Part shown: positions 1 through 64,000 of the stretch, piece after piece
How the letters are laid out: every line of letters starts with the position of its first letter
Position numbering within the stretch: the stretch's first letter is position 1
Assembly (NCBI RefSeq): GCF_900111585.1
Contig: NZ_FOHI01000004.1
Coordinates: 186,001 to 250,000 of the forward strand
Reading direction: 5' to 3'
DNA from: Nitrosospira multiformis
GTDB lineage: Bacteria; Pseudomonadota; Gammaproteobacteria; Burkholderiales; Nitrosomonadaceae
DNA length: 64,000 bases
The notes under the pieces: model-generated
What the model was told of the DNA's origin: nothing
The model's database searches: none
What the model saw: only the letters and a program-made list of their open reading frames with translations
Position numbers and translations under genes: made by a program

Positions 1-843
1 ACTGAGCGTAAAGAGCGGATGGCGGCCGAGGCAGGAGCGGATATCGCAAAAAGTTATGAGGGTGCCCTGGATTCAAGCCAACGGACGATGGGGCGCATGG
101 GAGTCAATCCTAATTCAGGCAAGTTTCAAGGCCTGGCCCACGAGATCAGCCTTGGGCTTGCCAAAGACACGGCGGGAGCAATGAATAAGGCCCGACGCGA
201 GACAGAATTGCAGGGCATGGCCATGCGGCAAGGCATGGCCCAATTTGGGCGTAATATGCCCACCATGGGAATAGCTACCGATGCGGCAGCGCTCAATGCA
301 GGTAACGCCGCCACTGACAATCTGGCAACGAAAGCCGGGCTGCATACCGCCGGCATGAATGCGGCGCAACACTGGTATGACGGCGCTCTCGGCGCGAATA
401 ACTCATCCGGCAACCTGATGCTGAACCAATATCAGGGACAACTGAATGCATGGCAGCAACAGCAGCAGAATAAAGCGGGAGGGCTCAGCGGGCTAGGCAG
501 TCTGGTCGGCACCCTGGGCGGAGCTTACCTGATGAGGACCCCGAGCCTGCGAACGGGCGGTGTCATCAAGAACTATAGTGCCTATGGCTTATCCACATCC
601 AAGCGCGAAGGCTATGCGGACGGTGGCATAGTACAAGGCCCCGGTACCGGCACCAGCGATTCCATTCCAGCTTCGATTGAAGGCGTGCAACCTATTCGGT
701 TATCGAATGGCGAAGCGGTACTCAACAGGAAAGCGGTGGAACTTGTAGGAGAGGATTTCATTCACCGCCTCAATGTCGCGTCAGGGTTGATGAAGCGCAA
801 GGCGACAGTGAACAAACACAATAGGGAGGGGGGACATGCTTGA
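1..843 (+). CDS. phage virion/tail-associated protein, 5' end outside window
   Basis: The reading frame is open from the first base, so the gene probably starts upstream; the first ATG inside the window is at 19 and gives 274 residues. The body is rich in Ala, Gly, Met and Gln with a QQQQQ run near residue 147. The C-terminal part carries the pattern GPGTGTSDSIPA, then SNGEAVLNRKAVELVGEDF, which is familiar from the C-termini of phage tail tape-measure and other virion proteins. It overlaps the next gene by 8 bases, as tightly packed phage genes do. The exact virion role cannot be told from the sequence. Confidence 0.65.
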   Translation, partial: TERKERMAAEAGADIAKSYEGALDSSQRTMGRMGVNPNSGKFQGLAHEISLGLAKDTAGAMNKARRETELQGMAMRQGMAQFGRNMPTMGIATDAAALNAGNAATDNLATKAGLHTAGMNAAQHWYDGALGANNSSGNLMLNQYQGQLNAWQQQQQNKAGGLSGLGSLVGTLGGAYLMRTPSLRTGGVIKNYSAYGLSTSKREGYADGGIVQGPGTGTSDSIPASIEGVQPIRLSNGEAVLNRKAVELVGEDFIHRLNVASGLMKRKATVNKHNREGGHA

Positions 844-1468
844 AAGCCTGGGCGCATTTGCTGGCGGCCTTGCACAAGGTATACGCACGGGGCAGGATAT
901 GAGGCTCCGGCAGCAGGATGCCAACCGGTTGAGAAAGACGGATGAGCGCGAGGCGGAGTTGCATCGGGCGAGGATCGATAAGGCAGATTTTAACAGGGAA
1001 AAACGCGAGCGGCTTCGTGCCGCCAACGATGAGATAGCGATTCCATGGCAGCAGGATAAGCAGAAGCCATCTACTCCTGGTTACCCGACGCCTGGCCTGA
1101 GCACCGGGTTGACGAAAACACCTGCTGTCGTAGAAGCCGACATCGGGGGCCTTTCCAGCCTGAGCAAACCAGCAACACAAATTCCATCGGATGAAATGAT
1201 TGCTAAGCGCATGTTGACTGGCAACCTGCTTGAAGATGCGGATGAACTGACGCGCATGGCGAACATTTACAAGAAATACGGCCTTCTGGAAGAAATGGCG
1301 CCCTGGATGAACAAAGCCTACGCAGCGAAGAAAAGGGGAATTCCCGATGCGCTGAGTTCCCTGTTAACCGGGAATGCCGGGAAAGCCAGAGAAATCCTGG
1401 AAAAAGGCGGATTGGCGCTTGCAGATGACCCTTTGCAACTGGATTCAGACGAGCAACAGAATGTATGA
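836..1468 (+). CDS. phage-type hypothetical protein
   Basis: A 210-residue protein beginning MLESLGAFAGGLAQGIRTG, followed by a highly charged helical stretch (about residues 20-65, rich in Arg, Glu and Asp), a Pro-rich linker and a helical C-terminal half. The ATG lies inside the end of the preceding virion gene, directly after an AGGGAGGGGGG ribosome-binding site, so the two are translationally coupled. The N-terminal pattern and position fit small podovirus-like structural or internal virion proteins, but I cannot assign a function. No signal peptide or membrane segment is seen. Confidence 0.6.
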   Translation: MLESLGAFAGGLAQGIRTGQDMRLRQQDANRLRKTDEREAELHRARIDKADFNREKRERLRAANDEIAIPWQQDKQKPSTPGYPTPGLSTGLTKTPAVVEADIGGLSSLSKPATQIPSDEMIAKRMLTGNLLEDADELTRMANIYKKYGLLEEMAPWMNKAYAAKKRGIPDALSSLLTGNAGKAREILEKGGLALADDPLQLDSDEQQNV

Positions 1469-1566
1469 GATTCCGATTCAAGGATGGCGGCGAGACGGAA
1501 ATCGACCTGAGGGAATTTGCGAGAAGGTTTTTTCCTTCGTCAATACTTCCTCCAGCAACTCAATAA
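1465..1566 (+). CDS. 33-residue stub of a phage gene, likely truncated
   Basis: The ATG overlaps the stop codon of the preceding phage gene (ATGA), the usual junction of coupled phage genes. The product, starting MRFRFKDGGETEIDLREFARR, stops after 33 codons. The next stretch (1567-1644) has no phage-like coding and the next gene is an AT-rich polysaccharide-type gene. I infer that this is the surviving 5' end of a longer phage gene cut at the prophage edge; it could also be a genuine very small gene. Confidence 0.4.
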   Translation: MRFRFKDGGETEIDLREFARRFFPSSILPPATQ

Positions 1567-1644
1567 CGATTCCGATAAAAGTCTATAGATTGGAATTACA
1601 GTCTGCATACTCTCGTCTGAACATTATCGCTACAATAATCCCAA

Positions 1645-3219
1645 ATGCATCAACCCCAAGAAAATAAGCTTCCAGTTTTTCAAATACTGTTTTTTTCCAA
1701 TCTTGTTGTGCTCGCACTTTTTCTATGGCAGAGGGATAAAGGATTCTCACTATGGGATGAAGGTTTTCTTTGGTATGGGGTTCAACGTGTGATGCTAGGT
1801 GAGGTGCCCATCCGCGATTTCATGTCTTACGACCCCGGCCGTTACTACTGGTCCGCTACACTCATGAGGCTGTGGGGAGACAATGGCATAGTGGCCTTAA
1901 GGGGTAGCGTGGCGGTTTTTCAAGTGATGGGATTATTCGTCGCTCTACTGTTAATTGCTCGAAATGCAAGAACGCTAAATTTTCCCTATTTACTTCTTTC
2001 AACCATCACATTGGTGGCCTGGATGTATCCACGCCACAAATTATTTGATGTTTCTTTATCTATTCTGCTAATTGGGATATTGGCCTTCCTTGTGCAGAAC
2101 CCTACAAGGAGACGTTACTTTTTCACCGGTCTATGTGTAGGTTTGGTAGCTGTTTTTGGCCGTAACCATGGTGTATACGGCGTCTTAGGCAGTTTTGGGG
2201 TTATGATATGGCTGACCATCAGGCAAGCAGATAAGTTTGAATTTATCAAGGGAGCTATGCTGTGGGCAGTAGGGGTAGCAATTGGTTATATCCCGATACT
2301 TCTCATGGTATTGCTGGTACCAGGCTTTGCTCCCGCCTTCTGGGAAAGTTTGCTCTTTTTCCTTGAAATTAAAGCAACTAATCTTACTCTACCAGTTCCT
2401 TGGCCTTGGCGTTTGGAATTTGACTCCGTATCTGTTGGTAAGACGATTCGTGGAGTGCTGGTTGGCTTGTTTTTCATTGCTATAGTCGTTTTTGGCATAC
2501 TTGCTACCATATGGGTTACTCGGCAGAAGTTTCACAAGAGGGCTGTTCCATCGGCGTTGGTTGCAACTGCATTCTTGGCATTGCCCTATGCCCATTATGC
2601 TTATTCCCGAGCTGATGTAAGTCACCTTGCTAAAAGCATTTTTCCTCTATTAGTCGGTTGCCTAGTGCTGTTGGCCACAAAACCAGCGAGGATCAAATGG
2701 CCATTGGCACTTGTGTTATGTGGTTCAAGTTTATTAGTGATGGTGCATTTTCATCCCGCCTGGCAATGCCGGTCTAGCAAACAATGTGTGAACATCGTAA
2801 TTTCAGACACCGAAGTGACCGTTGATGCTCGCACAGCAAGTGAGATCACTCTATTAAAGAAATTAGTTGCTAAGCATGCACCCGATGGTCAAAGTTTCAT
2901 CACAACTCCTTTCTGGCCGGGGGCTTATCCGCTGTTCGAAAGAAAGTCTCCTATGTGGGAGATATACGCCTTGTTCCCGCGAAGTGAAAGCTTTCAGCAG
3001 CTAGAAATTGAACGAATCAAGGTGGCAAACCCAGGTTTTATCCTGATATTCGACTTCCCCCTTGATGGGCGGGAGGAGTTACGTTTCCGCAATACACACG
3101 CCCTAATTCATAGATATATCTCGGATAACTTCGAGATGCTGCGCGATTCGCCAAACCTGACCTATCAAATATATACAGTCAAGAAGACAACCTCATCAGA
3201 ATATTCTGGATCCCGCTAA
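1645..3219 (+). CDS. multi-spanning membrane protein, GT-C glycosyltransferase-like
   Basis: A 524-residue integral membrane protein with about ten hydrophobic segments and a soluble C-terminal domain of about 150 residues. The first external loop after the first membrane helix has the acidic pair in FSLWDEGFLWYG (residues 34-44) followed by SYDPGRYYW. This layout is typical of GT-C glycosyltransferases, which use polyprenyl-phosphate sugars to modify lipid A, O-antigen or proteins. The gene is visibly richer in A and T than the genes after 7 kb. It sits in a short polysaccharide patch with a GT2 enzyme and an O-antigen ligase-like protein. The exact substrate is unknown and the family assignment rests on the first-loop pattern only. 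Confidence 0.6.
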   Translation: MHQPQENKLPVFQILFFSNLVVLALFLWQRDKGFSLWDEGFLWYGVQRVMLGEVPIRDFMSYDPGRYYWSATLMRLWGDNGIVALRGSVAVFQVMGLFVALLLIARNARTLNFPYLLLSTITLVAWMYPRHKLFDVSLSILLIGILAFLVQNPTRRRYFFTGLCVGLVAVFGRNHGVYGVLGSFGVMIWLTIRQADKFEFIKGAMLWAVGVAIGYIPILLMVLLVPGFAPAFWESLLFFLEIKATNLTLPVPWPWRLEFDSVSVGKTIRGVLVGLFFIAIVVFGILATIWVTRQKFHKRAVPSALVATAFLALPYAHYAYSRADVSHLAKSIFPLLVGCLVLLATKPARIKWPLALVLCGSSLLVMVHFHPAWQCRSSKQCVNIVISDTEVTVDARTASEITLLKKLVAKHAPDGQSFITTPFWPGAYPLFERKSPMWEIYALFPRSESFQQLEIERIKVANPGFILIFDFPLDGREELRFRNTHALIHRYISDNFEMLRDSPNLTYQIYTVKKTTSSEYSGSR

Positions 3220-3353
3220 GTGTTACTGCTGAGGGTATGCCTTAAACTCTCAAAATCCCTAGATGCTTAGTTCAGTTTTGACATTGCTGTGGCCTCGTCA
3301 GGGGAGAGTTTGAATGCCCCGGTAGTAGTGCAAGGGCGTTCTAGCAAGTTCAG

Positions 3354-4232
3354 TTAAAAATTAGCTACTTTCTCTTTCGCAGCCATTGATTTCGTTCTGC
3401 ATGCGTAGCTGGCTGCAAATTCTGTCGGAGTTAGGTAATTTAGGGTACTGTGGGTTGATGCTTGTTGTAGTCGCGCCGTCAAGCCGAGATTCGAATCCGT
3501 GCCTCAGCCAAAGCTGGTAAACCAATGATCGTTCAAACACTCGTCACGAAAGCGGCCATTGAAACTCTCGATATAGGCATTCTATGTCGGCTTTCCTGCC
3601 TTGATCAGTTTGAGCTGAACGCCATTCTGGTAAGCCCATTGATCCAGCGCCTTGCTGGTGAATTCCGGCCCCTGGTTAGTGCGAATCGCCAGCGGTAACC
3701 CTCGGAACTGCGCAGCTTGCTCCAGTACACGCGCAACGTATTGTCCCCGAGATACCATGCTCAGCCACAAGATCAATGGATTCCTTGGTGAAGTCATCAC
3801 CGGTGCTCAACACCTTGATGCGTCTACCACTGACCAGGGCATCACTGATGAAATCCATTGACCATACCTCATTTGGCCGGCTCGACAATGTCAATGGCTC
3901 ACGTTCAACCGCTACACTACATCGCTTCCTTCGGCGCTTTACTGGCAGTTCGGCAGCATGGTAAAGGCGAAAGACGCGTTTGTGATTGACTCCAATGCCT
4001 TCGCGACGCAGCAGAGCATAAATGCGCCAATAACCAAAGCGGTGACGCGCAGAGTCTAACTCAATCATTCGGCTCTGCAACTGCTCATTCGCAGGTGCAC
4101 CTTGGGTACATAGTTGAGTACCGTATGTGACAGTTCCACAAGCAGGCAGGCACGGTGCTGCGAGATTCACGTCTGCTCCAGCGTCACCTTACTGCCTCAC
4201 GCTTGGCCTGGGGAATCAAGGCCTTCGGCCCA
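3354..4232 (-). pseudogene. decayed IS3-family transposase (orfB) remnant
   Basis: Read on the minus strand, fragments in all three frames line up with one IS3-family integrase-type transposase: AKREAV and ISQHRACLL near 4190-4230, RHRFGYWRIYALLRREGIG, NEVWSMDFISDAL, then after a frameshift near 3750 QYVARVLEQAAQFRGLPLA, KAGKPT, an in-frame TAG where Gln is expected, NAYIESFNGRFRDECLNDHW and LNYLTPTEFAASY. Of the DDE triad, the first Asp (WSMDF) and the Glu (YIESF) survive, but the second Asp is Asn (RTNQGPEF, near 3678). At least two stops and several frameshifts make it inactive. No clear terminal inverted repeats were found. It separates the GT-C-like gene from the GT2 gene. Confidence 0.85.
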
Positions 4233-4376
4233 AAGCAACTTTCAGCGCTTGAGCATTCGAAAAACCGTGTTGAAGGTACAATTCCCGAACCGGAACACCT
4301 CCATTTGCCTGTTCTCTTCTCGAAAAACGAACTTTACTAGATTCCAAATGGCCCGTTTTATTGGGAGTACATCAAG

Positions 4377-5336
4377 TTAGCGTAGCAAGTCTTTCCAAAA
4401 ACTGACGGTTCCGAATGCATATCGATGATAACGGAAGGCAGCAAGTTCATTTAGAGCTATCGGTAATCTCTGCCAAGGACTTTGAGGTAAAGCAGCGCGG
4501 TTCCGCAAAAAAATAAGCAATTCCTCAATTTTTTCTAGTTTCTGCGTAGCGACTGGAAAGTGCTTTCCGTGCGTGAGGAGACGCACTCGAGTTAATTCAT
4601 AGTGGAGAACTTGTGGTCCATATATTTCTGCGCAAGTCTTGCCGCGATTCCTACCTCTACGAGGAATCCCAAGTTGGTTAGAGCTATGCTGCCGGTAGGC
4701 AATCAACGGTGTTGGCAATGCCACTAGGCATGAAGTTGCTCCGATAAGTAGAGCAATCCAAGCGTCATGCCACATCTCGGGTAAAGGCAGAATAAGGTCT
4801 CGATAAATGGAACGAAAGGCCATTGTCGCACCTGTTACTACCGGATGCTTGAACAAAACTTCTAGTGCATCGCCACCATTAATTTGTGCTTGTTCTTTTG
4901 AATTGAATTTAAAAGCTTCCCAAAGACGTAGTTCAGATGGATTTAAGTTTTCGCCAATTACATCTGCATTGGTGAAAACAGCACCTGCGTTAGGATTATC
5001 GATAAAACCTGCTTCAATAAGTTCAATCTTATTTGGATACCAAACATCGTCCTGATCACATAAAAAGATTATGTCACCATTACAGGCGCATATAGCCGTT
5101 TGAAAGTTACGTGTGGAACCAAGACGCTCAGAGTTCTGGAGGAATTGCACAGGGAATGGTGCATGTCGCGCAAATTTCAATACGATATCAGTAGTGCTAT
5201 CAGTGGAGGCATCATCCGAAATGACGAGTTCATCAGGCAGTCTATGTTGCTGAGCTATACTTTCCAGCTGCTCAGCAATATAGCGTTCTCCGTTAAAGCT
5301 GGCTAACGCGACAGACAGTAGCGACGGCCTTGTCAT
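4377..5336 (-). CDS. GT2-family glycosyltransferase
   Basis: A 319-residue cytoplasmic enzyme that should transfer a sugar from a nucleotide-sugar donor to a growing polysaccharide or lipid carrier. The N-terminal GT-A fold is clear: SVALASFNGERYIAEQLESI at about residues 8-27, the donor-binding SDDASTDST (40-48), and LCDQDDVWYPNK (92-103) with the metal-binding acidic motif. The rhamnosyltransferase-like ending includes HDAWIALL and YRQHSSNQLG. It lies on the same strand as the O-antigen ligase-like gene 73 bases upstream, so the two are probably one transcript. The gene is AT-richer than the window average. Sugar specificity cannot be read from the sequence. Confidence 0.85.
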   Translation of the reverse strand: MTRPSLLSVALASFNGERYIAEQLESIAQQHRLPDELVISDDASTDSTTDIVLKFARHAPFPVQFLQNSERLGSTRNFQTAICACNGDIIFLCDQDDVWYPNKIELIEAGFIDNPNAGAVFTNADVIGENLNPSELRLWEAFKFNSKEQAQINGGDALEVLFKHPVVTGATMAFRSIYRDLILPLPEMWHDAWIALLIGATSCLVALPTPLIAYRQHSSNQLGIPRRGRNRGKTCAEIYGPQVLHYELTRVRLLTHGKHFPVATQKLEKIEELLIFLRNRAALPQSPWQRLPIALNELAAFRYHRYAFGTVSFWKDLLR

Positions 5337-5409
5337 TTTCTTGAAACTTATCCCAGTTTAATGTCGAATTAATGTCGAATCATCCACTTCCAATAACTGC
5401 CAGTATCAC

Positions 5410-6627
5410 TCAAGGAGTAATATATTTTGTAGAGTAAAACTGCTCTGATGCTTTGTGAGAGGTAATACCAATAGCGGTGATTACAAGAAGCAGGTAAAAA
5501 GTTTGTCGAAAAAAAACCAGAGTGTCTGTTAAGCCGGACAGAAAAATAAAACAGAGTAAAGCCGCCGCAAGAACTACCAGTTGATGTCTCTTTAGCGTTT
5601 GAAACCAACTCCACAAAAAGAAAGCATAAGTCACCACCCCGAGCAGTCCTAGCTGCATTCCAATCTCAATCCAGTCGTTGTGATAATGATAGGTGTCGTG
5701 AAATTCTGTCAAATCTCGGTAAATACCCCCTTTATACGTCTCAACAGTTTCCTCGAAATACCTTGCTGCCGCTCCCGTCCCGTGACCGGCAAAGGGATGC
5801 TCGGCTATTCCATAGAGACCGACATCCCACATGGCCAGGCGATATCCCAAGCTGGTCGTATATTTTCCTGCCCACGATAATTGAATATCATTCTTCGCTC
5901 GCATTAATCTTTCTTGAAAACTCGTACTATTGGATGCGAACAACGTGATTACTGTGATCACCAGCGCCATCACGGTCAGAAGGGTTTTGGTTTTTGTCTT
6001 ATACAGCAAAAACAGCAGAAGCAACGATGAAAGAAGCGTTGCTAAAAGTGCGCCCCTGGCGTCTTGATTAAACTGAATGAACAATAGAAAGGCAGAGAGA
6101 AACCACAAAAATAGTCGGATTCCATTATTTCTGCTTGTTTTTATAATATAGAGAGTCAGTATTACTCCAATTCCCAGTGTCGAAGAAAAACTAGTGTAAG
6201 GCATCCCCAAAGCCGGGATACCTTGTACGCCCATTATCAGCCAGTGATATAAACCGATAAGCAGTGCGCCAAAATAACCCAGGAGCGCTCCATAGATTGC
6301 CCAAGGTAGACGTTCCTTATTCAAGAGGCCTAGATAGGGGATAAAAACGAGAAAGGCAAAGTATCTTCGCCAGACCTTGAATCCAAGATCAGGGTGATCG
6401 CTCCAGAGTATGCCAAGGGCGAGGACGAAGCATAACAGAAGCATGCCGATTGCCAGAGGCTCTCTGACTGTTTTTCTAGAGCGGCCCAGTCCTCCATCTA
6501 TCACCCAGGCGAGGGGCAACAGATAATAGGCATAAAAGCTCCACCCCTTGTACCAGAGCGCTATCCCAAAAAAGAATAGCACGGATTTTGCCAGCACATC
6601 GCGCCAGGCGTTTGCAGTGGGTTGCAT
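5410..6627 (-). CDS. O-antigen ligase/polymerase family membrane protein (Wzy_C type)
   Basis: A 405-residue inner-membrane protein with about ten to twelve hydrophobic helices and one large periplasmic loop at about residues 232-320. Family hallmarks are visible: an Arg in QDARGALLATL (R191), AEHPFAGHGTG (275-284) and YHYHNDWIEIGMQLG (313-327) in the big loop. WaaL-type enzymes join O-antigen to lipid A core at the periplasmic face, while Wzy-type enzymes polymerise repeat units; sequence alone does not separate them. Protein O-glycosylating ligases share the same fold. The neighbour downstream is a GT2 glycosyltransferase, which fits surface polysaccharide assembly. Confidence 0.8.
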   Translation of the reverse strand: MQPTANAWRDVLAKSVLFFFGIALWYKGWSFYAYYLLPLAWVIDGGLGRSRKTVREPLAIGMLLLCFVLALGILWSDHPDLGFKVWRRYFAFLVFIPYLGLLNKERLPWAIYGALLGYFGALLIGLYHWLIMGVQGIPALGMPYTSFSSTLGIGVILTLYIIKTSRNNGIRLFLWFLSAFLLFIQFNQDARGALLATLLSSLLLLFLLYKTKTKTLLTVMALVITVITLFASNSTSFQERLMRAKNDIQLSWAGKYTTSLGYRLAMWDVGLYGIAEHPFAGHGTGAAARYFEETVETYKGGIYRDLTEFHDTYHYHNDWIEIGMQLGLLGVVTYAFFLWSWFQTLKRHQLVVLAAALLCFIFLSGLTDTLVFFRQTFYLLLVITAIGITSHKASEQFYSTKYITP

Positions 6628-6877
6628 AAGACTGAGGGGATGGGCGGATGGTGATATGGCCGTTTTCTTGCCGTTTACAAACCGGCTATATTAGCCTATA
6701 AGATGCTGGCGTATGTTCTTCAATCGCCAACTGACCGCAGCGATATCAGCAGAAATATAAGTCGCTTGCTTTACACATTTCTCTGACTTGCAGCAACCTT
6801 TGCGACCCGTGCGGGCGAAAGAAGGAGTTATGGCTGAGCCGATGCGATTACATTCTGTCAATCATGGGAGGCGCTAG

Positions 6878-7306
6878 ATGATTCGAATCATTTATATTCC
6901 AGTATCAGTTGCACTGCTTATTACCGCCTTTGCCGCACACGCGGGGACCTTCGAAAAAGGTACTTGGTCTGCCAGTGGCTGCGGTGCGATGCCTGAAACG
7001 CCAGTGGTGGACTCAAGCAGTGTTGATGCCTTCAACCGGAGTGTGGGAAAGATCAATGAGTGGCAGAAACAGATACAGACTTATCATGACTGTATGATCA
7101 AGGAGGCCAATGCCGATAACGCTGTCATCAACAAGTCGGCCACTTCCGAGCAGTCTCGTATAAATGAGGCGGTAGAAAAAGTTAATAAAGAAGCAGCGGC
7201 TGGAAAGCAGAAGGTGGAGCAGGCTTCCTCGCCTTCATCGTCCGGTTCTTCTTTTCCCTCTCTGGTTCCCCCTCCTGGCGGCATGGGTGGTCAGCCGGGC
7301 TATTGA
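6878..7306 (+). CDS. small exported periplasmic protein, unknown
   Basis: A 142-residue protein with a clear Sec signal peptide (MIRIIYIPVSVALLITAFAA, cleavage after AHA at about residue 22). The mature part contains two cysteines (SGCGAMP and YHDCMIKEA) that could form a disulfide, a helical region with Asn, Glu and Lys, and a Ser-rich then Pro/Gly-rich tail (PSLVPPPGGMGGQPGY). The start follows a GGGAGGCGC ribosome-binding site. I do not recognise the family. It stands alone between the divergent O-antigen ligase-like gene and the TonB receptor. Confidence 0.65.
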   Translation: MIRIIYIPVSVALLITAFAAHAGTFEKGTWSASGCGAMPETPVVDSSSVDAFNRSVGKINEWQKQIQTYHDCMIKEANADNAVINKSATSEQSRINEAVEKVNKEAAAGKQKVEQASSPSSSGSSFPSLVPPPGGMGGQPGY

Positions 7307-7415
7307 AGATAAGGATGGTTCCCGTTTGATTTGGATTTGTTGATTAACAGGAGAGCTCAGTTAGCCTCTCGCTGCTTCTTCAATTGCCCGATGTTCCGGC
7401 GGAAAGCAAAAACCG

Positions 7416-9623
7416 TTGAAAATCCTGAACCCTGCGCTCGTCGCTCTCGGGATCGGCTTGCCGAACCTCGTGCTTTCAGCGGATTCTCCTTCTGTACAAC
7501 CCAAGACTCGGTCTAATACCGCGGTTGAGGCGCCGCCGGTCGAATCATCAGGGAAGTCTTTGCCGGTTCTCAATCCAGTCGTCATTACCGGCACCCGCAC
7601 TGAACAATTGAGTTTCTCTTTGCCGATGTCTATCGATGTAGTGGAGACAAAGGTTATTCAGGAGGCTCAGCCTCGGGTTAATCTTTCTGAGGCGCTCTCT
7701 CGCGTTCCAGGTCTCGTCATTCAGAATCGCCAGAATTACGCACAGGATCTGCAAGTATCCAGCCGTGGTTTTGGCGCGCGCTCCACTTTCGGCATTCGTG
7801 GCATACGCATATTCGTCGATGACATTCCCGCCACCATGCCGGATGGTCAAGGTCAGGCGGCGAATATCAACCTCGGCTCAATCAAACACATCGAGGTATT
7901 GCGCGGGCCATTCTCTGCCATCTACGGCAATGCTTCAGGTGGGGTAATACAGGCATTTACGGAGGATGGTCCAAACGAAACCACGTTATCCGGAACTCTC
8001 CTGGGCGGCAGTTATGGCACCTCTCGCGGCGAGATCAAGCTGGGGGGTACATTGGGTGGAACGGATGTTACATCTGGGCCATTCAACTACGTGGTCGATA
8101 TTTCCCGCTTTCAGACAAGCGGCTATCGCGACCACAGTGCGGCAACGCGTTACCAGGCCAGCGCAAAGGCTACGTACAAGTTTGATCACGATGCCACCCT
8201 CACTTTGGTAGCCAACGAATTGCATCAGGGCAACACGCAGGATCCTCTTGGACTTACGCGTGCCCAGGTTATCGAGAATCCCCGCCAGGCGGATATCAGC
8301 GCCCATACCTTCAACACCCGCAAGAGCATCGACAATACCCAGGGTGGCGCGGTTTATGAACACAGATTCTCTGCTTCGAACAAGATCAAGCTGATTGGTT
8401 ATGCAGGAACCCGGCAGCTTGAGCAGTTTCTTGCTGTACCACGGGGCGCGCAAATTCCCGTAACCAGTTCAGGGGGCGTGGTCGATCTCGACCGGCAATT
8501 CGGGGGAGCAGGCTTGCGATGGACTTATCGGAGTACGGGAGAACGTCCGTTCACGCTGACCGCAGGTGTCGAGTATGAAATTTTCAAGGAGCGGCGCAAG
8601 GGGTTCGAGAATTTCTCCGGCGCAATCCTTGGTGTGCGTGGAGATTTGCGTCGTAATGAAAATAATACGGTCAGTAGCTTTAGTCAATACGGGCAGGCGG
8701 AGTGGCATTTTACTCAGTCATGGGCGCTTTCGGCCGCAATGCGTTACACCAACGTGAAATTCAAGTCCGAGGATTTTTTTGTCCGCCCCGGCAATGGCGA
8801 TGATAGCGGCAATCTGGTTTTTCGTAACGTGAATCCAGTACTGGGCTTGCTATACAAGGCGACACCGACGCTCAACTTTTACGCCAGCGGCGGATGGGGT
8901 TTCGAAACACCTACCTTTACAGAACTTGCCTACCGGCCGGATGGTGCCTCCGGCCTCAATTTCTCTCTTCGGCCCAGCAAAAGCCGCAATATCGAAGTGG
9001 GGTTCAAGTGGCTGGCTACGGATAATACCCGCATCAATCTCGCGCTTTTTGAGAGTGTGGTTACCGATGAGATTCTGCCGGCGACCAATATCGGGGGTAG
9101 AGCTACTTTTCAGAACGCGACCGATACCAGGAGGCGAGGCATGGAACTTGCCGCTGTCCACCGCTTCGGCGAGGATCTTTCTGCATATTTGTCTTATACC
9201 TTTCTTGATGCCAGGTTTCGCGATTCCTATACCTACCAGCCACGAGCCGGCAATCCTTTCGTAACTGTAGCGGATGGCAACCTAGTTCCCGGTATACCGC
9301 GCAATACCGCCTATGCCGAACTGGCGTGGCGGCGCGGCCTGCCAGGGTTTTCGGCAGTGATCGAGGCAATCTATCGTGATAGGGTTTACGCTAACGATAT
9401 CAATACGGAAGCTGCAAAACAGTATGCCATGGCAAATATCCGGCTCGCCTATTCACATCAGTTAGGTCGTTTGAAACTCAGCGAATTCATCCGGATAGAC
9501 AATGTAAGCAACGCAAAATATGTGGGTGCGGTAATTGTGAATGAAGGCAATGGACGTTTTTACGAACCATCGCCGGGGGGGCGGAACGTAATAGTGGGTT
9601 TGAATGCAAGTTATGTGTTCTAG
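7416..9623 (+). CDS. TonB-dependent outer membrane receptor, YncD/PqqU-like
   Basis: A 735-residue receptor with a weak signal peptide, a TonB-box-like PVVITGTR (residues 54-61), a plug domain (about 60-180) and a C-terminal beta-barrel ending in an aromatic residue (NASYVF). The plug has SEALSRVPGL, SSRGFGARSTFGIRGIRIFV, MPDGQGQ and EVLRGPFSAIYGNASGGV, a pattern I associate with the YncD group, whose E. coli member imports pyrroloquinoline quinone; siderophore receptors share parts of it. The substrate here is therefore open. The only in-frame start near the signal peptide is TTG at 7416, preceded by GGCGGAAAG. No convincing Fur box was seen upstream. Confidence 0.88.
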   Translation: MKILNPALVALGIGLPNLVLSADSPSVQPKTRSNTAVEAPPVESSGKSLPVLNPVVITGTRTEQLSFSLPMSIDVVETKVIQEAQPRVNLSEALSRVPGLVIQNRQNYAQDLQVSSRGFGARSTFGIRGIRIFVDDIPATMPDGQGQAANINLGSIKHIEVLRGPFSAIYGNASGGVIQAFTEDGPNETTLSGTLLGGSYGTSRGEIKLGGTLGGTDVTSGPFNYVVDISRFQTSGYRDHSAATRYQASAKATYKFDHDATLTLVANELHQGNTQDPLGLTRAQVIENPRQADISAHTFNTRKSIDNTQGGAVYEHRFSASNKIKLIGYAGTRQLEQFLAVPRGAQIPVTSSGGVVDLDRQFGGAGLRWTYRSTGERPFTLTAGVEYEIFKERRKGFENFSGAILGVRGDLRRNENNTVSSFSQYGQAEWHFTQSWALSAAMRYTNVKFKSEDFFVRPGNGDDSGNLVFRNVNPVLGLLYKATPTLNFYASGGWGFETPTFTELAYRPDGASGLNFSLRPSKSRNIEVGFKWLATDNTRINLALFESVVTDEILPATNIGGRATFQNATDTRRRGMELAAVHRFGEDLSAYLSYTFLDARFRDSYTYQPRAGNPFVTVADGNLVPGIPRNTAYAELAWRRGLPGFSAVIEAIYRDRVYANDINTEAAKQYAMANIRLAYSHQLGRLKLSEFIRIDNVSNAKYVGAVIVNEGNGRFYEPSPGGRNVIVGLNASYVF

Positions 9624-9955
9624 GATAGGCGGAGGAAGAGGCGGTGCAGGAAGAGGTGGCCTGGAGCAATAATGTTTACGGAAGTGTGGCCTGCATGCAG
9701 GTTTGAAACATGAAGGAATGCACTCAGAATAGCTAATTCATGAAAGTAGAGCATGAATTCGCGGATCGAGCTATGGAACCAAGCTGAATTGCTCTATTCA
9801 GCAAGCATTATGATGGGAAGCGAATAACCGCTATTTCTACGCTATTTCCTTGGGGAATCCTTGAAGAAGTTCAGTAGCGTTTTTAGCATATTGCTATGGT
9901 TCATTCCTGTGTGCCACCGTACGGACGAGTGTGAGGAAGCATGCAATATTCCTAA
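9624..9955. other. intergenic stretch with one weak hairpin
   Basis: This 332-base gap separates the TonB receptor from the DUF1264 gene. A 7-bp stem (GCTGAAT at 9783-9789 and ATTCAGC at 9796-9802, six-base loop) is visible but has no T-run, so it is only a weak terminator candidate. No gene is supported here. Confidence 0.4.
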
Positions 9956-9979
9956 ATGAATACATTCGAAAGGGACGGT

Positions 9980-10789
9980 ATGAAGAGATTGAGCGGGAGT
10001 TTTTTAATTATTTCGTGTTTTGCTTTGACAAGCACCGGAATGCCTGGTTCTGTAAAAGAGGGGTTCGCACAGGAGTCCTCGGGACCTCATGCCAACCCTG
10101 GGGGTGAGGCAAAAACGCCCAAAACGAAAATTCTGGAAGCAGGCGCAAAGCTGTTGCAGAGCGGTTCTCCCTTGAAACCATTTAGCATTTATCTGGTTGG
10201 TTTCCATCCAATGAAGGATTCTCCGGAAGATCAGATGGAGGCTCATCACTATTGTCACCAGGTAAACGAGGATTTTGCGCAGTGTACGTTATTTGATGGC
10301 AACACGGAGGATGCAAACCTGAACGGCATCGAATTCATCATCTCGGAAAAGCTTTTCAACACGCTACCCGAAGAGGAAAGAAAGTACTGGCATCCGCATA
10401 ATGGCGAAATTCTTTCCGGGCAGCTTATAGCCCCCAACATCCCCGGCATTGCGGAAAAAGAGTTGATGAAAGGGAAGATGAATAGCTATGGCAAGACCTG
10501 GCACGTCTGGAACACGGGTTACGAAGGTAAGCTTGGAGATGCGCTCCCCCTCGGTCAGCCGATGCTGGGCTGGTCTTTTAATCATGAAGGAGAAGCAGCG
10601 CCTGGATTGATCGAAAAGCGAGACAAGAATATGAAAATAGACAGTGAGGAAAAGCGCAGACAGCGTGCAGATTTAAAACAACTTGCCAAACCGCAGTCGG
10701 GCGTTGATGACCTTAAAGGCCGGTTTGCTCGACCGACGAAGGATATACCCGGTGTAATCGATAACAAAGCTCAAGAAAAAATCCAATGA
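9980..10789 (+). CDS. exported DUF1264 (oil-body-associated-protein-like) protein
   Basis: About 269 residues. The ATG at 9980 is preferred to the one at 9956 because it follows AAAGGGACGG and opens a signal peptide (MKRLSGSFLIISCFALTSTG). The core matches DUF1264, the family of plant oil-body-associated proteins: PFSIYLVGFHPM, MEAHHYCHQVNEDFAQCTLF, NLNGIEFIISEKLFNTLP, KYWHPHNGEILSGQL, and SYGKTWHVWNTG. The many conserved His suggest a metal or ligand site, but no biochemical function is established that I can name. The tail after residue 215 is charged and likely disordered. It ends 20 bases from the convergent phytase-like gene. Confidence 0.82.
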   Translation: MKRLSGSFLIISCFALTSTGMPGSVKEGFAQESSGPHANPGGEAKTPKTKILEAGAKLLQSGSPLKPFSIYLVGFHPMKDSPEDQMEAHHYCHQVNEDFAQCTLFDGNTEDANLNGIEFIISEKLFNTLPEEERKYWHPHNGEILSGQLIAPNIPGIAEKELMKGKMNSYGKTWHVWNTGYEGKLGDALPLGQPMLGWSFNHEGEAAPGLIEKRDKNMKIDSEEKRRQRADLKQLAKPQSGVDDLKGRFARPTKDIPGVIDNKAQEKIQ

Positions 10790-10809
10790 GCAGTACTCTT
10801 TTCATATTT

Positions 10810-12009
10810 TTATTGTAACCGCTCCACTAGCTCCGATTCAGATGCAATTTCCAATGCGACAAATTGGGTGAATTGCATTCTGGAGAAGTTGTTGTCAGCC
10901 ACCAGCACGATAGTGCGTTTGCCGTTGAATTCGGGGCCAAAGGTAATGCCTTCTATGTTGCCGATAGCCAGAGCCGAGCCGTCCGCATTTTTCAAGTCTG
11001 ACATATCAAGCAGAAGAACTTTTCTTACCGGAGAGATGCTCTTGTCCGCGATCGATTCCATTCCGGAAATATTGGTGGCGCCCCTTGCATCGGCGTAATA
11101 AAGCCGGACGGTATATCCGGTGTTAATACGGCCAGGCGTGATTGTGCCGGGAGACAAGGCGCGCTCGATAGTGATGAATTGGCGGTCACCGATGGCGAGG
11201 AAGTCGCTCACTCCGATGATAGCGAAACCACCGAGCAAGGACGGTACGGACGTAATAGGCTCAACATCGTAAGCATATTCCGCGACTGATTTTCCGGTGG
11301 CAATGTCGAAGGCAAGAATACGTGTGCGTGAGCCTCTATAGGCATTGGCAGGGGGAGAATCCTGAACCAGGCCGTTTTCAGTGGCCGTATACAGAGTTGT
11401 ACCGTCGGTGGAGATTGTCAAGCTCTCAAATCCCAAATTGTCGTAAACGCCCTTACTACCGGTAAATGTCCAAAGACGGGAGCCACTGGGAGAGTAGTAA
11501 ACGGGAACAATGAAATCGCGAGAATGGCTGCCATCAGCATTCATTTCGCGCACTGCAGGACTTCGGAAACCCGATATCTCCCGGTGGCCTTCCTCACTCC
11601 AATAAATCTTGTTGCGGCTGCCGTCAAAACGGAGACCTTCCGGATCCACGGAGTTTTTCTCGAATGCCCCCCCACCGGCTTGCTGGATCGTGGTTACAGC
11701 ATGAAAGGTCACCCCCGCCATACCCGGCTTGGCCGAGCACTGGAATTTGGCGAGATCCAGAGACAATTCGTAAAACCGCGCTGGATTGGTTCTGCTGCGA
11801 TCGTCGCTAATGGATAGGTAACGATCAGTGCTTGCGTTGTAGTCCAGAGATGACAATCCGCCGACCGTTGTCCCTTTGAATCTTGTCTGTTTGGGTACGA
11901 TTTGCTGGCCAATATAATTGAGAGCAAAACCTGCTGATTCGGCGGCGCGAAGTGGAGGGGTAAAGCCTATTTCCAGGACGACAAAGGCAGCAAGAAGAAT
12001 TGTTTTCAT
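10810..12009 (-). CDS. exported esterase-like (phytase-like domain) protein
   Basis: A 399-residue secreted protein with signal peptide MKTILLAAFVVLEIGFTPPL and cleavage near AESAG. The mature part matches the 'esterase-like activity of phytase' family, a beta-propeller-like fold: VGGLSSLDYNASTDRYLSIS, DPEGLRFDG, YWSEEGHREIS, GFESLTISTDGTTLYTATEN and GNIEGITFGPEF. Members are exported and have been tied to phosphoester or ester hydrolysis, though substrates are mostly unproven. It is convergent with the DUF1264 gene and divergent from the lipoprotein gene that follows; the 180 bases between 12009 and 12189 must hold both promoters. Confidence 0.82.
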   Translation of the reverse strand: MKTILLAAFVVLEIGFTPPLRAAESAGFALNYIGQQIVPKQTRFKGTTVGGLSSLDYNASTDRYLSISDDRSRTNPARFYELSLDLAKFQCSAKPGMAGVTFHAVTTIQQAGGGAFEKNSVDPEGLRFDGSRNKIYWSEEGHREISGFRSPAVREMNADGSHSRDFIVPVYYSPSGSRLWTFTGSKGVYDNLGFESLTISTDGTTLYTATENGLVQDSPPANAYRGSRTRILAFDIATGKSVAEYAYDVEPITSVPSLLGGFAIIGVSDFLAIGDRQFITIERALSPGTITPGRINTGYTVRLYYADARGATNISGMESIADKSISPVRKVLLLDMSDLKNADGSALAIGNIEGITFGPEFNGKRTIVLVADNNFSRMQFTQFVALEIASESELVERLQ

Positions 12010-12188
12010 GAGTATCAGCTACTGGAGGAAGATCGGGAAAAGCACATATTATGCGCAGCCTGTAAAAATGCGCTAACCACCGCGTAACTACTTTTTGTTG
12101 CCGAGTCTCGAAATATACAAAGCTCTCTGTTTTCCCAGCTAAGATAAAGGAATAACACATCGCTCCCGGCAGGGCTACAGAATATGTG

Positions 12189-13064
12189 ATGACTTGCGCT
12201 CTTAATATTAACGTGATTGGTATATACAGAAGCTTCTGGACAGCATTCGGCATATTCCTGCTTGCTTCTTGTGTTTCCGGATGCGCCAGTTTCAGGGAAG
12301 TGAAAGCTTTTGCCGCTCTTTCTTCAGAGGCGGCAAGTTATGAGGAGCTCACGAGGGATTATGTGGCTGCGCCTGATCGCCGCAAACAATACCAACCGGA
12401 GAAATTCCACGGTGAGCTGGAAGCACAGAAAATGCGCCGGGAGGCGCAGCGAGCCAGTCTGGATCTGCTCCAGCAAACCGTGACAGACTATATGCAAGGT
12501 TTAGCCAACCTGGCCTCCGGTAACACTCATACCTATGATAAATCGCTAAAAGAATTGAGTACAAATCTCAGCAGGGCGACACTGCTGACTTCCGAAGAGA
12601 AAGAGGCGGTAGGAGCGCTATCTACGCTGCTCGCACGCGCCATCACTGCGGGTTATCGGCTCCATGAACTCAGGAGGCTGGTCCGTGATGCCAATCAACC
12701 GCTTCAGCATGTAATTCAGGCTATGCGAAAGATCGTGGAGAAGGGCATGATTGCCGATTTACAGGTAGAAGCGGCGCTACTCGGCAGATATTATGACAAT
12801 TTCATGTACGCGCCGGATAGTCCCATGGAACCGGTGGCAATGGCACTTGCAAGAGAGGCGAGGACCGAATCGCTGGGCCGTGTAAATAACCGGATCAGGA
12901 GTGCGCAGAGTTATATTGCCGTGCTGGATAAAATCGCTAGTGGGCATCAGTATCTGTATGAGTACCGGGAAAAGATCGGCAGTAACGAGTTGGACGAGCA
13001 ATTCAAACCCTATGTCGCAGACCTTCGCATGGCTTTCCGGGGTTTGCTCGATGTTTTGCATTAA
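12189..13064 (+). CDS. helical lipoprotein of unknown function
   Basis: About 291 residues. A GTG at 12186 directly precedes the ATG at 12189, and a later GTG (about 12213) would also leave a good signal sequence. The hydrophobic stretch FWTAFGIFLLASCVSGCASF contains a lipobox (VSGC), so the protein is probably a membrane-anchored lipoprotein. The rest is almost all helix-forming, with no cysteine beyond the lipobox region. I do not recognise the family. The next gene starts 31 bases downstream on the same strand, and the pair looks like a two-gene operon. Confidence 0.7.
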   Translation: MTCALNINVIGIYRSFWTAFGIFLLASCVSGCASFREVKAFAALSSEAASYEELTRDYVAAPDRRKQYQPEKFHGELEAQKMRREAQRASLDLLQQTVTDYMQGLANLASGNTHTYDKSLKELSTNLSRATLLTSEEKEAVGALSTLLARAITAGYRLHELRRLVRDANQPLQHVIQAMRKIVEKGMIADLQVEAALLGRYYDNFMYAPDSPMEPVAMALAREARTESLGRVNNRIRSAQSYIAVLDKIASGHQYLYEYREKIGSNELDEQFKPYVADLRMAFRGLLDVLH

Positions 13065-13094
13065 AAGAGGCTAACAAAGAAAGAGAATAAACGC

Positions 13095-13517
13095 ATGGAC
13101 AAGCTTTCATTCGATGATGCTTTCGAATTGGGCAACCAGTTCCGGGATGCAGCAATTGCGCTTGGCGACTGGCGCATCCAGCATCGCGGCAGCTTGAGCA
13201 AGGCAGAGTGGGATGAGCTCGATAGTCAGGAGATTTTACTTCTGAATACCGCCTCCAGTCTTTACACCAGTGCGATAGGGTTGGCATTGGCGGATGGTCA
13301 GCTTGCGATGGAACGACTGCGGATGAGCGTCAAGGAGGCAAAAGCAGCAGTAAAGCATATCACCGCCCTGAAGCAGGCGCTCGATCTGGCATCCGCACTG
13401 GTTCTTCTGGCTGGCGCGGTTTATTCAGGCAATGCAGCATCAATTCCTTCCGCAATCGTTGCACTGGAAGATGCGGCTGAGACTATCGTTAGTGGTACTG
13501 ATTCGCAAGGCGCCTGA
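13095..13517 (+). CDS. small helical protein, operon partner of the lipoprotein
   Basis: A 140-residue protein without a signal peptide, starting MDKLSFDDAFELGNQF behind AAGAAAGAG. It is predicted to be mostly alpha-helical, with one moderately hydrophobic helix (LASALVLLAGAVYSG, about residues 99-113) that may insert into or lie on the membrane. No family is recognised. It follows the lipoprotein gene by 31 bases, so the two probably work together at the inner face of an envelope structure; this is inference from position only. Confidence 0.6.
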   Translation: MDKLSFDDAFELGNQFRDAAIALGDWRIQHRGSLSKAEWDELDSQEILLLNTASSLYTSAIGLALADGQLAMERLRMSVKEAKAAVKHITALKQALDLASALVLLAGAVYSGNAASIPSAIVALEDAAETIVSGTDSQGA

Positions 13518-13612
13518 CCGTTCAATAGGAGTTTTTGCGCCAGCAACCGTATGCGGTTTCCATGCGGTCATCCACCTCAGATAAAGTAGCGTAACCGCAT
13601 CTGACATCATCG

Positions 13613-14641
13613 GTGAATAAAAAACCCGTCCTTATAGGAATAGCAATAGGACTTGCCCTGATTTCGGTGGGAACGGTAAGCTGGTTTTTTACCCATAAGG
13701 AAAACAATGGCGAGTTCCTGACCCTCTTTGGCAATGTGGATATTCGCCAGGTTTCTCTCGCCTTCAACGGAAACGATCGGATCGCTGAAATGCGGGTGGA
13801 GGAAGGAGACCGGGTCAAGGCCGGACAAGTTCTGGCAATGCTGGATACCCGCATTCTCACGTTGCAAATTGCGCAAGCCGAAGCCCAGGTTGCCGCCCAG
13901 GAGCAGGCTTTGTTACGGCTTGAGAACGGCACCCGCCCCGAGGAAATAGCACAGGCGAAAGCCGAAGTTGCTTCCGCTCAGGCTGATGCCGATCTCGCCC
14001 GACAGTTTCTCGGCCGCTTGATGGAGATTGAAAGTGACTCGGGGGCTGCCGTCAGCCAACAGGATCTCGACAATGCCAGGTCTCGCCATCGAGTGGCCGT
14101 AGCACAACTCGAAAATCGTAAAAAGGCACTGCAACTGGCATTGATCGGGCCGCGCAAGGAAGATATTGCGCAGGCGGAGGCGCAGTTGAACGTTTTTCGG
14201 GCTGAGTTGGCCTTGCTGCGGCACCAGCTTGACCTAGCCGAATTGAAATCCCCTATTGATGCTGTCATACGCTCACGTCTTCTCGAACCGGGGGACATGG
14301 CTTCGCCACAACGGCCGGTTTATGCGCTTGCCATAACCGATCCGAAATGGGTTCGCGCCTACGTATCCGAGATTGATCTCGGCCGCATCCAGCTTGGCAT
14401 GAGCGCAGAGGTTGTTACCGACAGTCATCTGGAGGAGCCCATTCATGGTCGTATCGGCTATATCTCGTCGGTTGCCGAGTTCACCCCGAAGCCTGTACAA
14501 ACCGAGGAGCTGCGCACCAGCCTTGTCTATGAGATACGGGTGTATGTGGAAGACGCGGAGGACAGGCTGCGTCTGGGTATGCCCGCCACCGTGCATATCG
14601 CTCTCAGAAATAATGGAAATTCCAGTGAAGTGAAGTATTGA
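13613..14641 (+). CDS. ybhG: HlyD-family periplasmic adaptor of an ABC exporter (YbhG-like)
   Basis: A 342-residue membrane-fusion protein that should link the inner-membrane ABC transporter to an outer-membrane channel. One N-terminal membrane anchor (residues 6-26) is followed by the first lipoyl half (RIAEMRVEEGDRVKAGQVLA), a long coiled-coil hairpin (about 80-205, with the repeated pattern EEIAQAEA), the second lipoyl half (AELKSPIDAVIRSRLLEPGD) and a beta-barrel. The start is GTG at 13613. It is the first gene of a four-gene operon and overlaps the ATPase gene by one base. E. coli YbhG-FSR is implicated in drug and cation efflux; the substrate here is unknown. Confidence 0.85.
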   Translation: MNKKPVLIGIAIGLALISVGTVSWFFTHKENNGEFLTLFGNVDIRQVSLAFNGNDRIAEMRVEEGDRVKAGQVLAMLDTRILTLQIAQAEAQVAAQEQALLRLENGTRPEEIAQAKAEVASAQADADLARQFLGRLMEIESDSGAAVSQQDLDNARSRHRVAVAQLENRKKALQLALIGPRKEDIAQAEAQLNVFRAELALLRHQLDLAELKSPIDAVIRSRLLEPGDMASPQRPVYALAITDPKWVRAYVSEIDLGRIQLGMSAEVVTDSHLEEPIHGRIGYISSVAEFTPKPVQTEELRTSLVYEIRVYVEDAEDRLRLGMPATVHIALRNNGNSSEVKY

Positions 14642-16440
14642 TGGAACAAATGCGGCTTGCGCTGGCGGCAATCGGTATTTACAAGCGCTTTCTGGTCAAA
14701 AAAACGAGCCAGATAACGCAGGCTGTCGCAGGCGTTTCCATGGAAGTGCCTGCGGGTTCGCTTACTGCGCTGGTTGGGCCGGATGGGGCTGGCAAGACTA
14801 CTCTCTTGCGTATGTTCGCGGGTTTGATAAAACCGGATGACGGACACCTCCAGGTATTGGACGTGAATGTCGTAACGGATCCGCAAACAGTGCAAGATCG
14901 CATAAGTTATATGCCGCAGCGCTTCGGCCTGTATGAGGATTTGAGCGTTCAGGAGAATCTCGATCTTTATGCAGATCTGCATGGGGTGCCGCAGGAGGTA
15001 CGCGGACAACGCTATCGTCGACTGCTGGAAATGACCGATCTCATCCGCTTTACACGGCGCCCGGCGGGAAAACTGTCAGGAGGCATGAAACAGAAGCTGG
15101 GTTTGGCCTGTACTCTCGTGCGTTCTCCCGAACTGCTGCTGCTTGATGAGCCAACAGTGGGTGTCGATCCGTTGTCGCGACGGGAATTGTGGGAGATTAT
15201 CGGGCAATTGATCGATGAGGAGCAACTGACGGTGTTGATTACCACGGCCTACCTCGATGAAGCCGAGCGTTGCGCCAGGATTCATGTGCTGGAGGGGGGC
15301 AAACTGCTTGCTGAAGGCCCGCCTGACGAGATACGGCAGCACGCACGAGGCCTTTGCTTTATCGCCACCCCAACCCAAGGTCAGCCTTCGCGAGTTCTAC
15401 AGGCACAACTTCTGGATGATTCCCGAAACATCATAGATGCCGTGCCTCAAAGCGGGGCAGTTCGTTTTATCCGTCGCCCTCATGCACGGCAGCAGGATAT
15501 CGATGCGTTGTTGAGCGGTATTGAAGCCATCCCGGTGGAGGCGCGTCTTGAAGATGGGTTTATGGTACTGCTGCGTGAACAGTACCAAATGACTCCGCCA
15601 GATACTCTCCCGTTCGAGAGGTCGGCACTGTCTGCACCGACCTCGGGAGAAAATCGCCAGTCGGATGAAAAGATCATTGAGGTACGTGATCTGGTACGAA
15701 AATTCGGAGATTTTATCGCTGTCGATCACGTGTCCTTCTCGGTGCAGCGCGGTGAAATCTTCGGGTTGCTAGGGCCGAATGGAGCAGGCAAGACCACGAC
15801 CTTTCGCATGCTTTGCGGTCTTCTCCCCGCAACCAGCGGTTTTCTTCAGGTGGCGGGGGTCAACCTGCGGCATGCGCGTGCTCCCGCCCGCCGAAGGATA
15901 GGCTATGTTGCGCAGAAATTCGCCCTTTACGGGGATTTGACCGTGAGGGAAAACCTGGAGTTTTTCGGCGGCGCCTATGGCCTTTCCGGCGAACGGCTAC
16001 GCAAGCGTATTCAGACCGTCACCCAGCAATTTGATCTCGCAGGGAAAGAGCAATCTCCCAGCGGAGTATTACCCGGTGGTTTCCGCCAAAGGCTTGCCAT
16101 GGCGGTTGGCCTGCTGCACGAGCCTGAAATCCTGTTCCTGGACGAGCCCACGAGCGGGATCGATCCACTGAGGCGGCGAGAGTTCTGGCGTCGCATTACT
16201 GCATTATCGGAAATGGGCACCACGATCATCATTACAACCCATTTCATGGAGGAGGCGGAATATTGCGATCGTATCGTAATCCAGGACAACGGCAGGTTAG
16301 TGGCCATGGGAACTCCATACGAGGTTCGCGGGCAAGCCGGGGGAAAGGATGCTACGCTGACGATGGAAGAGGCATTCATTCGTATCGTTGCTCGCGAGCG
16401 GGAACGAGATAAATCGACTGAAAGAGCGCTGAGCTTATGA
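14641..16440 (+). CDS. ybhF: fused double ABC ATPase of an exporter (YbhF-like)
   Basis: About 599 residues made of two ATP-binding cassettes in one chain. The first has Walker A GPDGAGKTT (about 47-55), signature LSGGMKQK and Walker B LLLLDEPTVGVDP. The second has Walker A GPNGAGKTT (about 378-386), a signature written LPGGFRQR rather than LSGG, and Walker B ILFLDEPTSGIDP with a downstream H-loop His (TTHFMEEAE). It powers the export made by the two permeases that follow. A TTG at 14638 lies just before the ATG at 14641; the ATG overlaps the adaptor stop codon and is the better start. It overlaps the next gene by an ATGA. Confidence 0.9.
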   Translation: MEQMRLALAAIGIYKRFLVKKTSQITQAVAGVSMEVPAGSLTALVGPDGAGKTTLLRMFAGLIKPDDGHLQVLDVNVVTDPQTVQDRISYMPQRFGLYEDLSVQENLDLYADLHGVPQEVRGQRYRRLLEMTDLIRFTRRPAGKLSGGMKQKLGLACTLVRSPELLLLDEPTVGVDPLSRRELWEIIGQLIDEEQLTVLITTAYLDEAERCARIHVLEGGKLLAEGPPDEIRQHARGLCFIATPTQGQPSRVLQAQLLDDSRNIIDAVPQSGAVRFIRRPHARQQDIDALLSGIEAIPVEARLEDGFMVLLREQYQMTPPDTLPFERSALSAPTSGENRQSDEKIIEVRDLVRKFGDFIAVDHVSFSVQRGEIFGLLGPNGAGKTTTFRMLCGLLPATSGFLQVAGVNLRHARAPARRRIGYVAQKFALYGDLTVRENLEFFGGAYGLSGERLRKRIQTVTQQFDLAGKEQSPSGVLPGGFRQRLAMAVGLLHEPEILFLDEPTSGIDPLRRREFWRRITALSEMGTTIIITTHFMEEAEYCDRIVIQDNGRLVAMGTPYEVRGQAGGKDATLTMEEAFIRIVARERERDKSTERALSL

Positions 16441-17600
16441 GTGGAAAAAAAAGCCAATCAGGCCAACGGAATTATCTCGGCTTTCAACTACGTCTCATTT
16501 CCCTGATTCGAAAGGAAATACGCCAACTGTTGCGAGACAAAAGCAATCTCGCGGTTGGAATTGGTCTCCCCATTATATTGATTCTCATTTTCGGTTACGG
16601 CTTGTCACTCGATGTCAGGAATGCGCCCGTTGCAATCGTATTGGAAGATGCATCCCCCACTGCGGTCGACGTTGTCTCAGGCCTGGAACTTTCCCCGTAT
16701 ATTTCACCTGTAAGAGTTCCCTCCATGCAGGAGGCAGAGCGCTTGATGCTGGCGCGCGAAGTAGAGGGGATCTTCCGGATACCAAGCGATTTTTCCCGCC
16801 GATTGGGAGAAGGCGAAGCACAAGTCCAGTTTCTGGCGTATGGAACAGATTCCACCCGCGCAATAATCATTCGAAGCTACATCAACAGTATTGTTGGCCA
16901 GTGGACGTTGCGACAAGCTGATCGAAAGGCAGCTTCGCCGGTCCCGACCGAGGGTAGAATCACGCTGGTGGAACGCTTGTGGTTCAACTCCGCCAACTCC
17001 AGTACATGGTATCTGGTGCCAGGCTTGATCGTTCTTATCATGACACTCATCGGAGCTTTTCTCACCGCGATGGTGATGGCGCGCGAGTGGGAACGCGGTA
17101 CCCTGGAAGCATTGTTCGTCTCACCGGTGCGCCCCACGGAAATCCTGCTGGCGAAAATTGTCCCCTATTTTCTGGTTGGTATGGCGGGTCTCGGGGTATG
17201 CCTGGCTGCAGCGCATTTTCTGTTTGAGGTGCCCATGCGCGGCTCCCTGCTAATCCTGCTGGGCGGCTCGATGCTCTATCTATTGGTGGCGCTGGGTTTC
17301 GGCCTGGTTATCTCGTCCATTACCAAAAACCAGTTCACTGCCAGTCAAATCGCAATTATTACCAGCTTCATGCCGGCACTCATGCTTTCCGGTTTTCTCT
17401 TTGACTTGCGCAACGTGCCTGTTGTCATTCAGCTGGTTGGAAAGATTCTACCGGCCACTTATTTCATGGAATTGATCAGGACGCTGTATCTCGCCGGCAA
17501 TGTATGGTCGGTGATAATACGGAATTATGCGATTCTCACAAGCTATGCAGTGCTGCTGCTAGGTCTTGCGCGCTTTGTTACCCGCAAGAAACTGGACTGA
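16437..17600 (+). CDS. ybhS: ABC-2 type permease (YbhS-like)
   Basis: A 387-residue ABC-2 transporter permease. One N-terminal membrane helix (about residues 35-55, VGIGLPIILILIFGYGLSLD) is followed by a periplasmic domain of about 140 residues, then five helices starting at WYLVPGLIVLIMTLIG. The hallmark EWERGTLEALFVSPV lies in the cytoplasmic loop that contacts the ATPase. It starts inside the stop of the ATPase gene. With the next gene it forms the heterodimeric membrane pore of the exporter. Confidence 0.9.
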   Translation: MSGKKSQSGQRNYLGFQLRLISLIRKEIRQLLRDKSNLAVGIGLPIILILIFGYGLSLDVRNAPVAIVLEDASPTAVDVVSGLELSPYISPVRVPSMQEAERLMLAREVEGIFRIPSDFSRRLGEGEAQVQFLAYGTDSTRAIIIRSYINSIVGQWTLRQADRKAASPVPTEGRITLVERLWFNSANSSTWYLVPGLIVLIMTLIGAFLTAMVMAREWERGTLEALFVSPVRPTEILLAKIVPYFLVGMAGLGVCLAAAHFLFEVPMRGSLLILLGGSMLYLLVALGFGLVISSITKNQFTASQIAIITSFMPALMLSGFLFDLRNVPVVIQLVGKILPATYFMELIRTLYLAGNVWSVIIRNYAILTSYAVLLLGLARFVTRKKLD

Positions 17601-17604
17601 CCTC

Positions 17605-18714
17605 ATGCTCGACCTCGCGCGCCGCATTATCAGCCTGTGTCGCAAGGAGTTTCTGGCAATCCTGAAAGATCCGGCCAACCGGGTCATTCTTGTCGTCCCG
17701 TCGCTGGTGGAAAGCTTTTTATTCGGCTACGCTGCCACTTTTGATCTCATCAACGTGCCCTATGCCTTGCTTGATCAGAGCCGCGGTGCTACCTCCGTTG
17801 AATTGATAGCGCGTCTGGATGGAACCGGTGTTTTTGAGCGGGTCGCAACCTTGCAAACACAGCGGGATATCGCGGGAGTGATCGATTCGCAGCAGGTCCT
17901 GATGGTGATACAGATCGGGCCACGCTTCGAGCAGCAAGTAAATGCGGGCGAGCTTGCCCCGGTACAATTGATTCTCGATGCACGCAACTCCAACAGTGCC
18001 AGCTCTGCCGCGGGGTATGTCGCTTCAATTATCGAATCCTATAATGCGACGTTAGGTGGCAACGCGAGACAGCCCCTTACGGTTGAGGCACGCGCCTGGT
18101 ACAACCCCAATCTGGAGACCCGCTGGAATCTGATGCCGGGCTTGATCGCCTCGCTCAGCATGATACAGACAATGTTGCTGGCTGCGCTCACTGTGGCCCG
18201 CGAGCGCGAGAACGGTACATTCGATCAGTTATTGGTGACACCGTTTTCACCCATGGAAATCATGGTGGGCAAGGTGATTCCAATCGTTACAATAGGTCTG
18301 CTGCAATCCACTATCGTTCTCCTGGTGTCGCTCTACTGGTTCGAGGTGCCGCTTGCCGGTTCGCTGGTAACACTCTATACCGGTCTGGCATTGTTCATCA
18401 TTGCCAGTGTAGGGCTGGGTCTGGCGATTTCGGCGGTTTGTACCACTATGCAGCAGGCCATGCTCTATACTTTCATGCTGGTGATGCCGCTCATAATGCT
18501 TTCAGGCCTGGCGACGCCTGTGCGCAACATGCCGGAATTTCTTCAGACTATTACTCTGGCTAATCCTCTCCGCTTTGCTATTGACCTGATGCAGCGCGTG
18601 TATCTGGAGGGAGCTGACTTGTCGATGGTCGGCTATGACCTGATTCCGCTCCTGATCATGGCGGTTGTCACGCTGCCTTTCGCTGCATGGCTGTTTCGCA
18701 ACCGGTTGCTGTGA
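17605..18714 (+). CDS. ybhR: ABC-2 type permease (YbhR-like)
   Basis: About 369 residues from the ATG at 17605, which sits four bases after the stop of the preceding permease gene; an upstream TTG at 17566 is in frame but would overlap it. The layout copies its neighbour: N-terminal helix after LCRKEFLAILKDP, a periplasmic domain, then helices from WNLMPGLIASLSMIQTMLLA with the ATPase-contact loop RERENGTFDQLLVTPFSP. It is the last gene of the adaptor-ATPase-permease-permease operon. No outer-membrane channel gene is next to it, so a TolC protein from elsewhere is presumably shared. Confidence 0.9.
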   Translation: MLDLARRIISLCRKEFLAILKDPANRVILVVPSLVESFLFGYAATFDLINVPYALLDQSRGATSVELIARLDGTGVFERVATLQTQRDIAGVIDSQQVLMVIQIGPRFEQQVNAGELAPVQLILDARNSNSASSAAGYVASIIESYNATLGGNARQPLTVEARAWYNPNLETRWNLMPGLIASLSMIQTMLLAALTVARERENGTFDQLLVTPFSPMEIMVGKVIPIVTIGLLQSTIVLLVSLYWFEVPLAGSLVTLYTGLALFIIASVGLGLAISAVCTTMQQAMLYTFMLVMPLIMLSGLATPVRNMPEFLQTITLANPLRFAIDLMQRVYLEGADLSMVGYDLIPLLIMAVVTLPFAAWLFRNRLL

Positions 18715-18936
18715 CCCGAAATCAGGAAGCTGCAGGCACTGTAAGCAGAACACTTTTTCCCCTTCCAGTATGGTCTCCGCCCTTCCGATATGCATTGTTC
18801 TGTGAAGGTTATACAGACAATGTGAATGTGGTTGTTATTTTACTTTCCTCAGCTATAAAGAAGGGCAATAGCAAAGCCGCAAGGCATTGCTATAGCAGAG
18901 CGCTCCACTCATTTCAAATGACGGGGGAAGTCAAAA

Positions 18937-19749
18937 ATGGAAAAAGTTCTGGAAGTTCTTGATGTTGAGCTATTTGTTCTGGAAAATCATCCGCCTAAAT
19001 TGAGAATTACCGCGTCAGGAAATATACCTGGCGAGGGTTGGGCAAATCCGCGGTTAGAACCTTTTGTCTTCATTCAGCCGCCACCCGACGGCATTTATGA
19101 TTTTGATTTTGTCGCTGATCCACCTCAAGAACCTGCAACAGACGCAATTACACCTATCGGTGTCGTTCACCTCTGGGACCCTCTACCTCCCGATGCCAAG
19201 GGGGTTCGGATACACGTCAAACACGATTCAAAAAAGGCATTGCTGGGTAATTTCAAACACCCGGAGAGAAATCCCGGTCTGGGCAATTCCGAACACTCGA
19301 AGAGAAATCCCAACCTGGGCAATTCCCAGCACCCGAAGAGAAATCCCAGTCGTTTTACATTTGTTGATCAGGAAAGTGTAAAACGCGTCGTTTTTTTTCC
19401 TCAAGCATCGGGTCCGTTGGGTGCGAAAGAAAAGCCACAAGAGGCCTCCCTCGAATATACCGGCCCGGAAGGCCATTTCGTATTTCGCGGAGCGCAAATT
19501 ACTCAGCAGCAAACAGTAGCGGGAACGCTTGTCTCAGTAAATTTCAGGTCCGGCGCTGCGGATGAACCCTCTATGGATTTCGCGCTGGTTCTGCCGCCGG
19601 TTGAGCTGGGAGAAGAGTTGCGGCAGAACTTCAAGACAATGGGCATCCTGATTCACGGTCGTGGTTTTGTCGTAGATCACACCGGAGCCCAACTCACGTA
19701 CGAAACTGTGAACCTTGAAGGTATCGCGGAATATATCCCCGTTCTTTGA
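18937..19749 (+). CDS. unknown protein with three 12-residue tandem repeats
   Basis: A 270-residue protein starting MEKVLEVLDVELFVLENHPP behind GGGGGAAG. There is no signal peptide or membrane helix. Residues 103-138 are three consecutive 12-residue units of the form LGN(F/S)-x-H-x-(E/K)-RNP-x. The flanking regions look like beta-rich folds: PRLEPFVFIQPPPDGIYDFDF-like Pro-rich strand before the repeats and a regular strand pattern after them (VVFFPQASGPLG, GHFVFRGAQITQ, MGILIHGRGFVVDH). I do not recognise the family. It stands alone between the ABC operon and a strong palindrome at 19772-19803. Confidence 0.65.
   Translation: MEKVLEVLDVELFVLENHPPKLRITASGNIPGEGWANPRLEPFVFIQPPPDGIYDFDFVADPPQEPATDAITPIGVVHLWDPLPPDAKGVRIHVKHDSKKALLGNFKHPERNPGLGNSEHSKRNPNLGNSQHPKRNPSRFTFVDQESVKRVVFFPQASGPLGAKEKPQEASLEYTGPEGHFVFRGAQITQQQTVAGTLVSVNFRSGAADEPSMDFALVLPPVELGEELRQNFKTMGILIHGRGFVVDHTGAQLTYETVNLEGIAEYIPVL
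19243..19350 (+). repeat. three tandem 36-bp repeats inside a coding region
   Basis: Three in-frame copies of a 36-base unit at 19243-19278, 19279-19314 and 19315-19350. Each starts CTGGG(T/C)AATT and ends AGAGAAATCCC plus three bases. The copies differ at a handful of positions, mostly at the Phe/Ser, Pro/Ser and Glu/Lys codons, and encode the 12-residue units described for the surrounding gene. Such in-frame repeats can gain or lose copies by slippage. Confidence 0.9.
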
Positions 19750-19771
19750 ACAAACTCGAAAGTTGTACCAG

Positions 19772-19803
19772 ATGAAGATGGGCGTTTAAACGCCCATCTT
19801 CAT
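19772..19803. terminator. perfect 32-bp palindrome, probable bidirectional terminator
   Basis: The two 16-base arms (ATGAAGATGGGCGTTT and its exact complement) meet without a spacer. The hairpin would fold with a small AT-rich loop of four bases and a GGGCG core. No long T-run follows on either side, which lowers confidence in intrinsic termination. It lies 22 bases after the repeat-protein stop codon and about 100 bases before the next small gene. Confidence 0.55.
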
Positions 19804-19910
19804 TGTTATAGTTAAGGTTTAATCTGGTACTGTCTGACACTGATTCGGCATGCTTTCATCAAATTCGGAGCCCGAATCTCTAAAAATAATCTCTTACCGG
19901 AGAGAAAATC

Positions 19911-20072
19911 ATGAAAATTACCCGTGGCTCTAAAATCCAGGGCTTGATTCTGGCCGCAGCCCTGAGTATCGGCCTTGGTTTTGTTTTCCCTGTCTCCGCA
20001 CAGGCAAATCCATACATCCTGGACATCAATAGCCAAGATAAAAAATACTGGAAACTTGACCTATATTGCTGA
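19911..20072 (+). CDS. small exported peptide or truncated exported protein
   Basis: A 53-codon reading frame preceded by GGAGAG seven bases before the ATG. The product has a textbook signal peptide: MKITRGSKIQ, a hydrophobic core LILAAALSIGLGFVFP, and a cleavage site after VSAQA. Only about 21 residues would remain (from NPYILDINSQDKKYW to the terminal LDLYC). The strong start site and signal peptide make it likely to be, or to have been, a translated gene. The short mature part suggests that a longer exported protein lost its frame near 20040. Confidence 0.5.
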   Translation: MKITRGSKIQGLILAAALSIGLGFVFPVSAQANPYILDINSQDKKYWKLDLYC

Positions 20073-20578
20073 GGATACGATTGATTGCTCCCGGGTCTGA
20101 TGGCCGTTATGCCGTCCCTTCGCAAGACTGCTTAAGCAAAAATGGGAAGAGCATGCATTCCTTGTAGCTTTTTTCGAGACTAAGAGTAGGAGTACATTTC
20201 TCCATTCGTTCGATCTCTTTTTCCCTTCTCTCTAAACTCTTCGTCGCTGTTTATTCTGAGCACTTCGTCTCCCGTTCGCCCTGATCCTGAGTCAGTCGGC
20301 GACAGGCCTGTCTTCAGGGTCGAACGGATGCTCAGCCGGGCCCTTTCGGCAAGATCAGGACATGGCTTATCGAAAGATGCGAATATCGCTTGTATGAGAT
20401 ATATGCCCGGCCATCATTTGGCCTCGTACTTCAACTCCAGCAAAATGATCTTCCCCCGTGCAATCTAATCTATGATGAAAAGGAGAGCCACCCGGCGACC
20501 GAGAAGAAGTGTGGAGGCAGCAAAACCATAAGTGTCACACCTTGGATTGATTTCAAGAGGATTTATGGAGTCGTGCAG
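20073..20578. other. gap with an imperfect inverted repeat
   Basis: No gene is supported in these 506 bases. An imperfect inverted repeat pairs GTTCGCCCTGA (20274-20284) with TCAGGGTCGAAC (20314-20325). This resembles the scattered intergenic 'TTCGCCCTGAGC...TCGAAGGG' elements found in many proteobacterial genomes; calling it such is inference. The promoter of the acyl-CoA synthetase gene should lie downstream of it, but none was clear. Confidence 0.45.
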
Positions 20579-22441
20579 ATGGGGCAGAAGCGGAAGACAG
20601 ATATCATTTCATGTGAAGAGGCTCAGACACTAGCAGGGCTTTTTTCCATTCGAATCAAGCGCAATCCACAAGCGATAGCGTACCAGCAATTTGATGCCGA
20701 GAGCGGGAAATGGCGGGAATACAACTGGCAGGAAATGGGTACGCGGGTGGCACGCTGGAAGCGCGCGCTGATGCGGGAGAATCTCGAATCGGGTGATCGT
20801 GTCGCGATCCTGCTGCGCAATTCCATTGAGTGGGTCTGCTTTGATCAGGCTGCACTCGCTGTCGGGCTCGTGGTGGTGCCTCTATATCCTTCTGACGCGC
20901 CAGATAATATTGCTTACATTCTTGAGGATTCCGGCACTCGGTTACTCCTGGTGGGCACTCAAAAGCGTTGGGAAATACTGGCCCCCCGATGCAAGGATGC
21001 TGCCGGATTAGGCAAGATACTATGCCTTGAACACCCGTCAGCAGGGGGTAGCGAGGGCAGGGCACTACAGGGTGTAGATGAATGGCTGAGGGAAACAGAT
21101 GAGTGTGCCAGCGATCAGGAGGAGAGGGGCAACTCTGGCAACAAGAATAATTTTCAACCATCCGATCCTCACGCGCTTGCCACACTTGTTTACACTTCCG
21201 GAACCACCGGCAAGCCCAAGGGTGTCATGCTTTCACACTTCAATGTGCTTTGGGATGCGGAGGCAACCCTTCAGGCTATATCCGGCTATCCCGAAGACGT
21301 CTATCTCTCGCTCCTGCCGCTCTCGCATATGCTTGAGCGCACTGTTGGCTATTACGTTCCCCTCATGGCGGGGAGCAGCGTAGCCTATGCCCGTTCACTA
21401 AAAGATTTGCCAGAGGATTTGAAATCGGTACGGCCTGGTATATTCGTTGCCGTGCCGCAGGTTTATGCGGGTATTCGCAATAAAATGAACCAGCAGGTGC
21501 AGGAAAGAGGACGGGTTGGCAGGTTGTTGTTCGATTGGACTGTTGCACTTGGCTGGAAACGCTTTACCGTCGTGCAAGGGCAGGAGAAGGAGAGACTATG
21601 GCACCGCGTTGCGTGGCCTATTCTGCGTCAATTGGTGGCTGACAAGGTGCTGGCCGCATTTGGAGGGAGGCTCCGGCTAGCCGTAAGCGGAGGTGGTCCG
21701 CTCCATACGGATGTTTCCAGGCATTTTATAGGGTTGGGTTTACCGCTTCTGCAAGGGTATGGATTGACCGAAGCTTCACCCGTTCTGACAGCCAATCGCC
21801 TGCAGGATAATGCGCCCGAATCAACGGGGAGCGCATTGCTTGGCGTAGAGCTTCGTATCGGCGAGCAGGATGAATTATTGGCCCGAAGTCCTGGCATCAT
21901 GCTGGGCTACTGGAACAGACCCGAAGAAACTCGCGCTGCAATCGATGCAGAGGGTTGGCTGCATACCGGTGATCAGGCGCGTATTTCTGACAATCATGTA
22001 TTTATCAGCGGACGAATCAAAGAGATTCTGGTCACCTCCAGCGGTGAAAAAGTGCCCCCGGCAGATCTGGAGATGGCTATTGTTCAGGAACCCTTGTTTG
22101 ATCAGGTAATGGTGGTAGGCGAGGGAAAGCCCTATCTGGCAGCCTTGGTTGTGGTGAACAAGGGGGAGTGGCAGAATCTTGCCTCCAGTCTCGGCCTGAA
22201 AGCGGATGAGCCTCAGTCACTGATACATTCATCTGTCCGAGCAGCCGCTTTGAAAAGGATCAAGGAAACTTTGCAGGGTTTCCCCAAATACGCCCGGATC
22301 CGGGCGGCACATCTGTCACAGGAACCCTGGAAGGTGGAAAATGGCCTGTTGACACCCACCCTAAAACTGAAGCGTTCAGAAATCGAAAAGCGCTTCGAGA
22401 GCCAGATTACCGAACTGTACAAAAAGGCTGCCCCTGATTAA
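20579..22441 (+). CDS. AMP-forming long-chain acyl-CoA synthetase
   Basis: About 620 residues. The ATG at 20579 (MGQKRKTDIIS) is chosen because GGAG lies nine bases upstream and the protein then has the usual family length; an in-frame upstream ATG at 20390 would add 63 unrelated residues. Adenylate-forming motifs are intact: YTSGTTGKPKGVM (about 204-216), GYGLTEASP (about 393-401), GWLHTGD and the hinge GRIKEILVTSSGEKVPP with its Lys. The enzyme should activate fatty acids with ATP and CoA for lipid synthesis or turnover. It is a single gene ended by a long hairpin that overlaps its last codons. Confidence 0.92.
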   Translation: MGQKRKTDIISCEEAQTLAGLFSIRIKRNPQAIAYQQFDAESGKWREYNWQEMGTRVARWKRALMRENLESGDRVAILLRNSIEWVCFDQAALAVGLVVVPLYPSDAPDNIAYILEDSGTRLLLVGTQKRWEILAPRCKDAAGLGKILCLEHPSAGGSEGRALQGVDEWLRETDECASDQEERGNSGNKNNFQPSDPHALATLVYTSGTTGKPKGVMLSHFNVLWDAEATLQAISGYPEDVYLSLLPLSHMLERTVGYYVPLMAGSSVAYARSLKDLPEDLKSVRPGIFVAVPQVYAGIRNKMNQQVQERGRVGRLLFDWTVALGWKRFTVVQGQEKERLWHRVAWPILRQLVADKVLAAFGGRLRLAVSGGGPLHTDVSRHFIGLGLPLLQGYGLTEASPVLTANRLQDNAPESTGSALLGVELRIGEQDELLARSPGIMLGYWNRPEETRAAIDAEGWLHTGDQARISDNHVFISGRIKEILVTSSGEKVPPADLEMAIVQEPLFDQVMVVGEGKPYLAALVVVNKGEWQNLASSLGLKADEPQSLIHSSVRAAALKRIKETLQGFPKYARIRAAHLSQEPWKVENGLLTPTLKLKRSEIEKRFESQITELYKKAAPD

Positions 22442-22470
22442 CGGCAGTCGGCCGTTAATCAGGGGCAGCC
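22426..22470. terminator. 20-bp perfect stem-loop terminator between convergent genes
   Basis: Arm 22426-22445 is exactly complementary to arm 22451-22470 with a five-base loop (AGTCG). The left arm includes the last codons and the stop of the acyl-CoA synthetase gene. The next gene is read toward it from the other side and ends 10 bases away, so the hairpin likely serves both. There is no strong T-run. Confidence 0.75.
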
Positions 22471-22480
22471 GTTATAACCA

Positions 22481-22783
22481 TTATTTCTGCTCGCGCAGAC
22501 GATCGGCTTGGTCTTCCAACTGGTCGGCACGATTCTCAGAGGATTCACGTGCAGCATCGGCGGCTCGATCCGTGCTCCTGGAATCCATACCAGGATCTTG
22601 CCTTTCGAGCCTATCCGCGGCTGCCTCCCCCTCCTTCCGCACTACATCCGCCTTATCTTCCTTTGTATCGGCCTTCTGCTCCAGCGATTGTTCCCGCGCT
22701 GCTTCCTCTTTGGGTTTGCAGGCGGTAAGCCCAAGCGCCAGCGCCAGCATCGTTGCGGTAAGAACGGGTTTCAGATAGCTCAT
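22481..22783 (-). CDS. small charged lipoprotein
   Basis: About 100 residues from the ATG at 22783, which follows a strong GAGGAGGT site; an upstream in-frame ATG at 22858 gives an unlikely N-terminus. The sequence MSYLKPVLTATMLALALGL-TAC is a lipoprotein signal with lipobox LTAC. The mature part is almost entirely charged and helical (EEAAREQSLEQKADTKEDK and similar), with no Cys or aromatic residue, so it is probably an extended or coiled periplasmic helix. No specific function is known to me. Confidence 0.75.
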   Translation of the reverse strand: MSYLKPVLTATMLALALGLTACKPKEEAAREQSLEQKADTKEDKADVVRKEGEAAADRLERQDPGMDSRSTDRAADAARESSENRADQLEDQADRLREQK

Positions 22784-22899
22784 GATGATACCTCCTCTGG
22801 TTATTTTCGAGCTGTCACTATAGCTGTCACCGTTGTGTTTTTCTGTACGGTGGCGCACGCGATTGAGTAAAAAGACACATTATTTCACTACTCCCTACT

Positions 22900-23493
22900 T
22901 CATACCGGCATTTGCTTCCTTGAAGAGTAGCGTATCACGCACGTAATAAGGCCGAGCCCCGCCAGCAGCAGAGCATAGGATTTGAGCTCAGGGATAGAAG
23001 GAACTTCAGAAATATACGAGGCGCCTAAGGAAGCGGTATTCACATTTAGGATATCCAATGCCCAGTGTGAATCTCTGAAGAAGTTAAATTCCGTTTGATT
23101 GCTGCCTTCAAAGCCATCAGTTAATAATGGGCCGATGGCAAAGCTACTATATTGCGTTATGGTTGCGGTGTAATCTCCAGCAGGCAGATTACGCATTAGG
23201 AATGAGTCCAAACCCTGAGTGTCATCATTCTGATCAATCAGATTTCCCGAGGCGCCAAATAATGCGACGATGGGATCAAATCCATTGGGATCAATTGTCG
23301 CTCCAGCAGCATTTATACCGCCCGCGCTAGACCAGGTACGCAAGGTAACGTCAGATACTGGCGCGGTCACGGTAAAGTGGAACTCCTGTACCTCATCATT
23401 ATGTTCAAAGTTTCCCGTGAAAGAAAAATTGGCAGCGTTTGCGTTCCCAGTAACGAATCCCATAGCAAGAACGACAGCATGAATTTTTTTCAT
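22900..23493 (-). CDS. exported DVUA0089-type protein with PEP-CTERM-like tail
   Basis: A 197-residue secreted protein with signal peptide MKKIHAVVLAMGFVTGNANA. The mature domain fits the DVUA0089 family: SFTGNFEHNDEVQEFHFTVT, DPIVALFGASGNLIDQNDD and LPAGDYTATITQY. The C-terminus has a short motif, a hydrophobic helix and a basic end (IPELKSYALLLAGLGLITCV, then RYSSRK), the layout of a PEP-CTERM exosortase sorting signal, but with PEL in place of PEP. Such proteins are cleaved and anchored or released by exosortase, usually together with exopolysaccharide. No exosortase gene lies in this window. A good GAGGAG site precedes the ATG. Confidence 0.8.
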   Translation of the reverse strand: MKKIHAVVLAMGFVTGNANAANFSFTGNFEHNDEVQEFHFTVTAPVSDVTLRTWSSAGGINAAGATIDPNGFDPIVALFGASGNLIDQNDDTQGLDSFLMRNLPAGDYTATITQYSSFAIGPLLTDGFEGSNQTEFNFFRDSHWALDILNVNTASLGASYISEVPSIPELKSYALLLAGLGLITCVIRYSSRKQMPV

Positions 23494-24010
23494 TTTTATT
23501 TCTCCTCAAGAAAGCTGCGGCGAATAACAGTATCAACTCACTGTACCCTTTAAGGTATAACAAAATTGAAATTTTTCAAGCTATGTGAACCACTTGGACT
23601 ATTGTTATCTTCCGCGCAAAGTCGCAAATAGTCGGGGATTTCATAACAAATAGGGCGGGCGATCAATCGTCCACATCAAAACACCTCAATCCTCTCCTTG
23701 GCTCCTATGTTCGATAGAGCACCCAGCCCCGCAAAGATAGAGTATATTTGTGCGCGTCTGCAGTCCCGGAGAAGCAATTAGCCAGGTTGCTGGATTGATG
23801 GTTTGCGGCCCTGTCAACCCAACATCAGGATAAGTTCTTCCTCTACCTTGGGTTACAATGGTTCCGGGAAGCATCTTTTTTCAAAGTTTCAAAGCCGAAA
23901 GGAACAAACGATTCGCGCAATCTGGCGAGGCAGTGGAATAGAAGTTTTTTCGGATTTCAATTGCAGCGGACCTATTGGAAGGCTCGTTTTTCAGCTAGAG
24001 GAGGAGGCGT
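23494..24010. other. gap without a supported gene
   Basis: This 517-base gap separates two divergent genes and should hold both promoters. Short open frames exist (for example 23686-23874 on the minus strand), but they lack ribosome-binding sites and recognisable motifs. The only clear signal is the GAGGAGG ribosome-binding site at about 23999-24005 for the next gene. Confidence 0.5.
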
Positions 24011-24244
24011 ATGCCGAAATGTGACGGATGTGGGAACGACTACGATAAAGCTTTTCAGATAGTCGTTTCGAATAAAACCTATACGTTCGACAGTTTTGAA
24101 TGTGCCATTAACCAGCTTGCGCCTAACTGCACGCACTGTGGTGTTCGAATCATCGGGCACGGCCTGGAGAAAAGCGGGGCCATGTTCTGCTGCAATCATT
24201 GTGCAGAGAAAGAAGGTGTGACGGAACTGCGCGACCGCTCATAG
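24011..24244 (+). CDS. small Cys-rich metal-binding protein (metallothionein-like annotation)
   Basis: A 77-residue cytoplasmic protein with four cysteine-pair sites: KCDGCGNDY, FECAINQLA, NCTHCGVRIIGHG and MFCCNHCAEKEG. Seven to eight Cys plus several His point to zinc or copper(I) binding by a zinc-ribbon/TRASH-like fold. Relatives are often labelled prokaryotic metallothionein, but the layout is closer to a small zinc-finger protein. The ATG follows a strong GAGGAGG site. It stands alone in the opposite orientation to its neighbours. Confidence 0.75.
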   Translation: MPKCDGCGNDYDKAFQIVVSNKTYTFDSFECAINQLAPNCTHCGVRIIGHGLEKSGAMFCCNHCAEKEGVTELRDRS

Positions 24245-24416
24245 AAAACCTCCTTCTTTCATTCTTGCTCCATTTTTATCCGCGGCCTTTTGGCTCTCTT
24301 GGTTTGGGGCACAAGTTCCGCCAGCACGATCTGTTCGCTGCAATGCCTTAAATCCGGGAGGGTGCGGGATACGGGTGTGGCAGAATAGCAAAAGGAATTC
24401 GATCGCCATCCCCGGA

Positions 24417-25142
24417 TTAGAAGTCATAAATAACACGTGAGGTCAGCAGCCACTCGGTTCGCTCGCTGTTCAACTGCGACGGTCCGCCGCCCACCTGAAT
24501 AATCGAGTGCTTGTTGAAGACGTATTGGAGCTGGGGGGTCAATCGGTAGCGCCAGCGTCGTTCTTCTATTTCACTGTTCAGCTCGACACCCAGCGCGAGA
24601 TGTTTTGAATAACTGTAAAACAGGCTGTTATTGAGCAAGCCCACGAACTCACCGGATTTACCCAAAGCCGTGTGCCGTACTCCGAGCATGTTCATCATGC
24701 TCCACGTGTCAGAAAATTTATAATCGTTCAAATAGAGGATTTCGGCCGCGAACACTTTTTCATCGTTTTTTCGCCGGCCGATAGCCTGCCACCCATGCAG
24801 CATGCGACCTTGGACTAGCTTACCGAAAAAGCCCTGCAGGGAAACCTTATATTGTTGCAGAAAATCGTTCTCGATCGGCAGTTCCAATTCGATCGAGTGA
24901 CCATCCATGTAGGTGTATTCAATCTCGGGCGACCAGCGTAACTGTTCCTCCCGCGGCGAAAGATTCAGCAAGGCATTGATCTCGAGTTCACCCTTCTTTG
25001 CGTCGAGCGGATCGACCAGGTCAAAGACCATTGGCTCGGGTCTTCGGCTTTGGGAGCTCTCAGACGCATCGTTGTTTTCGCCACGCACATCCTGCATGAG
25101 AATAAACCCCGCCAGAGTCGCGGGCAAAATAATGTGCTTCAC
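24417..25142 (-). CDS. exported, probable outer-membrane beta-barrel protein
   Basis: A 241-residue protein with an N-terminal signal sequence (MKHIILPATLAGFILMQDV). The mature part alternates hydrophobic and polar residues in strand-like stretches (SIELELPIENDF, YKVSLQGFFGKLVQG, RWRYRLTPQLQYVFN) and ends in SRVIYDF, a terminal Phe as in outer-membrane barrels. No cysteines are present. It overlaps the end of the helicase gene by four bases on the same strand, so the two are co-transcribed, although their functions look unrelated. Family not recognised. Confidence 0.65.
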   Translation of the reverse strand: MKHIILPATLAGFILMQDVRGENNDASESSQSRRPEPMVFDLVDPLDAKKGELEINALLNLSPREEQLRWSPEIEYTYMDGHSIELELPIENDFLQQYKVSLQGFFGKLVQGRMLHGWQAIGRRKNDEKVFAAEILYLNDYKFSDTWSMMNMLGVRHTALGKSGEFVGLLNNSLFYSYSKHLALGVELNSEIEERRWRYRLTPQLQYVFNKHSIIQVGGGPSQLNSERTEWLLTSRVIYDF

Positions 25143-27115
25143 ACCTTGGTTGCCGTGGAATTGGCCGAAAAAAACTCTTCCACTTCAGCCAGATTGCGTG
25201 TGCGCTTCATGGGTGGCAGGCTTTGCCAGATTTTTCTGCCATAGGGCCTGCTGATCAGGCGGGGATCGCAAATCATCAGTACGCCACGGTCGGTTTCATC
25301 CCGGATCAATCTGCCGGCTCCCTGTTTCAGATTGATCACGGCGTGCGGCAATTGATACTCCATGAAAGCATTGCGGCCTTCCTTGTTGATTTTGTCGATA
25401 CGTGCGGCCAGCACCGGGTCATCGGGAGGAGCGAAAGGAAGTTTGTCGATCACCACCAGGGATAATGCTTCCCCACGCACATCCACGCCCTCCCAGAAGG
25501 ATTGACTGCCGATCAGAATCGCATTGCCCATCTTCCGGAAGCGCTCCAGCATGTAGGAGCGCGAACCCTGGCCTTGCAGCAGCAGAGGATAGTCGAGTCT
25601 TTCCTGCTTGAGTGCCTCCAGCAGCAGTTCATATGTCTTTTTCATGCCACGCAGGCTGGTGCACAGGAAAAATGCCCGCCCCCGGCTGGCCTTCAATACC
25701 GGCAGCGCTGCCTTCACCACTTCTTCCGTATATCTGCTGCTGCTCGGTTCCGGAATGCCTGCTGGAACATAGAGCAAAGCCTGATGGGCAAAATCAAAGG
25801 GACTCTCCCAGCACATGGAATGCGAAGGGGTGGTTCCCGTATTCAGCCCCATTTGATCATTGTAATGAGCGAAGTCGCCCTTGACTGAAAGTGTTGCAGA
25901 CGTAAATATCCAGGCGCGTGGGGGTCCGCCTAATTGCTTGTTGAATATTTCCGCAATGGAAAGCGGGGTGGCATTGAGTTGCAATGCCTGGCTGAATACT
26001 TCCACCCACCGCACGAAGCCTTCGGCTTCAGCCTGCTCTTGCCAGCGTTTTATACGGCCGGCGATTTCACGAGAACGCTGCCAGCAATTTTCAAGCCCAT
26101 CCGAGCGCTCAGCTTGGCTTTCGAGCAGATCGACCAGACTATCCAGTTTTTCCTGCAACTCGCTCAGCGCGCCGGCAAATTTTACGTTAGCCTTGGTTGC
26201 AGCCACTGGCATACGCGTATTCTCACCTTCCACAGTCAAGCGGAAATCGCGCGCGGCCTTTTCCATTGCCGCGATGGCAGGAAGTAGGGGAGCAAAATCT
26301 TTTGCACTCCCCAGCGCTTCAGCCTCGCTGTCTCGGGCTAACTCCAGTAATTGGCCAGTGCTGACGGATTCCCCAAAAAAGAGACTGGCTGTTTCCGGTA
26401 ACTGATGAGCCTCATCAAATATCACGGTGTTGCAGGTGGGGAGCAATTCCGACAGTCCTTCGTCACGCAACATGACGTCGGCAAAGAACAGATGGTGGTT
26501 TACCACCACCACATCTGCTGATAGGGCCTGCTTGCGTGCTTCCATGACAAAACAGTCCTTGTAGTGCGGGCAATTCGAACCTAGGCAATTGTCGCGGGTG
26601 GAAGTGACGTACTGCCAGACTGACGCATTTTCAGGTACTTCACTCAAACCGCTCTTGTCTCCGCTCTTGCTGACCTTGGCATAACGTTCAATCAAGTTCA
26701 GATACTTCACCTCTTCTCGGCTGACGAGGGCCGGGCGGCTTTCCTGGAAGGTACGCTCCAGATGATAGTGACAAACGTAATTTGCCCGTCCCTTCAATAA
26801 AGCCACGGTAACCGGAATTTTGAGCGCACTCTGAACGGTAGGAATGTCACGGTTGAACAACTGATCTTGCAGAGTCTTTGTCCCGGTGGAAATAATCACC
26901 TTTCCACCTGTCATCAAGGCGGGGACCAGATAGGCGAAGGTTTTGCCCGTGCCCGTCCCGGCCTCGGCAATCAGGATCGTGTTGGAGGCGATGGTATCAG
27001 CAATTACCTGAGCCATTTCCCTCTGCTGTGGACGCACTATATAACCTGGCACACTCCGGGCTAAAGCGCCCCCAGCAGAGAAAAGGGAATTGATATCGAG
27101 CATGGAAGGTGTCAT
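25139..27115 (-). CDS. ATP-dependent DNA helicase, DinG/YoaA type
   Basis: About 658 residues. It is an XPD-like superfamily 2 helicase that unwinds DNA 5' to 3' and helps at stalled forks and during repair. Visible motifs: Walker A AEAGTGTGKTFAYL (about 52-65), STGTKTLQDQL, the iron-sulfur cluster cysteines (YVCHYH, then DNCLGSNCPHYKDCF), VFDEAHQLPE for the DEAH box, TSATLSVKGDF, SFWEGVDV and the Arg finger in KQGAGRLIRDETDRG. The four-Cys set and the length fit YoaA better than DinG of E. coli. A TTG at 27118 directly precedes the ATG at 27115. Confidence 0.9.
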   Translation of the reverse strand: MTPSMLDINSLFSAGGALARSVPGYIVRPQQREMAQVIADTIASNTILIAEAGTGTGKTFAYLVPALMTGGKVIISTGTKTLQDQLFNRDIPTVQSALKIPVTVALLKGRANYVCHYHLERTFQESRPALVSREEVKYLNLIERYAKVSKSGDKSGLSEVPENASVWQYVTSTRDNCLGSNCPHYKDCFVMEARKQALSADVVVVNHHLFFADVMLRDEGLSELLPTCNTVIFDEAHQLPETASLFFGESVSTGQLLELARDSEAEALGSAKDFAPLLPAIAAMEKAARDFRLTVEGENTRMPVAATKANVKFAGALSELQEKLDSLVDLLESQAERSDGLENCWQRSREIAGRIKRWQEQAEAEGFVRWVEVFSQALQLNATPLSIAEIFNKQLGGPPRAWIFTSATLSVKGDFAHYNDQMGLNTGTTPSHSMCWESPFDFAHQALLYVPAGIPEPSSSRYTEEVVKAALPVLKASRGRAFFLCTSLRGMKKTYELLLEALKQERLDYPLLLQGQGSRSYMLERFRKMGNAILIGSQSFWEGVDVRGEALSLVVIDKLPFAPPDDPVLAARIDKINKEGRNAFMEYQLPHAVINLKQGAGRLIRDETDRGVLMICDPRLISRPYGRKIWQSLPPMKRTRNLAEVEEFFSANSTATKV

Positions 27116-27251
27116 CAACCTTCCACCATGATATCGCAGTGTCAGGAATAAGGCATCCTATGGTGTTGCAAGGGCAGGGGGGCTATAACTGGAGTGATTT
27201 ATGCGGATTAAGGCGGCTAAATGACCCGCTGTAGCGGGACGAACGCACTTC

Positions 27252-27277
27252 AGCGGCGCTTCCTCAGGTACGCCGCT
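27252..27277. terminator. weak GC-rich hairpin after a small gene
   Basis: A 7-bp stem (AGCGGCG at 27252-27258 and CGCCGCT at 27271-27277) with a 12-base loop lies 9 bases after the end of the small membrane protein gene. There is no T-run, so termination is uncertain. Confidence 0.3.
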
Positions 27278-27285
27278 TAAGATAT

Positions 27286-27546
27286 TCAGGTTTGTGCGAT
27301 AAGAGTTCCGCTTTTCATGAAAGCGCTCTTTCCTGACACCTCAGGTTTTTGCGGTGCTCTTTCATGACGAACTTCCACAGCGCCCTGATGGGTTTTGTCC
27401 CAAAATGTCCAGCACAGCGGATCGCTGTAGAAGTCTCTTTTCTGTGCCATATTGCGCGCCAGCCTATTAAGCGTCCCGATGCTGAGCAGCGCAAAGATAA
27501 CCAGAATTATCAGCGGGAACCACCTTTTTAACAATGATGCCTCCAT
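27286..27546 (-). CDS. small single-pass membrane protein
   Basis: An 86-residue protein with one N-terminal membrane helix (FPLIILVIFALLSIGTL, about residues 11-27) and a polar, basic tail containing one Cys. The ATG is at 27546, but a TTG four codons later (27534) has a better placed GGAGG site and may be the true start. No family is recognised. It lies 170 bases upstream of the helicase gene on the same strand; two small GC-rich hairpins (27225-27238 and 27252-27277) sit between them. Confidence 0.5.
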   Translation of the reverse strand: MEASLLKRWFPLIILVIFALLSIGTLNRLARNMAQKRDFYSDPLCWTFWDKTHQGAVEVRHERAPQKPEVSGKSAFMKSGTLIAQT

Positions 27547-27694
27547 GGGCTTATGCCCGGACTATTTTATATCATCGATCAAAGGCTATTTTGACGATAG
27601 GATAGCACAGGAATTTCGTCACGGGCCCTTACTTTCTGCGAGTTATTTGCATACATAAAGACAAAGGCAATGCCAAAAGATGCCTTGTGGTACC

Positions 27695-28138
27695 TCAATT
27701 ACTCCGGTTATTGTTTTGTTGTGAATCGGAAGCCCCACCGGCTGCCTGTTGTGAGGGTACACCGTAACCCTCCTGTTCGAGCCTTGCCGCTATTTGACGA
27801 TGCAAGGCTGCTTTGCCAAGACTTGCCTTGGCTGCGTGCTCATACCTCTGCATCAACGCCCAGGTATGCGATTGCTGATCCTGCGCCAGCCGTCCGTATA
27901 GATAGCTTTTTTCCTGATAATGGTCGAGCAGTTTTCGCTGCTCGTTTGCTCTCGCGCGCATTTCTTCAGCCAGATTCTCAAATTGCTTTGTCAAAGCGTA
28001 ATGATCCCTATATGTTCTGGCCTCCTCCACCGTTTTCAAGAGAGCAGGACTGTTGACCGCTTCATATGGACTCATGGGGGCGCATGAAGCCAATAGCGCG
28101 AGCATGAATACAATCGCTGGAAAACTTCTTGTTGTCAT
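27695..28138 (-). CDS. lipoprotein, paralogue of the one at 50380-50730
   Basis: About 147 residues from the ATG at 28138 (MTTRSFPAIVFMLALLASC), which gives a clean lipoprotein signal with lipobox LASC; an in-frame upstream ATG at 28216 would bury it. The mature part is helical with the patterns YRDHYALTKQFENLAEEM, RARANEQRKLLDHYQ and YLYGRLAQDQQ, and a Gln/Ser/Asn-rich tail. The same DHYAL, ARA-x-EQ and YGR blocks occur in the shorter lipoprotein at 50380-50730, so the two are homologous. No function is known to me. A promoter-like pair lies at 28207-28235. Confidence 0.75.
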   Translation of the reverse strand: MTTRSFPAIVFMLALLASCAPMSPYEAVNSPALLKTVEEARTYRDHYALTKQFENLAEEMRARANEQRKLLDHYQEKSYLYGRLAQDQQSHTWALMQRYEHAAKASLGKAALHRQIAARLEQEGYGVPSQQAAGGASDSQQNNNRSN

Positions 28139-28619
28139 ACAGACGCCTGATCTGAAGCTGAGTTGAACCAGGGAAGTGCACGATACGAACATTCTGCTTA
28201 TAGAACAGCGTATCAATCGGAGGGTACTTTGTCAACTTTATCATGTCTAAAGTGTCTCAACTCTCAGGAAGATGTAAAGTAGAGGGTGGGGCAGGTGAAA
28301 CAAAAATAAAGATGAGCATTAAAATCACAGAACCCAACATAGCTTGTGAAAGTCATAACTTATTTATTGCGCGGGGTATGCTTCTATAGAAGGCGGCAGC
28401 CAGACTGCGCAAATGAATGCGGTGGCATCTCAAGGTCTTGAGAAGGCAGGGAGTGATTCCGCTGGTATTGCATCTGACGGGAGGAGATGCATTCCAGTCC
28501 CTTTAACGGATCATGACGGAGAGGCGCCACCGCCCCCATTCGGCGAACTCCCGAAGGGGAGCAGCGCGACTTGAAATAAAAGTATTTCCAGAAAGGTTAC
28601 GTACAATAAAACAGTACGC
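28139..28619. other. gap with a promoter and no supported gene
   Basis: These 481 bases lie between the lipoprotein start and the end of the PPK2 gene. They hold the promoter candidate at 28207-28235; beyond it I see no gene, RNA or strong hairpin. A weak GC-rich hairpin around 28535-28560 (CCCCATTCGG facing CCGAAGGGG) could end PPK2 transcription but has no T-run. Confidence 0.4.
28207..28235 (-). promoter_or_regulatory. sigma-70-like promoter for the lipoprotein gene
   Basis: On the minus strand a perfect TTGACA -35 box (28230-28235) is followed after 17 bases by TACGCT (28207-28212). The -10 box is poor, but the spacing and the position about 70 bases before the ATG at 28138 support it. 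Confidence 0.4.
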
Positions 28620-29426
28620 CTATACCGCCAGCAGACCTTCCTCTATGAACGAGGCGGTAAATATCGATACAATTTGCGGGTCCGGCAAAATCAGGTGCTC
28701 GTCTTTGTCTTCGTAATCCAACCGGCTGAGCATGTCCTTGATGACATTCAGCCGGGTCAGTTGCTTGTCGTCCGCATGCACGATGATCCAGGGCGTAATC
28801 AAATTATGTGTATACGTCAACATCTTGTCGCGCGCTAATGTATATTCATCCCATTTTTCGAGAGCATACCCATCGAGCGCGCTGATTTTCCATTGCGCCA
28901 GAGGATCCTTTCTGCGCTGGCTCAGCCTTTTTTCCTGCTCGGGTTTACTGATATCGAGGTAGTACTTGAGAAGCTTGATGCCGGAGCGTATCAGCATGAG
29001 CTCGAACTCCACTACTGAGCCCATGAATTCTTCATACTCGGCATCGGTACAAAAACCCATTACCTTTTCCACACCCGCCCGGTTATACCAACTGCGGTTA
29101 AACAGCACGAGCTCCTGCGCTGCCGGAAGGTATTGAACGTAACGCTGGAAATACCACGTGTTGCGGTCGCGGTCCGAGGGTTTACCGAGTGCGACCACGC
29201 GCGTTTCACGCGGACTCAGGTGCTCGGTGATACGCTTGATCGTGCCGTCCTTGCCGGAGGCATCCCGCCCTTCCATGATAATCAGAATCTTGTCACCGCA
29301 TTCGATGAGGTGCCGTTGAAGCTTGACAAGTTCAACCTGGAGTTTGTATAGCGTGTCCTCGTAGTCTTCCTTGGATATTTCGGACGCATGTGCTTCCTTT
29401 TCCTTCTTGTCTTCCTTTTTGCTCAT
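28620..29426 (-). CDS. ppk2: polyphosphate kinase 2 (PPK2)
   Basis: A 268-residue single-domain PPK2 that moves phosphate between polyphosphate and nucleoside diphosphates or triphosphates in the cytoplasm. Clear P-loop kinase motifs: Walker A EGRDASGKDGTIKR (52-65), the helical-lid region LFNRSWYNRAGVEKVMGFC (108-126), and SQRRKDPLAQWK, where Arg and Lys bind polyphosphate and nucleotide. Length and single-domain form match the class of about 270-300 residues. The first 20 residues are Lys/Glu-rich and likely disordered. It is transcribed alone and diverges from the copper-efflux operon. Confidence 0.92.
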   Translation of the reverse strand: MSKKEDKKEKEAHASEISKEDYEDTLYKLQVELVKLQRHLIECGDKILIIMEGRDASGKDGTIKRITEHLSPRETRVVALGKPSDRDRNTWYFQRYVQYLPAAQELVLFNRSWYNRAGVEKVMGFCTDAEYEEFMGSVVEFELMLIRSGIKLLKYYLDISKPEQEKRLSQRRKDPLAQWKISALDGYALEKWDEYTLARDKMLTYTHNLITPWIIVHADDKQLTRLNVIKDMLSRLDYEDKDEHLILPDPQIVSIFTASFIEEGLLAV

Positions 29427-29504
29427 GGTCAGGTATTTCTCCGTGCAAAATCCGAATCGCCAGAGGATGCGAAGACACCGAATGTCGATAGGATGGAGTT
29501 CAAC

Positions 29505-29532
29505 TTGAATTTATCCAACCTTCTACTATGAT
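29505..29532 (+). promoter_or_regulatory. sigma-70-like promoter for the metal-efflux operon
   Basis: TTGAAT (29505-29510), a 16-base spacer and TATGAT (29527-29532) lie about 100 bases before the first gene of the efflux operon. No clear CueR or CusR operator was identified around it. Confidence 0.4.
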
Positions 29533-29632
29533 AGATCAACAGTTGCTGAAGAATCGGGACGGTAGGATATGAATTTTCCTTTATAACACGTAACTCTTGT
29601 TCTGACAGGATAGATGCCTCATACTGGATAAT

Positions 29633-30037
29633 ATGATGCTGCGTGCGCGCATATTCTTATCGATTCTGATCATGTTGTCGTTGCCCCTGCAAAGCGCTCT
29701 GGCCGCTATCATGCCGCTATGCGCTCAAGCCAGAAATATATCTGTATCTGGGGCACCTGAAAATCAAATTGATCATGAAGCCCCTTCCGCAGCTTGCCCC
29801 TTGCATGACAATAGCAATCACAAACAGCCGGATAGACAACCGGGTGGTGATAATGCAGAGGGTGAGGCGGATTTGACCCTTTCCTGCGATGGAGTCGTTT
29901 GCCACATAAGCGGCAATGGTCTGCCATCTGCGGCGTCTGCACTCAATCTTCCTGGTGGATTTTCTTACGCCATCTTGCCCATTTCTCGCTTTTCCTCGTT
30001 GGTTCTTCAGCAGCCGCAACGCCCTCCTCTAGCTTGA
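29633..30037 (+). CDS. exported DUF2946-like protein at head of metal-efflux operon
   Basis: A 134-residue protein with a signal sequence or single anchor (MMLRARIFLSILIMLSLPLQ, cleavage near ALA). The mature part has four Cys (PLCAQ, AACPLHD, SCDG, VVCHISG) and several His, the kind of short metal-ligand-rich protein often found at the start of copper/silver efflux operons and annotated DUF2946. Sequence similarity to that family is only partial by eye. The CusF-like gene follows after 150 bases on the same strand. Its role may be metal sensing or delivery in the periplasm, which is inference from position. Confidence 0.6.
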   Translation: MMLRARIFLSILIMLSLPLQSALAAIMPLCAQARNISVSGAPENQIDHEAPSAACPLHDNSNHKQPDRQPGGDNAEGEADLTLSCDGVVCHISGNGLPSAASALNLPGGFSYAILPISRFSSLVLQQPQRPPLA

Positions 30038-30187
30038 TCTCTTTCGCGTATTAAACCAGCGGCCGGACGGCAGGTCTTTTGCTGCCCAGCGGTTTTGTAT
30101 GGGTTCCCCTGACGAAAATTCCGCCGGCTAATTTTCTATTGCTGAATCGGTAAACCGCGGGGGTTATATGTTTTCAAGGAAGTCAGG

Positions 30188-30685
30188 ATGATTACGCCAC
30201 TCTTCGCTGTACTGCAACTGGCGCCAATACTTGCGTGCCTATCTGCCGAGGCACTTGGGGATGGAGCCGTTCAACCGGCTCCGATTGATTCGAGGCAAAT
30301 TGCCCTTTCGATGATGTATGAACCCGTATTGTTTAATGATCGGCTATTCCACAAGCAGAACTTTGAACCAGCGAAGGACAAAAAAACAATAGTTGCGAGT
30401 GCGTCCGAGGCTACAAAGCCCGCTACACCTGCGAACCTTGTTCCAGGCAGGGGAATAGTAGTGAAGGTTGATCGGATCAATGCCCTCGTCAGGATAAACC
30501 ATGATCCTATCCCTGCCCTGGATTGGCCCAGGATGACAATGTCTTTTCACCTGAGGGAAAGCGCTTTGGCTGAACAGGTCAAGGAAGGCGATGTAGTGGA
30601 ATTCTTCCTCAAAAAATCAGGTTCCGATTACATCATCGTCAAATGGCGGAAGCAAGCTCCAACAGGGCAAGGGAGTTCGCAATGA
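30188..30685 (+). CDS. CusF-like periplasmic copper/silver-binding protein
   Basis: A 165-residue protein with a signal sequence and an unusually long 70-residue linker before the CusF domain (about residues 86-155). The domain starts GRGIVVKVDRINALVRINH and keeps the CusF metal site: H105, then WPRMTM with W113, M116 and M118, where Cu(I) or Ag(I) is held by His and two Met under a cation-pi Trp. It should hand metal to the CusB-like adaptor. E. coli CusF is about 110 residues, so the N-terminal extension is extra. It overlaps the next gene by four bases. Confidence 0.88.
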   Translation: MITPLFAVLQLAPILACLSAEALGDGAVQPAPIDSRQIALSMMYEPVLFNDRLFHKQNFEPAKDKKTIVASASEATKPATPANLVPGRGIVVKVDRINALVRINHDPIPALDWPRMTMSFHLRESALAEQVKEGDVVEFFLKKSGSDYIIVKWRKQAPTGQGSSQ

Positions 30686-32085
30686 TTCCCATCGGAATCA
30701 TCACTCCGGTGCTTGCCGCCGTCATGCTTTCTACATTGGCCCACGCGGAAGTTTCGTCCCCGGCAGGTAGAGGAACGTCTACACAGGCTGCTCCAGAACA
30801 ATCTGTGGGAACCTTTGTGGCAGCCTATCCCCAAAATTCAGCTTCGCTGGCTACCCTGACCACCCTGATTGCAGAAGCGCTGGAGAACAATCCGGAAATC
30901 CAGGCTGCGCTGCGGGAACGAGAAGCCGCCCAGCAGAGAATATCGCCTGCGGAAGCACTGGAGGATCCTGTTCTGGAAGCAGGGGTGATCAATGCCCCGT
31001 TGGCATCTTCCACTTTTAACCGTGAGGACATGACCATGAAAATGATCGGTCTGTCCCAGCGATTCCCTTTTCCAGGGAAACGCGGTTTGCGTAAAGATGT
31101 CGCCGCCAAGGATGCAGAGGCCATTGAATATGGCTACCAGGAGACCATCAACCGTGTTGTACGCGATATCAAAGTCTCGTATCTCGATCTGGGTCTCACC
31201 CTTGAAATGACCCGCCTGGTCGAAAAAAACAAGCTCATCCTGGAAGAGCTTCTCCACATTGCTGAAGATCACTATGCGGTAGGGCGAGGAAACCAGGCCG
31301 ATGTGCTAAAGGCCCAGACACAGGTATCCGGAATGGCGAATGAACTGCTGAAGCTTGCAAGAGAAAGACCGGTAATCGAAGCCGAGTTGACCCGCGCGCT
31401 CGGCCGGGGCGGGAATAAGCCGTTGCCAGTGCCCGCACCGCCGCAATTGCGTGAGGAAATCCTGGGCCCGGAATCATTGCTTGAGGCCGCCCTGACCCAA
31501 CGCCCACAATTGCTGGCGCTACAAAGCCTTGTTGCCCGCAACGACAAAGCGCTGGAACTTACGCGCAAAAATTATTATCCCGACTTCGACGTGCGTATGT
31601 CTTACGGGCAGCGCGACAACATGCTGGACAACAGCCGGCGACCGGACATGGTGAGTCTGACGGTGGCAATGAACCTTCCCGTTTGGCGTGCCAGCAAACT
31701 CGAGCCACGCGAAGCGGAGTCGCTGGCGATGCGCGATCAGGCGCTGAACACTTATGAAGCGCAACGCAATGAGGTGGCGGCAAGACTGCGTCAGCAGGCA
31801 GCATTGGCCGAGCAAAGCCTGAAGTCCGCGCGGCTCTACCAGACAGCCATTCTGCCCCAGGCACGGCTTACGGTCGAATCCACCCTGGCGGCTTATCGGG
31901 TTAACCGGGTCGATTTCATGACACTGCTCGACAGCCAGATGACAGTATTCAGTTCCGAAATCAGCCTAGCGACGACCATAGCAAGTTACAACAAGGCGCT
32001 TGCGGAGATCGATCTGCTCACTGGTAAATCGCCAGACAACTTATTACCTATCCCCCGGGAGCTCATGTCAAAGGAGCGCATGTGA
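30682..32085 (+). CDS. TolC-family outer membrane channel (CusC-like)
   Basis: About 467 residues from the ATG at 30682, which overlaps the CusF-like stop (ATGA) and follows AAGGGAG. The signal peptide (MIPIGIITPVLAAVMLSTLA, cleavage near AHA) has no lipobox, unlike E. coli CusC. Two outer-membrane-efflux repeats are visible: the first from about LIAEALENNPEIQAALRERE, the second from LLEAALTQRPQLLALQSL, with DFDVRMSYGQRD and a helical tail. It forms the exit duct of the tripartite pump. It overlaps the adaptor gene by four bases. Confidence 0.88.
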   Translation: MIPIGIITPVLAAVMLSTLAHAEVSSPAGRGTSTQAAPEQSVGTFVAAYPQNSASLATLTTLIAEALENNPEIQAALREREAAQQRISPAEALEDPVLEAGVINAPLASSTFNREDMTMKMIGLSQRFPFPGKRGLRKDVAAKDAEAIEYGYQETINRVVRDIKVSYLDLGLTLEMTRLVEKNKLILEELLHIAEDHYAVGRGNQADVLKAQTQVSGMANELLKLARERPVIEAELTRALGRGGNKPLPVPAPPQLREEILGPESLLEAALTQRPQLLALQSLVARNDKALELTRKNYYPDFDVRMSYGQRDNMLDNSRRPDMVSLTVAMNLPVWRASKLEPREAESLAMRDQALNTYEAQRNEVAARLRQQAALAEQSLKSARLYQTAILPQARLTVESTLAAYRVNRVDFMTLLDSQMTVFSSEISLATTIASYNKALAEIDLLTGKSPDNLLPIPRELMSKERM

Positions 32086-33707
32086 AGCTCGCCGTCAAAT
32101 TAATAGCTTTTGTCGCCCTGGCTGCAGCCTTACTTGTCGCCGGGTATTGGTGGGGAGCAAGCCGCCCTTTGACTTCTGCCGCTAAGGCCTCGCGTGTGGT
32201 TTCAGCCGACGGTAAGCCTGAAAGGAAGATTCTCTATTATCGCAACCCCATGGGACTGCCCGACACTTCGCCGATACCCAAAAAAGATCCCATGGGTATG
32301 GACTACATACCTGTTTACGAGGACGAGGAATCCGCTTCCGCCGATGCGGCAGTCAAGATCAGCATCGACAGGATACAAAAACTGGGAGTAAGAACCGAGC
32401 AGGTCTGCATGCGCGAACTCAGTCGCACCGTAAGGGCAGTAGCGACAGTGCAGGCGGATGAACGGCGGCTGCATATCGTGGCGCCCCGGTTCGAGGGATG
32501 GATCGAGCGGCTCCACGTCAATACGACGGGACAAGCGGTTAGAAAGGGTGATCCGTTGATGGATGTGTATAGTCCCGACCTGATCACGGCACAGCATGAA
32601 TATCTCATCGCCCGGAGAGGAACAAGGGACGTGGAGGATGGGGGCCTTGAGGTTCAGGCGGGGATGGAACGGTTGACTGAAAGCGCCTTGCAGAGATTGC
32701 GCAATTGGGATATATCCGGAGCGGATCTGAAGACACTTCAGCAGGAAGGCAAGTTTACACAGTCCATCCTATTTCGTTCTCCGGTAAGCGGCGTGGTTTT
32801 GGAAAAACGGGCGATTCAGGGACAGCGCTTCATGACTGGAGAGATGTTGTATCAGATTGCGGATCTCTCCAGAGTATGGGTGCTCGCAGACGTGTTTGAG
32901 CAGGATCTTGCCACGATACAACGGGGGCAGACTGCCACCATCCGGGTTGAGGCCTATCCGGACAAAGTGTTCCCAGGCGAGGTGACGTTCATATACCCCA
33001 CGGTCACCCCGGAAACCCGTACTGCCAGTGTGCGCATCGAGTTGCCCAATCCGCAAGGGCTGCTGAAACCGGCGATGTACGGGAAAGTGGAGTTCGTTTC
33101 AACCCAACGTAAAGACAGGGTGCTTGCCGTCCCCGAGTCGGCCATACTCGATGCCGGTACCAGGCAGTCTGTGCTGGTGGATCTCGGCGAAGGCCGCTTT
33201 GAACCGAGGCTCGTGAAGCTGGGCAAGCACGCGAACGACTATGTGGAAGTTCTGGATGGACTGAAGGCCGGGGAAATGGTTGTGGTGAAAGCCAATTTTC
33301 TCATCGATGCCGAAAGCAACCTCAAGGCTGCACTGAGCAGTTTTGCCCGCAGCAGTCAGGATTTAGTGCTTGGGGAAGAGGGAGAGAGAGGCCGGATCGC
33401 CTCCGGCTCATCCGGAACTGTACCTTTATCCCCGTCTCCATCTTCATCGAGCCATCGCGGAGAAGGAATCATCGAAGCAATCGATGTGGCCAACACAATC
33501 GTGACGCTTGCCCACCGCCCGATCGCAAGCCTCGGGTGGCCGGCGATGGTGATGGATTTCAAGGTTCTGGACCCCGCGTTACTACGAACGTTGAAACCCG
33601 GCCAGAAGGTTGCTTTCGAGATAACGGAAGCATCGCCGGGCGAGTACGTTATTGTGCGTATACAGCCGCAGGCTGAGGCTGTCGCCGCTCACGGAAAGAA
33701 GCACTGA
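32082..33707 (+). CDS. CusB-like adaptor with N-terminal metal domain and C-terminal CusF domain
   Basis: A 541-residue periplasmic adaptor starting at GTG 32082 inside the CusC-like stop. Order of domains: membrane anchor (about 5-25); a heavy-metal-binding domain (49-80; YYRNPMGLPDTSPIPKKDPM, then MDYIPVYE) with Met ligands; the lipoyl, coiled-coil and beta-barrel core (about 90-420; APRFEGWIERLHVNTTGQ, FRSPVSGVVLEKRAIQGQRF, VPESAILDAGTRQSVLVDLG); a Ser/Pro/Gly-rich linker; and a C-terminal CusF-like domain (about 465-535) with HRPIASLGWPAMVMDF, the same His, Trp, Met, Met set as the stand-alone CusF-like protein. E. coli CusB lacks this last domain. Confidence 0.9.
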   Translation: MKLAVKLIAFVALAAALLVAGYWWGASRPLTSAAKASRVVSADGKPERKILYYRNPMGLPDTSPIPKKDPMGMDYIPVYEDEESASADAAVKISIDRIQKLGVRTEQVCMRELSRTVRAVATVQADERRLHIVAPRFEGWIERLHVNTTGQAVRKGDPLMDVYSPDLITAQHEYLIARRGTRDVEDGGLEVQAGMERLTESALQRLRNWDISGADLKTLQQEGKFTQSILFRSPVSGVVLEKRAIQGQRFMTGEMLYQIADLSRVWVLADVFEQDLATIQRGQTATIRVEAYPDKVFPGEVTFIYPTVTPETRTASVRIELPNPQGLLKPAMYGKVEFVSTQRKDRVLAVPESAILDAGTRQSVLVDLGEGRFEPRLVKLGKHANDYVEVLDGLKAGEMVVVKANFLIDAESNLKAALSSFARSSQDLVLGEEGERGRIASGSSGTVPLSPSPSSSSHRGEGIIEAIDVANTIVTLAHRPIASLGWPAMVMDFKVLDPALLRTLKPGQKVAFEITEASPGEYVIVRIQPQAEAVAAHGKKH

Positions 33708-33708
33708 G

Positions 33709-36700
33709 ATGGTCGGCAATATCATCGAATGGTCGGTACGGCACCTCTTCCTGATGCTGGTCGGGACATTCTTCATAATAGTCTGGGGCGTATATTCGGT
33801 ATGGAAGACACCGGTCGATGCGATTCCGGATCTTTCGGATGTGCAGGTCATCATTTATACGGAATATCCGGGTCAGGCGCCCCAGGTAGTAGAAGATCAG
33901 GTTACCTATCCGCTCACTACTGCCATGCTGAGCGTGCCGAAATCCAGGGTGGTGCGTGGTCTCTCGAGTTTTGGCGTGTCGTTCGTATACGTCATCTTCG
34001 AGGATGGCACAGACATCTATTGGGCACGCTCGCGCGTATTGGAATACTTAAGTTTTGCAGCTGCTCGCCTCCCCGGGAATATAAAACCTTCACTTGGTCC
34101 GGATGCCACCGGCGTAGGCTGGGTTTATCAATATGCCGTGACCGCAAAGAATCGTACCCTCGACGAGTTGCGCGCCATCCAGGATTGGTTCTTGCGCTAT
34201 CAGCTAACCGCGGCGGAGGGCGTGGCGGAAGTGGCCAGCGTAGGCGGTTTTGTACGAAGCTATCAGGTTACAGTGAATCCGCAGCAGCTACAGGCTTACG
34301 GCATCCCGTTAAAGAACGTGTCCCAGGTTATCGCTGCCAGCAATCGCGATGTGGGAGGACGTGTGATCGAGCTCGCGGAGACAGAATATGTGGTGCGCGG
34401 CAAAGGCTATCTGCGCGGGATAGACGATCTCGAAAAACTCGTCGTCAAGGCGGAGAAGGGCACACCGGTGCTGCTGCGCGACATTGCCCGGGTGGAACTG
34501 GTTCCTGAGGAACGTCGCGGCATAGCCGAGCTTGACGGCGAAGGAGAGGCTGTCTCGGGGATTGCGGTGGCGCGGCACGGCGAGCATGCTCTCGATATTA
34601 CACGCAATCTCGAAAAGAAAATTGCCGAGATCATGCCGGCCCTGCCGGAAGGTGTTTCAATCCGGTCCCTCTACGACCGTTCGGACCTGATCCAGCGTGC
34701 CATCATGACGCTGCGTGAGGTGTTGATCGAGCAGATCATTATTGTGGCGCTGGTTTGCGCGGTCTTCCTCATGCACGTGCGGAGCGCCCTGGTGGCGATC
34801 ATCATGCTTCCCATCGGCGTACTCATCGCTTTCGTCGCAATGCGGTTCCTCGGCATCAATTCCAACATCATGAGTCTTGCGGGCATCGCTCTTGCGATTG
34901 CTGAAATGACCGATGCGGCGATCGTCATGATCGAGAATGCGCACAAACATCTTGCGCGCGCTGGTCCGGGAGTTTCAAGTACAGCCCGCAAAGAGGCCGT
35001 CATTGATGCCTGTAGGGAAGTTGGCCCATCGCTGTTCTTCAGCCTGCTGATCATTACCGTGTCGTTTCTGCCTGTATTTGCCCTCGAAGCGCAGGAAGGG
35101 CGCATGTTTCAGCCACTGGCCTATACCAAGACTTTCGCCATGGCGGGTGCCGCCTTGCTTTCGATCACCCTCGTTCCAGCCTTGATCCTGCTTCTGATCC
35201 GCGGTCGCATTCCGCTTGAGCAGGATAATCCGCTGAGCCGTTTCATGATCCGGACCTATCATCCGGTAGTGGGCCGGGTGATGCATTGGAAAAAGATAAT
35301 CATTCTGGCAGCGCTTGCTGTGCTTGGGATAACCATTTATCCCGCACTCAAGCTGGGAACGGAGTTCATGCCGACATTGAACGAAGGCACGCTTCTTTAC
35401 ATGCCAGTGACCTTGCCGAGCATTTCCGTGACGAAAGCGGCTGAGATATTGCAGACGCAGGACAGGATCATCAAAAGCTTTCCGGAAGTGGCATCAGTGC
35501 TCGGCAAAGCGGGACGGGCCAATACTGCAACCGACCCGGCGCCGCTGGAGATGGCTGAAACCATCATCAACCTGAAACCGGAGGCTGAATGGCGCTCCGG
35601 GATGACCGTGGATAAATTGATCGCTGAAATGGACCGGGCGCTCCAGATGCCTGGAGTCAGCAATGCCTGGACCATGCCGATCAAGAACCGGATCGACATG
35701 CTTGCCACAGGCATACGCACGCCCATTGGCGTCAAAGTGTTCGGAAAGGATCTGGAGGAAATCGAAATCCTTGCCAGACAAATCGAGACAGCGATAAAAA
35801 CGGTGCCTGGAACGACGAGTGTCTATGCGGAACGCATTACCGGCGGCTATTACCTCGATATCGAGCCGGACCGCATGGCGCTCGCGCGCTATGGGCTGGC
35901 CGTAGGGGACTTGCTGGACGTAATCTCAGTGGCACTGGGCGGGGAAACGGTAACCACCACCGTGGAAGGACGGGAACGCTTCGCTGTCACCGTGCGCTAT
36001 CCACGTGCATTGCGCAGTGATCCCCAGGCAATCGCTACCCAGGTGCTGATACCCACCATGGACCAGACGATGATCCCGCTCGGGCAACTTGCGCAAGTAA
36101 AACTCCTCCAAGGCCCGCCGAGTATCCGCACGGAGAACGCGCTGCTGTCGGCTTACATCTTCGTCGATATCCGCGACCGCGACATCGGCAGCTATGTCGC
36201 GGAAGCCCAGCAGGCAGTACGTGAGCAGGTGCGGTTTCCGCCGGGGTATTACGCAACCTGGAGTGGCCAGTTCGAATACATGGAACGTGCTGTCGAAAAG
36301 CTGAAGGTAGTCGTGCCGCTCACGGTCCTGATCGTATTCCTGCTTGTATATCTGAACTTTCATCGACTCACCGAGACGCTGATCGTCATGCTTTCGGTTC
36401 CTTTTTCCTTGGTCGGCGGCATCTGGCTCATGTATCTGCTCGGCTACAACATGAGCATCGCAGCGGCGGTTGGCTTTATCGGACTCATCGGTATCGCGAC
36501 TGAAACAGGAATGGTCATGCTCACTTTCCTCGATCGGGCGTTGGCGAGTATCACGGCGACGCGGCAAGCCACAGGCGAAAAAGTTACCGTTGAAGATCTT
36601 TACGAGGCAGTGATCCAGGGCGCGGTATACCGGATACGTCCGGTGATGATGACCATCTCGGGAAGCGTCATCGGACTGCTTCCCGTCATGTTCAGCACAG

Positions 36701-36870
36701 GCACGGGATCCGAGCTGACACGGCACATAGCCACCCCCATGGTGGGCGGAATGGTTTCCACTACAGTACTGACGCTGGTCGTATTTCCGGCCATCTTTGC
36801 TCTGATCAAGGGAATCACTGTACGAGGCGACAGCAAAAGACACGCGCTTACGCGTGCAAGAACACAATAG
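33709..36870 (+). CDS. CusA-like heavy-metal RND efflux pump
   Basis: About 1053 residues from the ATG at 33709, one base after the adaptor stop codon; an upstream start inside the adaptor gene is unlikely. It is the proton-driven inner-membrane pump of the Cu(I)/Ag(I)-type RND family (HME-RND). Features: N-terminal helix, porter domain beginning DAIPDLSDVQVIIYTEYPGQ, YDRSDLIQRAI, the helix-4 relay with conserved Asp in GIALAIAEMTDAAIVMIENA, EFMPTLNEGTLLYMPVTLPS, and the second half with GLIGIATETGMVML. Met residues in the cleft region (for example TMPIKNRIDMLATGIRTPIG) fit soft-metal transport. It is the last gene of the operon. Confidence 0.92.
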   Translation: MVGNIIEWSVRHLFLMLVGTFFIIVWGVYSVWKTPVDAIPDLSDVQVIIYTEYPGQAPQVVEDQVTYPLTTAMLSVPKSRVVRGLSSFGVSFVYVIFEDGTDIYWARSRVLEYLSFAAARLPGNIKPSLGPDATGVGWVYQYAVTAKNRTLDELRAIQDWFLRYQLTAAEGVAEVASVGGFVRSYQVTVNPQQLQAYGIPLKNVSQVIAASNRDVGGRVIELAETEYVVRGKGYLRGIDDLEKLVVKAEKGTPVLLRDIARVELVPEERRGIAELDGEGEAVSGIAVARHGEHALDITRNLEKKIAEIMPALPEGVSIRSLYDRSDLIQRAIMTLREVLIEQIIIVALVCAVFLMHVRSALVAIIMLPIGVLIAFVAMRFLGINSNIMSLAGIALAIAEMTDAAIVMIENAHKHLARAGPGVSSTARKEAVIDACREVGPSLFFSLLIITVSFLPVFALEAQEGRMFQPLAYTKTFAMAGAALLSITLVPALILLLIRGRIPLEQDNPLSRFMIRTYHPVVGRVMHWKKIIILAALAVLGITIYPALKLGTEFMPTLNEGTLLYMPVTLPSISVTKAAEILQTQDRIIKSFPEVASVLGKAGRANTATDPAPLEMAETIINLKPEAEWRSGMTVDKLIAEMDRALQMPGVSNAWTMPIKNRIDMLATGIRTPIGVKVFGKDLEEIEILARQIETAIKTVPGTTSVYAERITGGYYLDIEPDRMALARYGLAVGDLLDVISVALGGETVTTTVEGRERFAVTVRYPRALRSDPQAIATQVLIPTMDQTMIPLGQLAQVKLLQGPPSIRTENALLSAYIFVDIRDRDIGSYVAEAQQAVREQVRFPPGYYATWSGQFEYMERAVEKLKVVVPLTVLIVFLLVYLNFHRLTETLIVMLSVPFSLVGGIWLMYLLGYNMSIAAAVGFIGLIGIATETGMVMLTFLDRALASITATRQATGEKVTVEDLYEAVIQGAVYRIRPVMMTISGSVIGLLPVMFSTGTGSELTRHIATPMVGGMVSTTVLTLVVFPAIFALIKGITVRGDSKRHALTRARTQ

Positions 36871-37312
36871 GGAACTCGAAGAATATGAAACGCGTCCCTA
36901 TTACATGGCAAGCGCGGATCTCAAGGCGCATTGCCAAAGATTGATAAGCGGCTAAGCTATAAGCAGGCTGCGGAGGCAAACCTGGATATGGGAAAGGATC
37001 ACAGAAAGATGATGGGGGAAATGAAACAAATGCATTGACGATGGCGGGCGGGCGACGGTATCAATGATGCGCCAGCGTTGACGCAGGCGATATCCGGCAT
37101 TCGGACTTCTGCTATCACCCATGTTTGCCGGCGCCGCGAGGGTGATGAATCCTCTGTCTGTCGTCAGCGATCTTTGCGGTTGAACTGTATTCCACTCTGC
37201 AATGAGTCCGGGCAGGAGTCTTAGGTACTACTGTACGGACCTTGGTTACGCCCCTTACAATGAGTCCGAGAAGGGGCAAGCCCCTCGGATTCGTTCACCA
37301 GGGAGAGATGTC
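36871..37312. other. gap with His/Met-rich short frame and leader hairpin
   Basis: 442 bases between the pump gene and the lipoprotein. A short frame from about 36931 to 37038 ends in MGKDHRKMMGEMKQMH, a His- and Met-rich stretch, but it has no convincing start site. Two near-identical 'AATGAGTCCG' segments occur at about 37200 and 37259. The second opens an imperfect hairpin (37262-37277 against 37280-37292, two-base loop), which lies just before the ribosome-binding site of the next gene. Confidence 0.4.
37262..37292 (+). promoter_or_regulatory. leader hairpin just upstream of SmbP-like lipoprotein gene
   Basis: GAGTCCGAGAAGGGGC pairs with GCCCCTCGGATTC around a two-base AA loop, with a small bulge and one mismatch. 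It ends 20 bases before the ATG at 37313 and 8 bases before the GGGAGAG ribosome-binding site. It could be a terminator of upstream transcription or a control element; no T-run follows. Confidence 0.4.
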
Positions 37313-37699
37313 ATGAAAAAGCCATTCTCGTGCAGCTTGATCGCTTTTGCTTTCCTCGCGGGATGTTCTACGATGGATTATGCTACAGATGAACATGAGG
37401 ACAAGGCGCTTCAGGAATTGGGACTGGCAGTCAGAAGTGCTGAAAATGAGGACGCAGGAGGCGTTATCGCCCATACTGAAAAAGCGAAGAAACACGTGAT
37501 CGAGGAAAACCACGAACATCCTTATACCCATCCGTTCATATCGATATATGGACAGTTTCCGAAAGCGGAACATGATATGGAAACATTCGAAGAAATGGAT
37601 AAGGCGATCGGGGAAGCGAAAAAAGGGAACTTTACAAGAGCCGCGGAGGCTGCCAGAAGAGCTTCTGTTCATCTGAAACAGAAAGCCCGGTCGAAATAG
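37313..37699 (+). CDS. His-rich SmbP-like lipoprotein
   Basis: About 128 residues from the ATG at 37313, which follows GGGAGAG and opens a lipoprotein signal ([18 protein letters not shown], lipobox LAGC); the in-frame frame runs back to 37202 but without a sensible N-terminus. The mature part is two helical hairpins with the spaced pattern [40 protein letters not shown], and later [20 protein letters not shown]. This resembles SmbP, the small metal-binding protein of Nitrosomonas, but with fewer His. It may buffer copper or other metals in the periplasm. The trehalose synthase gene starts one base after its stop, so the two are probably co-transcribed. Confidence 0.65.
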
Positions 37700-37700
37700 C

Positions 37701-40700
37701 ATGGAACGAGAAGAAGATCCGTTCTGGTACAAGGACGCCATTATCTATGAATTGCACGTCAAGACATTCTTCGACAGTAATGGTGACGGCATAGGAGATT
37801 TTTCGGGCCTGATCTCCAAGCTCGACTATCTGGCGGAACTGGGCGTCACCGCGCTCTGGCTTCTTCCATTCTATCCGTCTCCGGGACGGGATGACGGTTA
37901 CGATATTTCCGATTATCACAGTGTGCACCCCGATGTCGGCACCTTGGAGGACTTTCACCGGTTTATCGCGGAAGCTCATGGTCGAGGTTTGCGCGTAATC
38001 ACGGAACTGGTGCTCAATCATACTTCCGATCAGCATCCATGGTTTCAGGCAGCTCGCCGCGCCCCACCGGGGTCCGTCAAGCGCGACTATTACGTATGGA
38101 GCGACGACAACACCAGGTACAGCGGTGCGCGCAGTATTTTCACGGACACAGAGGGATCCAACTGGGAATGGGATGATGTAGCCAAAGCCTATTACTGGCA
38201 CCGCTTTTTTTTCCATCAACCTGACTTGAATTTTGACAACCCCCATGTCTTTAACGCCATGATGCATGTGATGCGGCTCTGGCTGGATGCGGGTGTCGAT
38301 GGCATGCGCCTGGATGCCATGCCCTATCTGTGCGAGCGCGAGGGGACCAACTGCGAAAACCTGCCGGAGACTCATGCGGTGATCAAACGCATGCGTTCCG
38401 AACTGGATAAACACTACCGCAACCGGATGTTCCTGGCTGAGGCGAACCAGTGGCCGGAGGATGTACGCGAGTATTTTGGTGATGGCGACGAATGCCATAT
38501 GGCTTTCCATTTTCCACTCATGCCGCGAATGTACATGGCTATTGCGCGCGAAGATCGTCACCCCATTGTAGAGATCATGGAGCAGACACCAGACATTCCC
38601 GAGAATTGTCAGTGGGCAGTGTTTCTGCGCAACCACGATGAACTGACATTGGAGATGGTCACCGATCGCGAGCGGGACTATCTTCACCAGACATATGCAA
38701 TCGACCCTCAGGCCCGCCTGCATCTCGGTATTCGACGACGTCTGGCGCCCCTGATGGACAATGATCGGCACCGAATTGAATTGATGAATCTGCTGCTCAT
38801 GACCATGCCGGGGTCGCCCGTGCTCTACTATGGAGATGAGATCGGGATGGGTGATGACCTTCTCCTCGGTGATCGCAATGGTGTGCGCACACCCATGCAG
38901 TGGTCAGGGGGGGCTAACGGCGGGTTTTCAACGGCTGATTCTCAACAGCTTTTCCTGCCGACCATTATCGACCCCGTATATGGGTTTGGTGCAGTGAACG
39001 TGGATTCACAGAGGCGTAATTCGTCATCCCTGCTCAACTGGATGAAGCGCCTGATTGCGATGCGCAAGGCGCACCGAACCTTTGGTCGGGGTACGCTGCG
39101 TTTTTTGCGGCCTGGCAACCGCAAGATTCTTGCCTATCTGCGTGAGCATGAGGATGAAACGATTCTGTGCGTGGCTAATCTGTCCCGAGTCGCACAGCCA
39201 GTAGAACTGGATTTAAGCCAATTCAGGGGAAGAGTACCGGTTGAATTGATGGGTCGCACGCCATTCCCCCCCGTGGGGGAGCTGCCGTATCTTCTTACCT
39301 TGAGTGCTCATGGCTTTTATGCTTTCCGCCTGACAGCCGACGTGGCCGCCCCTGCCTGGCATGAGGAACGGCAGATATCGCCGGATCTGCCTGTCCTTGT
39401 GCTTGTGGAGTCGGGTTGGGGCACACTGTTGAACCGGGATGATGGTAGCGGGGGCATGAAAGACCTGATGGCTCGTCGTGCCCGCCAGCAGCTCGAGGGG
39501 CAGATCATGCCTCGCTTCTTTTATTCCCAATCCTGGTTTTTGATGCGAAACCTTCCCGTCAGAAAATTTGAGCTCGGGGAGATGCACGAGTGGTCGACAG
39601 AGCAAGGAAGCTGGCTGCTAGCCATCGTTGTTTTAACGCTGGCCAATGATGAGGTTTATCGCTTTGCCGTGCCTCTGGCACTGGTGTGGGAGGACGAGGA
39701 TGAGGCGATTGTGAGCACGCTACTGCATGCCACGCTTGCTAAGGTTCGCCGCCGGGAGCGGACAGGCGTGCTGTTCGACGCATTCTGGGATGATGGTTTC
39801 TGCCGCGCCATGGTTTCCAGCATGCATGATGGTTCTGCGCTCCTGTTTAAGCGTGGACAAGTGTCTTTCCATGCAACCACCGCTTTTTCCGGCCCGATGG
39901 TTTCAGGCGCATCAACAACGGTAACGCGGACAGTTTCGGAGAGAGGACGATTGTTCGTGAACATGGGCGACCGACTGGTACTGAAAGGATACCGCTGGCT
40001 TCTTCCCGGCGTGCACCCCGAACTGGAGATGTCGCGTTTTCTGACGGAGACAGCAAAATTTACTCATATGGCGCAACTGGCAGGCACCGTGGAGTACACG
40101 GACGGTGAGGGATGCAATTCCACTCTGGCAATCCTCGAGCACTACGCCGAGAATCAGGGTAGCGCCTGGGCTTATACGCAGGACTATCTGCAACGCTACC
40201 TGGATGAGTGCCGCACACAACAAAAGCGTCCCATTGATTCGCGGCATGTTGCCTACATGACCCTCATCAATACGCTGGGATTGCGTACGGCCGAATTTCA
40301 CCGGGCACTTGCGCCGGATGATGCAGATGGAGCTTTCGGCGTCGAACCCATTACCCCCGAAGATCTTGCGGAGTGGGTGAACACCGTGCGTGCGCAGATG
40401 GATGAAATGTACAAATTGCTGGAAGCGAAATGGCCGGATGTGCCCAAGTCCGTGCAGGGGGCCGGCAATGATCTTTTATCAGCCCGGTCGAAATTCTACC
40501 GTCGCATCACCCGCCTGGCAGCCATACATCCCGAGGCCTTGAAGGCGCGCTGCCATGGGGATTACAGCCTGCGTCAGGTGTGGCTCTCGAACAATGATTT
40601 TCTGATTACGAATTACGGCGGCGGTCCCGAACGCGCATGGCGTGAGCGCCGCTGGAAACAGAGCCCCCTCCGCGATGTGGCAGGCATGCTGTTTTCGTTT

Positions 40701-41003
40701 TCCGAGGTGGCGGCAGTGGCACTGGAGCATGTTACGGATGAATATTCGGAATCAACCGTTATGCTTGCACAACAAGCTGATAAATGGCGAGCGCTTGCTA
40801 GCGCGGATTTCCTCAAAAGCTATCGCAGGGCGATGAAGGGAAATTCCCTGTTCCCCGCTGATACCGGAGTAACCGATGCTTTGGTTACGCTCTTCATGGT
40901 GGAGAAAGCTGTTGCCAGCGTGAGTAACGCGCTCGCGCAACAATCGAAGTCAGTCGATGGAACCATGCAGCGACTGATACGGCTGATGCAGCGTAGAAGG
41001 TAG
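37701..41003 (+). CDS. treS: trehalose synthase fused to a maltokinase-like domain (TreS-Mak)
   Basis: An 1100-residue two-part enzyme. Residues 1-550 are a GH13 trehalose synthase that interconverts maltose and trehalose; the catalytic set is intact: nucleophile D205 (MRLDAMPY), acid/base E247 ([11 protein letters not shown]) and D313 ([10 protein letters not shown]). Residues about 570-1100 match the maltokinase (Pep2) domain that would make maltose 1-phosphate from maltose and ATP. There the kinase loop reads HGDYSLRQV (952-960) where HGD-x-H is usual, and the metal-binding DFEGEP reads NYGGGP (971-976), while the following [10 protein letters not shown] is normal. Phosphoryl transfer may therefore be lost. 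It starts one base after the lipoprotein stop. Confidence 0.92.
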
Positions 41004-41025
41004 AATAAGGGGAAGAGGGAAAGGC

Positions 41026-42897
41026 GTGCTGACACGACTTCATGACATGCCCTATGGCGCTCAAATTACGGATGGCGGAGTGCGCTTCCGTCTTTGGGCA
41101 CCTGGGTGCAAACAGGTGGGATTGTGCCTTGCAGACGGGCGGACGAATGAGCAACACGAACTGATACTCCCCATGAGTCCTCGCACAGGGGGATGGTTCG
41201 AGTCGACTGTAGCGGAAGCAGGCACAGGAATGCGCTACGGGTTCGACGTGAACGGTGTCCGCGTTCCCGATCCCGCCTCGCGCTTCAATCCGGATGATGT
41301 GCATGGTTTAAGTGAGGTGATCGATCCTTCCACCTTCGCCTGGCGGGATGCGAAATGGCGTGGACGGCCATGGGAAGAAACCGTCATCTATGAGCTGCAT
41401 GTAGGCACGTTCTCACCCGAGGGAACCTTCAACGGCGTATCCCAGAGACTGGACTATCTGGTCGAACTCGGCGTGACCGCCATCGAGCTCATGCCGGTTG
41501 CCGATTTTCCAGGCTCGCGAAACTGGGGCTATGATGGCGTCCTGCTTTACGCGCCCGATAGCCGTTACGGACGTCCGGAGGATCTCAAGGAACTGGTTCA
41601 GGCCGCGCATGAACGGGGACTGATGATTCTGCTCGATGTCGTCTACAATCATTTCGGGCCGGAAGGAAACTATCTTCACCTTTATGCAAGGGATTTTTTT
41701 ACTGAGCGCCATCACACTCCGTGGGGTGCGGCAATAAATTTCGATGGCCCCGCAAGCCAGCAGGTACGCGAGTTTTTCATCCACAACGCGTTGTATTGGC
41801 TGCAAGAGTATCACTTCGATGGCCTGCGGCTCGATGCAGTACATGCGATCATCGACCATTCCAGTCCGCACATCCTTGTCGAGCTGGCGGAGCGTGTACG
41901 TGCTGAGGTCGATGCAGAACGCCACGTGCATCTGATCCTGGAAAACGATGCCAACAATGCCCGTTACCTGACAAACGGCTGGTACGACGCCCAATGGAAC
42001 GACGATATTCACCACGCTCTGCATGTGCTTTCTACACACGAGAGTGATGGATACTATATTGATTATGCCGACAATCCGGTACGTCATCTCGGGCGCTGCC
42101 TGGCGGAAGGATTTGGCTATCAGGGAGAGATATCCGTTTATCGCGATAATACGACGCGTGGAGAGGCAAGTATTCATCTGCCGCCCCAGGCTTTCATTTC
42201 CTTTCTGCAATCCCACGATCAGGCGGGCAACCGTGCATTTGGCGAGCGTATTAACCATATTGGCGAGGAAGCGTTGACACGTGCGGCGGCAGCCATCTAT
42301 TTGCTGGCTCCCGGCATTCCCATGCTGTTCATGGGCGAGGAATTTGCCGCAAAATCGCCTTTCCTGTTTTTCTGCGACTTTGGAGGGGATCTTCGCGAAG
42401 CTGTGACACAGGGCCGACGGAGGGAATTCGCCCGCTTTGCCCATTTTGGGCAAGGCATGACCGAGATACCGGATCCAAATGCTGTTCAGACTTTTCTTAT
42501 CTCTAAAATCGACTGGAGTTCACTCAGGGATGAAGCGCACCTTGCCTGGCTGGAGTATTACCGCAACCTGATGAAACTTCGCAGCGAAATTATCGTACCG
42601 CGCCTTCGCGGAATGAAGGGTAATTCCGCACATTTTGAGGTATTCGCGCCCAAGTGCCTCCGCGTCTGCTGGCAGTTGGGCGACGATTCCACCTTGCGGC
42701 TATTGGCGAATTTTTCTGATACGAACGTAGCGGCTCCCGAGTCCGCCGGGCAAATCGTGTTTGCATCCCCAAGTGCAATACCAATATCTTCCCGCGCAAC
42801 GAAAAGTATCCGGGCGAAAAGTATCCTGGCGCCTCGTTCGGTAGTTTGGATGCTCGAACCGGCTGCCGATAAAAGTAAAAGCAGTTTTACCTGGTAA
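41026..42897 (+). CDS. treZ: malto-oligosyltrehalose trehalohydrolase (TreZ)
   Basis: A 623-residue GH13 enzyme that releases trehalose from maltooligosyl-trehalose made by TreY. It starts at GTG 41026 behind GGGGAAGAGGGAAAGG. An N-terminal beta-sandwich (about 1-95; GGVRFRLWAPGCKQVGLCLA) precedes the barrel. The catalytic residues are in place: D270 (GLRLDAVHAI), E306 (LILENDANNARYL) and D398 (LQSHDQAGNR). The C-terminal Ser/Lys-rich tail is divergent. It lies 22 bases after the trehalose synthase and 54 bases before the MalQ-TreY fusion gene on the same strand, so it is part of one operon. Confidence 0.93.
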   Translation: MLTRLHDMPYGAQITDGGVRFRLWAPGCKQVGLCLADGRTNEQHELILPMSPRTGGWFESTVAEAGTGMRYGFDVNGVRVPDPASRFNPDDVHGLSEVIDPSTFAWRDAKWRGRPWEETVIYELHVGTFSPEGTFNGVSQRLDYLVELGVTAIELMPVADFPGSRNWGYDGVLLYAPDSRYGRPEDLKELVQAAHERGLMILLDVVYNHFGPEGNYLHLYARDFFTERHHTPWGAAINFDGPASQQVREFFIHNALYWLQEYHFDGLRLDAVHAIIDHSSPHILVELAERVRAEVDAERHVHLILENDANNARYLTNGWYDAQWNDDIHHALHVLSTHESDGYYIDYADNPVRHLGRCLAEGFGYQGEISVYRDNTTRGEASIHLPPQAFISFLQSHDQAGNRAFGERINHIGEEALTRAAAAIYLLAPGIPMLFMGEEFAAKSPFLFFCDFGGDLREAVTQGRRREFARFAHFGQGMTEIPDPNAVQTFLISKIDWSSLRDEAHLAWLEYYRNLMKLRSEIIVPRLRGMKGNSAHFEVFAPKCLRVCWQLGDDSTLRLLANFSDTNVAAPESAGQIVFASPSAIPISSRATKSIRAKSILAPRSVVWMLEPAADKSKSSFTW

Positions 42898-42951
42898 CAA
42901 CCGCCAAAGCTGAAATGAAGGGAAAGCACAAGGGAATATCGAGGGAGAAGC

Positions 42952-45900
42952 ATGAGCAATCCGCTTGACCAGCTGTGCGAATTATATGGCGTGCTACCCT
43001 GCTACAGCGATATCTGGGGAAATACCCGCCACACTTCGGAGGACGCAAAGCGCGCTCTACTCGGGGCAATGGGGGTTGCAGCGGCCACGGAAGAGGAAAT
43101 TTCAGCGTCCCTGCACACTTTTATAAGGCGCAAATGGGAGCATGTGTTGTCGCCCGTACAAGTGGTGCGGGAGTGGATGCGACCCTATCGCATTGCAGTC
43201 GCGCTACCGGCCGCCGAGGGCAAGGGGGCCTATCGCTGGCGCTTGTACAGGGAATCCGGGGCCGAAGACTACGAAGAATTTATTCCTGACGGCTTGGAAG
43301 AGGTCGAGCGTTATCGCTTCACCGCTCGCGGCGGTTTCGGCAGTTTCGATGATCCCGGCGCCCAGGAATTCGTGCGGCGAATTCTGGTGCTGGATCTCCC
43401 GGTGGAACCAGGGTACCACCGGCTTTCCATCGAAAAGAGCGATGGCCTCGCTCTGGCTGAAATGCCGTTTATTGTGGCTCCTGCCATTTGTTATTGGCCG
43501 CCAGGTATCGAAGGTGAGAGGCGGGTGTGGGGGCCCGCCCTCCAGTTATATGGTATTCGTTCCCAGCGCAATTATGGCATCGGGGATTTCAGCGATCTTC
43601 GACGCCTGGTCGAATTCTATGCCAGTGCGGGGGGAAGCACGCTGCTGCTCAACCCGCTTCATGCGTTATTTCCCGATGCTCCGGAACACACCAGTCCCTA
43701 CAGTCCCTCCAGCCGCACCTGGTTCAACCCGCTTTACCTGGATGTGGAAGCCATACCCGAATTTGCGGGATGCGAGGAAGCACGCTCGATAGTGCTCGCG
43801 CCGGAATTCCAGGCGCGGCTGCGCGCGCTTCGTGCTACCGAACAGGTGGATTATAGAAGTGTTGCGGAGGCGAAATCGGAAGTCCTCGTCTGCCTGTACC
43901 GCCATTTCCGTAGTACCCATCTAGCGCAAAATACTGGTCGTGCGCGTGCTTTTCGTGTTTTCCAGGCGGAGCACGGCGAGATTCTTCGCAAGCAGGCGCT
44001 GTTCGAGGCGCTTCAGGAATATTTTCGGGCAGGGGACAGCTCTGTATGGGGGTGGCGCGTATGGCCCGAAGCATACCGCGATCCCGCAGCTCCGGAGGTG
44101 GCCGCATTCTGCGAAGCTCATCTCGATCGCGTGGAATATTTCGAATACCTGCAGTGGCAGGTTTCCCTGCAACTGGGAGCGGTCGGCACACGCTCATGGG
44201 AAGTGGGTTTCAACATTGGTTTAATGTTCGATCTGGCGATCGGTGTAGCGGAAGGTGGCGGGGCAACGTGGTCCCGCCGTGAACTTTACGCACTTGAAGC
44301 CAGTGCAGGCGCGCCACCCGATGACTTCAACCGCCTGGGGCAGAACTGGGGCCTGCCGCCCTGGATTCCACATCAGCTCACTGCATCCGCTTATGCACCT
44401 TTCATTGAAGTTCTACGCGCCAACATGCGGGACAGCGGCTCGCTGCGCATAGATCACGTAATGGGCCTGCGCCGCCTGTTCTGGGTAGTGCGCGGGCTGC
44501 CCGCAACGGAGGGCGCGTACATACGCTATCCCTTTGAAGATATGCTGAGCATTCTGGCACTGGAGAGCCAGCGCAACCGCTGCCTGGTGGTAGGTGAAGA
44601 TTTAGGGACAGTACCACCGGAAGTACGCGAAGCTTTGCATCCCGCAAATGTGATGTCCACACGGTTATTATATTTCGAGCGGCGCGACGACGGGCAGTTG
44701 AAGCCGCCGCAGGAGTACCCGGCAAATGCCGTAGTGGCAGTAACAACCCACGACCTTCCGACTCTGGCGGGATTCTGGCAAGGGCTCGATATTGATTTGC
44801 GCGACCGTCACAATCTGTTTCCCGAGGATGAGATGCGGAACAGGCAAATCGTGGAGCGCGCGGCAGACCGTGCACAGCTCCTGGTGGCATTGGAGAGTGA
44901 AGGCGTGTTGCCGTCGAGAGGCGGGCTTCATCAGGTCGGCTTCCCGGAAATGACGGCGGAACTCGCGGCAGCAGTGTACACCTATCTGGCCCGTGCACCG
45001 TCGAAACTTCTGCTGCTGCAACTCGAAGATGGCTTCGGGGTACTTGAGCAACCGAATCTGCCCGGTGCAACAGGAGACACTTACCCATCCTGGCGTCTCA
45101 AACTGCCCCTCAATCTGGAGGAGTGGCAGGGAAGCGCCTGGCTGCAGGGAATAATGCTGGCGTTGCGTCGAGAGCGTCCCTTATCGCAAGCGCCCACCTC
45201 CTCAGAGGGCGAAGTCGCGCAGGACGTACAAGCGCAGATTCCACGGGCAACTTACCGCTTGCAATTGAATCGGGACTTCAATCTGAGGCAGGCAACGGAA
45301 CTGATCCCGTACCTGGATGAGCTGGGTATCAGTCATTGTTATCTTTCGCCCCTCCTCAAAGCGCGCCCTGACAGCGCCCACGGCTATGACGTAACCGACC
45401 ATGGCAGGCTCAATCCGGAGATCACGAGCGCCCGGGACTTCGAACGGTTTGCTGCTGCCTTGAAACGCCATGGAATGAGCCAGATCATGGATGTGGTTCC
45501 CAATCACATGTCCATCACTGGGGCTGATAACGAATGGTGGCTGGATGTACTGGAAAATGGTCCGGCGTCCCGCTTTGCCAGCTATTTTGACATTGACTGG
45601 TATGTGATGGGAGAGCACCTGCCGGGCCAGGTGCTGCTGCCTGTTCTGGGTGATCACTATGGCGCGATTCTGGAGAAGGGCGAACTCAAGCTTGTGTTCG
45701 ACCCCGAACAAGGCTCCTTCAGTGTTTTTTATCATGAGCACCGGTTTCCTGTGGACCCGCGTGAATATCCGCGCATTCTTGGGTACGAACTCGAACGTCT
45801 CGGGATGCGGCTGGGAGAACAGCACCCGGAGTTTCTGGAACTCCAGTCTCTAGTCACGGCGTTTAACCATCTGCCACTGCGTGACCGAGTTTCCCCCGAT

Positions 45901-48147
45901 GCGATCACCGAACGAGCGCGCGACAAGGAGATACACAAACGCCATCTGGCTTCGCTGCTCGTGATGAGCGCAGACATTGCCCAATTCGTTCAGGAGAATG
46001 TGTCCGTTTTCAACGGGGACACGCCGGGGGAGCGACCCAAGAGCTTCGATCTTCTGCATGAACTGCTGAGCCTCCAGGCCTACCGTCTGGCTTTCTGGCG
46101 TGCTGCAGCGGACGAGATCAATTACCGCCGTTTCTTTGATATCAATGATCTGGCGGCGCTGCGCATGGACAACCCGGAAGTGTTCGAAAGCACGCACCAC
46201 CTGATTCGCGAACTGATCGTGCGCGGGTATGTGAGCGGGTTACGCATCGATCATCCGGATGGCTTGTACGCCCCCAAGGAATACTTCGAGCGTCTGCAGG
46301 CAATGGCCGCAGCAGCATTGTTTCCGGGAAAATTAAAAGAGGGAGCCAAGCCGCTCTACATCGTGGCGGAGAAAATACTCGCCTCTCATGAACATCTTCC
46401 GAAGAGCTGGCCCATCCACGGCACTACCGGATACAACTTTGCCGCGGTTTGCTCCGGCCTTTTTGTCGACACTGGCGCTGCCGACCATTTCACCCGTATT
46501 TATGAGCGCTTTATTCGGACACGTTTGGATCTCGGCGCAATGATACGAACGAACAAACACTTGATCATGGAAAGCGCGCTGGTAGGTGAGCTTCAGGTAC
46601 TGGCTATACAATTGGCACGTATTGCCAAAGGTGATCGCCGCACGTGTGATTTTACCTTCAACAGCCAGCGCAGTGCTCTCGCCCAGATTGTCGCCAACTT
46701 TCCTGTCTATCGTACTTATGTATCCGATTGCGAAAGTTCTGCTGATGATGTCCGTTATGTCGACTGGGCGGTTGAGGTAGCCAAGAAGCGCAGCCAGGCA
46801 GTTGACACCACTATCTTCGATTTCGTGCGGGAGGTGTTGCTGGGTCGGCACGCCAGGGGTCAAAGCGAAGCATACAAAAACGCCATATGTGCCTTCGCCA
46901 TGAAGTTTCAGCAGTACACCAGCCCGGTAATGGCCAAGGCAATGGAGGACACGACCTTCTACCAGTATAACCGTCTGGTATCTCTCAACGAGGTCGGCAA
47001 TGAGCCGCAACGGTTCGGCGTGTCGCTCGCAGCGTTTCACCGGGAAAATCAGGAGCGAGCGAGCCATTGGCCGCATGCCATGCTGTCCACTTCGAGTCAC
47101 GACAGTAAGCGGTCGGAAGATGTACGGGCGCGCATAAGCGTTCTCTCCGAAATACCCGATCAGTGGGCACGGACTCTTAAGCGATGGAACAGGCTCAATC
47201 GCAGCAGTCGTCGGGAGTTGGGCAACACTTATGCGCCGAGCCGGAATGACGAGTACCTGCTATACCAGATATTGCTGGGCATATGGCCTTTTGACACACC
47301 GCACGGCGAGGAATTGGCAGAGCTGTCCGACCGCGTAGTTGCCTACATGCGCAAGGCGGCGCGAGAAGCGAAGGTGAGCAGCTCCTGGATCAACCCTGAT
47401 AGCGAATATGAGGCAGCAATGCAGGACTTCGTGCATGCGCTTCTCTCCGAGCAGCCCAACAATCTGTTCCTGCGCGACTTTCTGCCTTTCCAGCAGCAGA
47501 TTGCATGGGCGGGCGCCTTCAACAGCTTGTCACAAGTGTTACTCAAACTTACGTCACCAGGAGTACCGGATATCTACCAGGGCAACGAAACCTGGGACTT
47601 CAGTCTCGTGGATCCGGACAACAGGCGTCCTGTGGACTATACGGGGCGTCGCAGGTCCTTGCAGGCCATCCGCTCGATGCATGCTGAAGAAGGCCCTGGC
47701 GCCTGCGCGCAGCATCTGATGGAGAATCTGCGGGACGGCCGAATCAAGCTCTATCTGAGCTGGAAAGCGCTCACATTCCGTCGCGAGCACGAACAGTTTT
47801 TCCGCGAGGGCGACTACCTGCCGCTAAAAGCGTATGGGGACTGTAGTGAGCACGTATGCGTGTTTGCACGGCGTCGGGAAAATGAAATTCTTGTCGTTGC
47901 CGTACCGCGATTGCTCGGCAGGCTCATCGGAGAACAACACAGGTTCCCAGTCGGTAAATCCATCTGGACCGACACCTGGGTGGAACTGCCTTCAGACGAG
48001 TTGCGCGAGAAGTGGATCAATGTGTTGACTGGCGAGATCCTTACCACGCAGAGGACGGAGGAGGCGTGCAGGAGGTTTGGGTTGGCTCACCTTTTCGGGA
48101 CGTTTCCTTATGCATTGCTATCCCCTTTCGAGCCGACGACGGGATGA
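42952..48147 (+). CDS. 4-alpha-glucanotransferase/maltooligosyltrehalose synthase fusion (MalQ-TreY)
   Basis: A 1731-residue chain carrying two enzymes. Residues 1 to about 745 are a GH77 amylomaltase that moves glucan chains between maltodextrins; nucleophile D501 (SLRIDHVMGLRRLFWV), acid/base E549 (VVGEDLGTVP) and D601 (TTHDLPTLAGFW) are all present, as is an N-terminal MalN-type region. Residues 764-1731 are a GH13 TreY that turns the reducing-end bond of maltodextrin into a trehalose bond; it opens ATYRLQLNRDFNLRQA and keeps D1100 (GLRIDHPDGLY), E1140 (IVAEKIL) and D1384 (SSHDSKRSED). The two joined at about 745-763 by a short polar linker. Both halves are full length. Confidence 0.93.
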   Translation: MSNPLDQLCELYGVLPCYSDIWGNTRHTSEDAKRALLGAMGVAAATEEEISASLHTFIRRKWEHVLSPVQVVREWMRPYRIAVALPAAEGKGAYRWRLYRESGAEDYEEFIPDGLEEVERYRFTARGGFGSFDDPGAQEFVRRILVLDLPVEPGYHRLSIEKSDGLALAEMPFIVAPAICYWPPGIEGERRVWGPALQLYGIRSQRNYGIGDFSDLRRLVEFYASAGGSTLLLNPLHALFPDAPEHTSPYSPSSRTWFNPLYLDVEAIPEFAGCEEARSIVLAPEFQARLRALRATEQVDYRSVAEAKSEVLVCLYRHFRSTHLAQNTGRARAFRVFQAEHGEILRKQALFEALQEYFRAGDSSVWGWRVWPEAYRDPAAPEVAAFCEAHLDRVEYFEYLQWQVSLQLGAVGTRSWEVGFNIGLMFDLAIGVAEGGGATWSRRELYALEASAGAPPDDFNRLGQNWGLPPWIPHQLTASAYAPFIEVLRANMRDSGSLRIDHVMGLRRLFWVVRGLPATEGAYIRYPFEDMLSILALESQRNRCLVVGEDLGTVPPEVREALHPANVMSTRLLYFERRDDGQLKPPQEYPANAVVAVTTHDLPTLAGFWQGLDIDLRDRHNLFPEDEMRNRQIVERAADRAQLLVALESEGVLPSRGGLHQVGFPEMTAELAAAVYTYLARAPSKLLLLQLEDGFGVLEQPNLPGATGDTYPSWRLKLPLNLEEWQGSAWLQGIMLALRRERPLSQAPTSSEGEVAQDVQAQIPRATYRLQLNRDFNLRQATELIPYLDELGISHCYLSPLLKARPDSAHGYDVTDHGRLNPEITSARDFERFAAALKRHGMSQIMDVVPNHMSITGADNEWWLDVLENGPASRFASYFDIDWYVMGEHLPGQVLLPVLGDHYGAILEKGELKLVFDPEQGSFSVFYHEHRFPVDPREYPRILGYELERLGMRLGEQHPEFLELQSLVTAFNHLPLRDRVSPDAITERARDKEIHKRHLASLLVMSADIAQFVQENVSVFNGDTPGERPKSFDLLHELLSLQAYRLAFWRAAADEINYRRFFDINDLAALRMDNPEVFESTHHLIRELIVRGYVSGLRIDHPDGLYAPKEYFERLQAMAAAALFPGKLKEGAKPLYIVAEKILASHEHLPKSWPIHGTTGYNFAAVCSGLFVDTGAADHFTRIYERFIRTRLDLGAMIRTNKHLIMESALVGELQVLAIQLARIAKGDRRTCDFTFNSQRSALAQIVANFPVYRTYVSDCESSADDVRYVDWAVEVAKKRSQAVDTTIFDFVREVLLGRHARGQSEAYKNAICAFAMKFQQYTSPVMAKAMEDTTFYQYNRLVSLNEVGNEPQRFGVSLAAFHRENQERASHWPHAMLSTSSHDSKRSEDVRARISVLSEIPDQWARTLKRWNRLNRSSRRELGNTYAPSRNDEYLLYQILLGIWPFDTPHGEELAELSDRVVAYMRKAAREAKVSSSWINPDSEYEAAMQDFVHALLSEQPNNLFLRDFLPFQQQIAWAGAFNSLSQVLLKLTSPGVPDIYQGNETWDFSLVDPDNRRPVDYTGRRRSLQAIRSMHAEEGPGACAQHLMENLRDGRIKLYLSWKALTFRREHEQFFREGDYLPLKAYGDCSEHVCVFARRRENEILVVAVPRLLGRLIGEQHRFPVGKSIWTDTWVELPSDELREKWINVLTGEILTTQRTEEACRRFGLAHLFGTFPYALLSPFEPTTG

Positions 48148-48188
48148 AGCGGGGATATTTGCAGAGGCTCACCCTGGATGAGAGAGTT

Positions 48189-50294
48189 TCACGCCTGCCG
48201 CTGCAAAAGCACCAGTGACCGGGGTGCGACTGACAAAGTGGATCCAGCTTCGAGCCCGGGCTTATCTGCTGCATTCTCTACCCAGCCCTCGTTGGTGTCG
48301 AGTATCTTCAACCAACGTAGCCCCCAGTGGTTCGGGGGCAGAACGAAATCGATCGCCTCGAAATGCGCGTTGAAAATCAGGTAGAAGCTGTCATCCTTCA
48401 CTGGCTCCCCTCGAGCATTGGGATTCGGGAAACTGTCTCCGTTGAGAAAAATTCCCAAGCTTTGAATTCCCCCATTCCCCCATAATTCCTCGCTCGCCTG
48501 TTCTCCCATGTAATTGAACCACGCAATATCGTCTTGGCTCCCACCGTGGATGGGTTGCCCCTGAAACCACCGTCGCCGGCGGAAGACCGGGTGATCATGG
48601 CGGAAGCGAGTGAGGCGTCTGGTGAATTCCTGTAAACCGATATCCACCTTCCCCCAATCCACCCAGGAAATTTCGTTGTCCTGGCAGTACGCATTATTAT
48701 TTCCCTGCTGGGTGCGACCTGATTCATCCCCTGCGAGCAACATGGGCACACCCTGTGACAATATCAGGGTGGCCAGGAAATTGCGCTGCTGCCGGGCGCG
48801 AAGCGTAAGCACTTCCCTGTCATCCGTAGGCCCCTCGACACCGCAATTCCAGGAACGGTTGTCGTCTGTGCCATCCCTGTCGTCTTCGCCATTGGCCAGA
48901 TTGTGTTTTTCGTTGTAAGACACCAGATCACGCAGTGTGAAACCGTCGTGCGAGGTGACAAAATTGATGCTTGCAAAAGGATGACGCGAATTCCCCTCGT
49001 AAAGGTCTGAGCTTCCGGTAAAGCGGTAAGCGAATTCACTTAAAGTAGGTTCCTGAGTGCGCCAGAAATTGCGAATACAATCCCGGTACTTACCGTTCCA
49101 TTCAGACCAGCCTGATGGGAATTTCCCCACCTGATAACCGCCTTCTCCCAGGTCCCAGGGTTCCGCGATCAGCTTGACCTGATTTGTAACAGGATCCTGC
49201 TGGATAATGTTGAAAAATGCATTCAGCATTTGCACTTCATGCAGTTCGCGTGCGAGCGCGGATGCAAGATCGAAGCGGAAGCCATCGACGTGCATTTCCA
49301 GCACCCAATAGCGAAGCGAATCCATGATCAGTTGCAGCACATGTGGCTGCCTCATGTTGAGGCAGTTGCCTGTGCCTGTGTAATCCCTGTAATAACGCCG
49401 ATCCTCCATAAGCTGGTAATAATAGGCGTTGTCGATTCCCTTCAGGCATAACACTGGCCCGAGATCGTTGCCTTCCGCAGTATGGTTGTACACCACATCG
49501 AGGATAACCTCGATGTCGGCTTGATGCAGAGCCTTGACCATTTGCTTGAATTCGGCGCTCGCGGCCCCCGGACGCTTGTCCGCGGCGTAGGCGCTATGGG
49601 GAGCAAAATAGGCAATGGAGTTATAACCCCAGTAGTTGTGCAAACCCTGGTCCAGAAGATGTTTGTCCTGCACAAAGTAGTGCACTGGCAGCAGCTCGAC
49701 AGCAGTGACTCCAAGCTGTTTCAGATACTCGATGGAGGCGGAGTGTGCGAGACCCGCATAAGTGCCCCGCAGTTCAGGAGGTATGTCCGGATGTTGTGCC
49801 GTGAAGCCCTTGACGTGCAACTCATAAATGACTGTTTCGTGCCAGGGGCGCTGGAGTTGACGATCGCCGGACCAATCGAAAAACGGTTGATGAACGATGC
49901 TGCGAGGCATGAAAGGCGCGCTATCCTTATCATTCCGTGCATCGCGGTCATCGAAAAGATAGGGGAATACAGCTTCATCCCAGGTAATGTCGCTATCGAT
50001 CCCTTTTGCATATGGATCGAGCAGCAGCTTCGCGGGATTACAGCGATTGCCTTGCTCAGGGGCCCACGGCCCATGCACTCGAAAACCATAGCGCTGTCCA
50101 GGCTCTACGCCACGCAGGTAGCCGTGCCAGCAATATCCTGTCACCTCGGGCAAATCCACCCTGGTTTCACGACCGGCTTCATCGAACAGGCACAGTTCGA
50201 CGCGTTCCGCCACCTCGGAAAACAAGGAGAAATTGGTTCCCGCTCCATCGTATGTTGCACCAAGGGGATAGGGTGTGCCTGGCCAGATTTTCAT
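48189..50294 (-). CDS. glgX: glycogen debranching enzyme GlgX
   Basis: A 701-residue GH13 isoamylase-type enzyme that cuts alpha-1,6 branches of glycogen already trimmed by phosphorylase. An N-terminal carbohydrate-binding beta-sandwich (GTPYPLGATYDGAGTNFSLF) is followed by the barrel with D342 (GFRFDLASAL), E378 (LIAEPWDLGEGGYQVG) and D450 (TSHDGFTLRDLVSYNEKHN). Length and motifs are standard. The gene is convergent with the MalQ-TreY gene (41 bases apart) and diverges from the small lipoprotein gene at 50380; its promoter must lie in the 85 bases between them. It would feed linear maltodextrins to MalQ and TreY. Confidence 0.93.
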   Translation of the reverse strand: MKIWPGTPYPLGATYDGAGTNFSLFSEVAERVELCLFDEAGRETRVDLPEVTGYCWHGYLRGVEPGQRYGFRVHGPWAPEQGNRCNPAKLLLDPYAKGIDSDITWDEAVFPYLFDDRDARNDKDSAPFMPRSIVHQPFFDWSGDRQLQRPWHETVIYELHVKGFTAQHPDIPPELRGTYAGLAHSASIEYLKQLGVTAVELLPVHYFVQDKHLLDQGLHNYWGYNSIAYFAPHSAYAADKRPGAASAEFKQMVKALHQADIEVILDVVYNHTAEGNDLGPVLCLKGIDNAYYYQLMEDRRYYRDYTGTGNCLNMRQPHVLQLIMDSLRYWVLEMHVDGFRFDLASALARELHEVQMLNAFFNIIQQDPVTNQVKLIAEPWDLGEGGYQVGKFPSGWSEWNGKYRDCIRNFWRTQEPTLSEFAYRFTGSSDLYEGNSRHPFASINFVTSHDGFTLRDLVSYNEKHNLANGEDDRDGTDDNRSWNCGVEGPTDDREVLTLRARQQRNFLATLILSQGVPMLLAGDESGRTQQGNNNAYCQDNEISWVDWGKVDIGLQEFTRRLTRFRHDHPVFRRRRWFQGQPIHGGSQDDIAWFNYMGEQASEELWGNGGIQSLGIFLNGDSFPNPNARGEPVKDDSFYLIFNAHFEAIDFVLPPNHWGLRWLKILDTNEGWVENAADKPGLEAGSTLSVAPRSLVLLQRQA

Positions 50295-50379
50295 TCGGAG
50301 ACCTGCGTCAAAGTTACGGAATGCTGCTATAACTTACAGTGCTATATTATCTTAGGACCACCCAACAGAGAGATGGCAA

Positions 50380-50730
50380 ATGAAAATTCGCTTATTTTTT
50401 GTAATTCTAACAGGCCTGGCTCTCATATCCTGCGCTCACATCGACCCCCATCCCATGGATATGACAAGCGCTATTCGGAACGCAAAAACCAGTAAAGATC
50501 ATTATGCCCTGGCTCGACACTATCAGGCTGCAGCGGAAACCATGCAGGCGAGGGCAGATGAACAGAAAAGGTGTCTGACCGAATATCGGAAGCACGGATA
50601 TTACTATGGCAGGAAAACCATTGATGTGAAAGAGCATGCTCAGGCACTCGCTCACATCTATGAGGAAGCTGCGGAGGAAAACAGGAGGATGGCGGAGTCT
50701 CACCGTCAGATGGCGGAGGAAGCGAAGTAG
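50380..50730 (+). CDS. lipoprotein, paralogue of the one at 27695-28138
   Basis: A 116-residue lipoprotein with signal MKIRLFFVILTGLALISC (lipobox LISC) behind AGAGAG. The mature part reads TSKDHYALARHYQAAAETMQ, ARADEQKRCLTEYRKHGYYY and GRK, then a helical Glu/Ala/Arg tail. The blocks DHYAL, ARA-x-EQ and YGR are shared with the lipoprotein at 27695-28138, which has the same overall layout. It has one extra Cys (KRCLTEY). Divergent from glgX with 85 bases between; no function is known to me. Confidence 0.75.
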   Translation: MKIRLFFVILTGLALISCAHIDPHPMDMTSAIRNAKTSKDHYALARHYQAAAETMQARADEQKRCLTEYRKHGYYYGRKTIDVKEHAQALAHIYEEAAEENRRMAESHRQMAEEAK

Positions 50731-50791
50731 TAGAAGCGGCAGTAACTGGAGGGCATGGTGCCACAATTTTTTATCACTCCCGGGAATTCTT

Positions 50792-51016
50792 TTGACGAAT
50801 ACCGCACTTCTTCTGGAATCGGAACTGACGTGCCCTTACTGTAAGTACGTCAAGCGAGAGATCATGCCAGTTGACGCATGTCAGTTTTATTATGAATGCG
50901 AAGACTGCAAGGCGCTGTTGCGGCCTCATCCGGGTGATTGCTGCGTCTTTTGTTCCTTCGGGTCCATTAAATGCCCTCCAGTTCAGATGCAGGCGTGCTG
51001 TTCATCCTCCCCTTAG
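50792..51016 (+). CDS. small Cys-rich protein of the 'GDCCVFCS' type
   Basis: About 74 residues. The only plausible in-frame start is TTG at 50792; no ATG exists in this frame near the N-terminus, and the ribosome-binding site (GGGA) is weak. The sequence has CPYCKYVKREIMPVDAC, YECEDCKALLRP, then the diagnostic HPGDCCVFCSFGSIKCPP. Nine or more Cys in CxxC pairs indicate zinc or other metal binding. Relatives with GDCCVFCSYGS are usually annotated hypothetical and often sit near metal-resistance genes. It is 60 bases after the paralogous lipoprotein gene, on the same strand. Confidence 0.65.
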   Translation: MTNTALLLESELTCPYCKYVKREIMPVDACQFYYECEDCKALLRPHPGDCCVFCSFGSIKCPPVQMQACCSSSP

Positions 51017-51196
51017 CTTGCCGAAGAACTTGCCCTGACCCTGTCGGAGGGTGAGTCCACCGCTATTATCGGTAAAATCGGTAAAGTTTTTTCAGATAAT
51101 GCCTGGAAGAGCTAAGCTGATGCTGTCCATGATTTGGAAAAGAGCTCCAAATCGGACTTCAACATCCCGAAGAAGGGACAAACAGGCAGGAAATCA

Positions 51197-52100
51197 ATGA
51201 AAGTTGCCATTTGCAGCGCTCAATCCTACGATCGCCAATTTTTACTGGTTGCCAATCGTGATGCTCATCATGAATTGGTGTTTTTCGAGTCGCACCTAAT
51301 CCCAAGAAATGCGTCGGATGGTGGCAGGTTTCCCCGTCGTGTGCGTATTCGTCAACGACATGTTGGACAACAGAGTGCTGGAAACGCTGGCGGCGGAGGG
51401 GACCGATCTCATCGCCCTGCGCTGCGCGGGCTTCAACAACGTCGATATTCAGTCAGCAAGCGCACTGGGAATTCGTGTGGTGCGGGTACCTGCCTATTCG
51501 CCGCATTCAGTCGCAGAGCATACAGTCGCGCTGATGCTGACCCTCAATCGCCGTCTTCATCAAGCCTATAATCACATCCGCAATGGGAACTTCACCTTGC
51601 AGGGACTGCTTGGCTTTGAAATGCGCAATAAAACTGTCGGTATTATCGGTACCGGCGCATTGGGACCGCGATGGCGCAGATACTGCGCGGCTTCGGTTGC
51701 CGCTTGCTGGCTTACGACCTCGCAGCAGAATTCCACATGCACTGAACTGGGAGTCGAATATGTTCCGCTGGAGACGCTCTATGGAGAGAGCGACATCATC
51801 ACGCTGCATTGTCCACTCAATCCCCAAACGCATCGGTTGATCGACGACACCGCAGTCGAGCGAATGAAACAGGGCATGATGCTCATCAACACCAGCCGTG
51901 GAGCTGTTATCGACACCCGAGCAGTGATTGTCGGATTGAAATCCTCGAGAATCGGATATCTGGGACTGGATGTGTATGAGCAGGAAGGTGACTTGTTCTT
52001 TCAGGATTTAACCGGCCAGGTGATAGAGGATGATCTTTTTGTACGTCTGCTCACGTTCCCGAATGTGTTGATAAGAGCGCGATGGATCATGTTCGAATGA
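51197..52100 (+). pseudogene. ldhA: broken D-lactate/2-hydroxyacid dehydrogenase gene (ldhA-like)
   Basis: The protein match starts at ATG 51197 (MKVAICSAQSYDRQFLLVAN, ELVFFES), shifts frame near 51310, and continues as GFPVVCVFVNDMLDNRVLET, AYSPHSVAEHTVALMLTLNR, RNKTVGIIGTGALG. It then leaves frame between about 51660 and 51745, where the shifted frame still reads MAQILRGFGCRLLAYDLAAE, and returns at ELGVEYVPLETLYG, SDIITLHCPLNPQTHRL and RIGYLGLDVYEQE. It ends at TFPNVLIRARWIMFE, lacking the last 20-30 residues with the catalytic His region (normally GHQAFFT). Three defects mean no active enzyme. The first frameshift removes the start, so the fermentation branch to D-lactate is likely closed. 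Confidence 0.85.
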
Positions 52101-52131
52101 AGTGACAGTCGAATTGCTAAGAAGCGGCTGA

Positions 52132-53172
52132 TCATGCATTCGCACTTCCTGGCTGCTCCCGATTAAAATTCGCATCCAGGACTATGCGGTAGCGCGCCTT
52201 TCCAGCAGCCAGATGCTCCATTGCTTCATTGACACTGCTCATGGGAAAACGCTCTACCTGAGACTGAATGCCGTGACGGGCGGCAAAATCCAGCATATCC
52301 GATATCATCGCAGGCCCACCGGTCGGTGACCCTGAAACGTTCTTATGTCCGCTCAGAAGCTCGAAAGCAGGGATGGGCAGGGGTTCGAGCACTGCGCCAA
52401 CGAGATGCATGCGTCCTTTCGGTTTCAGTGTCTGGAGCAGCAATGCCCAGTCAAGCGGGACATTGACGGTCACCAGCAGAAAGTCGAGCGAGCGTGCCGC
52501 CGCGCGAATTTCGCCACTCTTACGGCTGGAGAGAACACGATGGGCGCCGAGTGTACGCATTTCTTCCGCCTTTGAGGGATTGGAAGAGAAAGCCGTAACT
52601 TCGCAACCCCAGGCATTCGCAAATTGCAGGGCCAGATGACCAAGGCCGCCAATACCGACGACACCTACATGATCGGTCGGTTTTACATAGGCCGCAAGGG
52701 GCGCAAATACAGTAATCCCTCCGCAGAGTAACGGGCCTGCGGAGGAACTTTCAAGCTTCTCAGGTATGGGAATCGCCCACGCCCAGTGCGCGCGCACTTT
52801 ATCGGCAAAGCCCCCATAATGCCCGATGATTGTCGCGGTGGCTTTTGCACAAAGGTTGTGGTCGCCGGTCATGCATTCATGGCAGTGCATGCAGCTGCCG
52901 GCATTCCAGCCAACTCCTACCCGCTGCCCGATTTGCAATCCCCTTACGTGTTCTCCCATCGAGACAATCCGGCCGATGGCCTCGTGTCCGGGAATAACTG
53001 GGTACTGCGTGATACCCCAGTCGTTATTCAATATTGAGAGATCGGAATGACAAAGACCGCAATGCTCCACCGCAATTTCCACTTCCTCCGGCGCGAGAGG
53101 CCCGGCGTCATATGTGAATGGTTCGAGTTTCTGCTGGGGGCCATGCGCGGCGAATCCGAGAATCTTCGTCAT
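52132..53172 (-). CDS. zinc-dependent alcohol dehydrogenase (cinnamyl/YahK-type)
   Basis: About 346 residues from the ATG at 53172 (MTKILGFAAHGPQQKLEPF), which follows AAAGGGAAGAAAC; an in-frame start at 53262 would overlap the next gene and lacks a site. The catalytic zinc site is CGLCHSD...GHEAIGRI; the structural zinc cysteines are CMHCHECMTGDHNLC. The NADP-binding loop is GVVGIGGLGHLALQFA. It should reduce aldehydes to alcohols with NADPH. It lies 55 bases after the patatin lipoprotein gene on the same strand, so both may share a transcript. Confidence 0.9.
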   Translation of the reverse strand: MTKILGFAAHGPQQKLEPFTYDAGPLAPEEVEIAVEHCGLCHSDLSILNNDWGITQYPVIPGHEAIGRIVSMGEHVRGLQIGQRVGVGWNAGSCMHCHECMTGDHNLCAKATATIIGHYGGFADKVRAHWAWAIPIPEKLESSSAGPLLCGGITVFAPLAAYVKPTDHVGVVGIGGLGHLALQFANAWGCEVTAFSSNPSKAEEMRTLGAHRVLSSRKSGEIRAAARSLDFLLVTVNVPLDWALLLQTLKPKGRMHLVGAVLEPLPIPAFELLSGHKNVSGSPTGGPAMISDMLDFAARHGIQSQVERFPMSSVNEAMEHLAAGKARYRIVLDANFNREQPGSANA

Positions 53173-53227
53173 GTTTCTTCCCTTTCTTTTTGGGTGAGCT
53201 GCGGCGTGATCCCATGGAATTTTTCCA

Positions 53228-54688
53228 TCAGCAATGCTGTCCCGCAAGTGCGATGCAGCCATGCAACGCTTCCATCAGTCTTTTGAACTCGGGATCTTCG
53301 TTAAGTATTTGTTGCCCGACCTTCCGTAGTTTATCTACCGTTTCCCGGGGCAATTCCAGGGTGGTAGGAAGATTTTTGAACCAGTTTCGCTCGTCGGCAG
53401 CTTCGATGTATTCAAACGCCACTTCGATCGGAAAGAATTCAATCTGGTGCGGTATAGGAATATCCAACTCGCATCGCGGGCCTTTGCTGGCAGCCAACTC
53501 CTTGCAGCCGGATACCAGTCGCATCGATTCGTTGAACTCGTTTACCGTTTGCCGCAACAATTCAAGAGTATCGAATGAATAATTGCCCAACGGGACCACG
53601 GCTGCGGCAGTCAGGGTATCAACGAGCCCGGGAACCTCTGGAGTCTGATCCCGCCTAGTGGTGGGGTTTGTGCCGGCATTCACCACGATTACCACAAGTT
53701 TGTCCACTTTCTTCTGATTTATCAGGCGAAGCACACTCCAGGAATTATTTAAACTGTTGATTGCCGTGAGCGGCTCCCGCAGCCCGATATTGTCGGCTAC
53801 GCCGCCATCGGTCAAATGGATGTATTTACGCGGGTTGTGTTCAGTATCGGTATACGAAAGCCTGTTTTCCGCGCGCGCGGCCCGACGTATATTGATGCGC
53901 GACTTATGATCCCGAACGGCAAGATCCACCCATTCAGGCTGATGGTAGCCGCATTTGCCCGCATAGTTTTGAAAGGTGAGGGGTGTAAGTCCTCCCGGAT
54001 ACGCCGAGGATGCGGCTGCTGCCCGCCCCAGTGAAATTCCTGACAGGTCGGAGCATAAAAGGTCAAACTGGTCTTGGGTAAAGGGAAATTGTGTTCCCGT
54101 CGTCATATCCGTGGCATTCAGGATCACAAAAGGCCGTCGAGCCCGAGCAATTACTTCGGCATATGTGCCTGCTCCAAATACTTCCCGGTCATAAAACTCC
54201 GCCGCCAGGTCACTGCGCCCGAAGCTCGCCCCGCCGAGCTTCAATAGCCCCGCTGGAGTCAACGTCGAGTCAATCAATTCGGATTGGATGGATCTGTAGA
54301 GGAAGCGATTCGGGAATTCGTCGAAAATCCGTAATCCATACAGGGCGTAATAGGCTGCAGGAAAGCTTCCTCCGGATATCGATGAAATTACATCCACTTC
54401 ATCCAGCAGCGATATTCTCCGGTTTTCCCATTGGATTTGAGTGTCGCGGAGAGCTTCCAGCACTCCATAAGATAAAGCCGCCGCCCGGGTACCGCCTCCC
54501 GAGAAAACCAGAACGACAAACAACTTATCGCTATTGCTTCCTGCCTCCAGTTTTTCGAAACGGTAACCTGAGGAAGGGTCGTGCCTGGCCAAGGGGGGAT
54601 TTACCTGAAAGGAGCCACATCCACTCAACAATAGGGCTCCAGCAAACACAGCCATGCATGCGCCAAGTCGGATACTCATACCTACCAT
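53228..54688 (-). CDS. patatin-like phospholipase lipoprotein
   Basis: About 486 residues. The signal (MSIRLGACMAVFAGALLLSGC) has lipobox LSGC, so it is a membrane-anchored lipoprotein; the ATG at 54688 or the one at 54679 could start it. Patatin motifs are complete: oxyanion hole VFSGGGTRAAALSYGVLEAL, nucleophile Ser in SSISGGSFPAAYYALYG, and the Asp partner in LTDGGVADNIGLREP. It should cleave phospholipids or related lipids at the envelope. The gene overlaps the end of the small PEGA-like gene upstream (stop at 54682), so the two are coupled, and the alcohol dehydrogenase gene follows. Confidence 0.88.
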   Translation of the reverse strand: MVGMSIRLGACMAVFAGALLLSGCGSFQVNPPLARHDPSSGYRFEKLEAGSNSDKLFVVLVFSGGGTRAAALSYGVLEALRDTQIQWENRRISLLDEVDVISSISGGSFPAAYYALYGLRIFDEFPNRFLYRSIQSELIDSTLTPAGLLKLGGASFGRSDLAAEFYDREVFGAGTYAEVIARARRPFVILNATDMTTGTQFPFTQDQFDLLCSDLSGISLGRAAAASSAYPGGLTPLTFQNYAGKCGYHQPEWVDLAVRDHKSRINIRRAARAENRLSYTDTEHNPRKYIHLTDGGVADNIGLREPLTAINSLNNSWSVLRLINQKKVDKLVVIVVNAGTNPTTRRDQTPEVPGLVDTLTAAAVVPLGNYSFDTLELLRQTVNEFNESMRLVSGCKELAASKGPRCELDIPIPHQIEFFPIEVAFEYIEAADERNWFKNLPTTLELPRETVDKLRKVGQQILNEDPEFKRLMEALHGCIALAGQHC

Positions 54689-54915
54689 TTTTTGATAAAG
54701 GCAATTTTCATGGGAAGCAGGACAGTGGTTCCCTTAACCATGACTTCGCAAAAGATGGGGTCACAGTCTTCTGGAGGGGCTAAGGTAAATTTATGCGTGC
54801 CCGCATCCATCTGCAGGACTTCATTGGTATAGCCGGACAGATCGCCGTCGACATATACCGGCCTCCGAATTGGGTAGCTAACTATTACGAACTCCACACG
54901 ACTTATTCCTTTCAA
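54682..54915 (-). CDS. small PEGA-like domain protein
   Basis: A 77-residue protein starting MKGISRVEFVIVSYPIRRPV. The core has the PEGA-like shape RPVYVDGDLSGYTNEVLQMD followed by AGTHKFTLAPP and a final strand VMVKGTTVLLPMKIAF, as in beta-sandwich repeats of surface proteins. There is no signal peptide, so it would be cytoplasmic. Two Cys (EDCDPIFCEV) are close together. It overlaps the start of the patatin gene by seven bases and is probably translated together with it. Confidence 0.65.
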   Translation of the reverse strand: MKGISRVEFVIVSYPIRRPVYVDGDLSGYTNEVLQMDAGTHKFTLAPPEDCDPIFCEVMVKGTTVLLPMKIAFIKKW

Positions 54916-55660
54916 GTAGATTGGAGTTATGCGGAAATTCAGGCCCTCGGGAGTGCCTTTATTAACGTATCGAGGAACAGGGTATTAAAAATCTGAGAGA
55001 AGATATATTGTTTACTGTTCCATTTTCTCCCACCATTTTTTCTCATTTTCCGCATCATAGATGATACAGGGGCTTTGGTTCAGAGACTATAAGGATTAGC
55101 AGCGTTTGCCCGGGGAAGCGAAGGGAATGATGGCAAGCCGTGATTTGAGCTTGAAAGATACTTTCCTGCGAATGACTGGGGACGTGGCCGCGTTCTTGAA
55201 AACGAGTTCTGCTCCAGCACGTCCTCATGATGTTATTCTGCGAGCGGAGTTTATTGATCGCGCCAGCTTCCGCCAAATCCGGTCCTATCCTGCTTTTTCT
55301 GAATAGAAAGAGAAAGCGGCCAAGTTCTGGCCTGAATCCGGGCCATAAGCTCATCGAATCAAGTTGACGCCTTCAGGGAGGGTATCTGGAGGATGCCCAA
55401 CAGGAGTGAAGCAAAGCCATTCTTCAGTTCGGGAGGCAGAGAAAAAATCAATGCTTGCAATCTGATCAGCAAGCGTTCGTCTGCACTGAATTTTTGCTTA
55501 TGAAGGAAGAGAAGCCACGGTCTCCATAAGGCTCAACTACTGATTTAGTTAGCCAGTCAAACGAGCAGGCATGGAAGCTTGGGTTCAAAATCCTCCATGC
55601 CATGGCCGATTAAGGAATGCGCGGCAAAGGCCCGGCCCTTATCGCTAAAGCTCTGAGCGC
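54916..55660. other. gap without a supported gene
   Basis: These 745 bases lie between two genes on the minus strand. Short open frames such as 55106-55306 (+) and a frame at about 55548-55613 (+) that reads NEQAWKLGFKILHAMAD lack ribosome-binding sites and family matches. I see no tRNA, strong hairpin or intact mobile element. It may be a decayed stretch; only comparison with relatives could tell. Confidence 0.5.
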
Positions 55661-56239
55661 TTATGACCCGCGAGAAGATCTCCATTGCCTCACCCGCTTG
55701 GACTGCATGATCTTGTAGCCAAGCAAAGTCAGCAGCAGAGCGGCTATCATCGGTCCGACCGCGGCACGAAAAGTTTTTGCGTAATTGATCATTTCTACGC
55801 GCAACGGATATTCGTAGCGCACGGGAGGCACTGCTTCACCGGTTATGAAAACCGTATACTCCCCTTTGTCCAGGGCGGTTTCCCCCTTGATCACTCCATC
55901 GGGGTGATAGCTGGGCCTGACATAAGATACCGTTTCATCTTCTGTTTCATTGCTTCCTCTTACAATTCGCATTCCGATGGGAATATCCCGTAATGCGGGA
56001 TCCACCAGGTCAACCACCAGAAACGTGTTTCCTCCTTTGGGAATTTCGGTGCAGTATTGATCTGAAGGCTCATACTGCGGCTGATAGGCGCTTAAATGAA
56101 CCATGCTGCTGTCGCCAAGCCGTCGCATGCAGCTATCTTCCTCCATCGAGACTTTTCCATGAGCGGTCGCCGAACCGCTGTACAACGTTGCTACAAGGAC
56201 AAGAATCGAGGTACCGGCTTGTATCGCTTGCTTCATCAT
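55661..56239 (-). CDS. exported, membrane-anchored protein of unknown function
   Basis: A 192-residue protein with an N-terminal signal (MMKQAIQAGTSILVLVATLY, cleavage near ATA) and one C-terminal membrane helix (GPMIAALLLTLLGYKIMQS, about residues 162-180) with a basic cytoplasmic end. The periplasmic part has Cys in DSCMRRLG and QYCTEIPKGG, which could bond, and the patterns FLVVDLVDPALRDIPIGMRI, YVRPSYHPDGVIKGETALDK and GEYTVFITGE. This looks like a beta-sandwich anchored in the inner membrane. Similar proteins occur in ammonia oxidisers and methylotrophs as I remember them, without assigned role. It is transcribed divergently from the HxlR gene. Confidence 0.7.
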   Translation of the reverse strand: MMKQAIQAGTSILVLVATLYSGSATAHGKVSMEEDSCMRRLGDSSMVHLSAYQPQYEPSDQYCTEIPKGGNTFLVVDLVDPALRDIPIGMRIVRGSNETEDETVSYVRPSYHPDGVIKGETALDKGEYTVFITGEAVPPVRYEYPLRVEMINYAKTFRAAVGPMIAALLLTLLGYKIMQSKRVRQWRSSRGS

Positions 56240-56440
56240 CTACTCCTCTTGATTTGTATTTGCTTGCCGCTGCCTTTCAGCCTCATATCGTCCATCCAAA
56301 AAGCCGTAACCTTCCCTGGATGAGCTATAACGCGTTAGCCATATGAGAAATAAAGCCGTTCCGAGCTGAAAAAAATTATATTGGCAACCCCAGATAGAGT
56401 CTCAATCCTCGTATTTGGTTGCATATTGAAAGTATAATAA

Positions 56441-56854
56441 ATGAATCGTATCGGGAAAATCAAACATAATGTGAGCATGACTAAAGACCAGAACAAGCGT
56501 TCTTCCTGTCCCGTTAGCTGCGCACTGGATATATTGGGTGACAAATGGACTTTGCTTGTCATTCGCGACATACTGTTCAAGGACAAGCAGCATTTCCGGG
56601 ATTTTCTCGCTTCACCCGAAAAAATTGCATCCAATATTCTTTCAGATCGTCTGAAAAAGCTGGAGGAGTGCAATATCATTTCAAGGCAGCGCGACCCCCT
56701 TAATGCAAGAAGAGTCATTTATACGCTCACGGAAAAAGGAAAAGATTTATCCCCGGCTCTTCATGCGCTCATCCACTGGGGCGCCAAGTATGACCCCGAG
56801 AGCAATAAACAACCATGCTCCATGCAGCATACCGGCAGAATGTCCGAAACCTGA
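56441..56854 (+). CDS. HxlR-family transcriptional regulator
   Basis: A 137-residue winged-helix regulator. The HxlR signature reads SCPVSCALDILGDKWTLLVI, followed by RDILFKDKQHFRDFLASPEK, the recognition part NILSDRLKKLEECNIISRQR and the wing RVIYTLTEKGKDL. A second ATG at 56477 (MTKDQNKRSS) could be the true start; neither has a strong ribosome-binding site. HxlR regulators sense redox or aldehyde stress through conserved Cys; the two Cys in SCPVSC are candidates. Divergent orientation to the gene at 55661-56239 and a 200-base spacer suggest it may control one or both neighbours. Confidence 0.85.
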   Translation: MNRIGKIKHNVSMTKDQNKRSSCPVSCALDILGDKWTLLVIRDILFKDKQHFRDFLASPEKIASNILSDRLKKLEECNIISRQRDPLNARRVIYTLTEKGKDLSPALHALIHWGAKYDPESNKQPCSMQHTGRMSET

Positions 56855-56940
56855 CTGAAGTGGCAGCGCCGGATGTTTCCTCGAGAAAGCTTTCTCTTTC
56901 TTTCCGAAGCTTATTCAAACGCCTGTATTGAATAGATGAC

Positions 56941-57504
56941 ATGATCGATAAGACCGAAAAGCAGAAAATGCTGAATGGAGAACTCTATCGCTCCAGCGAT
57001 CGACTGCTGGTCGAGGAAAGAAAGCGTGCCAAAAGATTAGCGAAGGCTTTCAATGACAGCCTTCCGGACGAGACTGAAAAACGATCTGCAATTTTGGGGG
57101 AACTGCTCGGAGCATCGGGGTCAAACCTCCATATCGAGCCTCCCTTTTATTGCGACTACGGTTACAACTTCCTGGTAGGGGATAACTTCTACGCCAACTT
57201 CAATTGCATCGTACTGGATTGCGCGCAGGTCAGCATGGGGCATAATGTCTTTCTGGGTCCGGCCGTGCAGATCTATACTGCAGCCCATCCCCTTGCGGCG
57301 AAGGACCGTGATACCGGCCTGGAAGCCGCTAAACCCATTACCGTGGAAGACAGCGTCTGGATTGGCGGTGGAGCGATCATCAATCCCGGTGTCACGATCG
57401 GACGGGGCACGACGATCGGATCGGGAAGCATTGTTACCAGAAATATTCCCGCAAACGTTTTCGCTGCAGGAAATCCTTGCAGGGTGATACGTCACCTTTC
57501 ATAA
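56941..57504 (+). CDS. maltose/galactoside O-acetyltransferase (left-handed beta-helix)
   Basis: A 187-residue acetyl-CoA-dependent sugar O-acetyltransferase of the NodL/LacA/Maa group. The N-terminal helical part (MIDKTEKQKMLNGELYRSSD) is followed by hexapeptide repeats with the active-site His in IYTAAHPLAAKDR (about residues 110-122), then WIGGGAIINPGVTIGRGTTI and GSIVTRNIPANVFAAGNPCR. It would acetylate maltose, glucose or galactosides in the cytoplasm. The position close to the glucan/trehalose genes is suggestive but not proof of a link. A separate gene, DUF3293, follows 109 bases on. Confidence 0.9.
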   Translation: MIDKTEKQKMLNGELYRSSDRLLVEERKRAKRLAKAFNDSLPDETEKRSAILGELLGASGSNLHIEPPFYCDYGYNFLVGDNFYANFNCIVLDCAQVSMGHNVFLGPAVQIYTAAHPLAAKDRDTGLEAAKPITVEDSVWIGGGAIINPGVTIGRGTTIGSGSIVTRNIPANVFAAGNPCRVIRHLS

Positions 57505-57612
57505 GAAGAAACTCTTCCTGCACAGCTTGCAACTTACCCTGCCTACCCTGCATCAATGGGTAAATGTAGCACTCATAAAGGCTTGGGGATGGGAAGCTTC
57601 GCCGGAGATACC

Positions 57613-58050
57613 ATGTCATACACTGAAATCCCTGATGATCTCATTTATGTCTATCGCTCGGCTTACTATCGGGCGGGCTTAGGCCATGAGGCAATAACGT
57701 TGCATGTGGACCAGTATTCCGAGCCCCTGGCAAGGCTTTTAGCAGCATCTGGCCATCGTTGTGCCGCATTCATCACCGCCTGCAATCCCTTCGGTGCGGC
57801 GGAAAGTCATGAAATGAACATGAAGGCATGTCTGGATCTCCGGAAGAGCCTTGAGCGGTATGTTGCCAAGCAGAGCCAGATTATCGAAGGTGAAGGCATC
57901 GACCCTGCCGGAGCGTGGGCGGCGGAAAAAAGCTTTCTCGTGCTCGGACTGAATCTGGAGACAACTAAGGCGCTTGGAAAGGAATTCGGGCAAAATGCGG
58001 TTGTCTGGATAGGTACGGAAGCAATTCCAAAGCTCGTTCTGCTTCGCTGA
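57613..58050 (+). CDS. DUF3293 protein
   Basis: About 145 residues from the ATG at 57613 (MSYTEIPDDLIYVYRSAYYR), which is placed after GGAGATACC; an upstream ATG in frame gives an unlikely N-terminus. The family motifs are AFITACNPFGAAES, LEKRYVAKQSQIIEGEGIDP-like (here ERYVAKQSQIIEGEGIDPAG), EKSFLVLGL and VVWIGTEAIPKLVLL. The domain is cytoplasmic; its biochemical role is unknown. The mutarotase gene follows after 111 bases on the same strand. Confidence 0.82.
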   Translation: MSYTEIPDDLIYVYRSAYYRAGLGHEAITLHVDQYSEPLARLLAASGHRCAAFITACNPFGAAESHEMNMKACLDLRKSLERYVAKQSQIIEGEGIDPAGAWAAEKSFLVLGLNLETTKALGKEFGQNAVVWIGTEAIPKLVLLR

Positions 58051-58161
58051 TCGACTTGGGTCAGCAGGTCGATCAGCATAAACAGCTGGTGATGACAAAA
58101 TGTTCAGGTGCCATTATGATCCTCTTCTACGAGGCATCTCCAGAAGCGAATAAGGAATGAA

Positions 58162-59088
58162 ATGAATATAGAAGAGTTGAATAAAAACCATGGGATCGAC
58201 GGGCAGGTCAAATTCATGGAGGGGGCAGGAGGATTCCCCTTTATCATGGTCGATAATGCCAAGGGTGGCGCAGTGATCTCTGTTTATGGAGGACAGGTAT
58301 TGTCTTTTCAGCCTGCAAATGAGCAGAACCTGATGTTCCTGAGCGAAGCTGCATATTATGAGGCAGGTAAAGGTATCAAGGGCGGCGCCCCCATCTGCTG
58401 GCCCTGGTTCGGCCCGGATCCGGAACAGCAAGGGCGTCCTGTACATGGTTTTGTGCGTAACCGGCTCTGGAACGTCATTAAAACGGAAGCCACCGGAAAT
58501 GGCGATAGCAAGGTGACGCTCGGTTTGACCGACACAGCGGAAACAAGGGCTATCTGGCCGCATTCGTTCAATCTGGATCTCGAAGTCACAGTGGGAGAAT
58601 CCCTGAATCTTGAATTGATCACGCGAAATAAAGATACCGCGCCTTTTTCAATCACGCAGGCTCTGCATACCTATTTCAAGGTCGGGCATATCGATCGGAT
58701 CACCATTCTCGGTCTTGAGGGGGTCGCGTATCTCGATAAAGTCGACAACTACGCTCAAAAAACCCAAGCAGGTGCGGTAACGATCAATTCCGAAGTCGAT
58801 CGCATTTACCAGGATGTGCAGAAAGAGTTGGTGATCGATGATATTGCTTATGATCGCCGGATTCGCATTCAATCGAGCGACAGCAGGACTGCTGTCGTAT
58901 GGAATCCCTGGGCGAGAATTTCTGGACAGATGGGCGACCTGAAGGATGACGACTACGAACGCTTTGTTTGCGTTGAAACCGCAAATGCGGGGTCAGAAGT
59001 GGTGGAAATTGCTCCCGGCGGAGAATGCAGAGTAGCCGCAAACTACCTGATAGAGCGGAATATTCCCGAGCTGAAACCGGCCGCTTAA
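58162..59088 (+). CDS. D-hexose-6-phosphate mutarotase (YeaD-like)
   Basis: A 308-residue aldose-1-epimerase-fold protein that speeds interconversion of alpha and beta forms of glucose-6-phosphate-type sugars. The family signature is clear: VISVYGGQVLSFQPANEQNL, IKGGAPICWPWFGP, HGFVRNRLWNVI, the catalytic-region TQALHTYFKVGH, and the final FVCVETANAGSEVVEIAPGG with the Glu base. It sits after the sugar acetyltransferase and DUF3293 genes on the same strand and may serve the glycogen and trehalose metabolism encoded nearby, which is inference from position. Confidence 0.9.
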   Translation: MNIEELNKNHGIDGQVKFMEGAGGFPFIMVDNAKGGAVISVYGGQVLSFQPANEQNLMFLSEAAYYEAGKGIKGGAPICWPWFGPDPEQQGRPVHGFVRNRLWNVIKTEATGNGDSKVTLGLTDTAETRAIWPHSFNLDLEVTVGESLNLELITRNKDTAPFSITQALHTYFKVGHIDRITILGLEGVAYLDKVDNYAQKTQAGAVTINSEVDRIYQDVQKELVIDDIAYDRRIRIQSSDSRTAVVWNPWARISGQMGDLKDDDYERFVCVETANAGSEVVEIAPGGECRVAANYLIERNIPELKPAA

Positions 59089-59133
59089 TTGAACACTGCT
59101 CCGTCTACATGTCGAGGAAATAGGCTCCAACCA

Positions 59134-62100
59134 TCAAACTGTTAAATTGACTTCCTCCCATAATTTCTGAAGCCGTTTGACCGAAACAGGGTAGGGTGTT
59201 TTCAGTTCCTGGGCAAACAGTGAAATCCGCAGTTCCTCGATCTGCCAGCGGAATTCAACGAGCTTGGGATCATCGGTTCCCGCCTTGCGATGTTTTTCAA
59301 GGCGCTGTTCATACCGGTTCCATAATCCGGCAATGGCGGCCGCGTGATGCGCATCGCGCTCGGGATTGGCGCCATACTTATCCAGGCGGAGGATCATGCC
59401 TTTCAGGTAACGCGGTAAATGCTGCAAGCGTTCCCAGGGGGTGGCGCTCAAAAATCCCGGATAAACGAGGTTGCGGAGTTGGATCATCAAGTCGGCTCCA
59501 GGGTTACCGGCACTACCGCCACTTGCTGCGCCGGTTTTTTGCACGCCAACCTTGCCCGCTCCTCCGATTGAAGAAACCCTCGCCATGAATGACTGGTACT
59601 CGCTGGCGACGTTTTGCACGATGCGAACCAGAGCCTCAGCCACGGCAGGCAGTCGCGTGCGGGCACGCTGGCGCTGGGCGACAAATTCCTTTTCACTGCG
59701 GGGCAGCGCATCATCTGCAATAAAAGCGCGGTCTGCGACCGCATTCAATATATCTTTCTTGAGCTGGTCAGGCTTGATGAGTGTGTGCAGTTGAAAGGCC
59801 GCCTGTGCCAGATATCTGCCCTTTCCACCCTTTGCCCCCTGTCCTGACAGATCTTTTTCCAGCTGTTTCATTTGCTCCTTCAGCTCGAAGCGCAGCAATT
59901 GACGCACACCGCCACGCATGCTGAGCTCTGCCGCTTCGCGCGTGTCGAACAGGCGAATCGATACTTTTCCATCCCGTTCGGCGAGAGCAGGGAAGCCGAT
60001 CATGTTCTTGCCCGCGCGGTTGAAGGTGATTTCCTGCGGCAGATCACCGAAATCCCAGTGTTTTACATCGTCGCGTTCAAGGGGATTATGCTCTCCCGAC
60101 TCGGAGCGGGAGAACATCAGTTGTGCCGCTTGCCCGAGCTGCGCTTTCAATTGCCCAAGATCCCGGTTCATTGCCAGCTCTTGCCCCGCATCATCCACGA
60201 TTCTGTAGTTCATCATCAGATGCGGAGGCGGTTTTTCGTCCCGCCAGGCATCCGGTGGAACGGTAATGCCGGTTTTGATCCGGATAAAGCGGGCCAATGT
60301 TTCGGTCAGAAGTGACGGAGAGGGTTCAGACGGCGAAGTTGCTGCTGCATGTTCCGCACTTTCCAGAAACTGCGTTACAAACTCCGGGACCGGTACAACG
60401 TAGCGGCGTATCTGCTTGGGGAGTGCCCGCAGATACCAGGTTATCTTTTCGCGGACCAGCCCTGGGACGAGGCTGTCGAATTGCGTCGCATCCAGCCTGT
60501 TCAGCAGTGGCAACGGTACGGTAATGGTGACTCCGTCCAACACGTGTCCAGGATCGAAGCGATAGGTAAGTGACAGGTGGAAGCCATCTATGAGCATGGT
60601 ATCGGGAAACCGCTCTTCCGTTACGCTCTGCGCGGTATGGCGCATCAGGTATTCTTTGGGAATGTAGAGCAAGCGCGAATTCTCACGCTCGGCCTGTCTG
60701 CGCCATTTCTCGAAAGCTGCGCCGTTGCTGATCCCCTCGGGGATGAGTCCATCGTAGAACGCGAAAATTTCCTGTTCGTCCACCAGCACATCCGGCCGGC
60801 GGGTTTTATGTTCGAGAGCGGCAACATTGGCGATAAGCTCATGGTTGTGCTCAAAAAAAGGGGCCTGGGTAATGTATTCCCCTGCTACGAGGGCCGAGCG
60901 TATGAAAATCTCTCGTGCCTCTCTCGGGTTGATATTGCCGTAGTAGACACGCCGCTTCGGTACTACTGTCAATCCATACAGGGTCACCCGCTCGAATGCC
61001 GATACCTGCGCTGATTTCTTCTCCCAGTGCGGGTCGAAATAATGCTTCTTGCAAAGCTTTCCACCGATCCTTTCCACCCAGGCAGGATCGATTTTCGCTA
61101 CACCTCGACCATAAAGCCGGGTGGTTTCCGTCAGCTCTGCAGCGACGACCCATTTGGGTTTGGCCTTTTTCAGCACGGAACCTGGGAAAATCGAAAACCT
61201 GACGCCGCGCGCTCCGAGGTATTCGTTATCCTCGTCGATCTTGAAACCGATATTGCCGAGCAACCCCGCGAGAAGCGCCCGATGCATTTCATCGTAGTTC
61301 GCCACTATCTCGTTGGGCTTCAACCCTGTTTCCACTACCAACGTATGCAATTGACCGTGGACTTCACGCCACTCCCGCATTCTGCGATACGACAAAAAGT
61401 TTTCCTGGCATTGCTCGATCAACTTGCGGTTGGATTTCTTATGCTTGAGCAGGTCATCAAAGAAATCCCACAACTTCAGATAGCTCAGAAAATCGGAGCG
61501 CTCATCCTGGAAGCTTTGGTGGGCCCGGTCTGCGGCTTCCTGCCGCTCGAACGGACGGTCTCGTGGGTCCTGCACGCTCAGGGCAGAGGCGATGATGAGC
61601 ACCTCGCGCAGGCAGTTTTCCTCCTTCGCTGCCAGGATCATGCGGGCAATCCTGAGGTCGATGGGAAACCTGGCCAGCTGCCAGCCGATGCTGGTAAGGG
61701 TGTTACTCTCATCCACCGCGCCGAGCTCAGTCAGTAATTGATAGCCGTCCGCAATCATGCGTGGCAGGGGCGGTTCGAGGAAAGGAAAATTCTCGATGGA
61801 TCCAATTTTGAGAGATTTCATGCGTAAAATCACCGCGGCCAGCGAAGAGCGCAGGATTTCCGGATCGGTGAATTCCGGGCGGGCAAGATAATCCTGCTCC
61901 GAATAAAGTCGGAAACAGATACCGCTCATCACCCGGCCGCAGCGTCCCGCGCGCTGATTAGCGGACGCGCGTGAAATTTTCTCCACCTGCAACTGTTCCA
62001 CCTTGTTGCGATAGCTGTAGCGCTTGATGCGTGCCACGCCGGTATCGATCACGTAGCGAATGCCGGGAACGGTCAGTGAAGTTTCCGCCACGTTGGTGGC

Positions 62101-63126
62101 AAGCACGATGCGCCGCAAGCTACTGCCATCAGGCTTGAAAACCCGTTCCTGGTCGTCATAGGACTGGCGCGCGAACAATGGCAGAATTTCGGCACCAGCG
62201 CGGCCCGTGCCGGGCCCACCAAAAGCATGCTTGCGCAGCGCCTCCGCGGTATCACGGATTTCCCGCTCGCCAGGCAGGAACACCAGCACATCACCCGGCC
62301 CACAGCGATTGATTTCATCCACCGCATCAAGGATAGCCTGCTCCATGTCGCCTTCATCCCTGTCCCTATCCTTTTGTTTATCCTTCTGCCCGTCCTTATC
62401 TTTATCCCTGGTCCTGTTCCCGGCCTTGTCTTCATTCCGATCTTCCGCGATGACGGAAGCAGGGCGAGCCGGGGCCTCGATGGGACGATAACGTACCTCT
62501 ACCGGATACATGCGGCCGGATACTTCAATGACAGGCGCGTTATCGAAATGCGCGGAGAAGCGTTCGGCATTGATGGTCGCGGAAGTAACGATCAGCTTGA
62601 GATCCGGCCGGTGCGGCAGCAGTTGCTTGAGATATCCGAGCAGAAAATCGATGTTCAGGCTGCGTTCGTGCGCCTCATCGATGATGATCGTATCGTAGGC
62701 AAGCAGATTCGGATCGCCTTGCGTCTCCGCCAGCAGAATGCCGTCTGTCATGAGCTTGACATACGTTTCCGGACTCACCTTGTCCGAAAAGCGCACCTTG
62801 TACCCTACCGCATGCCCCAAGGGACTCTTAAGTTCTGAAGCGATTCGTGCCGCCACGGTCCGTGCCGCGATACGACGAGGCTGCGTATGCCCGATCATCG
62901 CATGCACGCCCCGTTCGAGTTCAAGGCAGATTTTCGGCAATTGCGTGGTCTTGCCCGAACCGGTTTCACCGCTGATGATCACCACCTGGTTTTCCCGAAT
63001 CGCCTGCGCGATCTCCTGCCGTAGAGCTACTACCGGGAGCTCTTCCGGATAAGCCGGCTTCGGCAGGTTAGCCAGGCGCCATTCAAAATTCCTGCTCTTG
63101 GCGCTAACGATAGGAGAATTCTTCAT
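59134..63126 (-). CDS. hrpA: ATP-dependent RNA helicase HrpA
   Basis: A 1330-residue DEAH-box RNA helicase that resolves stalled ribosomes and processes mRNA. Motifs: Walker A SGETGSGKTTQLP (52-64), DEAH in IIIDEAHERSLN (147-158), TSAT, TNVAETSLTVPGIRYVIDTG and QRAGRCGR, then the helicase-associated, OB-fold and DUF3418 domains; the tail ends WEEVNLTV. An insert of about 35 very charged residues (about 225-260, runs of Asp, Lys and Arg) interrupts the first helicase domain before the conserved ILDAVDEINR. Length matches the 1300-residue bacterial family. The start at 63126 has ATTCTTC-type context without a strong ribosome-binding site. Confidence 0.93.
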   Translation of the reverse strand: MKNSPIVSAKSRNFEWRLANLPKPAYPEELPVVALRQEIAQAIRENQVVIISGETGSGKTTQLPKICLELERGVHAMIGHTQPRRIAARTVAARIASELKSPLGHAVGYKVRFSDKVSPETYVKLMTDGILLAETQGDPNLLAYDTIIIDEAHERSLNIDFLLGYLKQLLPHRPDLKLIVTSATINAERFSAHFDNAPVIEVSGRMYPVEVRYRPIEAPARPASVIAEDRNEDKAGNRTRDKDKDGQKDKQKDRDRDEGDMEQAILDAVDEINRCGPGDVLVFLPGEREIRDTAEALRKHAFGGPGTGRAGAEILPLFARQSYDDQERVFKPDGSSLRRIVLATNVAETSLTVPGIRYVIDTGVARIKRYSYRNKVEQLQVEKISRASANQRAGRCGRVMSGICFRLYSEQDYLARPEFTDPEILRSSLAAVILRMKSLKIGSIENFPFLEPPLPRMIADGYQLLTELGAVDESNTLTSIGWQLARFPIDLRIARMILAAKEENCLREVLIIASALSVQDPRDRPFERQEAADRAHQSFQDERSDFLSYLKLWDFFDDLLKHKKSNRKLIEQCQENFLSYRRMREWREVHGQLHTLVVETGLKPNEIVANYDEMHRALLAGLLGNIGFKIDEDNEYLGARGVRFSIFPGSVLKKAKPKWVVAAELTETTRLYGRGVAKIDPAWVERIGGKLCKKHYFDPHWEKKSAQVSAFERVTLYGLTVVPKRRVYYGNINPREAREIFIRSALVAGEYITQAPFFEHNHELIANVAALEHKTRRPDVLVDEQEIFAFYDGLIPEGISNGAAFEKWRRQAERENSRLLYIPKEYLMRHTAQSVTEERFPDTMLIDGFHLSLTYRFDPGHVLDGVTITVPLPLLNRLDATQFDSLVPGLVREKITWYLRALPKQIRRYVVPVPEFVTQFLESAEHAAATSPSEPSPSLLTETLARFIRIKTGITVPPDAWRDEKPPPHLMMNYRIVDDAGQELAMNRDLGQLKAQLGQAAQLMFSRSESGEHNPLERDDVKHWDFGDLPQEITFNRAGKNMIGFPALAERDGKVSIRLFDTREAAELSMRGGVRQLLRFELKEQMKQLEKDLSGQGAKGGKGRYLAQAAFQLHTLIKPDQLKKDILNAVADRAFIADDALPRSEKEFVAQRQRARTRLPAVAEALVRIVQNVASEYQSFMARVSSIGGAGKVGVQKTGAASGGSAGNPGADLMIQLRNLVYPGFLSATPWERLQHLPRYLKGMILRLDKYGANPERDAHHAAAIAGLWNRYEQRLEKHRKAGTDDPKLVEFRWQIEELRISLFAQELKTPYPVSVKRLQKLWEEVNLTV
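62347..62442 (-). repeat. low-complexity Asp/Lys/Arg-rich insert in HrpA
   Basis: Codons for residues 229-260 of HrpA read as runs of Asp, Lys, Arg and Gln (for example DKDKDGQKDKQKDRDRDEGD). The DNA is built of short near-repeats of AAGGATAAA-like triplet blocks. It interrupts the helicase domain at a position where other HrpA proteins usually have a short loop. The open frame is maintained, so it is tolerated or slippage-prone rather than damaging. Confidence 0.75.
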
Positions 63127-63236
63127 GACATTTAAATCAATTGATCTGTTTTTCTGATGTGTTTTCGTAAAAGAGGTGAAGCAAAGCGCAGCCCATCAAT
63201 AACGACGATTGTCCTTACCTCATCCACAAATACTAC

Positions 63237-63276
63237 GGATACCGATAAGACATGTAGGATATCGATAAGACATGTA
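63237..63276. repeat. two tandem 20-bp repeats upstream of the last gene
   Basis: GGATACCGATAAGACATGTA (63237-63256) is followed at once by GGATATCGATAAGACATGTA (63257-63276); the copies differ at one base. The 20-base spacing is about two helical turns, as in tandem operators or small iterons. No regulator can be named. Confidence 0.7.
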
Positions 63277-63505
63277 TAAGCTCCAGTTTTGGATGCACAA
63301 GCAACAAAAAGCTTGATTTCTTATGCCCATCAGCTATGTTTAATGGTGGGAAGACTATTCATTTGATGCGAGAGCATAACCAGCCGCTATGCTTGTTGCA
63401 GCAACAGAGGATATTCGGAGCCCTGGATACATAAACTGCTGTAAACTGTACTGAACCAGTTTTTCCATCGGCTCTCATGACAGTGGTTTGTGAAGAGGTC
63501 TTCCA

Positions 63506-63528
63506 TGCCTGGAAATCGTTTCCAGGCA
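63506..63528. promoter_or_regulatory. perfect 10-bp hairpin
   Basis: TGCCTGGAAA and TTTCCAGGCA flank a three-base TCG loop. The hairpin lies 117 bases before the partial gene at 63645. There is no T-run, so it is not an obvious terminator; it may be a leader structure or operator half. Confidence 0.45.
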
Positions 63529-63644
63529 CAAGGAACATAAGAAAGATCCTGCATGTGAATTCTCCCTCCCTTCGCTGCTTTCCCCGAATGGGCTGATCAA
63601 GTATTAAAAAATAACCGATAGCGGACATAGAAACCGACCCAACC

Positions 63645-64000
63645 ATGCGAGCTACCATCCAGTTCAGTCAGCCAGACAAGAAATTCGACATTCTACAAAA
63701 GCTGTTCAGCTTCGTTAAAGGTTTCAAAAATCTGCGCCAGCACATTCTGGAGCAGGGCATATTGCTGGAAAGGTTGAATTCAGGCGAAATAGAGAATGTG
63801 CAGCGGGCACTTGCAGGTATAAATTACCTGGAGGCCAGGGTTATAGACAACTCGGTGCGTATTTTCGTCACCGAGGGGGAACTTCGCGCGCTGTTCGACC
63901 TGATGATGCCTGTTTCCCGCAAACAGAATGATTTTTCCCGAATCTTGTGGGAACGTGGCTTTACGATTGAAGAGCTGTCGCAGGATCAGGCGGAAAACCT
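63645..64000 (+). CDS. unrecognised protein, 3' end outside window
   Basis: An open frame begins at ATG 63645 (MRATIQFSQPDKKFDILQKL) and continues past the last base. The visible 118 residues are mixed helix and strand with no signal peptide; a pattern LFDLMMPVSRKQNDFSRIL and FTIEELSQDQAE is present. The ribosome-binding site is weak. I do not recognise the family, and the full length cannot be judged. Confidence 0.5.
   Translation, partial: MRATIQFSQPDKKFDILQKLFSFVKGFKNLRQHILEQGILLERLNSGEIENVQRALAGINYLEARVIDNSVRIFVTEGELRALFDLMMPVSRKQNDFSRILWERGFTIEELSQDQAEN

Follow-up and report, generated by a model that had tools for sequence, protein, structure and literature searches.

The window, a stretch of 64,000 nucleotides from the soil ammonia oxidizer Nitrosospira multiformis, carries a fusion of trehalose synthase (TreS) to a maltokinase (Mak) domain, and comparison of its sequence with active relatives makes it a well-supported prediction that the Mak half is a dead kinase. 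Our preferred reading, to which we give a probability of roughly 0.7, is that this is a recurrent TreS-fused pseudokinase, in which TreS works as a reversible isomerase within a TreZ/TreY operon and the Mak half is kept as a folded partner. Kinase loss is apparently tied to a cell that lacks GlgE, the enzyme that would use the kinase product.

An intact TreS half joined to an altered Mak half

The fusion and the features within it are as follows.

37701-41003, + strand: TreS-Mak fusion ORF, 1100 aa
37701..39332, + strand: TreS half (trehalose synthase / maltose glucosyltransferase, GH13), residues 1-544, intact
39363..41000, + strand: Mak (maltokinase) half, residues 555-1100, predicted pseudokinase
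39936..39953, + strand: former P-loop SERGRL (746-751); xEQSNT or a similar sequence is usual in intact relatives
40554..40571, + strand: catalytic loop HGDYSL (952-957), with the base Asp still present and Ser in place of the His that contacts maltose
40611..40628, + strand: NYGGGP (971-976) replacing DFEGEP; Mg-binding Asp lost
40902..40952, + strand: C-terminal helix (1068-1084); maltose-binding YExxYExxxRxxW signature gone

Residues 9-544 match TIGR02456 (TreS) over the whole domain at 915 bits (curated cut-off, 678). The TreS half also aligns end to end with the solved TreS structures 5x7u and 5h2t, sharing RLDA, AEANQWP and RNHDE, which we take to be the catalytic motifs of TreS. The Mak half is homologous to TIGR02457 (maltokinase TreS_Cterm) at residues 587-1083, where it scores 336 bits, below the cut-off of 375, and it matches the PDB maltokinases 4u94, 5jy7 and 4o7o; the label of the curated model for this domain is putative maltokinase only. 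It is the single Mak match in its own genome, and its closest named relatives are from Nitrosospira multiformis strains (86-90% identity), other Nitrosospira and Nitrosovibrio. An AlphaFold2 model of the Mak half, with 8 input sequences, was poor (mean pLDDT, 39).

A first-pass annotation had read HGDYSL at residues 952-957 and NYGGGP at 971-976, with [10 protein letters not shown] intact after it, and all three are present in the translation. It had taken the changes as loss of a metal-binding Asp and Glu. The Asp is indeed replaced, by N971; the Glu was misassigned, for in the solved maltokinase, as passages of PMC4306142 describe it, magnesium is coordinated by Asp322, which binds both ions, and by Gln310, with Glu324 of DFE uninvolved and Asp305 the putative base. 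The D339N substitution in M. tuberculosis Mak, at the equivalent of Asp322, is reported there to abolish activity (PMC4306142).

Two further sites separate the window protein from maltokinase (EC 2.7.1.175). Its base Asp is present as D954, but the Ser/Asn of the P-loop have become G749 and R750; R750 is fixed in 19/19 rows of the window's clade, while 96% of intact rows (n=57) have Asn. The maltose pocket has also changed. Eight maltose-contacting residues of M. tuberculosis Mak are named in PMC6520443, and two are kept in the window protein (W222 and D322, mapped, like H324, through the PDB alignment of the Mak half). The other contacts, H324, Y370, E430, Y433, R438 and W441, have become S, E, S, N, Q and S; the last five of these were placed by position and by YExxYExxxRxxW spacing, not aligned directly to M. 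tuberculosis Mak. Because six of the eight published contacts are changed, maltose binding by the Mak half is unlikely. The suggestion in the first-pass annotation that the enzyme interconverts the two sugars or binds maltose is accordingly halved: the TreS half appears intact for the former, and the latter loses its footing.

Other active-site residues have persisted. All 19 clade rows still have the base Asp and the DVA Asp, along with the Lys that binds phosphate and the Gln that contacts Mg, a retention for which plain decay fails to account. The unbroken HGD loop, base Asp and Lys would also suit a domain that is still a kinase, with another acceptor, as in glucosamine kinases, or with changed metal use, as in CASK, a Mg-independent kinase. 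Mak paralogues with another acceptor do exist (PMC6520443), but those described in that source retain their catalytic and DFD loops. Here the P-loop and the Mg Asp are lost together, and the D-to-N change is one that inactivates M. tuberculosis Mak (PMC4306142); we consider a surviving kinase very unlikely.

A second alternative is that the cleft has been retooled. Residues that all rows of the clade share, and that intact Maks seldom or never have, are grouped around the former active site (RGR(L) at 748-751, W766, W961, N971, Y972, G973 and W980), and this clustering, with the base Asp and Lys kept in all 19 rows, favors a ligand sensor in which the former ATP/maltose cleft binds maltooligosaccharide, trehalose or Mg-free nucleotide, for example, to gate TreS. 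However, the known sugar contacts are gone, and since sampling of the clade is young (19 rows), fixation may partly reflect shared descent; we judge such a sensor improbable. A sensor of maltose itself is not favored, as the residues of the maltose pocket are lost.

The altered Mak half across the family

We surveyed 125 genomes of the family, followed by 349 more of the order and 229 more of the class. A Mak domain occurs in 41 of the 125 family genomes, of which 18 belong to the window's genus, 22 to group g3, which is probably Nitrosomonas, and 1 to g2. All 18 fusion-bearing genomes of the window's genus (Nitrosospira-like) have lost the Mg-site Asp, to N (17) or H (1), and have G for the DFE Glu; because the loss is common to 18/18, sequencing error or a one-strain oddity is ruled out.

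Loss takes another form in g3. The catalytic loop could be read in 17 of the 18 GlgE-negative genomes of this group, and the base is N in 14, H in 1 and D in 2 (G036 and G051, where other residues are lost), so that the clade is mostly HGN, having lost the catalytic Asp rather than the Mg-site Asp. One GlgE-negative g3 genome, G026, has its TreS-Mak frame split in two (L056), a break that could mark a pseudogene or stem from misassembly. In a tree from which the motif columns were excluded, the window's genus and g3 form separate, well-supported clades on long branches; this is a quick tree with SH-aLRT support only, and the join of L108/L109 with L125 is flagged as a possible long-branch artefact. 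The different lost residues and the separate clades suggest separate losses of the kinase in two genera of the family, through different residues. An altered row from G354 falls in the window's clade with 100% support, its nesting inside the window's genus having support of only 90.

We also searched for active homologues with Asn and Gly at the two sites. Among 57 Mak rows from GlgE-positive genomes, with three altered paralogues set apart, none had Asn at the first and none had Gly at the second. In one GlgE-positive genome (G342, L085), the only fetched Mak has HSD, not HGD, in its catalytic loop.

Selection on the Mak half

For the Mak half, dN/dS has a median of 0.186 among genomes of the window's genus (81 pairs, 15 of 18 genomes) and 0.137 in g3 (9 pairs; rows from 9 of 17), compared with 0.16, 0.16, 0.195 and 0.267 for intact Mak halves in four groups (1, 1, 4 and 6 pairs); these figures are rough, because a simple counting method was used and many of the pairs have a dS close to 1; pairs with dS outside 0.05-1.6 were excluded. 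TreS halves range from 0.02 to 0.10 (0.061 in the window's genus). The dead Mak half is under purifying selection of ordinary strength and, as a kinase-family domain without its catalytic motifs, is a predicted pseudokinase.

These values bear on whether the Mak half is a neutral remnant that has merely been decaying since GlgE was lost. Several different losses across GlgE-negative lineages would be consistent with such decay, as would the higher dN/dS of Mak than of TreS, though intact fusions have the same gap. Yet the dN/dS lies inside the range of intact Mak halves, the Mak frame is open in 18/18 genomes of the genus, the only split frame seen being that of G026 in g3, and in three GlgE-positive genomes the altered form stands beside an intact Mak. 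A neutral remnant is therefore distinctly unlikely.

Gene neighborhood and the trehalose operon

The genes around the fusion are as follows.

30188-36870, upstream of TreS: Cus-type copper/silver efflux operon (CusF, TolC-like, CusB, CusA)
37202-37699: small metal-binding protein SMBP (PF16785), ending one base before the TreS start codon
41026..42897, + strand: TreZ, malto-oligosyltrehalose trehalohydrolase (TIGR02402, 711 bits)
42952..48147, + strand: MalQ-TreY fusion, 4-alpha-glucanotransferase and malto-oligosyltrehalose synthase (NF011077, 2615 bits; TIGR02401, 978 bits; TIGR00217, 479 bits)
48189..50294, - strand: GlgX, glycogen debranching enzyme (TIGR02100, 997 bits)

The downstream genes are enzymes that convert glycogen to trehalose, and GlgC, GlgA, GlgB and an alpha-glucan phosphorylase are encoded elsewhere in the same genome. 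A 2011 survey reportedly dealt with links between glycogen and trehalose. Another GH13 enzyme (552 aa), encoded on contig 16 of this genome (L001, 1432-3090), adjoins an amino-acid transporter and falls under every curated cut-off shown. On the upstream side, CusB is fused at its C-terminal end to a CusF domain. Of the seven named relatives, three (L039-L041) also have SMBP ahead of TreS, and in L042-L045 it was not found.

TreZ is the next gene after the fusion in 18/18 genomes of the window's genus, and the five GlgE-positive family genomes have GlgC and then GlgX in that place. For the 18 GlgE-negative g3 genomes, the stretch read contains TreZ in 12, GlgC before its end in 5 and neither in 1. 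Several g3 genomes have a second GlgC-like gene directly 3' of TreS-Mak (L133 in G010, L134 in G020), which is 37-39% identical to the GlgC of the window's genome. As for the other altered fusions, TreZ lies nearby in G143, G148 and G158 and is absent from the stretch read in G235 (a short contig), G488 and G595.

Three GlgE-positive genomes, G354, G156 and G200, have an intact separate Mak adjoining GlgE and, elsewhere, an altered TreS-Mak with TreZ and a MalQ-TreY frame after it, the same order that the window has (read on the minus strand in G156); the altered Mak of G354 has ERGRLLVN and NFGGEP as its motifs. This arrangement argues that the dead form is not solely a leftover of GlgE loss and that it probably accompanies the trehalose operon.

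The link with GlgE

A missing glgE was what the first-pass annotation had expected of a lost pathway, and none was detected: PF11896 (GlgE) gave no match in the window's genome (1 of 14 control genomes was positive), and a whole GlgE protein used as probe gave a sole, weak match, inside TreS. We also probed 18 GlgE-negative genomes with the GlgE protein in case the Pfam model had overlooked it, and no real match appeared; two of them gave 18-bit matches inside TreS, and both positive genomes were recovered. GlgE is present in 5 of the 125 family genomes, all five with intact Mak motifs, and in none of the window's genus (0/18 for the fusion-bearing genomes). Together with the lack of any active-type Mak row bearing Asn or Gly, this absence lends weight to the pseudokinase reading that the first-pass annotation had put forward.

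We scored Mak rows for nine residues, the eight published maltose contacts and the Mg Asp. Rows from GlgE-positive genomes scored 9 (55 rows), 8 (1) or 4 (3), and those from GlgE-negative genomes scored 2-7 (41 rows) or 9 (3). By genome, a Mak retaining eight or more of the nine residues was found in 54/54 GlgE-positive versus 3/44 GlgE-negative genomes (98 genomes; Fisher's p ~2e-24, kinship ignored). The link is weaker after related genomes are discounted. With paralogues left out and the published residue set, 4-5 of 6 independent pairs went the same way and 0 the opposite way (median p 0.0625); the two Asp alone gave p 0.25, and a stricter residue set, picked after seeing the data, gave p 0.031. 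With the three altered paralogues included, the median p was 0.5 for the two Asp and 0.0625 for the stricter set. The tree requires at least 7 or 8 state changes, depending on definition.

Several records were left out of these counts: weak TIGR02457 matches (G168, G191, G308, G338, G472, G526, G544, G571, G580, G628 and G640), fragments (G153, G222 and G235), the shorter of two G108 stretches (L036) and GlgE matches below cut-off (G174 and G685). G660, with GlgE and no Mak match, was uncounted; the split-frame G026 was omitted from the pair tests and the nine-residue scoring, and G670, at a contig end, from the scoring. Two GlgE-positive genomes, G390 and G361 (L083 and L084), have two tandem TreS-Mak fusions between GlgE and GlgC, each with all nine residues.

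A simple rule, that without GlgE the kinase dies, is incomplete, as exceptions occur in both directions. G354, G156 and G200 have an altered TreS fusion despite being GlgE-positive, and G290, G444 and G490 keep an intact Mak with all nine residues without a GlgE match. GlgE may be unassembled in G290 (85% complete; contig of 3,862 bases) and G490 (93% complete; 7,965 bases). In G444 (97% complete), GlgX, TreS-Mak and GlgB are adjacent on a contig of 85,520 bases, and GlgE was not found.

A predicted pseudokinase partner for TreS

From these observations we infer the following scheme, including its order of events. The Mak half would be unable to hold Mg-ATP or to seat maltose in the known way and would make no maltose 1-phosphate. 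Without phosphorylation maltose would not be drawn off, and TreS would only equilibrate trehalose and maltose, acting as a reversible isomerase encoded within an operon for the conversion of glycogen to trehalose (GlgX, TreY, TreZ, MalQ). Fused or bound maltokinase is described as pulling maltose away and driving TreS from trehalose to maltose (PMC11046441, PMC8084333), and PMC8084333 reports a roughly 7-fold rise in trehalose when TreS/Pep2 is deleted in P. aeruginosa. Against our preferred explanation, a Streptomyces pep2 mutant is reported to have slightly lower, not higher, trehalose (PMC5042117).

Kinase activity would be useless or harmful in a cell that has no GlgE, or in one whose GlgE is supplied by a separate Mak, because maltose 1-phosphate would have no outlet, and it would have been lost several times. 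By the accounts given in PMC5042117 and PMC11046441, respectively, a Streptomyces glgE mutant is slowed by maltose 1-phosphate build-up, with the pep2 mutant healthy, and the compound is toxic in M. tuberculosis; such harm would give a reason for selection against the kinase where GlgE is missing. The Mak cap is described as docking on the TreS C-terminal domain (PMC11046441). Packing of the Mak half there, and a need for it in TreS stability, assembly or regulation, would explain why a Mak fold, as predicted here, is kept.

A bolder version, which we think improbable, is a repeated switch in bacteria from TreS-maltokinase to TreS-pseudokinase, turning a one-way GlgE feeder into a reversible enzyme of a TreZ/TreY operon, with the Nitrosospira cleft (RGR, new Trp, NYG) rebuilt as a ligand site that regulates TreS. 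Should such a switch exist, one could tell from a handful of residues and from the adjacent genes which TreS fusions use up trehalose and which provide it.

Comparison with known systems

TreS-Mak fusion genes are easily taken as a sign of the GlgE route. Here the fusion does not imply that route, and in this nitrifier family most fusions look kinase-dead. Our literature search, mostly outside subscription papers, found no published report of a TreS-fused pseudo-maltokinase, and for GlgE/Pep2 in Nitrosomonas the only review passage found concerns sucrose synthase. For a small-molecule kinase, the separate losses form a clean natural series with which the function of its tethered partner could be put to the test.

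The nearest known systems are the bifunctional TreS-Mak/TreS-Pep2 enzymes of P. aeruginosa and Estrella, which, as far as PMC8084333 and PMC11046441 describe them, have the same fusion order, an intact TreS and a full-length Mak. They make maltose 1-phosphate and accompany GlgE, whereas in the window protein the Mg site, the P-loop and the maltose pocket are gone, and its genome has no GlgE. Mycobacterial maltokinase Mak/Pep2 (4u94, 4o7o and 5jy7; PMC4306142) is a homologous kinase domain, from which the window protein differs in having Asn at Asp322/Asp339, a SERGRL P-loop and six of eight maltose contacts changed. The actinobacterial glucosamine kinases are likewise Mak homologues with a changed sugar pocket; unlike the window protein, they keep their catalytic loops, are active on glucosamine and are described in passages of PMC6520443 without a TreS fusion. 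Finally, like the pseudokinases reviewed in PMC7586955 and PMC12599244, the Mak half is a member of a kinase-fold family that lacks catalytic motifs and is kept by selection; unlike those signaling relatives of protein kinases, it derives from a small-molecule (maltose) kinase and is fused to a metabolic enzyme.
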